Source of the DNA: Archaeoglobus profundus DSM 5631
Lineage (GTDB): Archaea > Halobacteriota > Archaeoglobi > Archaeoglobales > Archaeoglobaceae
DNA length: 64,000 nucleotides
Direction of reading: 5' to 3'
NCBI RefSeq assembly: GCF_000025285.1
Contig: NC_013741.1
Coordinates: 1,302,001 to 1,366,000 of the forward strand
The stretch's first letter is position 1; every line of letters begins with the position of its first letter. The notes under the pieces are model-generated. The model worked only from the letters and a program-made list of their open reading frames with translations. It did no database searches and was not told the origin of the DNA. The position numbers were made by a program, and so were the translations under genes. Below, piece after piece: positions 1 through 64,000 of the stretch.

Positions 1-158
1 ATCGTGCCATCTCCACCAATCACAATTATATAGTCATATTGTTCCAAGTCTTTAGACTTGCTGACCACTTCAGCATGGAAACCATTGGCATTAACGAACT
101 CCCTGACTTCTTCAGCTAAATCCTTAGAGTCTGGCTTATAGACTATCGCTCCCTTCAT
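1..158 (-). CDS. nadK: NAD kinase, N-terminal part (cut by window edge)
   Basis: This is the first ~52 codons of a leftward gene whose remainder lies outside the window. The translation starts MKGAIVYKPDSKDLAEEV and reaches the GGDGT motif that binds ATP/NAD in NAD kinases (about residues 47-51). NAD kinase makes NADP from NAD. The ATG overlaps the stop of the upstream inositol monophosphatase gene (ATGA), so the two are co-transcribed and translationally coupled. Other diacylglycerol-kinase-fold proteins share GGDGT, but an archaeal NAD kinase next to an inositol phosphatase gene is a familiar pairing. Confidence 0.85.
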   Translation of the reverse strand, partial: MKGAIVYKPDSKDLAEEVREFVNANGFHAEVVSKSKDLEQYDYIIVIGGDGT

Positions 159-928
159 GAGATCACCTTTAGTAACTTCTCATGCAGTTTCGGATTTGAA
201 ACTAGAAGTGTGTACCTCTCATCCATAGTCAATTTCTTGTTATTCAGCTCGTTACCTCTGTGATCAGTAATTTTCGCTCCAGCATTTTTTGCTATGAAGA
301 GAGCAGAACAGACGTCGAAAGGCCTTAAAAACCCCTTACCCCTCTTAAATCTCGTATCGATGAAAGCGTCAAATGTCCCATCAGCAACGTAGCATATTTC
401 AAGTGAAGCACTTCCTAAAATCCTTATCCGCTTGAAAGGGTAAGGTTTTGCAGGATAGTAGAAGAGTACATTAGCTTCTTTAAGATTGTCAATGTTGGAA
501 ACGTGTATAACTGAATCGTTTTTGTATGAAGATCCGTTGATTGAGTAGTACTCATCACCAGTCGCAAGATTGAGCACATATCCGCAAAATACATCCCTAA
601 AATAGTAGCTACTGGAAAAACATAATGATACTGAATAGATTGGAATACTCTTAACAGCATTAAATGTGCCATCGATGGGATCTAAAGAAACTATCACATC
701 TCCAGACCCTACTACGCCAGATTCTTCAGTTATAACGGTTACATCAGACTCTTTAAGAATTTCCAATGCAGTCTTCTCAGCAACTATATCAATGCGCTTC
801 GTGGGGGTACCATCTTTGCCGATCCCAACGGTGATACCACATTCAGTACTGCCAATGATCTTGGAAACTTCCTTCTTTACATATTCACCGACTTTTCTAG
901 CCAAATTCAGAGCTTCTTTAGGAGTCAT
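155..928 (-). CDS. suhB: Inositol-1-monophosphatase / fructose-1,6-bisphosphatase family
   Basis: A 257-residue magnesium-dependent sugar phosphatase. The metal-binding signature DPIDGTFN is at about residues 83-90, preceded by the TEES acidic pair near 68-71. The C-terminal metal aspartate lies in PFDVCSA. Archaeal members commonly hydrolyse both inositol monophosphate (for archaeal phosphoinositides and di-myo-inositol phosphate) and fructose 1,6-bisphosphate, so either role is possible. The length is normal for the archaeal family. The gene is the first of a leftward pair with NAD kinase and overlaps it by 4 bases. Its start lies about 55 bases from the left 55-bp inverted repeat. Confidence 0.9.
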   Translation of the reverse strand: MTPKEALNLARKVGEYVKKEVSKIIGSTECGITVGIGKDGTPTKRIDIVAEKTALEILKESDVTVITEESGVVGSGDVIVSLDPIDGTFNAVKSIPIYSVSLCFSSSYYFRDVFCGYVLNLATGDEYYSINGSSYKNDSVIHVSNIDNLKEANVLFYYPAKPYPFKRIRILGSASLEICYVADGTFDAFIDTRFKRGKGFLRPFDVCSALFIAKNAGAKITDHRGNELNNKKLTMDERYTLLVSNPKLHEKLLKVIS

Positions 929-983
929 AAGATAAAAGAGGGTAGCAGTAGTTTTTTAGCTTTCGATATACAACTATGATATA

Positions 984-1038
984 TGCTAACACACTTAGCA
1001 CACCCACCCCTTTATTTCCTGTGGAAAGTGGGGTAGTG
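984..1038 (-). repeat. Left copy of perfect 55-bp inverted repeat with ORB-like motif
   Basis: This segment is the exact reverse complement of 2280-2334 over all 55 bases. Identity stops abruptly at the inner edge and fades after two mismatches at the outer edge. On the minus strand it contains TTTCCACAGGAAA followed by TAAAGGGGTGGG. This is the form of archaeal origin recognition boxes bound by Orc1/Cdc6: a short dyad (TTCC..GGAA) followed by an A-rich base and a G string. The outer end holds a short hairpin sequence, TGCTAA-CACAC-TTAGCA. The G string points outward (left). Confidence 0.9.
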
Positions 1039-1187
1039 GACAATAAGAATGATGCGTGAAAAGTCAGTTGAAAATGATAGTTGATGATCGATTACAAATA
1101 TAAACAAATTTTTCAGCATTTTAAATCTAGCACATTATAAGTATCTTCTACTTCTACTAGAGTGTAAAAAGAAGGTTGAAATTTGTC

Positions 1188-1448
1188 TCATTTTTCAACT
1201 GTAAGTTTCTCAAGTAAGCTAGATAGATTCCAAATTAAGGTTCTTACGTGCATTGGTAGATTTGGATCTGACGAAAGGTCTTCAAGTGTTGAAATTGCCG
1301 TAGCTGCTTTGACTGCTATATTTTCTTTCTCATTTAGCAGATCGCTCTTGATTTCGTTTGCAACCTTTCTAACATTTCTTGGAACTGAATCGTCTTGAAT
1401 TATTCTGTCGAGTGTATCTAACACTGCTTTCAATACATCTTCTGCCAT
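1188..1448 (-). CDS. UPF0147 family small helical protein
   Basis: An 86-residue all-alpha protein beginning MAEDVLKAVLDTLDRIIQDD, with the PRNVRKVANEIKSDL and ISTLEDLSSDPNLP segments typical of UPF0147. This family is widely conserved in archaea and has no firm biochemical function. No catalytic motif, signal peptide or membrane segment is visible. A GAGGTGATG ribosome site precedes the ATG. It is divergent from the p27-type gene at 1505 and shares its TATA element. Both genes lie inside the inverted repeats, which is unusual if these mark an origin. Confidence 0.85.
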   Translation of the reverse strand: MAEDVLKAVLDTLDRIIQDDSVPRNVRKVANEIKSDLLNEKENIAVKAATAISTLEDLSSDPNLPMHVRTLIWNLSSLLEKLTVEK

Positions 1449-1474
1449 GGCACATCACCTCTCAAAACTGAACC

Positions 1475-1486
1475 TTTTTATAACTC
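1475..1486. promoter_or_regulatory. Shared TATA element between divergent genes 1188-1448 and 1505-1963
   Basis: TTTTTATAACTC contains the palindrome TTATAA, which can serve as a TATA box in either direction. It lies about 25-30 bases from the GTG at 1505, implying a nearly leaderless rightward mRNA, and about 30 bases from the ATG at 1448, where a ribosome site is present. This is the only promoter-like sequence in the 56-base gap. Confidence 0.5.
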
Positions 1487-1504
1487 GCCTCAAAGCTATA
1501 CACC

Positions 1505-1963
1505 GTGGTGGATAAAAATATTTCGGAAGCTGTCGAACTTTTGTACAAAGGTGCGAAAATGCTGGCTCAGCATTGTATAGACTGTAAAATGCCCCTTTTC
1601 AAGTATGAGGGTAAGGTAATCTGCCCTGCTTGTAAAAGAGAGTTCAGAATTGATGGAAAGGGATATGCCGTTCCAATTGAAAAGGATGGAAGGGTAGAAA
1701 CGGTAAAAGATGAAAACAAAGAGATTACTGAGACTAAAAAAGATAGAAAGGCTAGTGAAGTCAAACATGATGTTGTAGAGACTTCTGCAAAAAGTGTTGA
1801 ATGTTTAGAATATTCAAAAGTAAAATCCATATCTATACTCAGATCTAAGCTTTTCGAAGTCATTTCAAGGATTGAAAGTTGTGAAAGCGTAGAGAGCTTA
1901 CACAGTTTAATTAATCTCGCCCTCAAGATCATTGAACTTATTGAAAAAATTGAGAGAATCTAG
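1505..1963 (+). CDS. Sjogren/scleroderma autoantigen p27-like zinc-ribbon protein
   Basis: A 152-residue protein. The N-terminal ~50 residues match the archaeal/eukaryotic p27 autoantigen family (UPF0148 type): a short helix (SEAVELLYKGAKMLAQ) and a zinc ribbon with CIDC at about 24-27 and CPAC at about 40-43. The middle (60-105) is charged and low in complexity. The C-terminal 45 residues form a predicted amphipathic helix pair ending in IELIEKIERI, possibly a dimerisation module. The start is one of two adjacent GTG codons. The function is unknown in archaea. It lies inside the origin-like inverted repeats. Confidence 0.75.
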   Translation: MVDKNISEAVELLYKGAKMLAQHCIDCKMPLFKYEGKVICPACKREFRIDGKGYAVPIEKDGRVETVKDENKEITETKKDRKASEVKHDVVETSAKSVECLEYSKVKSISILRSKLFEVISRIESCESVESLHSLINLALKIIELIEKIERI

Positions 1964-2279
1964 GAGAATCTAGTATTTCTTAGTCTTAGAAACAGCTAAA
2001 CTGAAGATATTAAGAAGTTTGTAAGTTTGGTAATATCGACTTTGTCAGTCTATTGGTCGATTGGGGTTATCAGTAATTTGGTCTGAGCTTACTATTGCCT
2101 CTAAAAAATTCAGTGATATATTTGTCCATAATTCGTAAGACTAGAGTAATCCAAGAAAACTGAGGTAGTGATGTGACTTCCAAATATCTATAATATATCT
2201 ATATCTTAGTTTGGTTTATTATCCACTTTTCATTTTAAAGTTTCAATATTGATTCGTTCAGGGACATACATCACTAACT
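1964..2279. other. Gene-free AT-rich stretch inside the right inverted repeat
   Basis: No credible reading frame or RNA gene is visible. The part at about 2160-2270 is strongly AT-rich, with runs such as ATCTATAATATATCTATAT, and directly abuts the right ORB-like repeat. This makes it the best candidate for the easily melted element of an origin. A second AT-rich patch lies near the left repeat (about 1065-1145). Confidence 0.4.
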
Positions 2280-2334
2280 CACTACCCCACTTTCCACAGG
2301 AAATAAAGGGGTGGGTGTGCTAAGTGTGTTAGCA
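2280..2334 (+). repeat. Right copy of perfect 55-bp inverted repeat with ORB-like motif
   Basis: Exact reverse complement of 984-1038. On the plus strand it reads CACTACCCCAC, then the TTTCCACAGGAAA dyad (2291-2303), TAAAGGGG and GTGGGTGTG, ending in the TGCTAAGTGTGTTAGCA hairpin. The G string points right, toward the PIN-ATPase gene. The outer end is about 15 bases upstream of that gene's TATA box. Confidence 0.9.
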
Positions 2335-2349
2335 CGTATCAAGTGTGCC

Positions 2350-2358
2350 TATAAAAAG
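2350..2358 (+). promoter_or_regulatory. TATA box for the PIN-ATPase gene
   Basis: TATAAAAAG lies 31-39 bases before the GTG at 2389, a normal spacing for an archaeal promoter with a short leader. It begins 16 bases beyond the right inverted repeat, so a protein bound at the repeat could affect this promoter. Confidence 0.5.
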
Positions 2359-2388
2359 TGTTAAGTATTTTTCAAGTGGATGTAGGTT

Positions 2389-4167
2389 GTGAAGTACGTA
2401 ATAGACACCAGTGCTTTGATTGATGGAAGAGTATCTAAGATGCTTGAGAATGGGGAAATAGCTGGCACTATAATCATCCCTGAACCCGCTATTGCTGAGT
2501 TGGAAGCTCAGGCTAATAGAGGTAAGATGACGGGATTCAAAGGTCTAGAAGAGATTAAGAAAATACGTGAAATCGCAGAGCAAAAAGGATTTGACGTAAT
2601 TTTCTTGGGTGAAAGACCATCTATTGAGCAGATAAGGCTGGCAAAGAGCGGTGAAATAGATAACATGATCAGAAGGATTGCTGAGGAGGAAAAGGCAATT
2701 CTAATTACGTGTGACAGGGTTCAATACTACGTTGCAGTTGCAAAGGGTATTGACGCAATATACTTACAGCAAGAGGTCATAAAGCCTGAGGAAACCAATA
2801 TAATGAAATTCTTCACACCCGATACTGCTAGTGTTCACCTTAGAGAGGGTGTACCTCCACTTGCAAAGAGGGGTAAGATTGGCCAGCTTAAACTTGTAAA
2901 AATTAGAGATGAGCCCATGACTTTACAGGAGTTGCAAGAAATTGCACACGAAATCTTAGAGGTTGCAAGGATAGATGAGGATAGTAATATAGAAATCGAA
3001 AGAAAGGGTTGTACGGTTGTCCAGCTCAGAGATTTAAGAATTGCCATTGCTGAGAGACCTTTTGCTGATAGAATGGAGATTACTGCTGTAAGACCTATTG
3101 CAAAGGTTACACTTGATGAGTACGGAATAAGTGAAGAATTAAAGAGAAGAATCGTTGAGAAACAGAGAGGTATCTTAATAGCAGGTCCTCCTGGGGCTGG
3201 TAAGTCGACATTCGCTGCGAGTGTAGCAAACTACCTCATGGAAATGGGTCACATCGTCAAAACTATGGAGAGTCCAAGAGATTTAATAGTTAGAGATGAA
3301 ATTACTCAGTATGCTCCTCTTGAAGGTGACATGAGCTTAACATCAGACATTCTCCTCCTTGTTAGACCAGATTATACGATATATGATGAATTAAGAAGAA
3401 CTTCTGATTTCCAAGTGTTTGCAGATATGCGACTGGCGGGAGTGGGAATGATAGGTGTAACACATGCTACAAGAGCTATAGACGCTATCCAGAGGCTTAT
3501 TGGTAGGGTTGAACTTGGTATAATTCCTCAAGTAGTAGATACAGTAATCTTCATCGATGCTGGGCAGATCAAGAAGGTTTACGAGCTGAACTTTACAGTC
3601 AAAGTTCCCTATGGAATGACTGAGGAAGACTTAGCTAGACCAGTTATAGAAGTCATAGACTTCGAAACCAAGAGAGTTGAATACGAAATTTACACCTATG
3701 GCGAACAAGTCGTTGTGATGCCCATTGAAGAGGAAAACCTAGAGGAGATTAAGAAGATGATTGAAGATGTAATAAGGAGGTACGTCTCCAGATTCGAAGT
3801 TGAAGTTCTCAGCAACACAAAAGCAATTGTAAAAGTTCCGGAAGATGATATTCCAAGACTCTTGGGTAGGAGAGGCAGGAGAATTAAGAATATTGAGAAG
3901 GAGTTGAAGATTAAGCTGGATGTGCAGCCTCTCTATGAAGAGGTAATGGTCGAAGCTAAGGTTGAGGAAGACACTAAGCACTACATAATACATGCTAAAG
4001 GGTTGGAGGGTAGGACTGTTGAAATCTATGCGAACAACGATTACCTATTCACCGTGGCTGTGAGCAGGAAGGGAACTATAAAGATTAGAAAGGATAAAGA
4101 AGCTGGAAAAATGCTTAAGGAAGCCTTGCTAAGAGGTGAAAAGATATACATCAAGTACAGGGCTTGA
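2389..4167 (+). CDS. PIN domain-ATPase-KH protein (PINA-like)
   Basis: 592 residues with three domains. An N-terminal PIN domain (about 1-130) starts with the acidic YVIDTSALIDGR motif. A secretion-type (PilT/VirB11-like) hexameric ATPase has Walker A GPPGAGKST near 266-274 and a LLVRPDYTIYDE Walker-B region. A C-terminal KH domain has LLGRRGRRIKNIE near 491-503. The Sulfolobus homologue PINA is reported as a Holliday-junction-migrating ATPase, so a role in DNA repair or fork processing is plausible here. The start is a GTG giving the full PIN domain. It lies beside the candidate origin. The presenilin-like gene follows after 21 bases. Confidence 0.85.
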   Translation: MKYVIDTSALIDGRVSKMLENGEIAGTIIIPEPAIAELEAQANRGKMTGFKGLEEIKKIREIAEQKGFDVIFLGERPSIEQIRLAKSGEIDNMIRRIAEEEKAILITCDRVQYYVAVAKGIDAIYLQQEVIKPEETNIMKFFTPDTASVHLREGVPPLAKRGKIGQLKLVKIRDEPMTLQELQEIAHEILEVARIDEDSNIEIERKGCTVVQLRDLRIAIAERPFADRMEITAVRPIAKVTLDEYGISEELKRRIVEKQRGILIAGPPGAGKSTFAASVANYLMEMGHIVKTMESPRDLIVRDEITQYAPLEGDMSLTSDILLLVRPDYTIYDELRRTSDFQVFADMRLAGVGMIGVTHATRAIDAIQRLIGRVELGIIPQVVDTVIFIDAGQIKKVYELNFTVKVPYGMTEEDLARPVIEVIDFETKRVEYEIYTYGEQVVVMPIEEENLEEIKKMIEDVIRRYVSRFEVEVLSNTKAIVKVPEDDIPRLLGRRGRRIKNIEKELKIKLDVQPLYEEVMVEAKVEEDTKHYIIHAKGLEGRTVEIYANNDYLFTVAVSRKGTIKIRKDKEAGKMLKEALLRGEKIYIKYRA

Positions 4168-4188
4168 GGAGGTGATCTTATCCGATTT

Positions 4189-4956
4189 TTGATAATTCTT
4201 ATCTTCATCTTAGTAGGTCTAACTGCTCTTGCATTCACTCCCACTTATGAATCTGCGAACGTTAAAGTCTTTGAAAATCCTTCAGATCCAACTAACTCCC
4301 TACTTTATTTTCTAGCTATAATTGTATTCACAGCGATAGTCATGATTTTAACAAGAAAGAGCGAGTTTTTTCTGAAATTAGTAATGTACTCATTACTGTT
4401 CATATCAGCATTCTACATCTTCTATCCGTTTTTTGGTATTCTATCAATTATTCCGTCCTCTATTGTCATAGTTGCACTGCTTAAGAGGCCTAATACATTA
4501 ACAATCAACATTTCAGCATTTCTCCTTGCATGTGGAATCACTGCAATGTTTGGTATAAGTTTGGAACCAATTCCAGTCCTTGTACTTTTGATAATTCTAG
4601 CTGTCTATGATTTTGTCGCTGTTTATACGACCAAACATATGATAGACCTCGCTGAGAGTGTAGTCAAGCTGAAACTACCATTACTCTTCATAATTCCAAC
4701 CGACGATAAACCTACGATGTTGGGTGTAGGCGACGTAGTCATACCAAACATACTGACAGTTTCCGCACAAACATTTCTCAACTCACCAAAGATCTTTGGA
4801 TTGAAAATACCTGCCTTAACAACTTTAATTGGAGGAGCTTTGGGATTAACAATTTTGTTAATCTTTGCTGAAAAATTTAAAAGAGCTCATGCAGGTCTAC
4901 CATTCATAAATTCTGGTGCGATATTGGGATTCCTAATCGGTTGCATGATATCCTAG
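4189..4956 (+). CDS. Presenilin / signal-peptide-peptidase-like aspartic protease
   Basis: 255-residue polytopic membrane protein with about eight or nine hydrophobic segments. The intramembrane aspartyl protease signatures are all present: VYDFVAVY (YD, about residue 140), GVGDVVIPN (GxGD, about 180) and a C-terminal PAL motif in KIPALTT. Archaeal members cleave transmembrane helices; their substrates are unknown. The start is inferred as TTG, 12 bases after a strong GGAGGTGAT site that overlaps the end of the upstream gene. It forms a likely operon with the PIN-ATPase gene. Confidence 0.85.
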   Translation: MIILIFILVGLTALAFTPTYESANVKVFENPSDPTNSLLYFLAIIVFTAIVMILTRKSEFFLKLVMYSLLFISAFYIFYPFFGILSIIPSSIVIVALLKRPNTLTINISAFLLACGITAMFGISLEPIPVLVLLIILAVYDFVAVYTTKHMIDLAESVVKLKLPLLFIIPTDDKPTMLGVGDVVIPNILTVSAQTFLNSPKIFGLKIPALTTLIGGALGLTILLIFAEKFKRAHAGLPFINSGAILGFLIGCMIS

Positions 4957-4961
4957 CTTGT

Positions 4962-5214
4962 TTACCACTTGTAGTTTCCTTCAACTAAAACTCTATAGAG
5001 CTTTAGAACTTTGTAGAAATCTGGGTCGACATCTTCTCAACTATAAACTTATTCAACATTCCTAAAAGAGTCCAGCCTTTAGCTTAACAACCTCTGGTAA
5101 ATCTTCCAAGAGTTCTACTTCTCTTGAAAACTTGTTAAATTGATATGAGCTTTGCAATCCCTCTTTACTGAGGGAATAGTCAGTATCAACGATAGTGGCA
5201 CTGACAATTTTCAT
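4962..5214 (-). pseudogene. Decayed small gene with two frameshifts
   Basis: The ATG at 5214 follows a GGTG site and opens a 49-codon frame (MKIVSATIVDTDYSLSK...) that stops at 5065. The next stretches in other frames read like its continuation: NKFIVEK in one frame and EDVDPDFYKVLKLYRVLVEGNYKW (C-terminal end at 4962) in another. Stitching needs at least two small indels and gives a protein of about 80 residues. I do not recognise the family. It lies 11 bases after the stop of the aromatic amino acid gene and was probably once co-transcribed with it. Confidence 0.55.
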
Positions 5215-5225
5215 CTGGAACACCT

Positions 5226-7085
5226 TTAATTAAGAGTCAACGACTCTACTCTATCAAATACACCTATTATCTTGTAAAACGTTGTTACCTCCTTGAGCTC
5301 TTTCAAATCGTCTTCATCTAAAGCCCTCTCAATCTCAACGAAGAAGATATAATCTCCTAGACCTGTTTTGGCTGGTCTCGATTCAAGCTTTCGCATGTTG
5401 ATATTCTTCTTGTAAAATACTTCCAAAACGTCTTTTAAAGCTCCAACTCTGTCTTCAACACCGAAGAACATCGCCGTAATTCTACCAGATCTTTTACCTC
5501 CTTTTCTTCTTATCAAGTAAAATCTCGTGACGTTGTTCTTGACATCCTGAATACCTTTTCTGAGAATGCAAAGCCTGTACAGCCTTGCGGCGTATTCCGA
5601 TGTTATTGCAACCGAGTTTTCATCCAAAAGTTTGATAGCATCGCTTGTCGATGTCGTGTACCTTATTTCCGCATGGGGTAGATAGTTGTTGATGAAGTTG
5701 ATACATTGAGCTATGGCTTGAGGATGGGAATAGACCACCTTAACACTCTTTAACGGGATCTCCCTCTTGGCAGTTAAGCAGTGAACTACTTCAAGCTCGC
5801 ATTCTCCGAAAACCTCAACATTTGAATTTAGAAGAGCGTCTAGAACTGGCAAAACAGTCCCGTTTATCGAGTTTTCGATTGGAATCAATCCATAATCGAC
5901 TTTGCCTCTCTCAACAGCTCTTATTATTTCATCCGTTGTGGAGCAGTATATCAGCGGCAATCTTGAACCAACTAGTCTTAGCGCCATCTCCTCGCTGAAA
6001 CTCCCCATTGGACCGAGTATTGCCAGCTTCTTGTTTACTCCCAAAACTCTGTATTCCTCCTCTTTAGTCAGTGTCATTAAGCTGTCAAAAATCCTGTAAA
6101 TCAGTACTGGATTTAGATGTGTGTTTGCTATCAGATCCCTGATCTTAATCTCCTCCACATCGGTTATCTCAATTGGCTCATTTCTCTCCTTCTTAATCTC
6201 TGCAACCTTCTTCCCAGTTTCAACTCTCCTCTCTATAAGTCTAAGTATCAGCGAATCCAAAGCTCTAATGTATCCCCTAACCAAGTTTAAATCGTTCACA
6301 TCGAGCGTTGCCTTATAGGAGTCGAGGATTATTGTGCTTTCACCCTTATCAATGTAAACATCCCTTAAATCCTCAAAGAGCTTTTTAAACTCTCTTTCAT
6401 CCTTCAGCCTCTCGCTTAGACTTATCATGTGCTTTAGAAACTCCTCTCTTTTCTCTTCAGCGTTCTTTTGGATTTTAAGATACATCTTCCAGTTCTGCGA
6501 TACTATTCGAGATGCCAGCTTGTAAAGCACACAGAATATTGGAGAAGCATAGTTTATTATCTCTCCAACTCTGTCTTTAAGGAAGTCTGCAAGGGCTATG
6601 AGTGTGAAGTGGCTCAAGCCCTGAATTTCGGCCATCACCACATCATGCCTTTCCCTCGGTAAGTAACTAATCACAGCTCCAGCCTTTTTGAATTCTTCAA
6701 GTATTACTTCTTCCTCCCTTCTCCCAGACCTGTGAACGACTATTATGTTCGATAGACCAATATCACTCTTCGGTCCGAACATCGGATGTATGCTCATATA
6801 ATCGAAACCGCTTTCGTCGAAGTACGGCAAAATGTCTGACTTTATTGTCGAAATATCGACTAGTAGAGCATTCTTGTTTGCGTATTTCTTTATATCTTCC
6901 AAAGCATCCTTAATGCACTCCATAGGAACACAGACGAATATGACATCGAAATCCGATATTTCATCAAGCTCAACATCCCTTCTATCCTTGATCGTATCGT
7001 AACCTCTAACGTCGTAACCTCTAACCCTGAAAAAATCCCTGAAGAATCTTCCCATTCCTCCAACTCCAAATATCAATATCCTCAT
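5226..7085 (-). CDS. Prephenate dehydrogenase-chorismate mutase-prephenate dehydratase fusion
   Basis: 619 residues combining all three enzymes that take chorismate to the phenylalanine and tyrosine precursors. The N-terminal TyrA domain (about 1-250) has the NAD(P) loop FGVGGMGRFF and HPMFGPK. A chorismate mutase AroQ helical domain (about 255-340) has the RRVETGKKVAEIK and ERNEPI segments. The C-terminal prephenate dehydratase (about 350-540) has LGPMGSFSEEMAL and the NNVTRFYLI motif, followed by an ACT domain (about 545-615). The same three-domain arrangement is known from Archaeoglobus fulgidus. Its GAGGTGATC-like ribosome site overlaps the 5' region shared with the divergent PRK gene. 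Confidence 0.92.
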   Translation of the reverse strand: MRILIFGVGGMGRFFRDFFRVRGYDVRGYDTIKDRRDVELDEISDFDVIFVCVPMECIKDALEDIKKYANKNALLVDISTIKSDILPYFDESGFDYMSIHPMFGPKSDIGLSNIIVVHRSGRREEEVILEEFKKAGAVISYLPRERHDVVMAEIQGLSHFTLIALADFLKDRVGEIINYASPIFCVLYKLASRIVSQNWKMYLKIQKNAEEKREEFLKHMISLSERLKDEREFKKLFEDLRDVYIDKGESTIILDSYKATLDVNDLNLVRGYIRALDSLILRLIERRVETGKKVAEIKKERNEPIEITDVEEIKIRDLIANTHLNPVLIYRIFDSLMTLTKEEEYRVLGVNKKLAILGPMGSFSEEMALRLVGSRLPLIYCSTTDEIIRAVERGKVDYGLIPIENSINGTVLPVLDALLNSNVEVFGECELEVVHCLTAKREIPLKSVKVVYSHPQAIAQCINFINNYLPHAEIRYTTSTSDAIKLLDENSVAITSEYAARLYRLCILRKGIQDVKNNVTRFYLIRRKGGKRSGRITAMFFGVEDRVGALKDVLEVFYKKNINMRKLESRPAKTGLGDYIFFVEIERALDEDDLKELKEVTTFYKIIGVFDRVESLTLN

Positions 7086-7138
7086 GAGATCACCTTGACA
7101 CTTTGTATCAGTGTAGCTAAGTTTAATAAGCTTACGTC

Positions 7139-7150
7139 GGTTTAAAATAT
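7139..7150 (+). promoter_or_regulatory. TATA box for the phosphoribulokinase gene
   Basis: GGTTTAAAATAT lies 20-31 bases before the ATG at 7170 in the 84-base divergent gap. The opposite strand of the same gap carries a TTATTAAAC sequence that could serve the leftward aromatic amino acid gene. Confidence 0.4.
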
Positions 7151-7169
7151 TCTTGAACTAAAGGTTGTT

Positions 7170-8126
7170 ATGCTTAAAGAGAAGCTGATCAAGAGTGGTA
7201 AAGTTTTCATAATAGGCATTGCTGGAGATAGCGGTTCTGGGAAAACTACGTTTGCCAACGGTATAAAGAGAATGTTTGGAGATGATATTGTTAGTCACAT
7301 CACGCTTGACGATTATCACGTTTACGATAGGGAGATGAGAGAAAGGCTTGGAATAACGCCCCTACACCCATCAGCCAACAACTTAAAGCTGGTTGAAACT
7401 CATCTTTACCTGCTGAAGAAGGGTGAAAAAATAAAGAAGCCGACATACAACCATAAGACTGGAACTTTTGGAGAATGGGAAGACTTCGAGTCTACGCCTA
7501 TAGTAATTGTTGAGGGTCTGCACACACTCTACGACGGCATAAGGGATTACATAGACTTCAAGATCTTCGTGGATCCTGCTAGGTACATAAAGAGGTTGTG
7601 GAAAATCAAGAGAGATGTAGAAGAAAGAGGATATGATAGAGATAAGGTTATAAGGGAGATAATTCGGAGAGAGCCGGACTACAAAAGGTATATAGACTTC
7701 CAGAAAATATATGCTGATGTTGTTATAAAAATTCTACCGAGTTCTATCCAGAGCACGGAGAGAATAAAGTATTTAGTTGATAGTCGGGAGGAGGTTTACA
7801 AAGTTAGGTTAATTCTAAAGAAAACGGATATTCCTCTGGAATCAGTAAGTCTGAACATTGACATTTCTGATCTTGTTAAAGCTAGTGAAAGAGATTTCTC
7901 GATTGGCTTTTTCTCAGATTACTATTACGCAGAGAAAGCTAGCTTCATAGACATTGACGGATTCTTAAATGTCGATATATTCAAATCTCTATTTGACTCA
8001 CTAAGGAAAGAGATTGGCGATGGTGAGATTAAGGTTGAGTCGGAGTACGTCAATGCGATAGAGTTTTCGAAGCTCTTGGTGTGCTGGAAGCTCGTTGAAG
8101 TTCTAAAGCATAGTTTGAGATTGTAG
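7170..8126 (+). CDS. prk: Archaeal-type phosphoribulokinase
   Basis: 318 residues. The P-loop GDSGSGKTTF (about 19-28), the LDDYH motif, PTYNHKTG and VIVEGLHTLYD, and the PDYKRYIDFQKIYADVVI segment all match phosphoribulokinase rather than uridine kinase. PRK makes ribulose 1,5-bisphosphate from ribulose 5-phosphate and ATP. In the methanogen Methanospirillum hungatei it works with type III RuBisCO in the reductive hexulose-phosphate pathway. RuBisCO is not in this window. The gene stands alone, divergent from the aromatic amino acid gene and convergent (1-base gap) with the hydrogenase protease gene. Function is inferred from motifs; specificity is not proven. Confidence 0.82.
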   Translation: MLKEKLIKSGKVFIIGIAGDSGSGKTTFANGIKRMFGDDIVSHITLDDYHVYDREMRERLGITPLHPSANNLKLVETHLYLLKKGEKIKKPTYNHKTGTFGEWEDFESTPIVIVEGLHTLYDGIRDYIDFKIFVDPARYIKRLWKIKRDVEERGYDRDKVIREIIRREPDYKRYIDFQKIYADVVIKILPSSIQSTERIKYLVDSREEVYKVRLILKKTDIPLESVSLNIDISDLVKASERDFSIGFFSDYYYAEKASFIDIDGFLNVDIFKSLFDSLRKEIGDGEIKVESEYVNAIEFSKLLVCWKLVEVLKHSLRL

Positions 8127-8127
8127 G

Positions 8128-8577
8128 CTATACTGATTCGATTAATCTCTTAACAATTTCCACGGCTTTCGGTATAGCCTCTTTAACTTTTTTAGAGCAC
8201 TCATATCCAAAATCGATATCCTCTACCTCAATTGCCACTATTCTTATATCTTTGGGCATTTCATCTCTAAATATTTCATATCCGATCTTTATGCTCGTAG
8301 CTAGGTCTAAGCTGTGCGAACTAGAGAACTTGTACGAAACGAAGAGATCATCAACATTCAAAACGTGAATTTTTCCAGCTTCTTCAACCTTTTTAATTGC
8401 GTCGACGATTATAGCTCTATCGTATCCGAGAATCTTTCCCACAACATCAAGATCGGTGCTTGTGAGGAAATCTACATTCGCCTTAACCTTTCCTTCTAGC
8501 TCTTTGGCAACTCTCAACCCTACAGAGTCGTCCTTTAGATAGGGGTTACCTATGCCAATTACTATCGTTTTCATCAC
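8128..8577 (-). CDS. Hydrogenase maturation endopeptidase
   Basis: 149 residues of the HycI/HyaD/HoxM family. These proteases remove the C-terminal tail of the NiFe-hydrogenase large subunit after nickel insertion. The signature GIGNPYLKDDSVG lies at about 8-20 and contains a nickel-sensing acidic residue; further conserved acidic and histidine residues are in IIVDAI and SSSHSLDL. It is the last gene of the hdr-mvh operon, so its natural substrate is MvhA, which keeps a tail beyond its last CxxC-H motif. Confidence 0.88.
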   Translation of the reverse strand: MMKTIVIGIGNPYLKDDSVGLRVAKELEGKVKANVDFLTSTDLDVVGKILGYDRAIIVDAIKKVEEAGKIHVLNVDDLFVSYKFSSSHSLDLATSIKIGYEIFRDEMPKDIRIVAIEVEDIDFGYECSKKVKEAIPKAVEIVKRLIESV

Positions 8578-8585
8578 CTAAGCCT

Positions 8586-9080
8586 TCATTGGAGATCTAT
8601 TAACCTATCGCTGAGCATAGTTGTGAGCATCTTGAAAAACTTCGTCTTCTTTCCGCTTGGTGTTATCAGCCTATGCAGAAGAAATTCCTCGAAAAACTCG
8701 GATTCATTAAATCCAGCTTCCTTACAAGCTGATTTAAAATCTTCTGTTTTCATAAGGGCTTTAAATAGATCATACGGTACTGTCAAATTTTCTCTTAGCC
8801 AACGCTCATCAATCCTTCTTACTAGGAGATCACCCTCTCTCGAAAGCTTGTAGTAGGTGTGATGCTTGCGAACTTCAAAGGCCTTCTTGAACTTTGCCTT
8901 ACTTCTTTTCAAAGCTGAACCTTGATCCCTCTCTACTAATCCAGCTTTCATTAAATCATCTAAAGCTGTCTTTACGAGTTCCAAGCTTAATTCTATCATT
9001 TTAGCAATCATCTTCACATAATTGACATTGGCTCTCTTTAAATGGAGCAAGATGTACAAATGGATGGGAAAAAATTGCAT
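8586..9080 (-). CDS. DUF2250-type winged-helix protein
   Basis: 164 residues. The N-terminal two thirds look like a winged-helix DNA-binding domain: LHLKRANVNYVKMIAKMI, a recognition-helix region LVKTALDDLMKAGLVER and a wing ending HTYYKLSREGDLLV. This matches the archaeal DUF2250 family as I recall it. The C-terminal part (about 105-164) is helical and of unknown role. It lies between mvhA (15 bases upstream) and the maturation protease gene (8 bases downstream), so it may control the operon or hydrogenase assembly. No ligand-binding motif is visible. Confidence 0.7.
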   Translation of the reverse strand: MQFFPIHLYILLHLKRANVNYVKMIAKMIELSLELVKTALDDLMKAGLVERDQGSALKRSKAKFKKAFEVRKHHTYYKLSREGDLLVRRIDERWLRENLTVPYDLFKALMKTEDFKSACKEAGFNESEFFEEFLLHRLITPSGKKTKFFKMLTTMLSDRLIDLQ

Positions 9081-9095
9081 AATAAAAATAAAAGT

Positions 9096-10556
9096 TTAGA
9101 AGTTCCTGATGGTCTTGATAAGCTCGCCCTCGCTGTCGTAAACCAAAACTTCAAGTGGATACCTTCCCGGCAGTGCGTGGGATGCACAGGCCTGACAGAT
9201 GTCGTACGGCCTGTAAGCTATCTCTACGTAGTTGAGCAGTTTGTCGTTTATCTCTTTGTTCTCCTGTATGAAGTGCTGTGCTGCCTTCTTTATTGCTATG
9301 TTTATAGGTGCGTGGTTGTGCGTTGTAGCTACGATCAAGTTGGCATCGGTTACTATTCCGTTCTCATCAGTCTTGTAGTGGTGAATCAATGTGCCACGAG
9401 GAGCTTCGATTATTCCGACACCTTCTCCAGTTACCTCTCCTAGTTCAGCTCTTACATCTGGGCTTGTGATTTCTGGATCCTGTGCAAGTTCTAGAACTCT
9501 CTCCGCAGCGTTCAAGAGCTCGACGGCTCTGGCCCAGTGGTAGGCCATTATGTAGTGAATTGGTCTCTCCTTCAAAACATCGAACATCTTTTCCTGAGCC
9601 TCCTTAGCCTTTGGTGTGTTCATATCACCAATGTTGCACCTCGCTAATGGACCTACGCTGTACAGGCTTGTTCCTTCTCCATCAACAAATCCCTTCCATC
9701 CCAACTGCTTGAAGTATGGCATCTTTACGTAGCTCCAAGGAACTACTCTCTCGGCTATGTAGTTGAGATAATCCTTACCCTTGAACCTGAAGACCTCGTT
9801 TCCTTTGGTATCAATTCCTACCTGCCAGCCATCGTAGTAGTTAACTTTACCCGCATCATCGACTGTTCCCAAGTAGTTGACCACTACTCTGTAGTAATCT
9901 GCTGTAATCAGTTCAAGCAACTTCTCGTTCTTCAGAATTACATCCTCAAATACCTGGAGTGTCAACTCTCCAAGCTCAACCATCTCCTTGGCAAGAGCCT
10001 CGATTTCCTTTCTTTCATCCTCCGTTATCCTCTTCGACCATCCACCGGGTAATCCTGCAACTGGATGGATTGGCTTTCCTCCAAGCATTTCTAAGACTTT
10101 GACAGCTGCAAACCTCTTCTTAAGCACGGTTTTACCTACATCAACACCTACTTTCTTTATCAGTCCGACGAGGTTTCTCTCAGCAGGATCAGCTTCAATT
10201 CCTACAACGAAGTCTGGCAATCCCAAAGCATAGAGAATTGCACAGTGATCTTCTACATAGTGAGCGTTTAGGTACAATTCTCTGATTTTCTTAGCAGTTT
10301 CTGTTGGTTCTACACCGTAAACTCCGTCACTCGCTTTTGTTGATGCTGTGTGGTGAACGGCTCTACATACACCACATATGGTTGAAACAGTTCTTGGGAC
10401 TTCCTCTATCGGCAATCCTCTAAGGAATGTTTCGTATCCTCTAAACTCCACAATCTGATAGAACGCGTCTGCCACATTTCCCTTATCGTCTAGAAATATG
10501 GCAATCTTACCGTGACCCTCAAGTCTTGTCATCGGCTCAATCTCAATCTTCTTCAC
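9096..10556 (-). CDS. mvhA: F420-non-reducing NiFe hydrogenase large subunit MvhA/VhuA
   Basis: 486 residues from the chosen GTG at 10556. This start has a GGAGGTGA site six bases upstream and gives VKKIEIEPMTRLEGHG, the normal family N-terminus; an upstream GTG at 10610 overlapping mvhG is less likely. The nickel ligands are in ICGVCRAVHH (about 62-71) and the C-terminal DICQACASH. The usual proline of DPCxxC is isoleucine here. About 26 residues follow the final histidine, a tail for the protease encoded two genes later. With MvhG and MvhD it oxidises H2 and passes electrons to HdrABC in the cytoplasm. Confidence 0.92.
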   Translation of the reverse strand: MKKIEIEPMTRLEGHGKIAIFLDDKGNVADAFYQIVEFRGYETFLRGLPIEEVPRTVSTICGVCRAVHHTASTKASDGVYGVEPTETAKKIRELYLNAHYVEDHCAILYALGLPDFVVGIEADPAERNLVGLIKKVGVDVGKTVLKKRFAAVKVLEMLGGKPIHPVAGLPGGWSKRITEDERKEIEALAKEMVELGELTLQVFEDVILKNEKLLELITADYYRVVVNYLGTVDDAGKVNYYDGWQVGIDTKGNEVFRFKGKDYLNYIAERVVPWSYVKMPYFKQLGWKGFVDGEGTSLYSVGPLARCNIGDMNTPKAKEAQEKMFDVLKERPIHYIMAYHWARAVELLNAAERVLELAQDPEITSPDVRAELGEVTGEGVGIIEAPRGTLIHHYKTDENGIVTDANLIVATTHNHAPINIAIKKAAQHFIQENKEINDKLLNYVEIAYRPYDICQACASHALPGRYPLEVLVYDSEGELIKTIRNF

Positions 10557-10606
10557 ACTTTTCACCTCCTTCTTCCCGAAAATTTTTTTGAAGATGTGCA
10601 TAAAAA

Positions 10607-11572
10607 TCACTTAAATAGCTTCTTGTTTATCATAGCTCCGGGCAGGCTGTACCTGTAGAGTATCTTCGTTAGCACGGGATACTTCTTGATCAACTGATCA
10701 GTTACGTTCTCGTCAGCTAATATTGAACCCAACGCACTTATTGCTCTCAAGCCGAAGTCCCTTGTCGGTGGAATAGGTCCACCACATCCGGCACATCTTA
10801 TGTTTACTTTAGGACACAGAGCTCCACAATCGCCCTGAGTTACCGGACCCAAGCAGAGGTAACCCTGATTGAGTAGGCACTCCTCCTCATCTGGAATACC
10901 CTCGTGCATTCTCTTAACTTCTTTAACGAATTCTCTTGTCTTACCCTTAACGGCTGGATTTCTAGCACAGACATCGCAGACAGCCTTTCCATTCGTTATC
11001 CATGATCCCTTAGGTGGCAAGTTACCGGTTATAACCGCTTCAACAACCTTTGCGACGTGATCGTGGTGCGGTGGACATCCGCCGACGTAGTAATCGACTT
11101 CTATTACCTCATCAATCGGCTTAACACGGTCGAGGAACTCTGGCAAGGTCAATTCGAATTCACCTTCCTTACTTACGGGTTGAGGTATGACATTATTGGG
11201 GTTGTCCGTGCTCGGACTCTTTATGTACGCATTCTCGAACAACTCCTCATTCTTGTGCATGTTAGCCATTCCTGGTATTCCACCTAGAGCTGCACAGATT
11301 CCGAAAGCTACGATTATCTTACACTTCTGTCTCATCACCTTGACGAGATGCTCGTTTTCCTTGTTTCTAACCATACCTGAGATTAATCCCAAATCTATCG
11401 ACTGGTCGGGCATTGCCTCCAAATCCTTGTACTTTACATCAGCAACTGTAGGTGCCCAGAATACAATTTCCAAGTGCTCTAAAGCGTCTACGAGCTTTTC
11501 TGATAGGTCAACAACAGCCATATCACAGCCGCCACAACCACCGACTAAAAGATATGCAAGTTTCAGAGCCAT
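10607..11572 (-). CDS. mvhG: F420-non-reducing hydrogenase small subunit MvhG/VhuG
   Basis: 321 residues from the ATG at 11572, which is preceded by AGGTGAT; a longer frame reaches 11587 without better support. The proximal cluster ligands begin with GGCGGCDMAVVD near 12-23, with IAFGICAALGG and GGCPPHHD downstream. Further cysteines for two more FeS clusters are in CDVCARNP, LGPVTQGDCGALCP and CAGCGGPIPP. It relays electrons from the NiFe site of MvhA to MvhD. The stop overlaps the region upstream of mvhA. Confidence 0.92.
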   Translation of the reverse strand: MALKLAYLLVGGCGGCDMAVVDLSEKLVDALEHLEIVFWAPTVADVKYKDLEAMPDQSIDLGLISGMVRNKENEHLVKVMRQKCKIIVAFGICAALGGIPGMANMHKNEELFENAYIKSPSTDNPNNVIPQPVSKEGEFELTLPEFLDRVKPIDEVIEVDYYVGGCPPHHDHVAKVVEAVITGNLPPKGSWITNGKAVCDVCARNPAVKGKTREFVKEVKRMHEGIPDEEECLLNQGYLCLGPVTQGDCGALCPKVNIRCAGCGGPIPPTRDFGLRAISALGSILADENVTDQLIKKYPVLTKILYRYSLPGAMINKKLFK

Positions 11573-11576
11573 GTTA

Positions 11577-11993
11577 TCACCTCTCAAACTTAAACGGTCC
11601 CAACTTCCTTATCGTGGCATCGAATTCCGTCATGACTTCAGCGAACTTCAAACCTTCAGAACCGCTGATCCACTCTAGCCTTACTCTTTCTGGCTCGATT
11701 CCCAATTCAGTTAAGAGCTTGTGCAGAAGTTTGAACCTTCTTAAAGCTTTGTAGTTCCCCTCCTTGTAATGGCAATCTCCAAGGTGGCAACCTCCAACTA
11801 TCACACCGTCAGCACCGTTTGTTAGAGCCTCGACTATGAACTCTGGCTCAACTCTACCGCTGCAGGGGACTCTGACGACTTTAACAGTAGGTGGGTAGGA
11901 GTATCTCAAGCTACCAGCCATGTCAGCAGCTTGGTAAGTACACCAGTTACATGCAATACAAACGATGTTTGGTTCCCACTCCTCGCTCATCAA
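11577..11993 (-). CDS. mvhD: MvhD/VhuD [2Fe-2S] electron transfer subunit
   Basis: 138 residues, matching the MvhD family: CIACNWCTYQAADMAGSLR near 12-30, VRVPCSGRVEPEFI, and GGCHLGDCHYKEGN near 76-89. These conserved cysteines hold the cluster that connects the MvhAG hydrogenase with HdrA. A strong AGGTGATTTTTG region precedes tandem ATG codons (11993 and 11990). It lies between hdrB (3-base gap) and mvhG (4-base gap). Confidence 0.92.
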   Translation of the reverse strand: MMSEEWEPNIVCIACNWCTYQAADMAGSLRYSYPPTVKVVRVPCSGRVEPEFIVEALTNGADGVIVGGCHLGDCHYKEGNYKALRRFKLLHKLLTELGIEPERVRLEWISGSEGLKFAEVMTEFDATIRKLGPFKFER

Positions 11994-11996
11994 AAA

Positions 11997-12896
11997 TCAC
12001 CTCTTATTTTCCAAAATTCTCTTAATTATTTCATCTCTTGGGGTTACACAAATGCCTGCGACCTTCTCTGGATCGAATCCCATGCATAAAGCTATGACTT
12101 GCACCAAGTGCAGTACGGGGATTGAGAAGTTTATCTTGCCCTCCTTCCTCAGCCTCTCCTGTGCATCGTCCAATTGAATCAGGCAAGAGCTGCACGTTGT
12201 TACAATCAAATCCGCATCGATCTCCTCCTTAATGTTCTCCATCTTCTCCTTAACGAGCTTGAACGATTTCTCTGGATCGGTACTTCTCAAAGCACCCATT
12301 CCGCAGCACTCTATCAACTTTGTGTAGTAAGGAGCCTCAGCTCCCAAAGCTTCACAGAGTTCTCTCAAAACCTTTGGATTAAAAGGATCCTCTTCCTTAT
12401 CAGGATAAACCTCGGAAGGCCACAAGAAGTGGCATCCCGGCTGAACTGCTACGGTAATTCCGTCTAAAGTATACTTTATCGACTCCTTCAGCTTCTCCAA
12501 TCCTACATCCTTGTAGAGAACCCATGCCACATGCCTGCACTTAGCTTTACCCTCATATCTCTTTCCTATCGTGGCAAGTATCTCGTTTACCTTCCTGTGT
12601 ATCTCCGGATTCGTGAGCATCTTATGTCTTGCCTCATTTAATGACCCGTAACATGAGTTACAAGCAGTCATCAAATCAATTCCTTTCTCTTCACCCAGAG
12701 CGAGATTTCTCGCTGCAACGGCGCACCATCCAACGATATCTACCGAAGGCATTGTTCCCCAAGTCGGGCAGCATGATTGTCCCACAAGATCGTCCAGTTC
12801 AATCCCCAAAGCTGGGAATATGCTTCTCATCGAAACTTCCACGTCTGGCCTGTTGAATGAAATGTTACAACCCAAGAATAAGCCGTACTTCACCAT
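11997..12896 (-). CDS. hdrB: Heterodisulfide reductase subunit B
   Basis: 299 residues with the two CCG domains that hold the unusual noncubane [4Fe-4S] clusters at the heterodisulfide-reducing site: LGCNISF, SCCPTWG and TACNSCYGS in the first half, and PGCHFLWPS, ECCGMGALRS and TTCSSCLIQL in the second. It reduces a heterodisulfide (CoM-S-S-CoB in methanogens; the Archaeoglobales substrate is not certain, perhaps a DsrC-like or other disulfide). It works with HdrC. A GGTGAGAAT site precedes the ATG. Confidence 0.92.
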   Translation of the reverse strand: MVKYGLFLGCNISFNRPDVEVSMRSIFPALGIELDDLVGQSCCPTWGTMPSVDIVGWCAVAARNLALGEEKGIDLMTACNSCYGSLNEARHKMLTNPEIHRKVNEILATIGKRYEGKAKCRHVAWVLYKDVGLEKLKESIKYTLDGITVAVQPGCHFLWPSEVYPDKEEDPFNPKVLRELCEALGAEAPYYTKLIECCGMGALRSTDPEKSFKLVKEKMENIKEEIDADLIVTTCSSCLIQLDDAQERLRKEGKINFSIPVLHLVQVIALCMGFDPEKVAGICVTPRDEIIKRILENKR

Positions 12897-12905
12897 ATTC
12901 TCACC

Positions 12906-13472
12906 TCACTCCATCGGAACCAATCCTAACTCAGCCAACTTCGTCTGTTTCAGTATCTTCCTCAAGTCCTCCAATGCTTTCGGATCCGATTCAGTTGAAG
13001 GTGGTTTTTCAGGCAATCCAACCTTCTTTCTTGCCTCTCTCCCAGCCATGTAAACGGCATGTCCATATTCGTACAAGGATCTCAATCCTTCTATTGCAAG
13101 AGATCCAATTGCATACTCTTCAGCCATCAACCTTCTCATCGCGAACATCACTTCAAACGGCGAAACTCTTCTAGGACAGATCTCCGTGCATCTGTTGCAT
13201 GCAACGCATGCCCAAGGTGTTGGGTCATCTAACAATTCATCCCTTAAACCTAATATTAGAGCCTTTATCAGCTTCTTGTTGTACCATTCAAATCCTACTC
13301 TTGCAAGTGGGCAGATTGAAGCGCAAGCACCGCACTGCATGCAGTACATTAATCTTTCAGCGCCAAGCTCCTTTATTATCTCAGCAACTCTCTTTTCCAA
13401 TTCAGTTTCTTCCCTCTCAGCTAAATAAGATAAATTAATAACATCTGGAACGCCTTCTTCCATCATTTCCAT
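12906..13472 (-). CDS. hdrC: Heterodisulfide reductase subunit C
   Basis: 188 residues from the ATG at 13472, which follows GGAGGTG and lies one base after the hdrA stop. Two [4Fe-4S] motifs are present: CMQCGACASICP (about 44-55) and CVACNRCTEICP (about 88-99). The rest is helical and resembles the C-terminal part of GlpC-type proteins. HdrC relays electrons between HdrA and HdrB. A frame extended to 13490 would overlap hdrA and adds MWRCCK, which is not family-like. Confidence 0.92.
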   Translation of the reverse strand: MEMMEEGVPDVINLSYLAEREETELEKRVAEIIKELGAERLMYCMQCGACASICPLARVGFEWYNKKLIKALILGLRDELLDDPTPWACVACNRCTEICPRRVSPFEVMFAMRRLMAEEYAIGSLAIEGLRSLYEYGHAVYMAGREARKKVGLPEKPPSTESDPKALEDLRKILKQTKLAELGLVPME

Positions 13473-13473
13473 T

Positions 13474-15579
13474 TTACAACACCTCCACAATTCCCCTCTT
13501 CGCTAACGTCCTAACTTGAGCTAGGACTTGCTCGAACGTGAATCCGTGTAGCTTTATAGCTTTGCTCGGGCAGGCTGCTGCACATACACCACATCCCTTA
13601 CACAATGCTGGATTTATCTCGGCTCTCATGCTCTCGTTGTACTTCGTCATCGTTATTGCACCGTAGGGACACAACGGCACACAGATTCCACAGCCAGAAC
13701 ACTTTTCTTTGTCAACTTCAGATACCAAAGGTTCTAACTTCATCTTACCCGGAGCTATGAGTGACATTGCTGAAGAGGCTGCAGCTTTAGCCTGTGCAAC
13801 GGAATCTGGTATGTCCTTAGGACCTTGAGCGCAACCGCATATGAATATACCCTCAGTCATCGTATCTACTGGATAGAGCTTCGTGTGCCTCTCTCTAAAG
13901 AATCCTTCCGCACCGATGTTTATTCCCAACTTCCTTGCCAATTCGATCGTTCCGTCGGATGGCTCTATGGCTGTAGCAAGCACAACTAAATCAGCTATCA
14001 CTTCAACTGGTTTGCCGATCTCAGCATCGTAACCTCTGACCCAGAGTCTCTCGTCTGGCATTCTTCTTATTCCACCAACCTTACCCTTGATTACTTTGAT
14101 ACCCAGCTGTCTACATCTCATGTAGTATTCGTCGAAGTCCTTTCCGGGAGTTCTCACGTCTATGAAGAAGATGTATATGTCCAAGTCTGGATACTTTTCT
14201 TTGAGAAGCATTGCCTGCTTGAGCATGTACATACAACAGACTTTGGAGCAGTAGGTGTGGAATCTCTCATCTCTTGAACCTACACAAGATACATAAACTA
14301 TCCTATGTGGTTTCCTTGCCTCTAATTCTACCTCTTCTCCCTTAGCAACCTTCTTCTTCCACTCCTCATACTTCGGAATGTCCGAAGGAACGATTAGCTT
14401 ACCTTCTGTTGGGCCAGTTGCAGAAATCAATCTCTCCATCTGCAAAGCCGTTATTACATTGGGTGAGTCAGGTGCGAATTCCTTGAAGTGTGTCTTGTCC
14501 ATCACTTTGTATCCAGTAGCTACGATGATTGCACCAACATCCAATTCGATCAATTCCCCTTCTGGATTCCTCGGCTTTGTTCTATCTGCAGCACCAGTCG
14601 GACAAACTTTTTCACATGGTGCGAGAATTGGCTTTCCATCCTTCGTTTTTCTTGGCTCTGTTCCGAATTTCCTACCACCGCACTCTATACATGCATCTAT
14701 ATCAATTACAGCCTTCTTTGGAACCGCCTGAGGGAACTGGATGTAAATAGCACCTCTCTTGCTTAAACCTTCGTTGAACTCGTCTGGAACTCTTGCCTTA
14801 GGAGGACATACGTCTGTACAAGCTCCACAACCCGTACAGAGATCCCAATCAACCCAAGTCTGCTTCTTTCTTACCTTAACCTTGAAGTTTCCTACAGTTC
14901 CTTCTACAGCCTCAACTTCAGAATACGTGAGAAGTTCGATGTTTGGATGGTTTGCAACTTCAACCATCAATGGTGTTAAGATACAAGCAGAACAGTCGTT
15001 TGTTGGGAATGTTTTGTCCAACTTTGCCATGTTTCCTCCGATTGAAGGATTTCTCTCAACTAGGTAAACCTTATATCCTGCATTTGCAATGTCCAAGGCT
15101 GCAAAAATTCCTGCTATACCTCCTCCTATCACTAATACTTTTTGAGTTATGTCAACATATCTATCCTCCAAGGGTTCGAGTAATCTTGCTTTGGCAACTG
15201 CTGCAGCTATTATCTGCTTAGCCTTCTCTGTAGCCTTCTCCTTCTCATGCCAGTGAGCCCATGAACACTGGTCTCTGATGTTTGCCATTTCGAAATAGTA
15301 TTTGTTCAGTCCAGCATCCTCACAAGCCTTCCTGAAAATTGGCTCGTGTGTTCTCGGTGTACATGCAGCTACTACAACTCTATTTACCCTACCTTCTTTG
15401 ATATCCTGCTTGATAAGCTCCTGTCCGGGGTCAGAACACATGAAGAGATAGTCTCTAACGACAACAACATTTGGCAGGGTTTCAGCAAACTTTTTTACTT
15501 CTTCTATGTTTACCGCACCAGCTATGTTCTCTCCACAATGGCAGATGTAGACGCCAATCTTCGGCTCTTCTTCAGCCAT
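13474..15579 (-). CDS. hdrA: Heterodisulfide reductase subunit A, flavin-bifurcating
   Basis: 701 residues. An N-terminal domain has ICHCGENIAG (about 12-21) and MCSDPGQ. An FAD-binding thioredoxin-reductase-like core has VIGGGIAGIFAA near 150-161 and TFPTNDCSACIL near 191-202. An inserted ferredoxin region has CTGCGACTDVCPP and CIECGG. C-terminal [4Fe-4S] motifs are CSGCGICVPLCP and CKGCGVCAAACP. HdrA splits electron pairs from H2 or another donor between ferredoxin and the disulfide. It is the first gene of the operon, with GGTGATAAG before ATG and AT-rich promoter DNA upstream. Confidence 0.93.
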   Translation of the reverse strand: MAEEEPKIGVYICHCGENIAGAVNIEEVKKFAETLPNVVVVRDYLFMCSDPGQELIKQDIKEGRVNRVVVAACTPRTHEPIFRKACEDAGLNKYYFEMANIRDQCSWAHWHEKEKATEKAKQIIAAAVAKARLLEPLEDRYVDITQKVLVIGGGIAGIFAALDIANAGYKVYLVERNPSIGGNMAKLDKTFPTNDCSACILTPLMVEVANHPNIELLTYSEVEAVEGTVGNFKVKVRKKQTWVDWDLCTGCGACTDVCPPKARVPDEFNEGLSKRGAIYIQFPQAVPKKAVIDIDACIECGGRKFGTEPRKTKDGKPILAPCEKVCPTGAADRTKPRNPEGELIELDVGAIIVATGYKVMDKTHFKEFAPDSPNVITALQMERLISATGPTEGKLIVPSDIPKYEEWKKKVAKGEEVELEARKPHRIVYVSCVGSRDERFHTYCSKVCCMYMLKQAMLLKEKYPDLDIYIFFIDVRTPGKDFDEYYMRCRQLGIKVIKGKVGGIRRMPDERLWVRGYDAEIGKPVEVIADLVVLATAIEPSDGTIELARKLGINIGAEGFFRERHTKLYPVDTMTEGIFICGCAQGPKDIPDSVAQAKAAASSAMSLIAPGKMKLEPLVSEVDKEKCSGCGICVPLCPYGAITMTKYNESMRAEINPALCKGCGVCAAACPSKAIKLHGFTFEQVLAQVRTLAKRGIVEVL

Positions 15580-15762
15580 CTTATCACCTCAGAACACTCT
15601 AACAATCTCAACTCGTGCCAACAATGTTTTGAATTGTAAAAATAAAAACTTTGCGGATTTTAGATATTACAATCGAAATGAAAAATAGCATTTCTTGTTA
15701 TTTTATTTCTAAATTTTAATAATCAAAAATTTTTGCTCCAAATGCCTTTAACTCCGAGAAAT

Positions 15763-16704
15763 TTAGACCTTCACCCTTTCAATGGATATATATCTGTTTC
15801 CTTTCTCATCCTTGTACACAAAGAGCATCTTTTTTCTAACACTGTGTGCCAACCTGACAGCCCTAACAATTTCAAAAGCTGGTATAGTTCTATCATCAAC
15901 GATTGTAACGAGATAAGTCGAATGTGGCAGCCTTTCTCCAACGTACTCGTACAGTCTGAAGTCGCTACCGAACTTTAAGCCAGTTTTGACAACAAAACCT
16001 CTGTCCTTTAGATCCCTGTAAACTTCAAACCTTCTCTCAAAATCGGGATCTTTCCTCCTACCAACATCTATGAGTTCATCGAGTTTAAGCTTACTTCCGG
16101 CTTTGTAAACCTCTAAGCAACCTTTTTCGACAAGGTAAGCCCCTTCGAGAATGGATAGTATGGTCATATCCCCTTTCATGCTTCCGTAGAAGTAAGTTCT
16201 GTGAAGGAACCCGTCTGTAAATATTCTATTTTCGACAAGCACTCCTTTTACGTTAAATTCTTCTTCTTCGTGCCTACCTCTCGGTTCGACTTCTTTAACT
16301 TTATAGTATGTTAGCTCGTTCTCCTCATCAACTACAGCTAAGACCAGATTTTCAAATCTCCTTTCGGCAAGACTTCTTATACTTACGTCCTCAATCTCTT
16401 CGATTGGATAAAAAACGTACTTTCCGACCAGAACATCTTCAAGTATCTTCACCTTGTAACCTCTCCTTCTTAAATCCTCGTAAACACAATACTTGGGTAT
16501 GAAGTTATCAATTCTCTCCATGCACCATTCGAAAACATCTACAAGCGATTTTCCTACAACTTCACCTCTACCGTTTAGGACCAAGTAAAGTACTTCTATT
16601 GGATGTAGGATTAATTTGCCTCCTTTTTTGACACCAATTCCCATTTTTTCAAGCTTCTTAGAGAAGGAAACATACGCCACGTCATTCTCAACGAAAATTT
16701 TCAT
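15763..16704 (-). CDS. endA: tRNA splicing endonuclease, two-repeat type
   Basis: 313 residues made of two similar halves, the homodimeric architecture known from Archaeoglobus. The first half (about 1-150) has lost the catalytic set. The second half holds the active site: YRDLKDRGFVVKTGLKFGSDFRLY (tyrosine region, about 222-245), LPHSTYLV (histidine, about 255) and VRLAHSVRKKM (lysine, about 287). The enzyme excises introns from precursor tRNA and rRNA at bulge-helix-bulge sites. It is divergent from the winged-helix gene at 16786. Confidence 0.88.
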   Translation of the reverse strand: MKIFVENDVAYVSFSKKLEKMGIGVKKGGKLILHPIEVLYLVLNGRGEVVGKSLVDVFEWCMERIDNFIPKYCVYEDLRRRGYKVKILEDVLVGKYVFYPIEEIEDVSIRSLAERRFENLVLAVVDEENELTYYKVKEVEPRGRHEEEEFNVKGVLVENRIFTDGFLHRTYFYGSMKGDMTILSILEGAYLVEKGCLEVYKAGSKLKLDELIDVGRRKDPDFERRFEVYRDLKDRGFVVKTGLKFGSDFRLYEYVGERLPHSTYLVTIVDDRTIPAFEIVRAVRLAHSVRKKMLFVYKDEKGNRYISIERVKV

Positions 16705-16763
16705 GTCGATTGGAATTGCAAAGGGTTATTTCATTGTTCCGATCAAAAGAAAACAACTTTTAA

Positions 16764-16783
16764 CCCACAACGACAATTGTGGG
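16764..16783. promoter_or_regulatory. Inverted repeat at the start of the winged-helix gene
   Basis: CCCACAA (16764-16770) and TTGTGGG (16777-16783) form a perfect 7-base palindrome separated by six bases. It overlaps the GGGTGAT ribosome site and ends two bases before the ATG. It may be an operator for autoregulation by the downstream DNA-binding protein, or a hairpin that masks the ribosome site. An A/T-rich stretch lies just upstream. Confidence 0.45.
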
Positions 16784-16785
16784 TG

Positions 16786-17253
16786 ATGCCAAAAAAGTTG
16801 TTCATTCACGAGAAGACTGTGGAGATTCTCCTAAAGATTCTTGAAGCTGAAGAAAATAAGAAGAAAGCCTATCCGATGTTAATAGCTAAGGAGGTAAACT
16901 CACCATATAGCTACGTCTCAAAAATACTCAACGAGTTTGAAAGATTCGCAATTGTAGAATCGGAGTTTGAGGGTAGGACTAAAGTTTTGAGATTGACAAA
17001 GAACGGTAGAAAAGTTGCAGAACTCTTTAAAGAGATAGTGAGACTACTTGAATGCGATTTAGTTTCGAGGGATAGAGTGGAAAAGCTTAAGGAGATATAT
17101 GAAAAATCTCCGAAAAATTTCAAAAGCTTGGCCGGCATAATTGCCGAAATTGAGAGGCTGAAGAACTCCAAAGATGATGAAGTCTTAAGAGGGGTTGTTG
17201 AACTTGAAAATGAAATAAGGAAGGTGATTTCGAATGAAAGAGGAGGTAAGTAG
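16786..17253 (+). CDS. Winged-helix transcriptional regulator
   Basis: 155 residues from the ATG at 16786 (GGGTGAT overlaps the upstream palindrome); a TTG at 16777 would add MWV and is less likely. The N-terminal 70 residues form a MarR/PadR-like winged helix: LLKILEAEENKKKAYPM, recognition segment SPYSYVSKILNEFERF, and a wing with GRTKVLRLTKNGRKVAEL. The C-terminal half is coiled and charged. The target is unknown. The 3' end overlaps the M20 peptidase gene by 20 bases, so the two are co-expressed. Confidence 0.75.
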   Translation: MPKKLFIHEKTVEILLKILEAEENKKKAYPMLIAKEVNSPYSYVSKILNEFERFAIVESEFEGRTKVLRLTKNGRKVAELFKEIVRLLECDLVSRDRVEKLKEIYEKSPKNFKSLAGIIAEIERLKNSKDDEVLRGVVELENEIRKVISNERGGK

Positions 17254-18439
17254 GGAGTGTGAGAAATATAGAGAGGAAATGATAGAGGTAGCATGCAAGC
17301 TTATTGAACTAAAAGCAATAAGCCCAGACTACGGTGGGGAGGGAGAGCTGGACAAAGCTGAGTACATTGAAAGTCTTCTCGAAGGGTTTGAAGTTGAGAG
17401 ATTCGATGCGAAAGATGACAGAGCTAAGGGTGGTGTTAGACCGAACATAGTTGCTAAGGTCTGCGATGGGGAAAGAATGCTTTGGATAGTTTCACACATG
17501 GATGTCGTGCCCGAAGGAGATCTGGCTTTGTGGGAAACACCACCCTTTAAAGCGGTTGTTAAGGATGGTAAGATTTACGGGAGAGGGGCCGAAGACAATA
17601 ACCAAGCAATAGTTTCTTCCCTATTCGCTGGCAAGGTTGTTAAAAATCTGATGAAAAAGGGTTTTGAGCCTAAGATCGGTTTTGGTTTAGTTTTCGTGTC
17701 CGATGAGGAGACCGGTAGCGAATACGGAATAAAGTATCTTTTGAAGCAAGGTATCTTCAACAAAGACGACTTGATAGTTGTTCCAGATGCTGGAAACGAA
17801 AGAGGAGATGAAATAGAAATAGCGGAAAAGAGCGTACTTTGGTTAAAGTTTAGGGTTCATGGAATCCAGAGTCATGCAAGTACACCGAAGCTGAATGCGA
17901 ATAGAAGGGCTATGGAATTCCTACTTGAGCTAGACAAAACTTTGCACAGCAAGTTTAGCGCAACAAACAAACTCTTCAATCCACCATACTCAACATTTGA
18001 GCCTACTAAGAGAGAGAAAAACGTTGACAACGTTAACACTGTTCCAGGATTGGATGTCAGCTACATGGATTGTAGAGTTCTGCCGGAATACGATCTAAAC
18101 GATGTTTTAAGGGTTGTCAATGAAGTTAAAGCCAAGTTCGTTGAAAGGGACAAGAAGCCCATAGAGGTTGAAGTTTTGCAAACTAACTCCTCACCACCAA
18201 CGCCAGAGGACAGCGATGTGGTTGAAATCCTTAGGAAGGCTATAAAGTTGATGAGGGTAATCGATGCTAGGCCCATTGGAATAGGCGGAAACACTTGTGC
18301 CTCCTTCTTCAGGCAGTTCGGAATTCATACAGCAGTCTGGGCAACTTTTGTGGGCAATGCGCACGAACCAAACGAGTTTTGTCTAATAGACAACATGGTG
18401 GAGGATGCCAAAGTATTTGCACTCCTACCCTTTATCTAA
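17234..18439 (+). CDS. M20 family metallopeptidase / deacylase
   Basis: 401 residues. The zinc-binding motifs are SHMDVVPEGD (about 85-94), GRGAEDNNQAIVS (about 118-130) and SDEETGSEYG (about 156-165), with GNTCASFF and the final metal histidine in GNAHEPNEF. This fits the ArgE/DapE/CPG2 group, which hydrolyses acylated amino acids or small peptides; substrate cannot be deduced. Motif order and length (about 400) match archaeal members annotated as diaminopimelate or acetylornithine deacylases. The start has AAGGTGAT six bases upstream inside the preceding gene. Confidence 0.85.
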   Translation: MKEEVSRECEKYREEMIEVACKLIELKAISPDYGGEGELDKAEYIESLLEGFEVERFDAKDDRAKGGVRPNIVAKVCDGERMLWIVSHMDVVPEGDLALWETPPFKAVVKDGKIYGRGAEDNNQAIVSSLFAGKVVKNLMKKGFEPKIGFGLVFVSDEETGSEYGIKYLLKQGIFNKDDLIVVPDAGNERGDEIEIAEKSVLWLKFRVHGIQSHASTPKLNANRRAMEFLLELDKTLHSKFSATNKLFNPPYSTFEPTKREKNVDNVNTVPGLDVSYMDCRVLPEYDLNDVLRVVNEVKAKFVERDKKPIEVEVLQTNSSPPTPEDSDVVEILRKAIKLMRVIDARPIGIGGNTCASFFRQFGIHTAVWATFVGNAHEPNEFCLIDNMVEDAKVFALLPFI

Positions 18440-18443
18440 CCCT

Positions 18444-18995
18444 TTATTCAAGTCTGTAGACCTCAATATCTTCATAAATTGGTCCCTTGGGTGTTAGAGT
18501 ACTCTTTTTGAGCTTGAAAACATCAACCACCATCTCTCCAAAGTCGTAGTCCTTGTACTTCTCAACAACCTTCAAAAGTCTTTCTTTGTCGGAAGGAGCC
18601 AATCTCTTTACCCTCGCAACTGTGGCATGAGCTACAAAATCTTTGTCTCTCTTGAATCCCAAGCTCCTGAGCGAGCTTTCAACGGCATCAGCCAACACCT
18701 TCAAGTTCTCTTCACCCTCCTCAACACCAACCCACACAACTCTGATGTTGCCCTGAGGTGGAAAGCTTCCCAAACCCTTTAACCTGATCTTGAACGGCTC
18801 GGATTTTATTTCTCTTAACTTTTCCTTGATAACTTCAACCCTTCTATCTGGCACTTCCCCCAAGAACATCAGTGTGATGTGTAAGTTCTCCTTTTCAACG
18901 GTCTTAACTCCTTTAAAGTCCTTAAAGGTCTTGAGGACGTTATTCATTTTCTCTCTGACTTCATCGCTCAAATCTACAGCTACGAACAGCCTCAT
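18444..18995 (-). CDS. thpR: RNA 2',3'-cyclic phosphodiesterase (LigT/ThpR)
   Basis: 183 residues of the 2H phosphoesterase superfamily. Two HxTx motifs mark the active site: LHITLMFLGEVPD (about 41-53) and FVAHATVARVKR (about 124-135). The archaeal enzyme opens RNA 2',3'-cyclic phosphates and is related to tRNA ligase activities, which fits general RNA processing. The N-terminus MRLFVAVDLSDEV is typical. It is convergent with the M20 gene and divergent from pheT. Confidence 0.9.
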   Translation of the reverse strand: MRLFVAVDLSDEVREKMNNVLKTFKDFKGVKTVEKENLHITLMFLGEVPDRRVEVIKEKLREIKSEPFKIRLKGLGSFPPQGNIRVVWVGVEEGEENLKVLADAVESSLRSLGFKRDKDFVAHATVARVKRLAPSDKERLLKVVEKYKDYDFGEMVVDVFKLKKSTLTPKGPIYEDIEVYRLE

Positions 18996-19059
18996 GTTCC
19001 ATGCTACATTTCAAGCTTTTAAACCAAACGCTTATTTAACAAGACCAAATCCTTTCACC

Positions 19060-20706
19060 ATGCCCGTCGTAACGCTCTACTGGGATGAGCTTGAGAGACT
19101 AGTGGGTGTTGATAGAAAGACTATCCTCGAAAACCTCCCCATGATAGGTTGCGATATTGAAAGAGTTTACGATGATCATGTTGACGTTGAATTCTTCCCA
19201 AACAGACCCGATCTGTACAGTGTTGAAGGTGTTGCGAGAGCTTTAAGGGGATTTTTGGACATTGAGAGAGGTTACAGGCATTATGATGTCAAGAAGGGAG
19301 ACTGGAAGATTTACGTTGATGAAAGTGTTTTAGCCGTTAGACCCTACATCAGGGGTTGCGTAGTTAGAGGCTTGAAGATGAGCGATGAGATCATAAGGTC
19401 GTTAATGGAAGTACAGGAAGATCTGCACTGGACTATTGGAAGAAATAGGAGGAGAATGGCTATTGGTGTTCATGATCTGAGCAAGATAAAGTTTCCATTG
19501 ACTTACAAAGCTGTTGATAAGGATTTCAGCTTTGTTCCGTTGGATTTCGATAGGGAGATGACGGTTGAAGAGATTCTCAGGGAACATCCAAAGGGCAAGA
19601 AGTTTGCATTCATTTTGGAAGGGAAGGACAGGTATCCGATGATCGTAGATGCTGATGGAGATGCTATATCGTTCCCTCCCATAATAAATGCGGAGAAGAC
19701 GAGGGTTACAGAGAAAACGACCGATATTTTCATCGACGTGACTGGTTTTGACGAATACGTTGACAAGGCTCTGAACATCTTAGCGACGATGTTGGCTGAC
19801 AGAGGTGGTGTAATCGAATCGGTTGAAGTTATCTACCCTGATAAGACATTCACTTCTCCAGATTTGAGTCCTAGGAAAATGGATATAAGCAAGGAAGAAA
19901 TTTACGGTCTCTTAGGATTTAAGCCGAGCGATGAAGAAATTAGAATAGCTTTGGAAAGAATGAGGTTTGGAGTTGAGAAAATCGACGATAAGATTGTTAG
20001 AGTTCTTGTTCCACCTTACAGAGCAGACATAATGCACGAGTGGGATGTTATAGAGGATATTGCGATAGGTTACCGCTACGATAGAATTGAGCCAGAGTAT
20101 CCAAAAACAATGGGAATTGGCAAAAGTCATCCTTGGAACGATCTGAGAGATGTTGTAAAGGAAATCATGATTGGTTTGGGATTTTTAGAAGTTATAACAT
20201 TCACGTTAACTAACGAGAGAGTTCAATACGATTGGATGGGGAGGAAGGCTGAGGCTTGGAAGGATTACGTGCCCTTGATGAAGCCTTTAACTGAAGATCA
20301 CACGATCGTCAGAACAGATTTGTTGCCAAAGCTCTTGGAGGTTTTAGCTGTAAACAAGCACCATCCAATGCCCCAGAAGATATTCGAGGTTGGGGATGTT
20401 GTTGTGGGTATGAAGAATAGGTTGAGACTTGCCTGTTGCATAACCCACTCTAAAGCAAACTTTGCAGAGATTAGAGGAGTTGTTCAGGCTGTTATGAGGG
20501 AGTTGAACTTGGACTGGGATGTTGAGGAGAGCGGAGATCAGGCTTTCATAGAGGGTAGAAGGGCTGATGTAATAGTCAAAGGCAAGAAAGTAGGAGTTTT
20601 CGGTGAGATACATCCCGAGGTGCTTGAGAAGTTTGAAATAACCAATCCAGTTGTGGGATTTGAGCTCGATCTAACTGAGATCTTCGACTGCGGTTACTTG
20701 CTTTAG
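19060..20706 (+). CDS. pheT: Phenylalanyl-tRNA synthetase beta subunit
   Basis: 548 residues from the ATG at 19060, giving MPVVTLYWDELERLVG, the standard archaeal start; the open frame further upstream is antisense to thpR and is not coding. Motifs include FPNRPDLYSVEG (about 47-58, B1), the B5 domain region around LGFKPSDEEIRIAL, and the core synthetase-like domain with IAIGYRYDRIEPEYP and FTLTNE. It forms the alpha2-beta2 enzyme with PheS, which is not in the window. A TATA-like GCTTATTTAAC lies about 25 bases before the start. Confidence 0.95.
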   Translation: MPVVTLYWDELERLVGVDRKTILENLPMIGCDIERVYDDHVDVEFFPNRPDLYSVEGVARALRGFLDIERGYRHYDVKKGDWKIYVDESVLAVRPYIRGCVVRGLKMSDEIIRSLMEVQEDLHWTIGRNRRRMAIGVHDLSKIKFPLTYKAVDKDFSFVPLDFDREMTVEEILREHPKGKKFAFILEGKDRYPMIVDADGDAISFPPIINAEKTRVTEKTTDIFIDVTGFDEYVDKALNILATMLADRGGVIESVEVIYPDKTFTSPDLSPRKMDISKEEIYGLLGFKPSDEEIRIALERMRFGVEKIDDKIVRVLVPPYRADIMHEWDVIEDIAIGYRYDRIEPEYPKTMGIGKSHPWNDLRDVVKEIMIGLGFLEVITFTLTNERVQYDWMGRKAEAWKDYVPLMKPLTEDHTIVRTDLLPKLLEVLAVNKHHPMPQKIFEVGDVVVGMKNRLRLACCITHSKANFAEIRGVVQAVMRELNLDWDVEESGDQAFIEGRRADVIVKGKKVGVFGEIHPEVLEKFEITNPVVGFELDLTEIFDCGYLL

Positions 20707-20720
20707 AATGGAGGAGATAG

Positions 20721-20793
20721 CGCCGCCGCCAGGATTCGAACCTGGGACCATCGGCTTAACAGGCCGACGCTCTACCAGCTAAGCTACGGCGGC
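20721..20793 (-). tRNA. tRNA-Asn(GTT)
   Basis: 73-nt cloverleaf read on the minus strand. The acceptor stem is GCCGCCG/CGGCGGC with discriminator G, the D arm includes TAGCTTAGCTGGTAGAGC, the anticodon loop CTGTTAA gives anticodon GTT, and the T arm is CCAGGTTCGAATCCTGG. No intron is present and CCA is not encoded. Confidence 0.95.
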
Positions 20794-20900
20794 ACCGACT
20801 ATTGCTAATATCTATGTGAATTTAAAAGTTACCCTTCGATAGAGCTTGACAAGCGAGTTGCAATTTGTAAGGTTAGGTCAAAAGAAGAAATGAGGAAGAA

Positions 20901-22193
20901 TCATGTATCCTGCAATCTGCCGTACAGGAAGTCATCATAAGCTTTCAAATCCAATAAACCGTGACCGCTGAAGTTGAACAGGATAACCTTTTCCTCTCCC
21001 TCCTCTCTTGCTTTAATCGCTTCATCGATGACAACTCTTATCGCGTGATTTGTCTCTGGTGCTGGAACGATACCCTCAGTTCTCGCAAACATCACACCAG
21101 CTTCGAACGTTGGAATCTGTCTAACTGCCCTTGGTTCAATTATTCCGTGCTTTACGAGCAGGCATAGAGTGGGGGCATCTCCGTGATACCTCAAACCACC
21201 TGCATGGATAGGCGGTGGTATGAAATCATGACCCAATGTGAACATCTTTAAAAGAGGAGTTAGTCCAGCTGTATCTCCGTAATCGTATTTGTAAGCACCC
21301 TCAGTTAATGTTGGACAAGCTTTGGGTTCTACAGCTATGATCTTAATCCCATCCTTCTGAGCATCCTTGATAAACGGATAGCACAAGCCAGCAAAATTGC
21401 TACCCCCTCCAACGCAACCCACTATTACATCCGGTTTTTCACCAATCGATTCAAGCTGTTTTTTAGCTTCTAAGCCTATAATCGTCTGATGTAAGAGGAC
21501 GTGGTTCAGGACACTACCCAAGCTGTAATTTGTATTTTCATGCTTTACGGCATCTTCTATAGCCTCACTTATTGCTATACCTAGGCTACCGGGGTTGTCA
21601 GGGTCTTTTTCCAAGATCTTTCTGCCGACTTCCGTTCTATCCGAGGGGGAAGGAATTACCTCTCCACCCCAAGTTTCCATCAAAACCCTTCTGTAGGGTT
21701 TTTGATAATAGCTAACCTTAACCATGTAAACTGTACATTTCAAGTCAAAGAGCTTTGTTGCAAAGCATAGTGCAGATCCCCACTGTCCTGCACCAGTCTC
21801 AGTCGTAAGCCTTTCGATCCCTTCCTTTGCATTGTAATATGCTTGAGCTACCGCCGTGTTTGGCTTATGACTGCCCGGTGGACTAGCTCCCTCGTATTTG
21901 AAGTATATCCTTGCGGGAGTCTTCAAAGCCTTCTCAAGCCTAACCGCTCTAATCAAAGGAGTTGGTCTCCACAGAGCGTAGACATCTCTAACTTCTTCGG
22001 GGATTTTAATCCATCTCTCGTTGCTCATCTCCTGCTTAATCAAAGCTTTTGGGAATATCGGCTCTAAATCCTCAGGTTTTACCGGCTCCTTCGTTACGGG
22101 ATGCAACGGAGGTGGCAAAGGTTCGGGCAAATCTGGTAGTATGTTGTACCAGTACTTTGGCATCTCATTTTCATCCAGTAAGATCTTCCGCAT
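20901..22193 (-). CDS. trpB2: Tryptophan synthase beta chain, TrpB2 type
   Basis: 430 residues, longer than TrpB1. It has the extended N-terminus ([20 protein letters not shown]) that marks TrpB2. The PLP lysine is in [10 protein letters not shown] (about 109-118), [10 protein letters not shown] follows, and the phosphate loop is VGGGSNFAG. It condenses indole with serine; TrpB2 enzymes are often active without TrpA. No trpA or other trp gene is adjacent. Upstream, TGTTTAAATATTG is a plausible TATA region. Confidence 0.92.
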
Positions 22194-22283
22194 GCCTCAG
22201 CTGAAGTTTCTCAATATTTAAACATTGTCCTCTATCATAGGATTATGTCTAAAGTTTGGGATTGATAAACGATACCGCGGAAG

Positions 22284-23267
22284 TTAGTACTCTCTTGTAA
22301 CCAAGTAATCAGCCAAAAGCATCAGAACATTCTTGGCATTCGAATCTGGCAAAACGTCTAAATACTTCTTACCCCTTTCAACAAACTCCTTAGCCATTTC
22401 CGAAGCAAAATCTATGGCTCCGCACTCCTTTAACTTTTCAACAGCCCTTCTCTTTTCATCATCACTTGCCTTACCCTTTCCAAAGATGTCTATTTCGACA
22501 CCCATCTCTCTAGCCCTTAAATAAACGATCGTCTTCTTCCCCTCAACTAAATCGCTACACCAATCCTTTCCAATCTTCTCCCCACCTACTAAATCCAACA
22601 CGTCGTCGTGAATTTGAAAACCTATTCCACAGTTCAATCCGAAGTCCCAAAGAGGCTTTACATATTTCTCTTCACCGTAAAGAACTGCAGGAATCGAGCA
22701 AGAACAAGCTATTAAAACGCCAGTTTTCTTCTCAACCATCTTCAGATAGTCCTCGACGCTTACATCATCTCTCTTTTCGAACTCCATGTCCATGTACTGT
22801 CCCTCGCAAATTTTGACACATACATCCGCAATAACTTCGACAGCCCTAATCACGTTCTCAGCTTCCACGTTGCACTTTGAAAGTATTTCAAACGCCTTAG
22901 CAAATAGGGTATCTCCAGCTAATATAGCTGTAGCTTCTCCAAACAGTCTGTGAACTGTGGGAACACCCCTTCTGTACTCATCCTTATCCATTATATCGTC
23001 GTGGATTAGGGTGAAGTTGTGTATGAGTTCTATAGCAATTGCTGAGGGTAGAATGGGTTTCCAATCCCTACCTATAGCTTCGCAGCTTAGCAGGGTTAGA
23101 ACTGGCCTTAACCTCTTACCACCAGCTTTTATGAGATGATACGACGCCTTATACAACTCTTCAGGCTCCCCTAAATCTAAAAAGTCTTCCATAGCCTTGT
23201 TTATTACTTCAGATCTTTTCTTTATCTCCTTCAATATCTCATCTTTCGAGGCAGAGTTTTGAGACAT
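22284..23267 (-). CDS. idsA: Geranylgeranyl/farnesyl diphosphate synthase (trans-prenyltransferase)
   Basis: 327 residues. The two aspartate-rich motifs are LIHDDIMDKDEYRRG (about 91-105) and GFQIHDDVLDLVGG (about 213-226), with GGKRLRP near 50-56. It makes C15/C20 prenyl diphosphates for archaeal ether lipids. Residues just before the first DD motif (HNFTLIHDD) set the chain length but I cannot assign it exactly. A GAGGTGAGGGG site precedes the ATG, and the 5' end overlaps fni by 29 bases. Order ipk-fni-idsA is a common archaeal isoprenoid cluster. Confidence 0.92.
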   Translation of the reverse strand: MSQNSASKDEILKEIKKRSEVINKAMEDFLDLGEPEELYKASYHLIKAGGKRLRPVLTLLSCEAIGRDWKPILPSAIAIELIHNFTLIHDDIMDKDEYRRGVPTVHRLFGEATAILAGDTLFAKAFEILSKCNVEAENVIRAVEVIADVCVKICEGQYMDMEFEKRDDVSVEDYLKMVEKKTGVLIACSCSIPAVLYGEEKYVKPLWDFGLNCGIGFQIHDDVLDLVGGEKIGKDWCSDLVEGKKTIVYLRAREMGVEIDIFGKGKASDDEKRRAVEKLKECGAIDFASEMAKEFVERGKKYLDVLPDSNAKNVLMLLADYLVTREY

Positions 23268-24318
23268 CGTAACCCCTCACCTCAAGCCATTCTCTGAACT
23301 TACCACTTATAAATATCTCCACCTTCCTTAAGTCCTCACAACTTCTGCATCCCGTTAGAAACATCGCAACCTTCAAGCCGTCAATGTAGTATCTCAAAAG
23401 CTCTTTAACACTTTCAACACCCTCTAGAGCTCTCTTTAAAAAAGGTAAAGCGGAACTGCCAACCACAGCACCCAAAGCCAAAGCTTTAGCTAAGTCAAGC
23501 CCACTTCTAATTCCACCAGTTGCTATAACTGGTAAAATATCGTAGCATTCAACGATCGAGTACGCGGTAGGTATCCCCCAGTCCCAGAAATCTCTACCAA
23601 TCTCAGCCTTGTATCCTTCACATCTGTAGGATTCTACGGCACTGAAGCTCGTCCCTCCCTTTCCCCCTACATCTAGCGCTGAGACTCCAACAGCTTTAAG
23701 CTTCAAAGCTATCCCTCTGCTTATTCCTGCCCCAGTTTCCTTGATTATAACTGGAACTTTCAAACTCTTACAAACTTCCTCTATTGCATCGTAAGCACTT
23801 CTAGAGAACTTATCCCCCTCTGGTTGGATTGCCTCCTGCAGATAGTTCAGATGAATTGCTAGGGCATCGGCATCGATCATTTCAACAGCCTTCTCAGCAA
23901 TTTCGACATCCCTTATGACTTGGGGTAATCCTATATTTGCATAAACGAACGCTTTTGGAGCGAATTCTCTCACAATTGTGAAGCTCTCCAAATCTCCACC
24001 TTCAATTCCAGCTCTCTGACTTCCCACACCCATTCCCAAGCCCAGATCCTCAACTGCTGAAGCCAAGTTCTTGTTTATTTCAATTGCCTTTTCGTGCCCA
24101 CCCGTTATAGATGCAATCAAAAATGGTGCCGATATCCTTTTACCGAGGAAATCCACACTTGTGTCGATTTCGTCAAAATCGATCTCAGGAATAGCCTTAT
24201 GAATTAGCATTACATCCTCAAATCCACTGTACGAAGATTCAACCTCCTTGTTTAGGCAGATTTCGATGTGATCTAGCTTTCTCTTTGAAGTCCTCACATT
24301 TCGAAATTCTTTATGCAT
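23239..24318 (-). CDS. fni: Type 2 isopentenyl diphosphate isomerase (FMN)
   Basis: 359 residues. TSKRKLDHIEICL at the N-terminus, the ASITGGHEKA segment, GVGSQRAGIE, NLQEAIQPEG-like HLNYLQEAIQPEG, VDVGGKGGTS-type ALDVGGKGGTSF and ATGGIRSGLD are hallmarks of the FMN-dependent type 2 enzyme. It interconverts IPP and DMAPP using reduced FMN. It sits between ipk and idsA and is co-transcribed with them. Confidence 0.93.
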   Translation of the reverse strand: MHKEFRNVRTSKRKLDHIEICLNKEVESSYSGFEDVMLIHKAIPEIDFDEIDTSVDFLGKRISAPFLIASITGGHEKAIEINKNLASAVEDLGLGMGVGSQRAGIEGGDLESFTIVREFAPKAFVYANIGLPQVIRDVEIAEKAVEMIDADALAIHLNYLQEAIQPEGDKFSRSAYDAIEEVCKSLKVPVIIKETGAGISRGIALKLKAVGVSALDVGGKGGTSFSAVESYRCEGYKAEIGRDFWDWGIPTAYSIVECYDILPVIATGGIRSGLDLAKALALGAVVGSSALPFLKRALEGVESVKELLRYYIDGLKVAMFLTGCRSCEDLRKVEIFISGKFREWLEVRGYDVSKLCLER

Positions 24319-24343
24319 TATAAAACATTTCCGAAATAGAGTA

Positions 24344-25063
24344 TCAGTCAGATTTAACGAGCGTTCCTACTTCTTCACAGCTTAGAAACCCCTTAAACTT
24401 TGAAATGCTAAAAATTCTAGCATTCACACCGCTCCTCAAAATCTTCTCGACCTTGCTTCTCATCCCACCGGTCACATCAACTCCTTTGGAGAATCCAATC
24501 TTGTCCAAATCTTTCCAAGTCACCACATCAGCTAATTTCCCGTCAACGTAAACTCCTTCAACATCAGTAGCAAAACCAATCTTTTCAGCCTTAAAAGCCT
24601 TGGCAAGCTTCAGCGTTATGTCATCGCCGGAAAGAACCTTGAAAAATCTGTCCTCCACATCGTAGACCATGTCCCCATGAGTTACGGGTATGAATCCTTC
24701 CTCAAGTGCCTTTTCGAAGATGTCGATGTCAAATGTTATCTTGCCCCCACGAAGTTTGAACGTTAGAAGGGGATGAACTGGAAAAGGTTTCAAGCCATAC
24801 ATGAGCATAGCCTCACAAATCATAGCGTTCAGCTCCTTGCATGACATATGCGCTCTAACAACACCCTCCAAGTTTTTCTCCTCCTTAAGCCTGTACTTAA
24901 CTACAAAGGGGTGACCAAAGGAACCCACACCGTGAACAAGAATAAGTTTTCTGGGTCTTACTTCGGCAATATCTTTAGCAACTCTCTCTATAGAATCGAT
25001 CTTAACTATTTTGAACCCCTTCTTATCTGTTATTGCAGATCCACCAATCTTGACTACTATCAT
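24344..25063 (-). CDS. ipk: Isopentenyl phosphate kinase
   Basis: 239-residue amino acid kinase fold. VVKIGGSAITDKKG starts the protein, and LVHGVGSFGHPFV near 43-55 carries the histidine typical of isopentenyl phosphate kinases. HPLLTF and THGDMVYD follow. It phosphorylates isopentenyl phosphate to IPP, the last step of the archaeal mevalonate pathway before isomerisation. Its neighbours fni and idsA carry out the next two steps. It is 13 bases after the DNA polymerase D gene. Confidence 0.93.
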   Translation of the reverse strand: MIVVKIGGSAITDKKGFKIVKIDSIERVAKDIAEVRPRKLILVHGVGSFGHPFVVKYRLKEEKNLEGVVRAHMSCKELNAMICEAMLMYGLKPFPVHPLLTFKLRGGKITFDIDIFEKALEEGFIPVTHGDMVYDVEDRFFKVLSGDDITLKLAKAFKAEKIGFATDVEGVYVDGKLADVVTWKDLDKIGFSKGVDVTGGMRSKVEKILRSGVNARIFSISKFKGFLSCEEVGTLVKSD

Positions 25064-25076
25064 GCGCTCACCCGTG

Positions 25077-28000
25077 TTAGAACAGGGTAACCTGCTTTCT
25101 TACATCGCTCTCAAACAGCGACTTAATCTCAAGCTCTATCAGCCTCAATCTCTGCTTGGTGTATTCAGAAACGTTGTATCTCTCGCAAAGTTCCTTTGAA
25201 ACACCTAAATACTTAGTTATCGAGCTATTGTGAACTGTCAGAGTTAGCTTGCCACCGCATTTTGTGCACTTACCGGTTAAGGGCGGTCTTCTATACTTCG
25301 TATTGCAGTTTACACACCTGAACTCCTGCCTCGAGAAAGCCCTAAGATTTCCGATTATGTCTGGAAGGAAATGGCTTGTTAGAACTCTTTCAGCCACATC
25401 GTGCTCGTCAACAGCCCTTATCTTTTCAGCTAAACTCATCTGAGCCTTTACCTTATCCTGCATTGTCTTTAGAGATTTGTAAGCACTTTCCTTGACACCC
25501 AAAGCTATGTCGGTGTCGTGCGTAAATTTTAGACAGCAGAAGCGGAAATCGGTTGGAAGTACGTCTTCAACTCTTCTAATGGAAACCTCCTTTGGATCAG
25601 CGTAGCGTAAAGTAGCTTCATAAAACTCTAGCGGATATTCTGGGACTATGTCCATGTTGTGCACCTCTTTGTCCACCTCTCTTGGATCAACTATCGCTGT
25701 TAGGACGAGAGGAGCATCCATCTGGCCTCCTCTCTTATCTGGCAGGAAGTAGCGTGAGAAGTTTAGCAATCCGTCCAAAAGGAGCATGACAGAATCTTCA
25801 TCGCCGTCGCAGTTTCTCCTCTTTGCCGCATGGAAGTAAGGATGGGCATAGCAGGCATTCATGTCCACAAAACCAATAATCCTGCCCAAAACACCAGCTG
25901 AGGTATGAGGAGCCAGACCAATCACTAGATGACCAATCAAATCTTCAGGCTTTTCGACCTTGTAATATGGCTCCAAACCGTAGAACTTTACAAGAAGATC
26001 GTCTATAAACTTGGCAACCCTCACAAGATACTCGGCACAACTCTTCGAAATTACGATATCCTGCGGTTTAAGCTCAACAATCTGGTCATCATTCTTAAGC
26101 TCGTTACCCATATAATCGTGCCTATAACCTAACTCTTTCAACCTTTCAACGCTCACCCCTATCTCCTTAGGTTTGAAATGCGTTAGAGGTAAATCTGTCA
26201 TGTCGTAACGAATTGTACCATCTTTGAAAACGAAAACACCATGTTTTGCTCTTAGAATTCCCTTTTCCAACCTCTCAGGGATCTTCCACTTTGAAGTCAT
26301 TCCTATAACTCCCTTTATGACATCAAAGCTGTCCCACTCGTTAAGGTTCTTCAAAGCTTCCTCGTAAAACTCCCGGATGTTAATTTTCCTCTTCAGATAA
26401 GGTTTCGCTTCACCCTTGCAATTCGGACAAACCTCGCTCCCACATTTGATCCTACATCTCGGACAGTAGTAGATCTGCTCGGTTACACCACCACACTTAC
26501 ACTTGAGCCAGAATCCTTCCTTCCCACACTCCTTACACCTTCTCAAAGCTATTTCAACCTCTATTTCCCCTCTTACTCCATTGGACGTGCAGTTTATCGC
26601 TTCCTTTATGTTCCTCTGCTTTCCCCCCGCTAAACCAAGTGGAAAGAGAATATGTGGCGGAGGGCTCATCCTCCTTTCCTTAGCTTTCTCTGGCCTTCCC
26701 ATTCTCGCTCCAATCCTTGTAGGAGCTTTAGCCCTGACATCCAAGCCCGAGAGCTTTCTGACTATATCGAGTATATTCCCTTCAGCCTTGATATCAACCT
26801 TCCTTAAATCGAAGGTTAAACCTAAACATCTAACCAAAACTTTCCATTTCTCGATTACAATTTTATTATTTCTCACCTTATGCTCTACGAGCAGATCTTC
26901 CAAGATTCTCTTGGCTCTGTCATCGTAATCCAAGACGAGCATTTTACCGTCTATTTTGCCACCAGAAACAAAATCTCTTAAGTAGAAGTAATCTTCAACG
27001 CTTATGTCGTGCCAGAGGTATGTGTAATCTGGATGCAGGGGAACGCCGTATTCATCGCACAATCTCAAAGCTTCATCCTCGCTTATCTTCCTAAAATCTC
27101 CATTGATTCCCTTTCTCCTTACTTCCTGAATCCACCACTCGTAGCAGTAGCTTGCTGGCATTAGAGGATGATTGTTCTCCAAAAAATCGCCGTAGTTTAT
27201 CAGGATTTCACCCAAGTCTATTATTTCCTCTACCTCATCCTTCAGAGCTAGGGCTGTTTTGTAGTCGTTTATCTTAACAACGTCTCCGTTCTTCAGCTTA
27301 ACTGTTGGGCCTTCTATAGTTGTTACTGGAACAACTCCTCCAGCCTTTCCCGGTCTTTCAACCTTGAGCTGTGTTCCTATTGCAATGAAACCATCGGCTA
27401 TGACCATGGTTGCAGGGTTTATACCCACAGTAGCAAATCCTGAGTTTCTTGCCCTCCCGTATCTCAATCTAAATCCACCTTTCCTCGAAGGATGGCTGAA
27501 AACGGGCCTTCCAGCGACTATATCCGAAAGGTACTTGTCCTTTGGCTTGATCTCCTGGTTTTCCTCCTTCTCTTTCTCTATACTTTCCACCTCTTCCTCT
27601 TCTTCGCTTTTGGGCTGATACGTTGCATCCGTGAATTTGACAACCTCCTCTTCCTGCTCAAATTCCTTATTGATTAACTTATCAAGCCAGTCCCAGCCGT
27701 CTATCTTGAGCTTATCTACCATCTTCTTAAGCTTGGGAGCTTTCAGAGCAATTCCTTCAGCTATGACAAGACACATTCCACCCCTTACTCTATTTGTTTC
27801 AACTCTTGGCAAGTCTCTGTAACCGGAAACTTCCACATCCTCCGTAGGTTCACCGTCTATGCAAACAGGACAGTTTTCAACTATCAGCCTGATTTCAGCA
27901 TCGCTCGGCAGGTATTGGAGGTTTGCAACCTTCTTGTATAGTGGAATCTCTTCGCAATACCTCAAAATCTCCTCCCTCGTAGGCTTGTACCTATCCAATC

Positions 28001-28577
28001 CGAGCTTTCTTCTTACGTAGTCACCAACCAAAACCGAAACTACTTGAGCAGTTCCACCAGCACTTCTTATCGGTCCAGCATAGTAAATTTTCAGAAATTC
28101 AGTTCCATCATCGTTTTTATCAATCTTAATCTTAGCTATTCCTTCAATCGGTGCCGCAACAACTCCCTCAGTTTGAATTGCAACAGCTACCCTTACAGCC
28201 TTATCTAATGCCGTTTCTCTATCGAACTTCCCGAATTTACCTTCAACTATCTCCTCAGCAATCTTAAAGCATATCTCCTCTCTGCTTAAGCCCTCTTCTT
28301 CAAGCTCAACAATCCTCTTAGCTAAACCATTTATTCCCATCAACTTTTCGACTCTCTCAGCCATGTTCTTTGCAATTGGAATCTCAACATTAGGGTATGG
28401 ATCGAGAAGCTTTGATCTAGCTTTTTTTGCAATCTCGTAGGCTCTTTCCAACTCCTTGAGGAGAGTAGCATGATATTCCTTAATTTCATTGAGTAGGATA
28501 GGGCATTCATCTCTAACGGGCTTTGACTCCTCCTTTTTCTGATCACCCGTTATAAAATCGGTAAGCTTGAGTTGCAT
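25077..28577 (-). CDS. polC: DNA polymerase II (family D) large subunit DP2
   Basis: About 1,166 residues from the ATG at 28577 ([13 protein letters not shown]); an upstream ATG at 28619 would overlap the divergent ABC gene. The catalytic motif [15 protein letters not shown] lies near 940-955, with zinc-finger regions [16 protein letters not shown] and [11 protein letters not shown]...CTKCGG. DP2 is the polymerase subunit of the euryarchaeal replicative heterodimer; DP1, with the exonuclease, is not in this window. No intein is present: the length is that of an intein-free protein. It heads the ipk-fni-idsA block, an unusual neighbour. Confidence 0.95.
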
Positions 28578-28626
28578 GTATGGAGTTGGGCAAAAAGTTA
28601 AACGTTTTTCCGTTATCATCGTCTGT

Positions 28627-29373
28627 GTGAAAGTTGAAGTAAAAAGTCTGAAAGTTGATTTAGACGAAGTTTTGATATTAGAAGGTGTAAATCTGAAGGT
28701 AAAAGAGGGCGAGTTTTTCGGAATAGTCGGTAAAAATGGGAGCGGTAAGACTACACTTCTGAGAACTTTAGCTAAGTTCTATCCCAAGGAAGGTTCAATT
28801 TACATAGATGGGAGAGAGCTTGAAGATATAAAATTGGATGAGCTTGCCAGAATTGTGGGTGTGGTTCCTCAGGAGTTTGAGCTTAACGTCAACTTTACAG
28901 TTGAGCAGTTCGTAGCTTTGGGCAGGATTCCTTATATCAGGATATTCGAGTCCGAGAAGGATAGAGAGGTTGTAAACAGGGTTATAGATTCGCTTAAATG
29001 CCCGAAAAACAGGATTGTAAGGACTTTGAGTGGAGGAGAGAAGCAGAAGGTCTTGATTGCAAAAGCATTGGCTCAGGAACCTAAGGTTCTGCTTTTAGAT
29101 GAACCAACATCTCACCTAGACATCAAACATCAGATAGAGATCGTCAAGATACTCAAGTCCCTTGCCAAAAGGGGTTTGACTATCATTGCAACCTTTCACG
29201 ACCTAAACTTGGCTTTAAACTTCTGCGACAGGATTGCTATAATGAAAGATGGAAGGGTTTTGAAAGTCTGTAAGCCGGATGAGGTAGATTCAGATGTTTT
29301 AAGGGAGGCTTTTGAAGTTGAAGTGGAAGTTGTGAACTTGAACGGTTGGAAAGTCGTTATTCCGAAGGTTTGA
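28627..29373 (+). CDS. ABC transporter ATPase (iron-siderophore/cobalamin type)
   Basis: 248 residues from a GTG at 28627; the open frame upstream is antisense to polC. Walker [11 protein letters not shown] (about 35-44), Q-loop VVPQEFE, signature [10 protein letters not shown], Walker [13 protein letters not shown] and H-loop TFHDLNLAL are complete. The form resembles FecE/BtuD ATPases, which import iron chelates, haem or cobalamin. No permease or binding protein is nearby, so this is an orphan subunit whose partner must be elsewhere. It ends overlapping the flavin reductase gene tail-to-tail by 17 bases. Confidence 0.85.
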
Positions 29374-29872
29374 AGTATTCTGATGGTGTTGTGAAGAATT
29401 TTTTGCCAACATGCATTGCAATCTTAGCTTTTTCAAGCCAGACTTCCTTAAAGTATCTCTTGTCAGCCCATGCATGGACGATTTCAGCTATGAAGATCGA
29501 ATGTTCCTCAAGCTTTATCTCATCCAAAACCTTGCATTCCAAATAACCCAAACAACCTTTTATGTGTGGTGTTTCTATCTTTACACCCTCTTCAAGCTCT
29601 ATCCCGAACTCTTTAATTTTATCAATCTCTCTTCCGCTATATGTCCCAACCTTCCATATCAAATCGAGTTTGTCGATTGAAAGAACGTTTAGTGTGAATT
29701 CCTTCGACTTTGCAATTAGTTCGTATGTGTAATTCTCCCTATCCACAGCTATTGCGACTTTACTCTCTTCAACGGGCATGTGCCAAGCTAAAGCCATTGC
29801 ATTTGTCTTTTCATTCTTAGCAACAACAACTAGGGCTGGTCTCGGGTGGAGTAGTCTGTAGGCGTATCTCAT
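29357..29872 (-). CDS. Flavin reductase-like FMN-binding protein
   Basis: 171 residues of the flavin reductase/flavoredoxin split-barrel family. YRLLHPRPALVVVAKNEKTNAMALAWHMP at the N-terminus and AVDRENYTYELI, EFTLNVLS and GCLGYLECKV downstream match. Such proteins bind FMN and transfer electrons or reduce free flavin; the physiological partner is unknown. It is convergent with the ABC ATPase gene and divergent from the alanine dehydrogenase gene. Confidence 0.82.
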   Translation of the reverse strand: MRYAYRLLHPRPALVVVAKNEKTNAMALAWHMPVEESKVAIAVDRENYTYELIAKSKEFTLNVLSIDKLDLIWKVGTYSGREIDKIKEFGIELEEGVKIETPHIKGCLGYLECKVLDEIKLEEHSIFIAEIVHAWADKRYFKEVWLEKAKIAMHVGKKFFTTPSEYFKPSE

Positions 29873-29921
29873 ATTACAAGTAAACCGAAGAGATTAAAAC
29901 ACTTCTCAAAGCCTTGCATGC

Positions 29922-30893
29922 ATGGAAACGATCATATTAACCTATGAGGATGTTAAAGAGCTTCTAACGATGAAAGAAACGATTGAAGCTGTAGAAAGGG
30001 CTTTTGAGCTTCACGGAAAAGGCCTGACTCAGATGCCACCCAAAGTCTATCTGAGTTTCGAGAAAGGCGACTTGAGGGCCATGCCCGCATACTTGGAAGG
30101 TAAGGCTGGAATTAAATGGGTAAATTCGCATCCGGAAAACCCCAAAAAAGGTTTACCTACGGTCATGGCTGTACTCATTCTCAACGACCCAGAAACGGGG
30201 TATCCCATTGCAATAATGGATGGTACGCACATAACGAATTTCAGGACAGGTGCGGCTGGGGCTGTTGCGAGCAAATACTTAGCAAGAAAGGACAGCAAGG
30301 TTTTCGGCTTTGTTGGGTGTGGTAGGCAGGCTTATACACAGTTTTTGGCTTTGAAAGAAATTTTTGAAATTGAAGAGGTGAGAGCTTACGATATAAATGA
30401 GAAAAATGCTGAAAAATTTGTTGAATTCTGTAGAAAGTGGACGGAAGCTGATGTCAAGCCAATTGAAGACGTTTGCGATTGTGATGTCTTGACAACGACA
30501 ACTCCTTCGAGAAAGCCAGTCGTTATGAACGATTGGATTAGGGAGGGAACACACATAAATGCGATCGGCGCTGATGCTCCGGGAAAGCAGGAGCTTGACG
30601 AAAAAATATTACTACGTGCCAAGATTGTTGTTGATGACCTAGAGCAGGCTATACATGGTGGAGAGATAAATGTCGCAATTTCTAAGGGCATTCTTAAGCC
30701 AGAAGATATCTATGCAAGCTTGGGTGAAATCGTGGCTGGCTTAAAGGCTGGAAGAGAAAGCAATGATGGGATAACAGTTTTCGACTCAACCGGTCTAGCA
30801 ATTCAGGATATTGCTGTTGCAAAAGTTGTTTATGACAGAGCCGTGGAGACGGGTAAGGGGTTAAGGATAGATCTCTTCAGGGGATTGGTATGA
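29922..30893 (+). CDS. Alanine dehydrogenase / ornithine cyclodeaminase family
   Basis: 323 residues of the mu-crystallin/OCD family. Substrate-site residues are in MPPKVYLSFEKGDLRAMPAYL and GIKWVNSHPENP; DGTHITNFRTGAAGAVASKYLA precedes the NAD loop GFVGCGRQA (about 127-135), and GADAPGKQELD follows. A. fulgidus has a characterised alanine dehydrogenase of this family, so NAD-dependent alanine oxidation is the best guess; ornithine cyclodeaminase is the alternative. It is first in a three-gene operon, overlapping the next by ATGA. Confidence 0.82.
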   Translation: METIILTYEDVKELLTMKETIEAVERAFELHGKGLTQMPPKVYLSFEKGDLRAMPAYLEGKAGIKWVNSHPENPKKGLPTVMAVLILNDPETGYPIAIMDGTHITNFRTGAAGAVASKYLARKDSKVFGFVGCGRQAYTQFLALKEIFEIEEVRAYDINEKNAEKFVEFCRKWTEADVKPIEDVCDCDVLTTTTPSRKPVVMNDWIREGTHINAIGADAPGKQELDEKILLRAKIVVDDLEQAIHGGEINVAISKGILKPEDIYASLGEIVAGLKAGRESNDGITVFDSTGLAIQDIAVAKVVYDRAVETGKGLRIDLFRGLV

Positions 30894-31789
30894 AGGTGGT
30901 CATTTACGGTTTCGGGCAGATTGGAAGGCTCTTAGCTGAAGCCTGCATTAAAAGAGGATTTGAAGTCGTTGGAGCTGTGGACATAAATCCAGAGATCATT
31001 GGAAAGCCTTTGAGAGAGTTTGGAATAGAGAGCGATGGTGTAATAAAAGACAGTTTGGACTTTGATGGAGATTTGGCTTATATAACAACTGGATCCTACC
31101 TCGATAAGGTCTATCCGCAAATTGAGGAGTGTGTGAAGGCTGGGTTTAACGTCATAAGCACATGCGAAACCCTAGCTTATCCAGAATACAGATACCCAGA
31201 GCTTGCGAGAAAAATCGATGAAATTGCTAAGAAGGAAGGAGTTACAGTTTTGGGAAGTGGAGTAAACCCCGGATTTCTCCTCGATACACTGCCAATAGTT
31301 CTATCAGCTGTATGCGTTGAAGTTAAAGCTATTAAGGCTGTGAGAAGTGTCGATGCTTTGAAGAGAAGAACTCAGTTCCAGAAAAAGGTGGGAATTGGCT
31401 TAAGCGTTGAAGAATTTGAAAAAGCCAACTTAAGTGGCCATGTTGGTTACGCTGAATCAGCTTTGCTGATAGCAGAGGCTTTGGGAGTTGAACCTAAAGA
31501 GGTGTTGGAGGGACAGGAACCTGTAGTTGAGAAAGGTGTTGTGCAGGGTATCAGGGGTTTTGGTGAAGTTAGAGGTGACAAGCAAATCAGAATAGAATTC
31601 CATGCCTACGCAAATGCTGAAGAATACGAGTTAATTGAGATCGAAGGAGACAACAGCGTAGTATGGAAGAGTAGTGGTGTAAAAGGCGATTTGGGGACAG
31701 TTGCAGTGCTTGTGAATCTGGCTAAGGCTGTTGTGGGGTGTAGAGCTGGGCTAATTAAGATGACGGATTTGATTCCTTTCAAGTGGTAG
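30890..31789 (+). CDS. 2,4-diaminopentanoate dehydrogenase-like (Ord/DapB-type) oxidoreductase
   Basis: 299 residues with an NAD(P) loop YGFGQIGRLL at 5-14, CETLAYPEYRYPELA (about 98-112), LGSGVNPGFLLDTLP (about 124-138) and SGHVGYAES. These match Ord of ornithine fermentation and the related DapB-like family. The true archaeal substrate is unknown: it may act on a 2-amino-4-ketopentanoate-like or other amino-keto acid. It is coupled by ATGA to the alanine dehydrogenase/OCD gene, suggesting shared amino acid metabolism. Confidence 0.7.
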   Translation: MKVVIYGFGQIGRLLAEACIKRGFEVVGAVDINPEIIGKPLREFGIESDGVIKDSLDFDGDLAYITTGSYLDKVYPQIEECVKAGFNVISTCETLAYPEYRYPELARKIDEIAKKEGVTVLGSGVNPGFLLDTLPIVLSAVCVEVKAIKAVRSVDALKRRTQFQKKVGIGLSVEEFEKANLSGHVGYAESALLIAEALGVEPKEVLEGQEPVVEKGVVQGIRGFGEVRGDKQIRIEFHAYANAEEYELIEIEGDNSVVWKSSGVKGDLGTVAVLVNLAKAVVGCRAGLIKMTDLIPFKW

Positions 31790-31790
31790 C

Positions 31791-32144
31791 ATGTTTCACG
31801 ATTTATTCGGAATCGAAGTCTTGGAGGTAAAAGATGGATTTGCGAGGGTTAAGGCAAAGGTTAAGAAGGAATTTCTAAACATTCACGGCACAGCACACGG
31901 TGGGTTCATATTTACCTTAGCAGATACAGCTTTCGGCTTAGCAGTTAACTATGACTCCCCAAGAATGGCTATAAACGTCAACATCAACTTCATCAAGCCT
32001 GCATTTGAAGGGGACGAGCTTGTTGCTGAGGCTAGGGTTGAAGGTGGCGGGAAAAGGGTAAAGTTCTGTCTGTTAAGGGTTTACAGAGGCGATGATTTGA
32101 TAGCTGAAGGAACTGCAATCGCTTACGGGATAAAAAAGGTTTAA
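31791..32144 (+). CDS. PaaI-type hotdog thioesterase
   Basis: 117-residue single hotdog domain. [20 protein letters not shown] (about 28-47) contains the PaaI motif with the HGG turn and catalytic aspartate, and [20 protein letters not shown] follows. It likely hydrolyses acyl- or phenylacetyl-CoA-type thioesters. It starts one base after the Ord-like gene and shares its transcript. Its tail overlaps argG by four bases. Confidence 0.85.
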
Positions 32145-33325
32145 TGGGATAGCTTTTTCATTATTTTCCTGTAAATCCTACCTTGCAACCCGTGGAACCT
32201 TGAGAATCCTTCCGCATACTTTTGATCTATTGCTGTAGTATCGAATGAAGTTAGTTCCGGTTTATACAATGCGAAATCTGAATACCTCGCAACGGGCATT
32301 ACATTTCCCTTGAATAACTTAACCTTGACCCATCCTGTAACTCTCTCCTGAGTCTTATCTATGAACGCGTTGAGGGCATCGAAGAGCGGATCGTTCGTTA
32401 GGCCGTAGTAAACGAGTTCAGCCCACTCCTCTTCAACAAACCTCTTAAACTTAAGCTCCCTCCTACTTAGAACTAGCCTTTCCAAATCCCTGTGAGCTGC
32501 TATGAGAATCGTAGCTGCTGGATGCTCGTAACATTCCCTTGACTTCAATCCCAAAACTCTATCCTCTATTATGTCGGTCCTGCCGACACCATGCTTACCT
32601 CCAATCTCGTTGAGTTTTCTGATGAGTTCTAGCCCGTCCATCCTTTCATCGTTCAAGGCAACCGGAATTCCCTTCTCAAAATCGATTTTTATAATTTCGG
32701 GCTCATCTGGAGCATCTTTAGGATCTGCAGTCCACTCCCAGATATCCTCAGGAATAAACGTTGGATCTTCCAGCTTACCTCCCTCAACGCTTCTGCTCCA
32801 CAAGTTTTCATCAATACTGTACGGCTTTTCCTTCGTTGCAGGAACTTCTATACCTTTCTCCTTAGCGTACTCAATCTCCCACTCCCTCGTTAAATTCAAC
32901 TCTCTCATCGGAGCTATAACCCTAAAACCGTACTGGTAAAACACGTTTTCAAATCTGAGCTGATCGTTTCCTTTGCCAGTGCAACCGTGTGCGATTGCAT
33001 CTGCCCCCTCTTTTTTGGCAACTTCAACAACCTTTTCAGCTATAATCGGTCTCGCTAAAGCCGTTCCCAAAACGTAGCCTTCGTACTCTCCGTTAGCCTT
33101 TATCAACTGCATTAAAGCCTCGACAAACTCTTTCTTTGCATCAACTGTATAATGCTTGTCCGCATACTTCTTACCTCTCTCTTCAGCCTTTCTAATATCT
33201 TCTTCGGGCTGTCCTATGTCTACGGTTACAGTAATTACCTCATCAAAACCGTATTTTTCCTTAAGAAGGAATATCGCAACTGTTGTATCCAGCCCACCGG
33301 AATAGGATAAAACTACCTTGCTCAT
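32141..33325 (-). CDS. argG: Argininosuccinate synthase
   Basis: 394 residues. The N-terminal PP-loop [12 protein letters not shown] (about 7-18), [13 protein letters not shown] (about 115-127), YSIDENLW and ARYSDFALY are diagnostic. The enzyme joins citrulline and aspartate with ATP in arginine synthesis. It is the last gene of the leftward run that follows the fqo operon, 22 bases after the NOG1-like gene. argJ, another arginine gene, is 27 kb away. Confidence 0.95.
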
Positions 33326-33347
33326 GCACGAAGTTAGGTGTTGCTAT

Positions 33348-34271
33348 TTAAACCTTTAGAACCTCTCTTATTCTTTTCAGTACATCCTCTATTCCCTCTC
33401 CAGTTACGCTCGAAAAGGCCGGCAAATCTCTCTTGTCATGCAAATCCGCTTTACTGTAAACTACTATAACTGGAACATCGAAGTTCTCTTTAATCTCCTC
33501 CAAAAGCTTCATTTGAGGCTTCAAATCCATTGTAGGATCGATTATAAATAGGATACAGTTCGCGACATGCTTTAAGCAGAGAATAGCCTTTCTTTCTATC
33601 TCATTTCTCTTCTCAAGAGGCCTATCTAAGAGACCGGGAGTATCGATTATCTGTATTCTCTTACCTCTCTCAAGCTCTATGTATCCCACGTGAATACTCT
33701 TTGTCGTGAATGGATAGCTTGCTATTTCTGGCTTAACTGTTGAAACTTTAGCAACGAAGCTTGATTTACCGACATTTGGATAACCGGCAACGACTACCGT
33801 TGGCTCATCTGTTAGGGCTGGGATTTCCCTCAAAGTCTTTTTAAGCTCATTGAGAAATCTTAGTTCCTCATCTATCTGCTCAATAATAGATGAAATCCTA
33901 CCGTAAGCAGATCTCAAAACCTGAACGGGATTTTTACCCCCTTTAATTTCTCTAACAGCCTTGTTTATTATTTTCTGTGTCATCTCGTTAGCCCAATTTA
34001 AAGCTGCTAAAGCCTTCTTAATCCTTCTGATACCTACGACTAGATCTATCATTTCCTTATAGAAATCTGGAAGGTTGTCGTAACTCGGATGAGACTTTAT
34101 TATTTTATTAAAGTAATCCCTCAAAACGTTTGAAACTGTTGCAAGCTTGTTTAATGCCCTCTCTCTTGGCGTTCTACCTCCTACCTTTGAAGCTCTTCCG
34201 AAGGCTTTATCCAGAAGTTCTTCAGCTGTTAAGACTGTCGGTAACTTCTTCGCTTCGAACACGGCATTCAC
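33348..34271 (-). CDS. NOG1-like Obg family GTPase
   Basis: 307 residues. An N-terminal helical domain (about 1-160) precedes a GTPase domain with G1 GYPNVGKSSFVAK (about 165-177), G3 DTPGLLD, and G4 YSKADL. Eukaryotic NOG1 works in 60S ribosome assembly and archaeal homologues probably assist large-subunit maturation. The canonical NKxD is replaced by SKAD, which is common in this clade. It lies between ribL and argG. Confidence 0.88.
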   Translation of the reverse strand: MNAVFEAKKLPTVLTAEELLDKAFGRASKVGGRTPRERALNKLATVSNVLRDYFNKIIKSHPSYDNLPDFYKEMIDLVVGIRRIKKALAALNWANEMTQKIINKAVREIKGGKNPVQVLRSAYGRISSIIEQIDEELRFLNELKKTLREIPALTDEPTVVVAGYPNVGKSSFVAKVSTVKPEIASYPFTTKSIHVGYIELERGKRIQIIDTPGLLDRPLEKRNEIERKAILCLKHVANCILFIIDPTMDLKPQMKLLEEIKENFDVPVIVVYSKADLHDKRDLPAFSSVTGEGIEDVLKRIREVLKV

Positions 34272-34310
34272 CTTGAAATTGAAATTGAGTGGAGTAATAT
34301 AAATGTGTCT

Positions 34311-34778
34311 TCAGAGCATACCTCTCGACCTGAAAAACTCTTCATACTCCTGTAACCTGCTTTTAACGACATCTACAATCCTCTTTATTATTTTTGTAGA
34401 CGAACAGTATTCGCACTCCTCCTTAGCCTTTATCCTTACAACCCTCGTGTTTAAACCCCTCTTTCTAAGCTCCTCTTCAAGCTTTTTCTCGTCAAAGTGC
34501 TGATCGTATCCTAACGCTATTATATCGGGCTTTAACTCCATTATCGGTTTGAATATGTCATGCTCGTCACCCAAAATGGCCTTATCTACCGGTTTTAATG
34601 CAGAAACAACTCTAACCCTTTGCTCTTCTGGAATTATCGGCTTAGGTTTATGCCTGACGTTCTTCTCTCTAGCGACTATAACTATGAGTTCATCACCCAG
34701 CTTCTTAGCCTCTTCGAGAAACCTGATGTGTCCGGGATGGATTATATCGAAAGTTCCTGTAGCTACAACTCTAACCAT
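34311..34778 (-). CDS. ribL: FAD synthase, archaeal RibL type
   Basis: 155 residues of the cytidylyltransferase fold: ATGTFDIIHPGHIRFLEEAKKLG (HxGH, about 6-28) and the C-terminal SSTKIIKRI motif. It adenylates FMN to FAD. A CEYC pair (about 126-129) lies where the characterised Methanocaldococcus RibL has redox-sensitive cysteines. It follows fqoF and the stress-protein-like gene, so the FAD needed by FqoF may be made in the same transcription unit. Confidence 0.9.
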   Translation of the reverse strand: MVRVVATGTFDIIHPGHIRFLEEAKKLGDELIVIVAREKNVRHKPKPIIPEEQRVRVVSALKPVDKAILGDEHDIFKPIMELKPDIIALGYDQHFDEKKLEEELRKRGLNTRVVRIKAKEECEYCSSTKIIKRIVDVVKSRLQEYEEFFRSRGML

Positions 34779-34789
34779 AGGCAGTGAAC

Positions 34790-35479
34790 TCAGAGGCTCT
34801 GAATAAAACCATTCCGCTTTATTAGTTCTTTCCAGACTAAGACGGGTAATTTTCCAATTTTCGCAATCTTTTGTGTTGTACTTCCAATTGACATCCTTTT
34901 CATACTTGTGTTTAGAGCTATACAGCTGGCATCTATCTCTTCAGCAGTTTTTAAGATCTCTTTTGCAGGCTCTCCCAGCTTCACGTGATAGCTGGAAATC
35001 CTCGTCGTTTTCTTCTTTACATCCTTCATGAAGTTCACGATTTTTGAGATCTTGTCGGGGCTGATGCTTTGAGGAATTACAGATTCTAGGACGTGAACAA
35101 TATGCACTTCCTTAAAGGGTAGCCTCTCGATTCTAAGCCTTATGGCATCGTTGAAGACGAGCGGATTGTACCCTATGAGGCATCTCTCAAAAACGTTATC
35201 GAAATCCTTCGCAATTATGACGGGTTTTGAAACTTCTTTCGCTATGTCCAATCCAAGATCTGGATCGTCTACAGCGATCAAGTCGACATCTATGGCATCA
35301 GCGAACTTCGCAACTTCTTTTGCAGGTTCTCCTACAGTTATAAAACCATCCTTCATTTTTAACTTCTTTCTTTCCTCCAGTATCTCTCTTCCCCTAAACT
35401 TCTTTGTGTCGATTATTTTCAACCTGATTACTTCTTCCGCTTTGATTTCTACTGAGTCCGAGGCGACAAGGATTCTCAT
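34790..35479 (-). CDS. Universal-stress-protein-like, two tandem domains
   Basis: 229 residues. A degenerate N-terminal Usp-like half contains VGEPAKEVAKFADAIDVDLIAVDD, and a second half contains LGEPAKEILKTAEEIDASCIALN and a GSTTQKIAKIGKLPVLVWK loop resembling the Usp ATP-binding end. The repeated GEPAKEI segments (about 50 and about 168) show the duplication. The N-terminal nucleotide site is not well conserved. It overlaps fqoF by ATGA, so it belongs to the fqo operon. The role is unknown. Confidence 0.7.
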   Translation of the reverse strand: MRILVASDSVEIKAEEVIRLKIIDTKKFRGREILEERKKLKMKDGFITVGEPAKEVAKFADAIDVDLIAVDDPDLGLDIAKEVSKPVIIAKDFDNVFERCLIGYNPLVFNDAIRLRIERLPFKEVHIVHVLESVIPQSISPDKISKIVNFMKDVKKKTTRISSYHVKLGEPAKEILKTAEEIDASCIALNTSMKRMSIGSTTQKIAKIGKLPVLVWKELIKRNGFIQSL

Positions 35480-36720
35480 ACTCCTTCTTCCTCCTTTCTC
35501 AATGCCTTCTTAGCTTTAAATCTACAAAGCTTTTCGACGGCTTTTAAATTTGCTTCGCACTCTTCGATGTAACCCTTCGAGATCATGTAGTCGTATATAT
35601 TCTTAGCGGTTTCACTCCTTATTAAGACTGTTGAATAACCGTCTGGACTTCCAACACTTCCAATGCTAACATCCGAATCAACACCCGCAAAGTCTAGGCA
35701 GTAGTTACATCCATTAGAAACGTGCTCTTCAAGTTCTTTAATGGGGCAATCGAATACGCCATCTACCATTTCAACTATGAACTTGCCCTTCTTTATGTCA
35801 AACTTCTTAACCTTAGTGGCATCTATGTTCTTTTCTCTCAAAAACTCCATCAGACTTGAATACCTAAAGTTTTCCATGCAGAATAGGGACACAGCTAGCT
35901 TAACCTTGTTGTAAAGTGGGATTTCCTTTTGAAGGAGTCTAAGTCCAGTTATTATGCATGGCGTTCCTACTATTGCCAGCCTTCCAGCCCTCTTTATTAC
36001 TTTATTTAACTCGGGTAAAACCGGTGCTAAGCTGTACTTCGTTCCAGTAATTCTTTCGCTTTTCAGCTGATCCGGATGTTTTACATGAACGATTATTGGT
36101 TTCCACCTCTCATCCCTGCTGACCATGAGTGCCGTATCTATAATACCCATTTCGAGTGCACATGCTATAAATTCTGAAACCATAGCTCCGTCCTGTCCCT
36201 TAAACCTCTTAGATCTAGCCCCTTTAACTTCAATTACCTCTCCTACGCCGCTTTTGAAAACTGAATTGTATCTTTGGCAGACCTTTATGCAGATCGCACA
36301 ATCCCTACAAATCTTAACCCAGTCAGGGAAATCAACTACTCCATCCTTCCATATTATTCCATTTGGAGGGCAGACTGTACAAGCACCGCAACCTGTGCAG
36401 TAGCTTACGTCGACGACCTTTCTAGCAATCATATAATACTTCTTTTTCTCAATTTTTTCGGGTCTCAAGATATCTATCTCTATCTTGAACTCTTTAACTT
36501 CCTCTCTAGGAACGAGTTCAAGTGCGTTGAATGGGCAAATGTCCACACAAGATCCACAACCCGTGCATAACTCGCTGTTAAGTATTATCGTGAGAATGCT
36601 CCCATTGAACTTTGAACTTAGAGCTCCGCTTGGACAAGCATCTACGCACATCCTACATCCAACACAGTTGTCCGAATTTACGTGATGCGCCACGTATTTG
36701 CTCAGTAGCCTTTGCATCAT
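35476..36720 (-). CDS. fqoF: F420H2 dehydrogenase input subunit FqoF
   Basis: 414 residues. The N-terminus has two ferredoxin motifs, CVGCRMCVDACP and CTGCGSCVDICP (about 19-65), followed by CTGCGACTVCPP and CRDCAICIKVC. An FrhB-type FAD/F420 domain (about 170-405) has SERITGTKYSLAPVLPE, GTPCIITGLRLL and GCNYCLDFAGVDSDVSIGSVGS. FqoF oxidises F420H2 through FAD and feeds electrons into the membrane Fqo complex. The gene ends the fqo operon and overlaps fqoI by ATGA. Confidence 0.92.
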   Translation of the reverse strand: MMQRLLSKYVAHHVNSDNCVGCRMCVDACPSGALSSKFNGSILTIILNSELCTGCGSCVDICPFNALELVPREEVKEFKIEIDILRPEKIEKKKYYMIARKVVDVSYCTGCGACTVCPPNGIIWKDGVVDFPDWVKICRDCAICIKVCQRYNSVFKSGVGEVIEVKGARSKRFKGQDGAMVSEFIACALEMGIIDTALMVSRDERWKPIIVHVKHPDQLKSERITGTKYSLAPVLPELNKVIKRAGRLAIVGTPCIITGLRLLQKEIPLYNKVKLAVSLFCMENFRYSSLMEFLREKNIDATKVKKFDIKKGKFIVEMVDGVFDCPIKELEEHVSNGCNYCLDFAGVDSDVSIGSVGSPDGYSTVLIRSETAKNIYDYMISKGYIEECEANLKAVEKLCRFKAKKALRKEEEGV

Positions 36721-37151
36721 CTTTTCACCTTCAAATCTTTCTCAAACTCATATGTAACCACTTTAAGATCCCTTCCTTTGATCTTCCCTCCTGCACCTAT
36801 GGTTATATATGGATTATTAAATGCGAGGTCGTGAACGGTTGTGTTCCTTAAAGCACCTGTAGGACAAACATCTATGCAGAAGTGACAGAATATGCATTTA
36901 CCAAAGTCTATCGTTGGATAATACCTACCATTAACATTCTTCATTATTATTGCATTTGCTGGGCATATCCTCGCACATCTCGCGCAACCCAAGCACGAAA
37001 TAGCTTCAACTTGGATGTATCCTCTTATATTTTCGTAGAACCTTATCTCCTTAGGATATTGAACGGTTATCGTGCTGGGCCTTACAACTTCCTTTACAGC
37101 TTCAAATATTGCATTTATATGCCCTTTAAGCTTTGAAAAACTTCTTTTCAC
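36717..37151 (-). CDS. fqoI: Fqo subunit I (NuoI-like ferredoxin)
   Basis: 144 residues from a GTG at 37151, which overlaps the fqoH stop (GTGA) and follows GGGGGTGAT at about 12 bases. A longer frame to 37361 is an antisense-like overlap with fqoH and is rejected. Two [4Fe-4S] motifs are CLGCARCARICPAN and CIFCHFCIDVCPTG (about 52-102 of the chosen frame). It carries electrons from FqoF/FqoBCD inside the peripheral arm of the complex. Confidence 0.9.
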   Translation of the reverse strand: MKRSFSKLKGHINAIFEAVKEVVRPSTITVQYPKEIRFYENIRGYIQVEAISCLGCARCARICPANAIIMKNVNGRYYPTIDFGKCIFCHFCIDVCPTGALRNTTVHDLAFNNPYITIGAGGKIKGRDLKVVTYEFEKDLKVKR

Positions 37152-38191
37152 AACAACCAAGCTATCACCCCCGAGAAAGCTATTGAAGCAATTGCCAGCG
37201 CCATCATGAAGCCCCATCCTATCCTCAACGCTTGATCGATTCTGTATCTGGCATATATAGCTCTCGTAATTACGATAGCGCACATGACTATCAAAGCCTT
37301 TAGCATCAGCCAAATGACATCTGAAAGATCTCCCAAAACGGCTATCTCGAATCCCCTCCAACCTCCAAAGAACAGGATAACCATTAGTAGGGATAACAGA
37401 TAGAGCTTTTCATAGGCTAGAACCATGACCAAACCGAACATTATACCGCTGTATTCCACGTATGGCCCGAACGCAATTTCTTGATCAGCTTCAGGTATAT
37501 CGAAAGGCAACCTTCCGCTTGCCATTACCGTTGCAATTAAAAATGTTAGGAATGCTAATGGATTCAGAAATACACCGGGTATACTTTGCCTTTCAACAAT
37601 CGTTATAGCATCTCCAGTCTTGTAAAGCATGAGCATGGCAACAACTGAAAGGATCAGCGGAATTTCGTAGGATATATACATGAAGGATTCCCTTACCAAA
37701 CCGATATAGGCAAATCTGTTGTTTGCGCTCCACCCTATAGCTATTACGAATAGTGGTATCAACGCTATTAAAGCTACCAAACAAGGTATCCCGAATTCGC
37801 TCCTAAGAGCGTAGACGTTTCCGGCAGGAACGAGCGTTAAAGCCAATAAAATCGGAATGAACGAAAGAATCGGTAGTTGAAGGAAGTATACTTTGTTGGC
37901 ATCCCTGTGAACTATTACCTCCTGATACAAGTATCTCAGCGCATCTGCCAAAACTTGCAAAAGCCCTCCGATGTGCGGTGAGACCTCTTTAGGTCCAACC
38001 CTCCACTGAATCCTTGCTGCAATTTTTCTCTCAAACCATATTGTTATTCCCAAATAGAGTAGCAACGCAAGAAGCCCGGGCGCTATAAGGACGGCAAAGA
38101 CTTCTCTTTCGACTATTAAACCTAACAGCGGTATTTCCGCTATTCTGTTTATCAAACCCTGAACTATTGGAACATTCAACATACCTATCAC
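37148..38191 (-). CDS. fqoH: Fqo subunit H (NuoH-like)
   Basis: 347 residues with about eight transmembrane segments. The quinone-channel and coupling motifs of NuoH are visible: ERKIAARIQWRVGPKEV (about 49-65), DIPEADQEIAFG and YEISLIL-like YEIPLILSV. In the Fqo complex it joins the peripheral arm to the membrane and forms part of the quinone site (menaquinone in Archaeoglobus). Its start overlaps fqoBCD by ATGA and its stop overlaps fqoI. Confidence 0.93.
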   Translation of the reverse strand: MIGMLNVPIVQGLINRIAEIPLLGLIVEREVFAVLIAPGLLALLLYLGITIWFERKIAARIQWRVGPKEVSPHIGGLLQVLADALRYLYQEVIVHRDANKVYFLQLPILSFIPILLALTLVPAGNVYALRSEFGIPCLVALIALIPLFVIAIGWSANNRFAYIGLVRESFMYISYEIPLILSVVAMLMLYKTGDAITIVERQSIPGVFLNPLAFLTFLIATVMASGRLPFDIPEADQEIAFGPYVEYSGIMFGLVMVLAYEKLYLLSLLMVILFFGGWRGFEIAVLGDLSDVIWLMLKALIVMCAIVITRAIYARYRIDQALRIGWGFMMALAIASIAFSGVIAWLL

Positions 38192-40326
38192 CTGTCCGCT
38201 TCTGGTGGGAAGTATCCAAAGCTACCGTAAATAGCCTGCAAATCTGCAAGCCTCTCTCCTTTACAAGCTTCAACGAATCCTCTGAGGTTGTACCATGAGG
38301 GGGTAACTATTCTGAACCTGTAAGGAGTCGTAGATTCGCCGTCGCTAACGATGGACATGTATATTGTGCCTCTCGCACCCTCAACACATGAGACAAATTC
38401 TCCGAGAGGCAATACCAAATCCGTCAATTTCCACATATCCACCTTTGTTTCCCCGCTCGGCAAATCTCTAACAAGCTGATCTATTATTTTAATGCTCTGA
38501 TTTATCTCTTCAACTCTCACAAGTAACCTAGCATAGGAGTCTCCTTCTTCAGCGGTGACTACATCCCAATCGACGCAGTCGTAAGCTTCGTAACCCTTTA
38601 ATCTCCAATCGTGCCTTACGTTGGATGCCCTTAAGAAAGGTCCCACTATCCCCAGCTCTTTCGCATCCTTCTTACTCAAAATCCCGACGTTTTCAAGTCT
38701 CGCCACAACCGTGGGATTTTTAACGAACATTTTCTCGAACTTTTCAAGTCTTCTCCTCATAGCCAAAACGATTTCTCTGACTCTCCTCAGCTTTTCATCG
38801 CTGACGTCCCATCTTACTCCTCCGGGAACTATGAAGGAACCTGTAACTCTTGCGCCAGTTAAAATCGTTAGAGCTTCACATACGAACTCTCTCAAACCGA
38901 AAGCCCACATGAATCCAGTCGAATGTCCCAAAAATATGGAGAGAATTCCCGCATCGTACAGATGTGTTCCAATCCTGCATAGCTCAGCTAAGATCGTTCT
39001 AATGTATTTGGCTCTCTCAGAAACCTCAATTCCTAGAGCTTCTTCTATAGCCTTGACGTAACAGATGTCATAATTTGCAAAATCCGTTATGCATGGTCTT
39101 TCCACTAGAGGTATGTTCTTGATGTATATTCTGCTCTCAGCAATTTTCTCAACACCTCTGTGAACGTATCCCGGATCTGGAATTACATCTTTTATGATGT
39201 CTCCATCGAGCTTTACTATCAACCTCATGTGTCCGCTTCCGGGATGCTGGGGTCCAACTACAAGGATATATTCGTCTCCCTTAACGAATTCATCTGGGAG
39301 TTTTGTAACGTCCAAGTTACCATCAAAATCTTGCAAGAAAGGTCTCTCTTCCTCTATACTCTGCGATTCAAGCCTGAAATCTTTCCTTAATGGAAACTTA
39401 GGTGTGGAAACATCTAGGAGGAAGTTTCTTCCCATCCATTTGTTTCCCTCGAATACAACTCCAAAGAATTCGTGCATCTCCCTCTCCATGTAATCAGACG
39501 ACGGAAAGATATCCGACAGACTCTCCACCTTCGGGTTTTTCCTACTAATTCTTTTGGCTAGCGTTACGAGCTTGTAGTTTTCGTAGTTGTGGAGTGTAAA
39601 CTCAACGATGAATGTATCTTCATGTGGAACATCCAAGACGTTAACATCTTTAACGTTGTCAAAACCTAAGTGGGCTAAGATTTCCGCCGACCTCTTAACA
39701 TCATCTACAAATGCGTAGTAGTGGTCTTTACCCACGGTATAAACTCTAACTCCCAAGACATCTTCTAAAGTCTTAGCATAATCATCCCTGCCCCTCTCAA
39801 CGTTCGGAACTACAGCTGGATTCTCCACTCTAAACTCTTTCAAAGGAGGTAACTTTCTGACCTTACCTTTCTCAACTTCTATGCTTACCTCTTCAAACTT
39901 GTCAAAATCTTCTTTCCCTTCTATTTTTTTCTGAAGAGCAACAATACCCCTGATAAGAGCCTCCGGCGTTGGAGGACAACCAGGAACGAAAACATCCACA
40001 GGGACAACATCCCACGGTCTAACCATGTGATAGCTGTTCTTGAATAATCCACCCTTAATACCGCAAGCTCCCATAACTATAACAAACTTAGGATTTGGCA
40101 TCTGCTCCCAAGTTATCCTCAAAACTCTAGCCATCTTTCTTGTGATAGCTCCTTCAACGATTATCAGATTTGTCTGTCTGCATATACCGTAGTTCAAGCT
40201 ACCTATTCTTTCAGCGTCATAGCCACATGCGTAAGCGTGCGCCAATTCAACTCCACAACATGCGGTAACCAAATGAACTGGCCAAAGACTCCACTTAGTT
40301 CCCCACTCTTTCAGCAAGCTTAACAC
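38188..40326 (-). CDS. fqoBCD: Fqo subunits B, C and D as one fused protein
   Basis: 712 residues. Residues 1-165 are a NuoB-like N2-cluster subunit with ligands CC at 23-24, C88 and C117 (ACCGVELA, GACGIKGG, PGCPPTPEA). Residues about 175-320 match NuoC, with the PLRKDFRL end motif (about 332). Residues about 350-712 match NuoD (GPQHPGSGHMRL, CRIGTHLYDAGI, and the final FGYFPPEADR); NuoD lost the NiFe cysteines, as expected. No stop or frameshift separates the three. Bacterial NuoCD and NuoBCD fusions are known, and A. fulgidus is described with fused BC, so the triple fusion extends that trend. Confidence 0.92.
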   Translation of the reverse strand: MLSLLKEWGTKWSLWPVHLVTACCGVELAHAYACGYDAERIGSLNYGICRQTNLIIVEGAITRKMARVLRITWEQMPNPKFVIVMGACGIKGGLFKNSYHMVRPWDVVPVDVFVPGCPPTPEALIRGIVALQKKIEGKEDFDKFEEVSIEVEKGKVRKLPPLKEFRVENPAVVPNVERGRDDYAKTLEDVLGVRVYTVGKDHYYAFVDDVKRSAEILAHLGFDNVKDVNVLDVPHEDTFIVEFTLHNYENYKLVTLAKRISRKNPKVESLSDIFPSSDYMEREMHEFFGVVFEGNKWMGRNFLLDVSTPKFPLRKDFRLESQSIEEERPFLQDFDGNLDVTKLPDEFVKGDEYILVVGPQHPGSGHMRLIVKLDGDIIKDVIPDPGYVHRGVEKIAESRIYIKNIPLVERPCITDFANYDICYVKAIEEALGIEVSERAKYIRTILAELCRIGTHLYDAGILSIFLGHSTGFMWAFGLREFVCEALTILTGARVTGSFIVPGGVRWDVSDEKLRRVREIVLAMRRRLEKFEKMFVKNPTVVARLENVGILSKKDAKELGIVGPFLRASNVRHDWRLKGYEAYDCVDWDVVTAEEGDSYARLLVRVEEINQSIKIIDQLVRDLPSGETKVDMWKLTDLVLPLGEFVSCVEGARGTIYMSIVSDGESTTPYRFRIVTPSWYNLRGFVEACKGERLADLQAIYGSFGYFPPEADR

Positions 40327-40636
40327 CTCCCAACAACGGTGGAATTAACAAAGCCAGTGTCACAGCTAAGAATTTGATGTAATCGCTGAATGGTGACAGA
40401 AGTAGCATTAGGACTGCTATGGGTTCAACCGCTAAAAACAGAATCAGATAGGGGACGTATTGGAAGGGTAGAGCGTGCTTTGGTCTCTCTATTGGAACAT
40501 TTCCAGCTTCGTACCTCATCTCCTTTACTTCGCTTTTGACCTTCTCGGGAAGAAGTTTGGTAAGTATAAGCATTATCAAATCGATGACTAAGCCTACAGC
40601 CACTACTAAACCAATCAACGTCAGCGCATCCAACAA
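40295..40636 (-). CDS. fqoA: Fqo subunit A (NuoA-like)
   Basis: 113 residues with three transmembrane helices and the connecting loop YEAGNVPIERPKHALPFQYVPYLILFLAVE, which matches the NuoA loop (YECG, FxVRFYL) with the cysteine replaced by alanine. It overlaps fqoN by 16 and fqoBCD by 32 bases. It lies at the junction of membrane and peripheral arms. Confidence 0.88.
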   Translation of the reverse strand: MLDALTLIGLVVAVGLVIDLIMLILTKLLPEKVKSEVKEMRYEAGNVPIERPKHALPFQYVPYLILFLAVEPIAVLMLLLSPFSDYIKFLAVTLALLIPPLLGGVKLAERVGN

Positions 40637-41739
40637 GCTATCACCCCCTCATATATTGGTGTTGGGTAAATTATCAGAGATATTAAGACGCATGCAGTCA
40701 CAACTGCTGAAACGATTAGACTTCTACCTCTTTCATACATGCCAGCGAGTCTGACGTAGTAGGGGACAGATATAACGGAGTTTATAACTAAGATTACCGC
40801 TAATATAAGCAGATTAGACTTTATCAGCGATGTCAGTATGAAAAATTTACCCCAAAAGCCTAGGAGTGGTGGCACGCCTATCATAGAGAATGCGAGGAGG
40901 TATGTCTGAACTTTATTTGCACCATCTTTTAAAGCTGTGAAAAATCCGATCTTTCCAGCTGAGTTTGCCAAAAGCTGTATGAAAGCTCCAGCAAATCCTA
41001 GTGGATTTAAAGTCGTTAAAGCTGATGTCACGTAACCCATGTTCGCAATCGTAGAATACGCCAAGATTCTCTGAGGTTTATTGGAAGTTAAGGCTCCGAC
41101 GTTTCCTACGAGCATGGATAAAACTGACAGTGCGAATATGAAGGCAAATGTGATCTCATCCAAGCTCAAAACCCTGAAGGCTATGAGGAATGGAATGAAC
41201 TTTGCCAAGCTTGCAATTACAGCAACCGTAACCGGATCACCTTCCTCAAAAACGTCTGGAACCCAGATGTGCAACGGAGCAATTCCCACTTCCAATGCTA
41301 GGCCGATCAAGAATAAGATCTTGCCGATGACCGTGTTCAAGTTGATAAGGCCGAAGATGAACAAGACTGTCGCTAAAACCATGAACGTGATGTATTTTAC
41401 CGCTGTATCTGGTTTTACATCGTCCTCCGAAAGCAGTATTAGGGCGTACGTTGGAACGCTTCCAGCTATGAAGCAAACTATCAGGACTGCGAGATCGTTC
41501 GATTGAAATGCGTGAAGCGTTGCTATGAGCATCAGAATTGGGAGAGTTAAGTGACTCTTCCACTTCAGCAGAGTTAGAGATGCGAGGTTTAAGATTGCGA
41601 TGACAGTTATCAGGGCTAGGAAAGGATTGGTACTGAATGTGAGCATAGCGGAAATTATGCAAGCTACTATTCCCGCCGATCTACTTTTCAGAGATAATAC
41701 CGCTCCTATCGATAGAACTATTAATGCTACAATTTCCAT
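40621..41739 (-). CDS. fqoN: Fqo subunit N (NuoN-like antiporter subunit)
   Basis: 372 residues with about eleven hydrophobic segments. The proton-pumping glutamate and lysines of the antiporter fold are suggested by LALEVGIAPLHIWVPDVFEEGDPV (about 145-168), SLAKFIPFL and YSTIANMGY. It is about 110 residues shorter than bacterial NuoN, mainly through fewer N-terminal helices. It overlaps fqoL by 13 bases. Confidence 0.9.
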   Translation of the reverse strand: MEIVALIVLSIGAVLSLKSRSAGIVACIISAMLTFSTNPFLALITVIAILNLASLTLLKWKSHLTLPILMLIATLHAFQSNDLAVLIVCFIAGSVPTYALILLSEDDVKPDTAVKYITFMVLATVLFIFGLINLNTVIGKILFLIGLALEVGIAPLHIWVPDVFEEGDPVTVAVIASLAKFIPFLIAFRVLSLDEITFAFIFALSVLSMLVGNVGALTSNKPQRILAYSTIANMGYVTSALTTLNPLGFAGAFIQLLANSAGKIGFFTALKDGANKVQTYLLAFSMIGVPPLLGFWGKFFILTSLIKSNLLILAVILVINSVISVPYYVRLAGMYERGRSLIVSAVVTACVLISLIIYPTPIYEGVIACWMR

Positions 41740-43547
41740 TCAAACCACCCCGCTATCAAAAGTATAGTAAACAGCAGTCCGATTACAAACTCAACGTATT
41801 TCGTAAGCCTCTTTCTCTGAACGCTTCTGATAGCATTCGATACGTTTTCGAACATCTCCGGTATAACTGTATGGGCAAACAAATCTACGGCTTTGTCGAA
41901 GTAATAGCAAAGGAAGATGAAAGCCCTTCCAATACTGGGAACTATCAAGTCGTTTAAAGCCATCAGATACATCCTATCACTCAAAAACTGACCCACCCTC
42001 GATTCGTAAGTGGGCTTGAGTATAGCTAAGACGTAAGCAATAGCCAAAATAATTCCCACGATTACCGAACTTTCGCTAACCTCTCTGAAAACGTAGACTA
42101 TTAAAGGTAAGAGCGTTAGGCACATTACGATGTAAGACGTTTGCATCAAAATTTCCCTGTGTGTGTATATCTCAACTTCTCTACCCTTTAAGAAGTTTAA
42201 ACTCAAGAATTTTGCGAGAAATGCGGAATAAATTACGGATGTTAGCAGAAACAAAGCTAAGGGGTAATATCCGAACTCTTCGAGATGATGTAATAGTTCT
42301 TCCATTCCCGATTTAACCCAGTAAGCCGTGAAAGGAGGGATTCCAGAAAGGCAGAGTGTGGCAATTAAGGTTGCGATGAAGGCTGATGGCATCTTCCTAA
42401 AGTTGACTTTGCAGTGGAATCTGTTGTGAGTGGCGTGAATTAGATGTCCAGCTACTAAGAACAGTGTAGCTTTGGCTAACGCATGAACGACGAGGTAGAG
42501 AAATGCGAGGATTATCGCTATTCTACCGAACCAGAAACTCAGAGATGTAACTGCAAACATTATTCCAAGGCTTGAGAGGGTTGAAGAGGCGAGCAGGACC
42601 TTTCTTTCTCTACAGGCTAAGGCTACGAGTGCACCGTAAAGGGATGAGGATAACCCTAAGAACAGGATTAAGGTGTAAGCGAATTCGAGTTCATGGATGT
42701 TCCAAGGCTCGATATACCAGCTGAGGCGCATGAAGAGGTATGCTCCCGCCGCTACCATCGTGGCTGAGTGAAGCAAGGCTGAAACGGTAGTCGGACCGGT
42801 CATTGCAGTCATGAGCCATTCGCTAAATGGTAGCTGTGCGGACTTTGTAAAGGGCCCCATCATTAAAGCTAGCAACACTATGCTCGAAGCGAATCCCAAA
42901 TCTTTGAAGACAGTATGCCAATCCATTGACGATACGTTGAGATTTTGCGTCAGTGCGAATATTACCGCAATGGCGAAGAACATCGGCATGTCTCCTATCC
43001 TTATAGTCGATATGGCTCTCCAAGCTGAGAAGCTCGGTGACCAGAACATTTTAAGCTTCCAAACCCTTCTTCCTATCTCTCCAACGTAGCTGAGTTCGTC
43101 ATCATCCCTGAACCAATGCCCTATTAAAGCCCAGGATGCCAAGCCCAAGCCTTCCCATCCTATGAGCAAAGAGAGGAGGTTGTCGCTGTAAACAACTAAG
43201 AGCATTGAAGACGTGAACGTGTTAAAGAAAAACCAGTACCATCCCAAGCGATAGTCATGCTTCATGTATTCCAAGCTGTAAACTCCTATTAGGAACGCTA
43301 TAAAAGCCGTTAAAAGTCCCATCGTCTTGCTCAAATAGTCCAATATAAACGTGAAGCTTATTCCAAGCTGGGGTATCCACGGATAGCTGATTGTTGAATC
43401 TGGCAAGTTGTAGGTGTATATTGTTAAAATGAACGATAGGAACAAGCCAAAAACGGATGTAACAGCGAGATTTTTCCTCCAGAGATACCACGCAATAGCT
43501 GTAGGAATGCTGAATATCATCGGCAAGATTATCAACGCGATTATCAT
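41727..43547 (-). CDS. fqoL: Fqo subunit L (NuoL-like antiporter subunit)
   Basis: 606 residues with 14 or more transmembrane helices. SLLIGWEGLGLASWALIGHWFRD (about 135-157), KSAQLPFSEWLMTAMTGPTTVSALLHSATMV and HALAKATLFLVAGHLIHATH carry the conserved acidic and lysine residues. The length is close to E. coli NuoL, so the C-terminal lateral helix is probably present. It ends 13 bases into fqoN. Confidence 0.93.
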   Translation of the reverse strand: MIIALIILPMIFSIPTAIAWYLWRKNLAVTSVFGLFLSFILTIYTYNLPDSTISYPWIPQLGISFTFILDYLSKTMGLLTAFIAFLIGVYSLEYMKHDYRLGWYWFFFNTFTSSMLLVVYSDNLLSLLIGWEGLGLASWALIGHWFRDDDELSYVGEIGRRVWKLKMFWSPSFSAWRAISTIRIGDMPMFFAIAVIFALTQNLNVSSMDWHTVFKDLGFASSIVLLALMMGPFTKSAQLPFSEWLMTAMTGPTTVSALLHSATMVAAGAYLFMRLSWYIEPWNIHELEFAYTLILFLGLSSSLYGALVALACRERKVLLASSTLSSLGIMFAVTSLSFWFGRIAIILAFLYLVVHALAKATLFLVAGHLIHATHNRFHCKVNFRKMPSAFIATLIATLCLSGIPPFTAYWVKSGMEELLHHLEEFGYYPLALFLLTSVIYSAFLAKFLSLNFLKGREVEIYTHREILMQTSYIVMCLTLLPLIVYVFREVSESSVIVGIILAIAYVLAILKPTYESRVGQFLSDRMYLMALNDLIVPSIGRAFIFLCYYFDKAVDLFAHTVIPEMFENVSNAIRSVQRKRLTKYVEFVIGLLFTILLIAGWFEWKL

Positions 43548-44935
43548 GCAAACACCTCCATCAAAGCATCGACGATGTATTTTGCAGTGAAGAGAGTTAT
43601 TATAGATATTAAACCTATAACGTACAGGGGTATTTTAACGGATAGAGCAATCCTCTTGCTCGGATAGTCTTTAGGCTTACCGTAGTATATCCTCTTCATG
43701 GTGTAGAAGCTGTAAAGCCCGGAAATTATGAAAGCAACTATAACCATCATAGCCACCCTACCGATTCCGTAGAACTCCACAACACCTCTAAGAATGAAGA
43801 ACTCTCCGAGCAAGCCTATCGTTACAATCCCGCTCAAGTTCATGAAGCCTAAGAGGGATGCGTTCGCTATTTCTGGAACTTGCTCGTGCAATCCACCCAT
43901 TTTCTCGATATCTCTAAGATGGTAGGCCATTATCAAAGCTCCGGCACTCATGAAGAGTATGGATTTTCCGAATGCGTGTGATACGTATTGAATAACTAGA
44001 CCGAACATACCGTATGTTCCCAAACAGAGGGCCATCAGCATGTAACCCATTTGGGAAACGGTTGAATAGGCTAAAAGCCTCTTGAAGTCTCTCTGCTTGA
44101 AAACGATAAGGCCTGCTACGAAACTTGTTAGAAATCCGTAAAGAAATATTTGATCTCTGAATTTTATAACAAAGCTTGGATCTATTTCATAAATTCTTAA
44201 AAGAATATACCCAGCCAGACCGACAGTTAACGGGCTTAGTAGGGCACTTACTGGCGTAGGAGCTTCAGCATGGGCATAGGGGAGCCAGATGTGAAATCCT
44301 AATCCCGGCAATTTGATTACCATTCCGAGAAATATCAGAATCCATGCAACCATAGGTATCACTTTAATGTAGGGCATCAGCAACGTTTGATTTTTCAATC
44401 CGACGATTATGAACCCTATCAATGTTAAAACACCAGCTACATGTGTCCAAACGAAGTAGAGCAGAGCAACCCACCTTCTATTTCCATATCCATAGTAGTA
44501 TATCAGTAGAAACGAAGAAACTAGCGATATTTCGAGGAAAACGTAAAGGAGGAGTAGATTTGCTGAGTAGACCAGTAACAGCATTGAATACGCGTATAGG
44601 TTGTACAGGAACCAATACTTTCTAAATTCGCCTTCACCCAATCCCATCTCTTCGAATCTGTGTTTCATGTAAGGGTAAGAATATAGAGCGACCATACTCG
44701 AAATCAGAGCTATCGTAAATCCAAAAATGTTCGAAATACCGTCGGAGAATAAATAAAAGTCACCTACTGGTGAGGGAAAGCTGAGAAGGTGGATATAGCC
44801 TCTGGAAGTGAGCTTCAAGGCGATGAGTATACATGACAGCACATAAGCTAAAGACGTTATCAGATGTCCTCTCACGATTAGCGGGGCAATTATCAAAGCT
44901 ACCAGCGGTATCGCGACTTCAATCAATCTTATCAC
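43544..44935 (-). CDS. fqoM: Fqo subunit M (NuoM-like antiporter subunit)
   Basis: 463 residues with about 14 transmembrane helices. LYVFLEISLVSSFLLIYYYGYG carries the first conserved glutamate (about 130-150), and KLPGLGFHIWLPYAHAEAPTPVSALLSPLTV and HAFGKSILFMSAG follow, the family proton-channel motifs. It pumps protons or Na+ when F420H2 is oxidised. It overlaps fqoL by ATGA and fqoK by 17 bases. Confidence 0.93.
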   Translation of the reverse strand: MIRLIEVAIPLVALIIAPLIVRGHLITSLAYVLSCILIALKLTSRGYIHLLSFPSPVGDFYLFSDGISNIFGFTIALISSMVALYSYPYMKHRFEEMGLGEGEFRKYWFLYNLYAYSMLLLVYSANLLLLYVFLEISLVSSFLLIYYYGYGNRRWVALLYFVWTHVAGVLTLIGFIIVGLKNQTLLMPYIKVIPMVAWILIFLGMVIKLPGLGFHIWLPYAHAEAPTPVSALLSPLTVGLAGYILLRIYEIDPSFVIKFRDQIFLYGFLTSFVAGLIVFKQRDFKRLLAYSTVSQMGYMLMALCLGTYGMFGLVIQYVSHAFGKSILFMSAGALIMAYHLRDIEKMGGLHEQVPEIANASLLGFMNLSGIVTIGLLGEFFILRGVVEFYGIGRVAMMVIVAFIISGLYSFYTMKRIYYGKPKDYPSKRIALSVKIPLYVIGLISIITLFTAKYIVDALMEVFA

Positions 44936-45185
44936 CCTCCAAACTCGTCGTTCTAAACATTTTACTGAATATCGTTATTACGGCAACGAGAATCATGAGT
45001 TCGGAAGAACTCGTGAAGATAACAGCCACCAACGTTTCGTACCCCTGTGGAGAGTTCATGATGCCTAGGATCGATAAGAACAAAGAGGCGAATAGGAATT
45101 CCAAGGATATCAGTAACCTTACAAGATCTCTACTCGAAACAAGCATTATTGAACCTATTATCAGCATCACCAGTGCCAGTATCAA
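44919..45185 (-). CDS. fqoK: Fqo subunit K (NuoK-like)
   Basis: 88 residues and three transmembrane helices, slightly shorter than bacterial NuoK. The first and second helices contain the conserved glutamates: LLISLEFLFASLFLSILG and SSSELMILVAVI. It overlaps fqoJ by four bases. Confidence 0.85.
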   Translation of the reverse strand: MILALVMLIIGSIMLVSSRDLVRLLISLEFLFASLFLSILGIMNSPQGYETLVAVIFTSSSELMILVAVITIFSKMFRTTSLEGDKID

Positions 45186-45625
45186 GATTTACACCTCCAA
45201 ACCTCGATTAATGGGATCATCACGAGTAAAGATAGGCTGAATAGAAAGAAGATGGGTTCAAAGCCTATTAAAGATGTTACGTAATCTCTCGGATTGTCAA
45301 TAACTGTAAGAGGTGCAACCAGAGCAAGAAAGACTGCAACTGCAAGCGCGAAGAATATCCACCTGAGCTTGTATTTGATAGATGCCTTCTCTCGATACGA
45401 GTAGGCCAAAACCAAAGTTACTGCTCCCAGGGCTCCGATGAATATTAAGGCGATAAGTGCGAATGCAGAATGAATCCCATAGTAAGCGTACACTCCAGCT
45501 ATACATATCATGGTAAGACACATGTAAAGGGCTGAGTAGAAGTTGTCCCTGCTCAGGAGAGATGCTATTCCGAAAGTTACAATTAATACGTACAAGATTA
45601 CCAAGCCAGTCGGCACGTTGCTCAT
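45182..45625 (-). CDS. fqoJ: Fqo subunit J (NuoJ-like)
   Basis: 147 residues with about five transmembrane helices. Its conserved tyrosine/glycine segment IFIGALGAVTLVLAYSY is the NuoJ pi-bulge helix region (YxGAV). It is the first gene of the fqo operon. A TATA-like AAAACTTAAAAACC lies about 15-30 bases before the ATG, implying a short leader. Confidence 0.88.
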   Translation of the reverse strand: MSNVPTGLVILYVLIVTFGIASLLSRDNFYSALYMCLTMICIAGVYAYYGIHSAFALIALIFIGALGAVTLVLAYSYREKASIKYKLRWIFFALAVAVFLALVAPLTVIDNPRDYVTSLIGFEPIFFLFSLSLLVMIPLIEVWRCKS

Positions 45626-45724
45626 TATTATTCGTTGGTTTTTAAGTTTTACTAGATTCTGCCTTTTTCGGCATGCTCATCATCAATTGATTTCTAATCG
45701 TGCCTTGAGAACTGGAAGTGGCAT

Positions 45725-45746
45725 TTTTTAATAAAATTTAAATTTT
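45725..45746 (+). promoter_or_regulatory. AT-rich promoter of the mer-mtd-SHMT block
   Basis: TTTTTTAATAAAATTTAAAT lies 20-40 bases before the ATG at 45766 and is the only promoter-like sequence between fqoJ and mer. The genes downstream have gaps of 6 and 9 bases, so this promoter probably serves three genes. Confidence 0.4.
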
Positions 45747-45765
45747 CTCTCTTTCTCGCCGAATT

Positions 45766-46665
45766 ATGGAGCTAGGAATTGAGCTAAAGCCTGACAAACC
45801 GTTCTATGAAATCGAATACTTGGCTAAACTCGCGGAAGATTACGAATACGATTACATTTGGATCACGGAGCACTACAACAACAGAAACCCCATTCCTATT
45901 TTAACGACCATCGCTTTAAAGACTCACAGGGCAAAGATAGGTGTTGGGGCTACAAACCCCTATACTACTCATCCGGCACTGATAGCATCAATCATCTTTA
46001 CTTTAGACGAGATAAGCGGTGGTAGAGCTGTTTTGGGAATTTCCGCTGGAGATAAGATGACCTTGAATAGCTTGGGGATAAGGAGAGAGAAGCCGTTGAA
46101 GACAGTTAAAGAGGCTGTAGAGCTCATAAAAGCTCTTATGAATGGTAGGACTTATGAAGGAGATCTGTTTAAGTGTATGAGCGTTATTCCTTTTGCAAGA
46201 AGAGTTCCGATCTTTGTGGGCGCTCAAGGTAGTAAAATGATTGAGCTTGCTCTCGAAATCGGGGATGGAGTTATTCTGAATGCTACCCTACCTGAAATAA
46301 AAACGAGTAAGACTGTCGGACTTTGTATGCCGGTATGCGTTGATGACGATGTAGATAGAGCTAAAAAGATTGCCAAGATCGTTGTAGCCTTTATAATTGC
46401 TGGTAGCTCGAGGAGTTTTGCAGAGAAGGAGGGAATTCCTTACGATGTCGTTACCGATATTAGGAAAAAGATTTCGAAAGGTAAGTTCGACGAGATAAAA
46501 ATAGATGACGAGCTGATCGATAAATTCTGCCTTTATGGGAAGGTTAACGATGTAGTGGCCAGAATAGAGTCTTTTAATGTTGACATATTCATAGTAGGTA
46601 CGCCCATAGGTAGAGATAAGGTAAAGGCTATTAAAGAAATAGGAAAGAAAATCAAAGGGAGGTAA
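45766..46665 (+). CDS. mer: Methylenetetrahydromethanopterin reductase (Mer) homologue, shortened
   Basis: 299 residues, about 25-30 shorter than usual Mer. Family motifs are clear: YIWITEHYNNRNP (about 28-40), IGVGATNPYTTHP, DEISGGRAVLGISAGDKMT (about 79-97), VGAQGSKM and IVVAFIIAGS. After GDGVILNATLP (about 170) the normal helix-strand segment of roughly 25 residues is missing. Mer reduces methylene-H4MPT to methyl-H4MPT with F420H2, a bacterial luciferase-type TIM barrel. The loss may alter activity; the conserved core argues for a functional enzyme. It leads a block with mtd and SHMT. Confidence 0.78.
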   Translation: MELGIELKPDKPFYEIEYLAKLAEDYEYDYIWITEHYNNRNPIPILTTIALKTHRAKIGVGATNPYTTHPALIASIIFTLDEISGGRAVLGISAGDKMTLNSLGIRREKPLKTVKEAVELIKALMNGRTYEGDLFKCMSVIPFARRVPIFVGAQGSKMIELALEIGDGVILNATLPEIKTSKTVGLCMPVCVDDDVDRAKKIAKIVVAFIIAGSSRSFAEKEGIPYDVVTDIRKKISKGKFDEIKIDDELIDKFCLYGKVNDVVARIESFNVDIFIVGTPIGRDKVKAIKEIGKKIKGR

Positions 46666-46671
46666 ATTCGT

Positions 46672-47439
46672 ATGAGAATTGGTATAGCCAAGCTCGGTGC
46701 TATAGGTTCTGCCGTTCTTTTAGAGTATTGTTTAGATGAGTTGGCAATGAGAGGAGATATAGAGACTTTCGTAGTTTCTTCGGGTTCCAAAATAAAGGTG
46801 GAAGTACTTGAGGAACTTGAAAAGAGAGATTTTGACCTTAAGATAGTTACATGCCCGAATGCTGAGAAATTCCTCAAAGATGTTAATCTGAGTGATAGAG
46901 TGATCGTTATTACGGATAGAGCCAGTAAGGATTGGCTAGATAGCTTGAACTGGGGTTACATAGTGGTAAAAGCAGATGCTATGATTGGTGCGAGGAGAGA
47001 ATTTTTAGATCCTACAGAGATGGTGCTCTACAACTCGGATTTGCTTAAGGTTTTAGCTGTGACGGGGATTATCAGGTTACTGCAGTACGAGATAAACAGG
47101 GCTTTGAAGGAGGATTACCTTCCGAAGGTTGTAGTAGATTATAACACGGCTGTAAAGTTTGCTGGTTTTTGCAATCCGTACGCCAGAGCCAAAGCAATTG
47201 CGAGCTACATAATAGCTGAGAATATTTCAAAGATAACGCATAAAGCTTGTTTTGTCGAGAAGGATGCCGAAAACTACATTACCCTATGCGCCACTGCTCA
47301 CGAAATGATGAGAATTGCGGGAAAACTTGCGGATGAGGCTAGGGAGATTGAAAAGTCAAACGACAGTGTTTTAAGAACACCCCACTCGAAATCGGGTGAA
47401 ATCTTGAAGAAGGTAGGCTTGTACGATGTGCTCATGTGA
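46672..47439 (+). CDS. mtd: F420-dependent methylene-H4MPT dehydrogenase (Mtd) homologue, shortened
   Basis: 255 residues against about 276 for typical Mtd. KADAMIGARREFLDPTEMVLYNSDLLKVLAVTG (about 103-135) and CFVEKDAENYITLCATAHEMMRIAGKLADEAREIEKSNDSVLRTPHS are diagnostic of Mtd. The N-terminal GGPNPAAPGP-like loop that contacts F420 is replaced by a shorter CPNAEKFLK stretch, so cofactor handling may differ. Mtd oxidises methylene-H4MPT with F420. It lies between mer and SHMT genes. Confidence 0.78.
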   Translation: MRIGIAKLGAIGSAVLLEYCLDELAMRGDIETFVVSSGSKIKVEVLEELEKRDFDLKIVTCPNAEKFLKDVNLSDRVIVITDRASKDWLDSLNWGYIVVKADAMIGARREFLDPTEMVLYNSDLLKVLAVTGIIRLLQYEINRALKEDYLPKVVVDYNTAVKFAGFCNPYARAKAIASYIIAENISKITHKACFVEKDAENYITLCATAHEMMRIAGKLADEAREIEKSNDSVLRTPHSKSGEILKKVGLYDVLM

Positions 47440-47448
47440 GGTGGTTGT

Positions 47449-48660
47449 GTGGAAGTGTTCGATTTGATAAGACAGCAGTCCGAATATATGAAGTCTGTAA
47501 TTCCACTCATTGCAAGCGAGAACGTGACGAGCAAGTTCGTCAGAGAATGCTATCTCAGCGATTTTGGACATAGATATGCAATGGGAGATGTTGAGAAAAG
47601 AATTTACAGCGGATGCAACATCATAGACAGGCTGGAGGAGTTGGCAATCAAGTATACCAAGGAGTTGTTCGGTTGTGAACATGCCAATGTTAAACCGATA
47701 TCTGGAACCATCGCAAATTTGGCGGTTTACAGAGCTTTGACTGAGTGCGGTGATAAGATACTTGCTTTGCCAGTAAAGTGTGGAGGGCACTTCTCATTTC
47801 ATGATTCTGCAAATGTTAGATGTCTAAGAACCGTGGAAATGCCCTTTGATCCTTCAGAATTTAACATCGACCTAGATAACGCTAAGAAAAAGATAATCGA
47901 AGAAAGGCCAAAGCTGGTCATACTCGGTGCTAGTGTCTTTCTCTTCTCACATCCTGTGAAGGAATTGGTTGAGGTAGCGCATGAGGTGGGAGCGAGGGTA
48001 ATGTACGATGGCAGTCACGTTTTGGGGTTGATAGCTGGGAAGGAGTTTCAGGATCCTATTAAGGAGGGAGCTGACGTCGTAACAGCTTCAACTCACAAAA
48101 CATTCCCCGGTCCCCAAAGAGCCGTAATCATGTGTAAGGAGGAGTTGGCTGAGATGATAGACTACGGAGTCATGCCGTGCGTAGTCAGCAATCACCACAT
48201 ACACAGTTTAGCTGGATATGCAATGGCTTGCATAGAGATGCTGGAATTTGGAAGGGATTACGCAAGACAGATTGTCAGAAACGCTAAAGCTCTCGCTGAG
48301 GAACTTTACAACCTAGGTTACAACGTCCTTTGCCCTCACTTGGAATTCACCAAGTCTCATCAGGTCGTTGTGGATGTTGGGAATGGGTGCGAAGTTGTTG
48401 GAAAGCTTGAGAAGGCAAACATACTCACAAATCCCTGCCTACTACCGTGGGACGACGATAAAGCAAGTGGAATAAGGATAGGAGTACAGGAGGTAACGAG
48501 GTTGGGGATGAAGGAGGATGAGATGAGAGAGATTGCAAGGTTTATAGATATGGCTCTGAAGGATAAAAAACCTATCAAAGATATCAAAAACGAAATCAAA
48601 GAGTTCAAATCCAACTTCTTAACAGTCAAGTATACTTTCGAAGAACATCCGGCTTACTGA
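47449..48660 (+). CDS. glyA: Serine hydroxymethyltransferase family PLP enzyme
   Basis: 403 residues from a GTG at 47449 preceded by GTGAGG. PLP and substrate motifs are PLIASENVTS (about 17-26), YDGSHVLGLIAG (about 184-195), ASTHKTFPGPQRAV with the internal lysine (about 206-219) and a C-terminal RIGVQEVTRLGM. SHMT interconverts serine and glycine with a C1 unit; archaeal forms use H4MPT. Next to Mer and Mtd homologues it suggests a serine/C1 branch. PLP lyases with the same fold are an alternative. Confidence 0.8.
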   Translation: MEVFDLIRQQSEYMKSVIPLIASENVTSKFVRECYLSDFGHRYAMGDVEKRIYSGCNIIDRLEELAIKYTKELFGCEHANVKPISGTIANLAVYRALTECGDKILALPVKCGGHFSFHDSANVRCLRTVEMPFDPSEFNIDLDNAKKKIIEERPKLVILGASVFLFSHPVKELVEVAHEVGARVMYDGSHVLGLIAGKEFQDPIKEGADVVTASTHKTFPGPQRAVIMCKEELAEMIDYGVMPCVVSNHHIHSLAGYAMACIEMLEFGRDYARQIVRNAKALAEELYNLGYNVLCPHLEFTKSHQVVVDVGNGCEVVGKLEKANILTNPCLLPWDDDKASGIRIGVQEVTRLGMKEDEMREIARFIDMALKDKKPIKDIKNEIKEFKSNFLTVKYTFEEHPAY

Positions 48661-48716
48661 GGTCAGACCTGCCCAGTTTCATCATTTTTTCAGGCACAGT
48701 GGGCGTCATCATCCCT
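48660..48716 (-). ncRNA. Dual-guide C/D box sRNA
   Basis: The minus strand reads GGG, box C ATGATGA (48712-48706), a 12-nt guide, box D' CTGA (48693-48690), a four-nt spacer, box C' ATGATGA (48685-48679), a second 12-nt guide, box D CTGA (48666-48663) and CC, with GGG/CC able to form a short terminal stem. All four boxes are perfect and the 12-nt guide spacing is the archaeal standard. The D guide AACTGGGCAGGT is complementary to ACCTGCCCAGT, which I recall from archaeal 23S rRNA around E. coli G1835. The rule of the fifth base from D would methylate that G. The D' guide target is unassigned. Confidence 0.82.
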
Positions 48717-48785
48717 TAGCTGATAATTTTTCAGGCTTTTTATTGCTAACGCAACCATTATATATTATCTTTCAAAATACCGTCA

Positions 48786-49124
48786 ATGAAGGACAGCTTG
48801 AAGCTTTATCAGTACTCTGAAAAGCTTAAGTCCGAACTAATAATAGGTATGAAGCTCGTTAAGAGCTTGGAAGGTTTGAAGGATAAAGAGTTCGATGGTG
48901 GCTTGAAGGTAATTTTGGAGTTTTTCTCAGCTTTGAGCGTTGAAGTCGGTATAGCCTACAACTCCACGGGGGATGAGAGATTTAGACAAGTTTACGATAT
49001 AGTTTCAAACGTTGATTTTGTCGATGTCGATTCAGCAATTGAAACTCTGGGTAAAGCTATGACGATTATAACGAACTGTGCTGTAGATGCTTACGAGAAT
49101 CTGCAAAGAGAGGGAATATTTTGA
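48786..49124 (+). CDS. Uncharacterised small helical protein
   Basis: 112 residues, MKDSLKLYQYSEKLKSEL, predicted to be all helix. I do not recognise the family. Repeated hydrophobic heptads (LIIGMKLVKSLEGL, GGLKVILEFFSALSVEVG, IETLGKAMTIITNCAVDAYENL) suggest a helical bundle. There is no signal peptide and only one cysteine. A TATA-like ATTATATATTATC lies about 20-30 bases before the ATG, so it has its own promoter and is not part of the SHMT unit. It precedes the FrhB-type gene in the same direction. Confidence 0.6.
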   Translation: MKDSLKLYQYSEKLKSELIIGMKLVKSLEGLKDKEFDGGLKVILEFFSALSVEVGIAYNSTGDERFRQVYDIVSNVDFVDVDSAIETLGKAMTIITNCAVDAYENLQREGIF

Positions 49125-49177
49125 TATGTGATGATCAACCTTAAAGTATATATTGTGGCACATAGGGACATAGCGGT

Positions 49178-50191
49178 ATGAATCCTTTCGAAGAGTTGGA
49201 AGTTGATATAATCTTGTCAGGCAAGTGTTGCTACTGCGGAGCGTGTGGTGCCTTCTGCAAGTATATACATTATGAGAATGAAAGGCCTGTTGCAGAGAAT
49301 TGCGAGCACTGTGGAGTTTGTTACGATGTTTGCCCGGTTAACTACTTTAGTGAATCTAAAGCTGAGATCGAGATCTTTGGTGAAAAAAGAAAGGACGATG
49401 CGATAGGATACTATCGTGAGATTTTAGCTGGTAGGGCTACTGATGAAAATATAAGGAGTAAGGCTCAGGATGGTGGAGCTGTTACGGCAATTCTTACGTA
49501 TCTGCTTGAAAGCGGTGCTATTGATTCCGCAGTCGTTACGGGAAGAGATGAATCTTGGAATCCTAAGCCAATAGTTGCGATAAGTAAAGAAGATTTGCTT
49601 GCTTCCACCGGATCAAAATACACTCAATGCCTAGTTCTGCTCGGTGTGAAAGATGCTATCAAGATGGGTAAAAAGAGTATAGCATTGGTAGGGTTACCTT
49701 GTCATGTAAAGGCAATTAGGAACGCTCAGATGTCTGGGCACAGTTTAGGTGCTGAAAAAGTCAGCGTTGTCCTAGGTCTGTTTTGCATGGAGACATTCTC
49801 AAGGGATTTGCTCAAGCATAAGTTGGAAGAAATTGGTGTGAAAATAGAGGATGTGGAGAAGTTCGACATAAAGAAGGGCAAGCTGATGGCTTGGGTGAAA
49901 GGAGAGGTTAAGACAATTCCACTGAAGGAGCTAAAAGATGCTGTAAGAACTTCATGTAAGTTCTGCAACGACTTCACAGCTGAATTTGCGGATATAAGCT
50001 TCGGTAGTGTCGGATCGGATGATGGCTGGAGTACGATCATAATTCGTAGCGATAGAGGTGAGAAGATAGTTAAGGGTGCAGTCGATCAAGGATACCTAGA
50101 AGTTCAGCCAATCACCGAAAAAGGTATTGAAGCCATCAGAAAGTTGGCTTCACGCAAAAAGAGTTGTAAAGTTGTTTACACACAAATTTAG
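49178..50191 (+). CDS. F420 hydrogenase/dehydrogenase beta subunit (FrhB) family protein
   Basis: 337 residues, a paralogue of FqoF without its extra N-terminal ferredoxin. CCYCGACGAFC and CEHCGVCYDVCP at about 17-48 hold FeS clusters. The FrhB core has SKAQDGGAVTAIL, STGSKYTQCLVLLG, GLPCHVKAI and SCKFCNDFTAEFADISFGSVGS. It probably oxidises or reduces F420 for a soluble partner. Located beside the Mer/Mtd/SHMT block, it may link them to F420H2 redox or ferredoxin. A TATA-like AAAGTATATATTG lies about 30 bases before the ATG. It is tail-to-tail with lysS, overlapping by 4 bases. Confidence 0.85.
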   Translation: MNPFEELEVDIILSGKCCYCGACGAFCKYIHYENERPVAENCEHCGVCYDVCPVNYFSESKAEIEIFGEKRKDDAIGYYREILAGRATDENIRSKAQDGGAVTAILTYLLESGAIDSAVVTGRDESWNPKPIVAISKEDLLASTGSKYTQCLVLLGVKDAIKMGKKSIALVGLPCHVKAIRNAQMSGHSLGAEKVSVVLGLFCMETFSRDLLKHKLEEIGVKIEDVEKFDIKKGKLMAWVKGEVKTIPLKELKDAVRTSCKFCNDFTAEFADISFGSVGSDDGWSTIIIRSDRGEKIVKGAVDQGYLEVQPITEKGIEAIRKLASRKKSCKVVYTQI

Positions 50192-51678
50192 CTCAATATT
50201 TCTTTAACCCTCTCTTTAAACCAATTTACCCCTAGAGTCTTGATGAAGTATCCAGCCCTTGGACCGTAGGTTTTGCCTAGTATAGCTTTGTAAATTGCCT
50301 GAAACGCTTTAGCTGGCTTTAAACCGAGGGTGTTTGCAACCTCGTAAACCTTGTTGTGTATTTCCTCGGCACTCATATCTTCACTAAGCTCATTCGCAAA
50401 CCTCTTTAGAAATTCGAGCTCCTCCTCGCTGAACAGACTTGCATCAACCTTTTCGGCAATTTCGAACTTCAGCCTTTCACTTGCGAACTTTTCGAGCCAA
50501 GCCTTAGCGTATTTCAGCCTCCTCTCCACATCTCTTAGAGTAACTTCATCGACCCTGTATCCAGTCCTCTCGATTATTTCAAGAACTTTGTTCAAATCCC
50601 ACTTCGCAATCTGCCCTACAACGATGAGATGTCTAAAGGGAACCTCGCTGTAAACGACTCCAGAGATCATGGAGAGTTGGACAGCCCTGTCCCCATTCTT
50701 CAATCCATCTTCAAACTCATCGACTAATTCGAGCAGATTTGCTGGATCAAAGTCAATATGCTTCTTCGGTTTGACTCTGATTATCATGTATCTGACAATC
50801 TCTGGCGGAACAATCTCTATGAACTCCCTGACTGGCACAACGACACCTTTAGAAGAACTCATCGCTCCAACTCCCTTGAGGTTTATCCACTCGTATGGAA
50901 CTGGATAGGGAGGTTCTATGCCGAAAATCTCCCTTGCAAGTCTCTTGCCAGTATCGTAGCTACCACCTGCTGAGGCATGGTCTTTGCCAAAAGGCTCGCA
51001 GGTTATACCCAAAATCCGCCACCTTGCTGGCCAATCTACACGCCATACGAGCTTACCCTCTCTATAACTGACTTCTCCTTCATCACCACAGCTGCAAACA
51101 TAGCTTATACGCTTGTCGTCAAAGCTCACGATTTTAGTGGTGGTAAGCCTTTTGCAGTTTTTGCATAGTGGCATGAAAGGATACCAATCGCTTTCGATTT
51201 TTCTGCCAGTAACCTCTTCGAGTATTCTTGCAATGTTATCCCTTTGCTGAAGTGAAATTTTAGTTACCTCTTCGTATTCACCGTTTCTATACATCTCATC
51301 TGCCTTCTTAACAACAACGGGAATTTCGAGTATTTCGAGAGATTCCAAAAACGGTTGCAAGAAATGCTCCGCATAGTTGTCGTGACAATCTTCTGGATCG
51401 GGTATCAAGCTTAAAGGCATTCCAACGTATTCCTCGTATTCCTTAGGCAGGAAAGGATATCTCCTCCTCAGAGGATCGAACGTATCTGCAACGTAAACGA
51501 TTTCAGCCTTTCCACCCTTGTCGATGATTGCCCTTCTAATCGCATCCGCTGTTAGCATCTCCCTTAAATTGCCTATGTGAATTGGTCCAGAAGGAGTTAT
51601 GCCTGTTGCAATTCTATGATCCTCACGTAGCTTAAGCAAATCCTCAGCAATAACATCAGCCCAGTGTTTCTCTTCCAT
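50188..51678 (-). CDS. lysS: Lysyl-tRNA synthetase, class I
   Basis: 496 residues from the ATG at 51678, giving MEEKHWADVIAEDLL, the family N-terminus; a TTG at 51717 would overlap the upstream gene. The class I signatures are GPIHIGNLRE (HIGN, about 30-39) and MSSSKG (KMSKS counterpart, about 275-281). A zinc-binding CKNC/CSCGDEGE region lies near 176-204. Archaea use this class I form in place of the bacterial class II enzyme. Confidence 0.93.
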   Translation of the reverse strand: MEEKHWADVIAEDLLKLREDHRIATGITPSGPIHIGNLREMLTADAIRRAIIDKGGKAEIVYVADTFDPLRRRYPFLPKEYEEYVGMPLSLIPDPEDCHDNYAEHFLQPFLESLEILEIPVVVKKADEMYRNGEYEEVTKISLQQRDNIARILEEVTGRKIESDWYPFMPLCKNCKRLTTTKIVSFDDKRISYVCSCGDEGEVSYREGKLVWRVDWPARWRILGITCEPFGKDHASAGGSYDTGKRLAREIFGIEPPYPVPYEWINLKGVGAMSSSKGVVVPVREFIEIVPPEIVRYMIIRVKPKKHIDFDPANLLELVDEFEDGLKNGDRAVQLSMISGVVYSEVPFRHLIVVGQIAKWDLNKVLEIIERTGYRVDEVTLRDVERRLKYAKAWLEKFASERLKFEIAEKVDASLFSEEELEFLKRFANELSEDMSAEEIHNKVYEVANTLGLKPAKAFQAIYKAILGKTYGPRAGYFIKTLGVNWFKERVKEILS

Positions 51679-51701
51679 TTGGCTAAGCAGCTTACAACTG
51701 A

Positions 51702-52301
51702 TTAAAAACTTAACCAATTTACTAAATATAAAGCAACAGCCATCGTGATCTGGCAGGAAAAGTTGTCGTCTGGTGGAATGTTGAACAGCTCAGTTAAAGC
51801 ACCTATTAACGCACCTAAAAGCGCATAAGGAATACCAAAATACGTCAGTATGAGGTAAGCCGATATCGTATAGGCTAAAAATCCTTCAAGACTCTTGTTT
51901 TTGATTTTAACTCTGCCAAATGCCTTTCCAACCAAAGAGGCTAACGCATCGCTTATCACGGCGACTGTAATGACTCCTACAGCTACTTCAGGAAAGAACC
52001 ATATTACGAGCAGAGATGCAATGACAAAGAATATGTGCGCACCAATTCTCTTTTTCTCGTGACCTCTCGCAATCTCGTCTACAATTTTCTCGACATCTTC
52101 TAAACGTATATAGCTCAGCGTCTGTTTTAAATCGTCTCTAAGCTTTTTATCAAGTCTAATTGGTTCTAGAGCTATAAAAATGGATAACACGACTATCAGA
52201 AATGAAATTGTAAAATCTCTTCCAAGGTATATGTAAATTGATGGGATGACCAATCCTATTAGGTGAATAAGCTTCCTCTTTAGCTCAGTTTTCGGATACA
52301 T
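51702..52301 (-). CDS. Dolichol kinase / CTP-dependent lipid kinase-like membrane protein
   Basis: 199 residues with about six transmembrane helices. LKRKLIHLIGL at the N-terminus, SDALASLVGKAFGR (about 116-129) and the C-terminal ALTELFNIPPDDNFSCQI loop match the SEC59/phosphatidate-cytidylyltransferase-like superfamily. Archaeal members probably phosphorylate a polyprenol or archaeal lipid with CTP. It is followed by lysS after 24 bases and preceded by thrC with a 3-base gap. Confidence 0.8.
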   Translation of the reverse strand: MYPKTELKRKLIHLIGLVIPSIYIYLGRDFTISFLIVVLSIFIALEPIRLDKKLRDDLKQTLSYIRLEDVEKIVDEIARGHEKKRIGAHIFFVIASLLVIWFFPEVAVGVITVAVISDALASLVGKAFGRVKIKNKSLEGFLAYTISAYLILTYFGIPYALLGALIGALTELFNIPPDDNFSCQITMAVALYLVNWLSF

Positions 52302-52304
52302 AAA

Positions 52305-53486
52305 CTATAAGACTTTTATAATCTCTTCAAACTCTGCTGGCACTTCTATCGGCTGACCACACACCTTTAACACGATTTCGGGATCTTTGAGTAGATGACC
52401 AGTTGTTATACAGACGACAGTCTCATCACTTCCAATATAACCGTTTTCAACTAACTTCCTCAATCCAGCTAAGCTTGATGCTGATGCAGGCTCAACACCT
52501 ATTCCTTCTTTTCTGGCTAAATCCTTTTGAGCCTGTATTATCTCCTCGTCATTGACCTCTACTGCCGTTCCCTTTGATTCGTAAATTGCTCTCAAAGCCT
52601 TTCTTGCATTTACTGGATTTCCTATCCTTATAGCGGTTGCAACCGTTTCTGGATTTGTGACGGGCTCTATAACGTCTTTTCCTTCCATTACAGCCTTGTA
52701 TATCGGATTAGCACCTTTAGCTTGAACACCAATCATCTTCGGAGTGGAGTCTATTAAGCTGAGTTGTTTGAGTTCTTTGAAACCCTTGTAAATAGCGGAG
52801 ATGTTCCCGGCATTTCCCACAGGTAAGACAACGTAATCTGGCACAAATCCAAGCTCATCGACTATTTCGAAGGCTATAGTCTTTTGTCCCTCTAATCTGA
52901 ACGGATTGACCGAGTTGAGAAGGTAAAAGTTCATCTCCTTACAAACCTGTCTAACTAACTCTAAAGCCCTATCGAAGTTGCCCTTGATGGCTATAACCTT
53001 AGCTCCGTGCATCAAAGCTTGGGCTACTTTGCCTAAGGCAACTTTGCCAGCTGGCAAAAGTACGTAAGCCTTCAATCCAGCTTTGGCTGCATACATAGCC
53101 ATAGATGCGGAGGTGTTGCCAGTCGATGCACATGCAACTGCCTTTTTACCTAATTCCAAAGCTTTGGTAACGCCTACGGTCATTCCCCTGTCTTTGAATG
53201 AGCCTGAAGGGTTTGCTCCTTCGTGCTTCACGTAAACCCTGCAATTCAACTCCTTACTCAAGCTGTCACACCTGTAAAGTGGAGTTCCACCTTCCTTCAG
53301 TGTAACTGGATCAATTTTAACTGGTAAAAGACAACGATATTTCCAAACTCCCCAAGGATTACCGTCAAGCTTAAAATCGACCTCAACGTCTTTAAACCTC
53401 ACTTCCAAAAGCCCACCGCAGTCGCATGTGTAGGATTCTTCCCCATGCTCTTTCCCACACTCTATACACACCAAAGAGTAGCTCAT
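52305..53486 (-). CDS. thrC: Threonine synthase
   Basis: 393 residues. An N-terminal zinc-ribbon-like CIECGKEHGEESYTCDCGG (about 5-23) is typical of archaeal ThrC. The PLP lysine is in NPSGSFKDRGM (about 91-101), with ACASTGNTSASMA and LPVGNAGNISA. It converts phosphohomoserine to threonine. The start lies a few bases after the stop of the broken CBS/membrane gene. Confidence 0.93.
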   Translation of the reverse strand: MSYSLVCIECGKEHGEESYTCDCGGLLEVRFKDVEVDFKLDGNPWGVWKYRCLLPVKIDPVTLKEGGTPLYRCDSLSKELNCRVYVKHEGANPSGSFKDRGMTVGVTKALELGKKAVACASTGNTSASMAMYAAKAGLKAYVLLPAGKVALGKVAQALMHGAKVIAIKGNFDRALELVRQVCKEMNFYLLNSVNPFRLEGQKTIAFEIVDELGFVPDYVVLPVGNAGNISAIYKGFKELKQLSLIDSTPKMIGVQAKGANPIYKAVMEGKDVIEPVTNPETVATAIRIGNPVNARKALRAIYESKGTAVEVNDEEIIQAQKDLARKEGIGVEPASASSLAGLRKLVENGYIGSDETVVCITTGHLLKDPEIVLKVCGQPIEVPAEFEEIIKVL

Positions 53487-53489
53487 ACT

Positions 53490-53903
53490 CTAAACCTTTG
53501 CTTTAGGTATAGATCTTTTTCTACTCACCAATAGCACAATGAGCATTACGACATAGCCGATAATAACAGAGTTAAACCCTTCAATCTTAAAACCGTAAAT
53601 CGATAGCGAAACTAGCACAAGAACCCATACAAGATAGCTTGAGATTTCAAGGCATATAGCTTCTATCTTAGCGCAGCACCTATCCGGTCTAACAGATTCT
53701 CAAGTAATCTTCGACCAGTTAATAACACCTCTCACCTTCAATCTATTATTGACAACGGGTAATCTATATGATCTACAATGATCTACATTACTAGTGCCAG
53801 CGATTACATTTAGAACAAGATGCACGAGATCATCCCAATACACATAGAGTTCACTGGATATAGGGCTGGATGCCAGTAACAGACTCAATTGGTCTATAAG
53901 CAA
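53490..53903 (-). pseudogene. CBS-domain/membrane gene interrupted by an in-frame TGA
   Basis: The frame starts MLIDQLSLLL at 53903 and reaches RSYRLPVVNNRLKVRGVINWSKIT, which resembles the end of a CBS domain, before TGA at 53702-53700. The same frame then continues without further stops for about 70 codons to a TAG at about 53490. That part contains two hydrophobic helices (YLVWVLVLVSLSIYGF and VIIGYVVMLIVLLVS) and a basic tail. The tail has no good start codon of its own. A single nonsense change in a CBS-membrane gene explains this best; two separate small genes is the alternative. It lies between otsAB and thrC. Confidence 0.5.
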
Positions 53904-53905
53904 GT

Positions 53906-56065
53906 TTATAGTTTTTGCAGTTTTTTAAGTACATTTCTCAACTCGTGTACTGATGTCAGGTAGTACCTAGCTCTCGATGGGCTAAAGCCAATTTTAATCG
54001 TATATGAATTTTCGGGTAGAACTGAAAAGAGGTCTTCATCAGTCACATCGTTACCAGCAGCAAGTATGAATTCCCAGTCATCTGAAAGCCATTCCAAAGC
54101 AGCCCTCCCCTTATCTACTCCAGCTTTCCTAACCTCGATAACCTTGTCACCCCTCAGAATATTGAGATCTGTACCTGCTATCAGACTCATGAGAACGTTT
54201 TCCAGCTCTGCAGCCCTACGTTGCCCGAGTTCTGGGTTGGCTCTGCGATAATGCCAGACAATCGAAAACTCCTTTTCTTCGATGAAGGATCCTGGGGTCC
54301 TGTCTACATACAATTCAAGAACTTGGCGAACACTTTCTTTCCAATCGTCAAAACTCTCTATTGACTTCCATTTTCCACTCTTTCTAACAGCTGCACCGTG
54401 CTCAGCTACCAAATCAACGTTCAAATTTTCAAACCACTCCTCAAGAGTTTTCTTATCCCTTCCACTTATGATTACTACTGTATTCTTTTGATCAGCGCTA
54501 AGCTTGGCTAAAATATCTATAATCTCTTTATCGGGCTTAGCTTTCCTTGGATCATCCGCATGCGGAACGAGGGTTCCATCGTAATCGAGCAATAGTAATC
54601 TCTTGGAAGAATTCTGATAATCTTTCAGGAGTCTATCAACATCTCTCATAAGATATTTCGTGCTAAATTCTTGCTGAACTTCCTTAATTTTGTTAAGTTC
54701 TTGAATAAATTCCTCAGCCCACTTTTCAACATTATAACGCCTCAACCTCTCTTGCATCGCTCTGTTGCGATTGATTTGCTCGTCTTCAGACATTTCCAAA
54801 GCTCTCTTCAGTGCTTCGGCAACTTCTTCCTTATTGTTTGGATTCACAACAATCGCTTCCACAAGCTCGAATGCAGCTCCGGTAGTTTCGCTTAAAATTA
54901 AAGCGCCTTTACCATCAACCTTAGAAGCTACGAATTCCTTGGCAACGATGTTCATTCCATCTCTTAGAGGTGTGATTAGAGCAACATCTGCAGCTCTGTA
55001 AAGTGCTACGAGTTTTTCTAATGGAAGGAAGCGGTAGATGTACTGCACTGGCGTCCAATCAATATCACCGTATTTGCCATTAATCTTCCCAACGAGTTCG
55101 TCAATGTATTTCTTCAGCTGTACATAATGTTCAACTCTCGTTCGTGACGGGACGAGTTTCAGAACAAATGTAACCTTACCGATGTATTCGGGATATTTCT
55201 CAAGGAACGTATCGAAAGCCTCAAGCCTTAGAGGAATTCCTTTTGTATAGTCAAGCCTGTCTATTGACAGTATTATTCTTCGGCCACCTAATTTTTTACG
55301 AATCTTTTTTACTTCTTCTTCTACTTGTGGAGAACTCGCAATCTCTTTGAACTTATCGTAATCTATCCCCATTGGAAACGCGTCGACTTTTACAACTCTG
55401 TCCTCTACAATCAATTTACCCAGTTCATGCTCGTATCCAAGTAAACGATGGACGCACTGAAGGAAGTTCTGGACGTAATCGTATATATGAAAGCCAATGA
55501 GATCTGCCCCAAGGAGACCTTCAAGCAGATCTCTGCGCCAAGGTAGTAGTCTAAACATTTCGAAAGATGGAAAGGGTATATGAAGAAAGAATCCTATCTT
55601 CGCTTCTGGTGCCTCCTCCCTCAAAAGATTTGGCAGAAGCATGAGATGGTAGTCGTGAATCCAGATTATATCTCCAGGTTTCGCTATCTCAGTTACAACG
55701 TTTAAAAACTTTTCATTTACCTTTTTGTAAACACTCCACCATTTTTCATTGTAGATTGTATACTGTGGAAAGCCGTGAAAAAGAGGCCAGATCGTTTTGT
55801 TGCAAAAGCCATGATAGTACCCGTTAACTTCACCTTTTGACAGATGTACGGGATACAAGCCTTCAGACTTCATTCTTGCTTCCAGATTTTCTTCCGAATT
55901 TTCCATCTCTATGCCCGGCCATCCGACCCATAACGTGTCGTACTTTCTTAAAACTGAGGCTAGTCCGGTAGCTAATCCACCAACACTTGGTTGAAGATAT
56001 ATCCTACCTTTTTTCCTTATAACCGTAACTGGCAATCTGTTAGAAACTATCAGTAACCTACCCAT
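53906..56065 (-). CDS. Trehalose-6-phosphate synthase/phosphatase fusion
   Basis: 719 residues. Residues about 1-460 are a GT20 trehalose-6-phosphate synthase with SNRLPVTVI, WVGWPGIE, WIHDYHLMLLPN, GFFLHIPFPS, DRLDYTKGIPLRLEAF and RDGMNIVAKEF. Residues about 490-719 are a HAD phosphatase with LLDYDGTLVPHADDPRKA, VVIISGRD and AAGNDVTDEDLF. Together they make trehalose from UDP- or other NDP-glucose and glucose 6-phosphate. Trehalose is a compatible solute; fused two-domain forms are known in some archaea. The P-loop gene is 46 bases upstream. Confidence 0.92.
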   Translation of the reverse strand: MGRLLIVSNRLPVTVIRKKGRIYLQPSVGGLATGLASVLRKYDTLWVGWPGIEMENSEENLEARMKSEGLYPVHLSKGEVNGYYHGFCNKTIWPLFHGFPQYTIYNEKWWSVYKKVNEKFLNVVTEIAKPGDIIWIHDYHLMLLPNLLREEAPEAKIGFFLHIPFPSFEMFRLLPWRRDLLEGLLGADLIGFHIYDYVQNFLQCVHRLLGYEHELGKLIVEDRVVKVDAFPMGIDYDKFKEIASSPQVEEEVKKIRKKLGGRRIILSIDRLDYTKGIPLRLEAFDTFLEKYPEYIGKVTFVLKLVPSRTRVEHYVQLKKYIDELVGKINGKYGDIDWTPVQYIYRFLPLEKLVALYRAADVALITPLRDGMNIVAKEFVASKVDGKGALILSETTGAAFELVEAIVVNPNNKEEVAEALKRALEMSEDEQINRNRAMQERLRRYNVEKWAEEFIQELNKIKEVQQEFSTKYLMRDVDRLLKDYQNSSKRLLLLDYDGTLVPHADDPRKAKPDKEIIDILAKLSADQKNTVVIISGRDKKTLEEWFENLNVDLVAEHGAAVRKSGKWKSIESFDDWKESVRQVLELYVDRTPGSFIEEKEFSIVWHYRRANPELGQRRAAELENVLMSLIAGTDLNILRGDKVIEVRKAGVDKGRAALEWLSDDWEFILAAGNDVTDEDLFSVLPENSYTIKIGFSPSRARYYLTSVHELRNVLKKLQKL

Positions 56066-56111
56066 TGACTCAACTTTACCCCCCAGTTTTTACTTAAAAT
56101 TTTCTCGTCAA

Positions 56112-56933
56112 TCAACTATTAAAAACGTCGCAGATCTCATCGAAGATCTTAGATGCCTTCTTCGGTTCTATATCGACGATCAATGCTGGATTCAGTAAGG
56201 TTATTACGTCCTCAGTCGTCACTTTCCAAGGTTCTTTGATGCTTGAAAGAGCTAAGACTGCCCTTCTGTAATCGTTCCCACTAAATACTGCCACTTTTCC
56301 GGGTGCAACGACTGCAACTACATCTACTTCGAGGGAACTTGCCGTCGGTGCGGCAGCATTATTGTACGACTCGATAACGAAGAATTCGTGTTTCCTCTTT
56401 AAGTAATGAAGGCATTTATCCGCTATACTTCTCGAATTAAGCAAAAGCTCCTCAGATTTTTCAGCTTCTATAGGTTCAGCTTTAACGATGTTTAGAAACC
56501 TTTCAATTTCACTTTTTAAAGACACTACAGTTCTCTCTATGTTTGATGGGACGTAGTAATGCTTAGTTTTTTCTAAATCCGATATTCTGATTACCGAAAT
56601 TTGGTTCAGAAGACCGACAGATGAGTATGCGCCTACATTCCAACCAACTTTTTCTGGATCTGGTGGTAGAAGAAGTGTAACCACTGGACCTTCGTATTCA
56701 ATTGGATCTAAGCTTTTTGTAGCTGTGTGTAATTTAAATAAATCCTCCCCAATGAGCAACCCAGCCTCAATACTTTTCACAACATACTCGTACTGGTACC
56801 ATCCATTTATGCCACTGATTGGTTTCGAAAAACCGACATCGATTCCCCTCTCGTATGCTTCCCCAATTAGAAATTTTGCAAGCGTCGTTTTTCCCGAGTC
56901 GTATGGAAGCAAGCCTGTTATCAATACATTCAT
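56112..56933 (-). CDS. P-loop NTPase of unknown role
   Basis: 273 residues. LLPYDSGKTTLAKFL (Walker A, about 8-22) and YERGIDVGFSKPISGING are followed by ESYNNAAAP and VDVVAVVAPGKVAVFSGND, a layout similar to dethiobiotin synthetase/CobQ-like SIMIBI ATPases. I do not recognise a specific family member. No membrane segment or metal motif is visible. It lies just upstream of the trehalose gene in the same direction, but whether they work together is not clear. Confidence 0.6.
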   Translation of the reverse strand: MNVLITGLLPYDSGKTTLAKFLIGEAYERGIDVGFSKPISGINGWYQYEYVVKSIEAGLLIGEDLFKLHTATKSLDPIEYEGPVVTLLLPPDPEKVGWNVGAYSSVGLLNQISVIRISDLEKTKHYYVPSNIERTVVSLKSEIERFLNIVKAEPIEAEKSEELLLNSRSIADKCLHYLKRKHEFFVIESYNNAAAPTASSLEVDVVAVVAPGKVAVFSGNDYRRAVLALSSIKEPWKVTTEDVITLLNPALIVDIEPKKASKIFDEICDVFNS

Positions 56934-57219
56934 ACATCTCCCTTTTTCTGTCTTGATTAATCTTTTTTCTCTAAATCTTGCTGAGGAAAAAATAAAGATA
57001 AAACATTACGTTTAAGCTAATTCATGTCTCACTCAATCATGGATCTCCCGCAACTTGTTGAAAATTTAAACAACGATGACAGATTACTATTCATTACCAC
57101 AGAATATCAAATAGTCTTTATTGTATTTTTATGAGTATAACAGAAGCTTTAAAAGTGAAGAAATTAACTAACTATTAACAATTAAAAAAATAAAGTGCTT
57201 ATGAATTACAACAATACTC

Positions 57220-58671
57220 ATGCCGTATGAAGATCTAAGAGGGTTCATAGAAAGGCTTGAAGCTGAAAACGAACTGGCAAGAATAAAGCACGAAGTCAGT
57301 CCTATTTTAGAGATGACCGAAATAGTGGATAGGGTTGTAAAAGGCGGTGGCAAAGCACTTCTATTTGAAAATCCGAAGGGTTACGACATTCCAGTTCTGA
57401 TGAACGCCTTTGGAACTGAAAGACGGATGAAATTGGCTTTAGAGGTTGAGAGGTTTGAGGAGATAGGTGAAAGATTACTTGATATCCTCAGATTTAAGCC
57501 TGAATCACTTTTCGACGGGTTAAAGGGCTTGAGCAAATTGAAGGAGCTTGCCAATTTCATCCCAAAGAAAGTCAAGAAAGGGGCTTGTAAAGAGGTGATA
57601 ATGGATAAACCAAATCTGCTGAAGTTCCCAATACTCAAGTGCTGGCCTAAGGATGGAGGTAGATTCATCACACTGCCGATTGTCATAACCAAAGACCCTG
57701 AAACTCAAGAGTTGAACGTTGGAATGTACAGGATGCAAGTTTTCGATGAGAAGACAACGGGTATGCACTGGCAGATTCACAAGCACGGTGCATTGCACTA
57801 TAAGAAGCTTAAAGAGATGGGTAAGGATAGGCTTGAGGTTGCCGTAGCTATAGGGGTCGATCCAGCAATTCTCTACTCCGCAACAGCTCCGTTGCCAGAG
57901 AACTTCAACGAGTTTACGTTTGCTGGATTCATAAGGAAAGAGAGAATAAAACTTGTGGAATGTGAGACTGTAGATCTTCTAGTTCCAGCTAACGCTGAGA
58001 TAGTTTTGGAGGGGTATGTAAAAGTTGATGAACTCAGGCCGGAAGGACCTTTTGGCGATCACACAGGCTATTATACACCAGTCGAACCATATCCTGTCTT
58101 TCATGTTGAGTGCATAACCCATAGAGAAAATCCGATATACCATGCAACAGTTGTTGGTAAACCTCCTATGGAGGACGCTTGGCTCGGAAAAGCTACCGAG
58201 AGGATATTTTTGCCGATAATCAGGTTCATGCACCCAGAAATAGTTGATATCAATCTGCCGATTGAAGGCTGTTTCCACAACTTGGCGATAGTTTCGATCA
58301 AAAAACGCTATCCGGGGCATGCAAAGAAGGTCATGTTCGCATTGTGGAGCATGGGTATGCTCTCTTTAACGAAGGTAGTTATAGTTGTGGACGATGATGT
58401 GAATGTTCACGACATAAGAGAGGTCATTTGGGCTGTTACCACACGGTTTGATCCTGCCAGAGATGTAGTAATAATTCCAGATTGCCCAATAGACAGCTTG
58501 GATCACGCCACTTACAGACCAAATTTGGGTGGAAAGTTGGGAATTGACGCTACGAAGAAGTGGAAGGAAGAAGGTTACGAGAGAGAGTGGCCAGAAGTCG
58601 TTGAAATGGATGTCGATGTAAAAAGGAGAATAGATGCAATTTGGGATGAGTTAAAGAGGTTGGTATTTTAA
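57220..58671 (+). CDS. UbiD family decarboxylase
   Basis: 483 residues. LEAENELARIKHEVSP at the N-terminus, KCWPKDGGRFITLPIVITKDPE, GMYRMQVFDEKTTGMHWQIHKHGA (about 167-190) and LRPEGPFGDHTGYYTPVEPYPVFHVE (about 270-295) are UbiD signatures for prenylated-FMN binding and the catalytic E-R-E region. In archaea UbiD homologues act in menaquinone synthesis or as anhydromevalonate phosphate decarboxylase, a step before isopentenyl phosphate kinase. Either is possible; the ipk gene is 32 kb away and the UbiX partner is not in the window. It is tail-to-tail with the glycosyltransferase gene. Confidence 0.85.
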   Translation: MPYEDLRGFIERLEAENELARIKHEVSPILEMTEIVDRVVKGGGKALLFENPKGYDIPVLMNAFGTERRMKLALEVERFEEIGERLLDILRFKPESLFDGLKGLSKLKELANFIPKKVKKGACKEVIMDKPNLLKFPILKCWPKDGGRFITLPIVITKDPETQELNVGMYRMQVFDEKTTGMHWQIHKHGALHYKKLKEMGKDRLEVAVAIGVDPAILYSATAPLPENFNEFTFAGFIRKERIKLVECETVDLLVPANAEIVLEGYVKVDELRPEGPFGDHTGYYTPVEPYPVFHVECITHRENPIYHATVVGKPPMEDAWLGKATERIFLPIIRFMHPEIVDINLPIEGCFHNLAIVSIKKRYPGHAKKVMFALWSMGMLSLTKVVIVVDDDVNVHDIREVIWAVTTRFDPARDVVIIPDCPIDSLDHATYRPNLGGKLGIDATKKWKEEGYEREWPEVVEMDVDVKRRIDAIWDELKRLVF

Positions 58672-59717
58672 CTCCTTGCAACAACTGGAATTGCCTTCTT
58701 CATAAGCTCTATGAACTTCTTTGCAATCCTGTCACATCTATTCTCCTCAACATACCTCTCAGCTGATCTGAGAACACTCCTTCTAAAGTCTTCGTCTTCT
58801 ATAAGCCTTACGAGCTCGCCTTTCAAGTCTTCAACGTTCTCGTAAATCACGGCTGGCTTATAACCGTCGATCGTTGGCAGGTTTTCAAAGTGCCTCGTGT
58901 TCGGTACGACTGTCGGAATCAAAGCTCCTAAGCACTGGCAGAGCGTTGATGATACCACACAACCGTCGGTTTGTCCCTTTGGAATTAGGTGAATGTCCGA
59001 CTTGTGAAGATATCTGTAGATATCTTCCAGACTCAGCTTTTCAACCCTCTGAACGAGGTAATCCCTATCGAACGGCAGTAAGTGGTTCGATCTGATCACT
59101 AAGTATTCGAAGTCGTATGATTTGCTGAGCCAGTCCAGAGCTTCGATGTAATCCTTGTATTCCTCTACTGGCTGTCTTCCGAATGTGAAGAACCTTAGCT
59201 TATCCTCTGCAAACCTCCTGTTACCTCTTACGATTGGATGGCATGGATATGGAATAACTACGATGTTCCCACCGCTTACAACCTCTCTGGCAAACCTATC
59301 GTCAAATACAGCTATGTAGTTGAAGATGTAGGGATTGCTGTATCTGAACTCGCTTCTCCTTTGCTCGTGCACAACTGCAACCTTGAAAGTGTTTGATCTT
59401 CTCAAAGTCCTTTCGACATCCTCATGAGGTAGCCACTGGTAGGACTCTACTATTACGTAGTCAAGCTCTGGTAGTGTGATGTCAAACCTACCCTGTCCTC
59501 CATCGGGAGTCCTTTCCTCATAACATCTCACGACATAAGGCTCATCCTCGCCCAAGCTTATGTGATGCCACCACCTATTGGCTGATTCGAGCTTAGGAGC
59601 GAATACAATCACCTCGTGACCCATCTCAATGAACTCCTTGGCAATCATTTCAGCGTGAAGCGATATACCGCAAGTAGCCTTCCACCTCGATATTATTCCA
59701 ATTCTAAGCGTCTCCAT
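58668..59717 (-). CDS. Glycosyltransferase (GT4-like)
   Basis: 349 residues with a GT-B layout. The N-terminal domain starts RIGIISRWKATCGISLHAEMIAKEFIEMGHEVIVF. The C-terminal donor domain includes RFFTFGRQPVEEYKDYIEAL, DIHLIPKGQTDGCVVSSTLCQCLGALIPTVVPNTRHFENLP and a terminal helix. The usual E-x7-E motif is weak. The donor and acceptor are unknown. It stands alone between ubiD and argJ. Confidence 0.7.
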   Translation of the reverse strand: METLRIGIISRWKATCGISLHAEMIAKEFIEMGHEVIVFAPKLESANRWWHHISLGEDEPYVVRCYEERTPDGGQGRFDITLPELDYVIVESYQWLPHEDVERTLRRSNTFKVAVVHEQRRSEFRYSNPYIFNYIAVFDDRFAREVVSGGNIVVIPYPCHPIVRGNRRFAEDKLRFFTFGRQPVEEYKDYIEALDWLSKSYDFEYLVIRSNHLLPFDRDYLVQRVEKLSLEDIYRYLHKSDIHLIPKGQTDGCVVSSTLCQCLGALIPTVVPNTRHFENLPTIDGYKPAVIYENVEDLKGELVRLIEDEDFRRSVLRSAERYVEENRCDRIAKKFIELMKKAIPVVARS

Positions 59718-59868
59718 ATTTTATAATAAGACACTCTCGGAAAATAAGCTTAACTTCTGTATTTTGACTCAAATAACCGTTTTTTGCGGAATTCGAAGGC
59801 TTGGCTGTCTTCTTTCCAAAGTCGTACAAAAATTTTATTGAATTGTATTCTTTATGTCTTATGAAAAG

Positions 59869-61014
59869 CTAGGTGGTGTATTCAGAATTTATTCTAACAT
59901 AATCGTAAGTCAAATCGCATCCGTACGCGTAGCCGTTACCGTTGCCGAGCTTTAGATTTATAATAAACTCTATTTCGTTGCTTTTCTCCATAACTCTCCT
60001 AGCGATACCCTCGTTACCTAAGCCCACCCCGTTCTTAACAAGCTCAACCTCTTCAATTTTGTGACCATCTCTGTATCCCAAAAGCTTCAGATCAAGCTCT
60101 TCATTCACATCAATTCCAGAATAGCCTAAAGATGCTATTATTCTACCCCAATTTGGATCGTTGCCGAATACAGCAGTCTTTACCAAATTTGAGGATACAA
60201 CAGTCCTAGCACCTTTAAAAGCCTCTTCCTCGCTCTTAGCATTGACAATTGTAACCTTAATCAGCTTTGTTGCTCCTTCTCCATCTCTCGCAATCTGCTT
60301 GGCCAAATTAAGACAGACATCCTTTAAACCATTAAGAAATCTGTCTCTACTGACTTCACATTCACCTTTGGCAACGAGCAGAACCATGTCGTTGGTGGAT
60401 GTATCCCCATCGACGCTTATGGCATTGAAAGAATATTTCACAGCCGTTCTCAGCATCTCCTTAAGTTCCCCAGCCTCAAACTTTGCATCCGTGAATATGA
60501 ATGCCAACATTGTCGCCATATTCGGGTGTATCATGCCAGCACCCTTGCAAACTCCGGCTATCTTAAAGTCCTCCTTGTATTTGGCAAACTTTGGAAATCT
60601 ATCGGTAGTCATTATGGATTTGGCAAAAGCCAGAGCATTCTCCTCCTTATTCCCCAAACCAGCGTAAACTTTCTCAAACCTCGATTCGATCCATTCCATG
60701 TCGAGCTGAATTCCTATTACTCCCGTTGAAGCTACCGCAATACTCTCAGTATTAGTTTTTAGCTTTTCAGCTAAAAGCTGGCACATTCTTTTTGCATCCT
60801 TGTATCCCTGCTTTCCAGTAAAAGCGTTTGCGTTACCGCTGTTTGCAATAATCCCTTCTATAAAACCGTTTTTGATATGTTCTTCAGTTACAACAACAGA
60901 GGGCGATTTAAACTTGTTTTGAGTGAAAACTCCAGCTACGCTTCCCTCACAGACCACAATCCCCAAACCGTTCTTGCCTTCCTTAATTCCGTTGCACTTC
61001 ACGAGTTCGTGCAT
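59869..61014 (-). CDS. argJ: Glutamate N-acetyltransferase / ornithine acetyltransferase
   Basis: 381 residues. The autocleavage region HPNMATMLAFIF carries the nucleophilic threonine (about 163-174), and ASTGVIGIQLD, SVDGDTSTNDM and NDPNWGRIIASLGYSGI match ArgJ. It transfers the acetyl group from N-acetylornithine to glutamate in the cyclic arginine pathway. It diverges from hisS. Intact length is normal and the protein should split into two chains before activity. Confidence 0.93.
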   Translation of the reverse strand: MHELVKCNGIKEGKNGLGIVVCEGSVAGVFTQNKFKSPSVVVTEEHIKNGFIEGIIANSGNANAFTGKQGYKDAKRMCQLLAEKLKTNTESIAVASTGVIGIQLDMEWIESRFEKVYAGLGNKEENALAFAKSIMTTDRFPKFAKYKEDFKIAGVCKGAGMIHPNMATMLAFIFTDAKFEAGELKEMLRTAVKYSFNAISVDGDTSTNDMVLLVAKGECEVSRDRFLNGLKDVCLNLAKQIARDGEGATKLIKVTIVNAKSEEEAFKGARTVVSSNLVKTAVFGNDPNWGRIIASLGYSGIDVNEELDLKLLGYRDGHKIEEVELVKNGVGLGNEGIARRVMEKSNEIEFIINLKLGNGNGYAYGCDLTYDYVRINSEYTT

Positions 61015-61061
61015 GCAGACTGTAGATGGAAATTTTAAAATGTTACACCCAAACTCCCTTC

Positions 61062-62285
61062 GTGAGAATCGAAAGACCGAGAGGAACGAGGGACTTTTTG
61101 CCTGATGAGATGGAGAAGAGAAGAGCTATCGAGAAAGTTATGAGGCGAATTGCCGAAAGTTACGGTTACAGAGAAGTTTTGACACCTACGTTCGAACATT
61201 TGGAACTTTTCACGATAAAGTCTGGCGAGGGAATTGTTGAGGAGATCTACGCCTTCAAAGATAAGAGTGGCAGAGATTTGGCTTTAAGACCCGAGCTGAC
61301 TGCACCTGTGATGAGAATGTACGTAAACGAGTGCATGGGAATGCCAAAGCCACTCCGCTTCTACTACTTTGCAAACTGCTTCCGCTATGAGAGACCGCAG
61401 AAAGGTAGATACAGGGAGTTCTGGCAGTTTGGAGTTGAATTGATAGGTTCAGATAGCTATTTAGCTGATGTTGAGGTTATAAGCTTAGCTTACGAGATAA
61501 TGAGTGCTTTGAATATCAAGTTTGATCTGCATGTTGGGCATGTTGGTTTGTTAAGGCACGTATTGAGAGATTTGGATGAAAAAGTTGCAGGAAAGATAAT
61601 GAGGCTGATAGACAAGAAGGATTTGGATACGCTCGACAGCTACATTAATGAAATCGGTAGAGAAGATCTAAAAGAAGTCGTTTATCCCTTGATAGAGCTT
61701 GTCGGTGATACGGATATCATAGAAGAGGCTAGAGAGATAATTCCAGATTTCGATTTCACGCACATTGAGAAGGTTGCCAAAACCTTGGATGATCTTGGCG
61801 TTGAGTTTAAGATAGACTTGGGAATTGCGAGAGGACTTGATTATTACACCGGCATAGTTTTCGAAGCTTACGCTGAAGGGTTGGGTGCTCAAAATCAGAT
61901 TTGTGGTGGTGGAAGTTATCGCTTAGCCCATCTGTTTGGAGGAGATGATGTTCCAGCAACAGGCTTTGCTTTGGGCTTCGATAGGATTGCTGAAATCTGT
62001 GAAGTTGATGTCGAAAAACCTACAAAAGTTGTGATAGTAAGCTTTAGAGGCTTGGAGAAGGAGGCTTTGAAGATTGCCAATGCCATAAGGTCTAAGGCTG
62101 TCACGATTACGGATGTTATGGAAAGAAGTGTTAAGAAGCAGTTAAGCTTTGCAAACGACATCTCAGCAGATTACGCTGTAATCGTTGGTGAGAAAGAACT
62201 TAAAGAGGGTAAAATAGCAGTTAAAAACTTAAGAACTCAGGAACAGAGTGTTATGACCTTGGATGAATTTTTGAACAAGTTATGA
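61062..62285 (+). CDS. hisS: Histidyl-tRNA synthetase
   Basis: About 407 residues from a GTG at 61062, giving VRIERPRGTRDFLPDEM, the usual archaeal N-terminus; an ATG at 61026 in the same frame adds 12 residues and cannot be excluded. Class II motifs are RPELTAPVMRMYVNEC, FRYERPQKGRYREFWQFGVE and the histidine-specific ARGLDYYTGIVFE (about 265-277), with GFALGFDRI. The stop overlaps thiD (ATGA). Confidence 0.93.
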   Translation: MRIERPRGTRDFLPDEMEKRRAIEKVMRRIAESYGYREVLTPTFEHLELFTIKSGEGIVEEIYAFKDKSGRDLALRPELTAPVMRMYVNECMGMPKPLRFYYFANCFRYERPQKGRYREFWQFGVELIGSDSYLADVEVISLAYEIMSALNIKFDLHVGHVGLLRHVLRDLDEKVAGKIMRLIDKKDLDTLDSYINEIGREDLKEVVYPLIELVGDTDIIEEAREIIPDFDFTHIEKVAKTLDDLGVEFKIDLGIARGLDYYTGIVFEAYAEGLGAQNQICGGGSYRLAHLFGGDDVPATGFALGFDRIAEICEVDVEKPTKVVIVSFRGLEKEALKIANAIRSKAVTITDVMERSVKKQLSFANDISADYAVIVGEKELKEGKIAVKNLRTQEQSVMTLDEFLNKL

Positions 62286-63010
62286 AAACCGTTGTAAGCT
62301 TTGCTGGAGTCGATCCTAGTAATGGGGCTGGAATTTACGTTGATCTAGCGGTGATAAAAAGTTTGGGATTTCATCCCGCTGGTGTTGTTACAACCTTAAC
62401 CTATCAGAACACCTGTGGCGTTAAGGGTGTTGTTAACTTGAGTGATTGTATTGAAGGGCAGGCTGATGCTGTTTTTGAGGATTTGGACATTGTCGGAGTT
62501 AAGGTTGGCTTGGTTTTGAAAGGCTGTGAAGTTATAGCAAAGTACATGAAAAAAGTTGAAGTTAGTGTTGTTGATCCCGTCCTCGTATCTACAACTGGCT
62601 ACGACTTTGAAAATTTAGATGTTTACAAATTCTTGGCAAAGCATTGTGAAGTTTTAACTCCCAACGTTGATGAGGCAATGGCTTTGAGTGAATGCAGAAT
62701 TACTGATTTGAAATCTGCAAGGGAGTGTGCAAAGGAGATAAGCAGAACTTACGGGTGTTCAGTGGTTATAACAGGTGGAAAGCTTAAAGGTGTCGATGTA
62801 ATCTTTGATGGAAAGTTCTATACGGTTGAATCAAAGCTGTTTAACTATGAAGTTCATGGAACTGGGTGCGTTTACAGTTCCGCCTTAACCTGTCATCTTG
62901 CGAAGGGGTTGAATCTGTACGAAGCATGTAAGAATGCAAGAGAAGTTGTCTTGAAGGCTGTTGAAAACTCTAAGACCGTGGGAAGGTGTTTGAGAGTAGT
63001 GAATCCGTAA
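62282..63010 (+). CDS. thiD: Hydroxymethylpyrimidine (phosphate) kinase
   Basis: 242 residues of the ribokinase/PfkB fold. SFAGVDPSNGAGIYVDL at the N-terminus (SGSDPSGGAGIQAD in the family), VDPVLVSTTG, LTPNVDEAMALS and the anion-hole/base motif HGTGCVYSSALTCHLA match ThiD. It phosphorylates HMP and HMP-P for thiamine. The archaeal ThiN extension is absent. It is translationally coupled with hisS. Confidence 0.85.
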   Translation: MKTVVSFAGVDPSNGAGIYVDLAVIKSLGFHPAGVVTTLTYQNTCGVKGVVNLSDCIEGQADAVFEDLDIVGVKVGLVLKGCEVIAKYMKKVEVSVVDPVLVSTTGYDFENLDVYKFLAKHCEVLTPNVDEAMALSECRITDLKSARECAKEISRTYGCSVVITGGKLKGVDVIFDGKFYTVESKLFNYEVHGTGCVYSSALTCHLAKGLNLYEACKNAREVVLKAVENSKTVGRCLRVVNP

Positions 63011-63112
63011 CATTCAGAACTTTTAAGGGTTATGGAAGAGTTAGAATCCATCGTTCGTGACTTAAAATATTCTGATGAGGAAAGGGCAAGCTTTTACCAT
63101 CATCCGCAACAG

Positions 63113-63120
63113 TTATAAAC
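63113..63120 (+). promoter_or_regulatory. TATA box for tRNA-Gly
   Basis: TTATAAAC is centred about 27 bases upstream of the tRNA start at 63143, the normal distance for archaeal tRNA promoters. Confidence 0.5.
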
Positions 63121-63142
63121 TATGTTACCTATGGTTGAACGA

Positions 63143-63216
63143 GCGCCGGTGGTGTAGCCTGGCTAACACAGGGGCCTGCCACGCCCCAGCCCCGGGTTCA
63201 AATCCCGGCCGGCGCA
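63143..63216 (+). tRNA. tRNA-Gly(GCC)
   Basis: 74-nt cloverleaf with acceptor stem GCGCCGG/CCGGCGC and discriminator A, a D arm with TAGCCTGGCTAACA, anticodon stem GGGGC/GCCCC and loop CTGCCAC giving anticodon GCC, and T arm CCGGGTTCAAATCCCGG. There is no intron and CCA is not encoded. Confidence 0.95.
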
Positions 63217-63319
63217 CTTTTCAGCGATTGTAAATCTCATCGATTTCTTCAGTGTCAGTTTTCATTTTGAATTATCATCTGCCCTTTAAAAAAAGATAAA
63301 TAAGCCAGAGAACACGAGG

Positions 63320-63952
63320 GTGGAAAGAATGGGAGTCTTTGAACTCGTAGTGTTGATGATGAACTATGTTGGAGTATTTGCATTTGCTGTGAGCGGTGCG
63401 CTTAAGGGAATTGACAAGGATATGGATATATTCGGTTGTGCCTTTCTGGGTCTTGCTACAGCTTTTGGAGGAGGAGTTATAAGAGACATAATCGCAGGCA
63501 ACGTCCCTCCTTTGGCATTCAGAAGCGAACCCGATTTTATCGTAGCAATCGTAGCTATAACAGTTACTATCTGTATGTATAGAAGGGTTTCTAATGTTAT
63601 TGGACTTTTACCTTACTTTGATGCCGTAGGTTTGGGAGCTTTTGCTGCGCTTGGAGGTACCGTAGCCTTGAATGCGGGACTTGGGCCGCTCGGTGTTATG
63701 TTTGCTTCTATGTTTACAGGTGCAGGTGGCGGTATAATTAGGGATGTTCTCGCTGGAGAAATTCCCCTAATCTTTACAAGGGAATTCTACGCAACCGCTG
63801 CTCTGATTGGTGGTGCTAGCCTCTACATCTTGAGTTCATTTGTCTCTCTTGAAGTGGCCATGTTCATATCAGCATTGATCACAACGATTCTTAGAATTGC
63901 ATCCATCAAATTCGGATGGAATTTGCCCAAAGTTAAGAATAGCGTTATATGA
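63320..63952 (+). CDS. TRIC/UPF0126-type membrane protein
   Basis: 210 residues with about seven transmembrane helices in two repeats. The paired motif GLATAFGGGVIRDIIAGNVPPLAF (about 42-65) and FTGAGGGIIRDVLAGEIPLIF (about 129-149) marks the prokaryotic trimeric intracellular cation channel family (formerly UPF0126), which conducts K+ in studied relatives. The start may be this GTG or the ATG at 63329. Confidence 0.85.
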   Translation: MERMGVFELVVLMMNYVGVFAFAVSGALKGIDKDMDIFGCAFLGLATAFGGGVIRDIIAGNVPPLAFRSEPDFIVAIVAITVTICMYRRVSNVIGLLPYFDAVGLGAFAALGGTVALNAGLGPLGVMFASMFTGAGGGIIRDVLAGEIPLIFTREFYATAALIGGASLYILSSFVSLEVAMFISALITTILRIASIKFGWNLPKVKNSVI

Positions 63953-63968
63953 AGCAGGAATAGAGATA

Positions 63969-64000
63969 CGCCCGGGCCGGGATTTGAACCCGGGTCGCGG
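63969..64000 (-). tRNA. tRNA 3' end, cut by window edge
   Basis: The minus strand carries an anticodon-stem end CCGCG, the T arm CCGGGTTCAAATCCCGG, acceptor strand CCCGGGC and discriminator G. The 5' part, with the anticodon, lies beyond the window. The GCCCGGG acceptor and G discriminator fit archaeal tRNA-Asp, but the identity is not proven. Confidence 0.75.

Follow-up and report, generated by a model that had tools for sequence, protein, structure and literature searches.

A single-frame FqoBCD quinone module in Archaeoglobus profundus, with D joined in a small lineage of Archaeoglobi

Does the fqo operon of Archaeoglobus profundus encode three core subunits of the quinone module as one polypeptide and, if so, is this a step particular to its lineage? 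The window analysed here is a stretch of 64,000 nucleotides from A. profundus DSM 5631 (NC_013741.1, positions 1,302,001 to 1,366,000), and in a preliminary description of it B, C and D were placed in one frame of 712 residues at 38188-40326. The single frame was borne out: 712 codons can be read from a GTG on the minus strand with no internal stop, and the Pfam domains Oxidored_q6 (B, aa 24-131), Complex1_30kDa (C, aa 208-322) and Complex1_49kDa (D, aa 466-712) follow one another in that order. All three score well over their cut-offs, with PF00346 (Complex1_49kDa) reaching 245 bits on the D part. The gene is laid out as follows, in window coordinates.

38188..40326, minus strand: fqoBCD as one open frame, of 712 codons if read from GTG or 709 from the more probable TTG start
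40324..40330, minus strand: perfect Shine-Dalgarno sequence GGAGGTG, with a spacing of 6 to the TTG at 40315-40317
39907..40326, minus strand: FqoB (NuoB-like) part, aa 1-140
40255-40260 (C23, C24), 40063-40065 (C88) and 39976-39978 (C117), minus strand: N2 ligands, within the FqoB part
39742..39906, minus strand: B-C linker, aa 141-195; aa 143-170 of low confidence in the model
39361..39741, minus strand: FqoC (NuoC-like) part, aa 196-322
39277..39360, minus strand: C-D linker, aa 323-350; of low confidence in the model
38191..39276, minus strand: FqoD (NuoD-like) part, aa 351-712; ends in PPEADR; loop aa 616-643 shortened

The length of 712 residues holds as a codon count from the GTG; however, the listed GTG at 40326 falls within the Shine-Dalgarno sequence. 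The TTG at 40317 is preferred because the perfect GGAGGTG lies six bases before it, and, as judged from the sequence, it is probably the start, giving a chain of 709 residues. The FqoB N-terminus (window 40300-40330) is shorter than in relatives, whose start lies ~17-20 residues before WGTKW; G016, a second genome assigned to the same genus, keeps most of the stretch before WGTKW that A. profundus is without.

All N2-cluster ligands and the NuoD end motif had also been described as intact, and both statements were confirmed. The CC...C...C set of C23, C24, C88 and C117 is complete and invariant in alignment A1, while the protein ends in GSFGYFPPEADR, with the conserved NuoD-type ADR/VDR end present as EADR. 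The two junctions, put at about 39,800 and 39,300, fall inside the B-C and C-D linkers. An AlphaFold model of the product (mean pLDDT 74.7, alignment of 47 rows) is confident for the C and D domains, gives low confidence to the linkers (143-170 and 317-344) and is weak for the FqoB part. In a Foldseek comparison, the CD part of the model matched E. coli HycE and NuoCD, with TM 0.74-0.83 by target length. These best structural matches share the C-D fusion with A. profundus; in them, however, B is separate and the enzyme is NADH- or formate-linked, whereas the A. profundus B is fused. The D loop ahead of the LPLGE strand (aa 616-643, window 38398-38481) comprises 28 residues in A. profundus and G016, and 32-65 residues in other Fqo sequences where measurable.

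The fused gene lies in a complete ten-gene operon, in which the B, C, D, H and I core and the membrane-arm subunits form one cluster as read from Pfam matches and ORF order.

40621..45625, minus strand: fqoN, two more antiporter-like subunits (L/M), K and J, forming the membrane arm (from Pfam and ORF order)
40295..40636, minus strand: fqoA (NuoA-like), overlapping the fqoBCD start
37148..38191, minus strand: fqoH (NuoH-like), overlapping the fqoBCD end
36717..37361, minus strand: fqoI (ferredoxin-like, with two [4Fe-4S]); its true start is probably downstream of the one listed for the ORF
35476..36720, minus strand: fqoF (FrhB-type F420H2-oxidising input subunit), with FrhB_FdhB N and C domains

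Subunits J, which has no Pfam match, and K, which scores slightly under the cut-off, were assigned partly from position and size. The input subunit is the FrhB-type FqoF and not NuoEFG. The published A. profundus cluster comprises ten genes, Arcpr_1575-1584 (PMC3035285), as would be expected with BCD counted as a single gene; among Archaeoglobi, F420H2-dependent menaquinone reduction is cited for A. fulgidus (PMC3035285). A PF00346 search of the whole genome (chromosome 1,560,622 nucleotides; total 1,563,423) returned a single match, fqoBCD; no second NuoD-like gene was thus found in the genome, nor was any disrupted extra copy of D present in it. Another NuoB-family (PF01058) protein, of 326 aa, is encoded at window 10607-11587 on the minus strand, where it adjoins a 504-aa ORF; it is probably a hydrogenase small subunit.

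We consider it highly probable (roughly 90%) that the Fqo quinone module is one polypeptide, in which NuoB-, NuoC- and NuoD-type domains are joined by two flexible linkers, and that D was joined in the A. profundus lineage. As in complex I, electrons would pass from FqoF to FqoI, on to cluster N2 in the B domain, and from there to menaquinone at the interface of the B and D domains; the operon also encodes the proton-pumping membrane arm. The product, predicted from the gene sequence to be a single polypeptide in the cell, would perform an unchanged reaction, and the main consequence of the fusion would probably be co-translation and obligatory 1:1:1 co-assembly. A fixed 1:1:1 stoichiometry with co-assembly may reasonably be inferred.

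The C-D junction of the Fqo-type gene could be read in 48 of the 59 class members searched within Archaeoglobi. D is fused in two of them, A. profundus and G016, which are also the only ones with a C-D linker, and it is separate in the remaining 46. The B-C fusion is common to the surveyed Archaeoglobi Fqo, occurring in every genome that has the B and C parts on one contig, and on the preferred reading is ancestral to Archaeoglobi Fqo. Among the genomes surveyed, the D fusion is thus specific to one small lineage, and at this level the suggestion of a lineage-specific step stands. The statement that A. fulgidus has only B and C fused also proved correct: locus L023, which we take to be A. fulgidus, resembles A. 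profundus in enzyme, operon, domain order and fused B-C, but its D is a separate gene, whose own start overlaps the stop of BC. D is likewise separate in G015, a genome assigned to the same genus as A. profundus; on the Fqo tree it groups with another genus, away from the A. profundus/G016 pair, and so says little on the immediate past of that pair.

In unfused Archaeoglobi, D starts at the BC stop or a few bases from it and carries a leader of ~40 residues; a GAGGTGA-like site within the BC tail usually precedes the start. BC and D even share a frame in four genomes (G005, G013, G042 and G019), with one stop between them; with the two genes adjacent, and in these genomes one stop apart, few steps would be needed for fusion. 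The distance from PLRKDF to GPQHP is ~40 residues in fused genes vs ~52 in unfused ones (BC tail plus leader), and the alignment suggests that the former have lost the stop and the ribosome site together with some of the leader. D would have been joined in the A. profundus lineage through loss of the BC stop and of roughly twelve codons from the BC tail and the D leader. What looked like a frame of 803 aa in G040 proved not to be fused: it is made up of two frames, 367 and 431 aa long, each bounded by stops and a short distance apart. Three genomes (loci L056 in G014, L057 in G009 and L058 in G031) have an additional NuoB/C/D set, unfused and of the canonical complex I type, which is absent from the A. 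profundus genome. In genus g11 (L031 and L033-L035), a search of the ~1.5 kb that follow FqoD, where FqoH lies in other Archaeoglobi, found no FqoH-like gene; gene order may differ there.

Could the open frame be an artefact, with a stop deleted by sequencing or assembly error and the true genes being BC and D as in A. fulgidus? In the four relatives with BC and D in one frame, a single wrong base could indeed mimic a fusion. In A. profundus, however, nothing is left of the ancestral stop region or of the GAGGTGA ribosome site, and a part of the D leader is missing as well; the assembly has high coverage (136x 454 and 30x Illumina; PMC3035285). Moreover, G016 (75% identical) independently has the same single BCD frame and open linker. 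The two C-D linkers are 50% identical in amino acids, differ at 27%, 23% and 73% of codon positions 1, 2 and 3, and align with gaps that are two and four whole codons long; this third-position excess and these whole-codon indels are the pattern of translated sequence. An error as the source of the BCD frame is very unlikely, and hardly credible on this evidence. It is also conceivable that the gene is fused, yet a separate D is made through internal initiation or by cleavage of the chain in the linker, which is of low confidence in the model and probably exposed. In-frame TTG codons precede GPQHP by 20 and 27 codons and could allow weak internal initiation. Those codons, however, are without a strong Shine-Dalgarno sequence, the ancestral one having been lost, and the linker motif EER-FLQDFD is kept in both A. 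profundus and G016; we regard a separate D as quite improbable, and prefer the reading of a single polypeptide.

Beyond Archaeoglobi, no implication of uniqueness is supported: the three-way fusion is of a kind already known in archaea and bacteria. Across 394 surveyed genomes of the phylum, full-length BCD frames of ~770-860 codons were found in families f7 (at least 30 genomes), f17 and f26, whose lineages are Methanophagales/ANME-1, a Candidatus Syntrophoarchaeum sp. and Candidatus Alkanophagales; all 18 of the genomes translated from these families were fused. A collection of named genomes, partly overlapping those of the phylum survey, yielded ~30 fused BCD loci in Methanophagales, Alkanophagales and a Syntrophoarchaeum-like lineage. 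Their FqoBCD proteins are, like that of A. profundus, Fqo-type and encoded in one frame, with ~49-56% identity to it, but they are longer (770-860 aa), keep the C tail and D leader in the C-D linker, and form a separate clade. Vulcanisaeta and Caldivirga have the BC,D arrangement. A 2024 survey reported BC fusion in 47 archaeal assemblies, ten of them further fused to D (PMC11237513); the A. profundus protein has FqoBC joined to D, as in archaeal BCD fusion cluster 482 of that survey. A 2025 survey described fused BCD in Thermodesulfobacteriota and found it associated with an anaerobic lifestyle (PMC12361115). Bacterial NuoBCD (NCBIfam NF009808; Thermodesulfobacteriota) has the same three-way order but belongs to bacterial complex I, and the A. 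profundus protein, at 409 bits against a cut-off of 1156, lies below the curated threshold of that family. The contigs of five loci (L108, L117, L118, L119 and L123), whose titles name Nitrosotalea, WOR-3, Desulfobacterales, Desulfurobacteriaceae and Flavobacteriales, bear fqo genes typical of Archaeoglobi or Methanophagales and are probably mis-binned.

The existence of two fused archaeal groups leads to the question as to whether BCD arose once or twice. In B+C+D trees, A. profundus and G016 are placed beside the unfused Archaeoglobaceae genus g11 (SH-aLRT 95 in quick trees, bootstrap 83 in the careful tree), apart from the Methanophagales group, and the best trees need two separate changes to BCD, such counts on trees alone not separating gain from loss of fusion. 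A shared origin with the Methanophagales/Alkanophagales BCD, via transfer or an ancestral fusion later split in other Archaeoglobi, would require a one-clade tree, which is not firmly rejected: a tree constrained to a single BCD clade is worse by 17.8 log units (AU p 0.10) for B+C+D and by 28.6 (p 0.049) with FqoH added. The addition of FqoH, however, shifts support further towards the Archaeoglobi placement, and B-domain identity is 86-90% to g11 vs 61-77% to the Methanophagales group. The linkers also differ, in that those of the Methanophagales group keep the C tail and D leader and that of A. profundus does not. Together with the tree placement, these points make a shared origin unlikely, and two separate BCD origins, one in the A. 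profundus lineage and one in the Methanophagales group, are favoured with moderate support. One archaeal class displays a stepwise fusion, from B,C,D through BC,D to BCD, with in-frame relatives one stop away, while a second archaeal group probably came to BCD separately. More tentatively, and with rather less than even odds, the separate D fusion and the trimming of the protein (the shorter FqoB N-terminus and the shortest Fqo D loop) may have produced a compacted Q-module that at high temperature assembles as a single folding unit. Structural studies of Fqo could benefit from a single-chain Q-module purified from a hyperthermophile; the understanding of how relatives of complex I function is unchanged by the fusion.

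The D part had been labelled the quinone-binding half, a label that needs care, since Tyr87 and Asp139 of the complex I site are Ile and Phe in A. profundus. When D sequences, 62 of them Fqo-type, were aligned to T. thermophilus Nqo4, the position of Tyr87 was Ile in 62/62 Fqo-type sequences and that of Asp139 was Phe in 61/62, and the loop at His38 was one residue shorter in all 62. A. profundus thus differs from the canonical complex I quinone site at three places, with a gap at His38 (GSGH for STHG) in addition to the two replacements. Two Fpo-like D sequences of family f5 keep Tyr at Tyr87, and the additional complex I-like copy that some Archaeoglobi have (L056-L058) retains His38, Tyr87 and Asp139. 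As far as this alignment reaches, the altered residues are a feature of Fqo generally and not of the fusion; a limited literature search found no paper on these replacements. The Fqo-type D sequences (loci L002-L084) serve a menaquinone enzyme and lack the Tyr87 and Asp139 of complex I.
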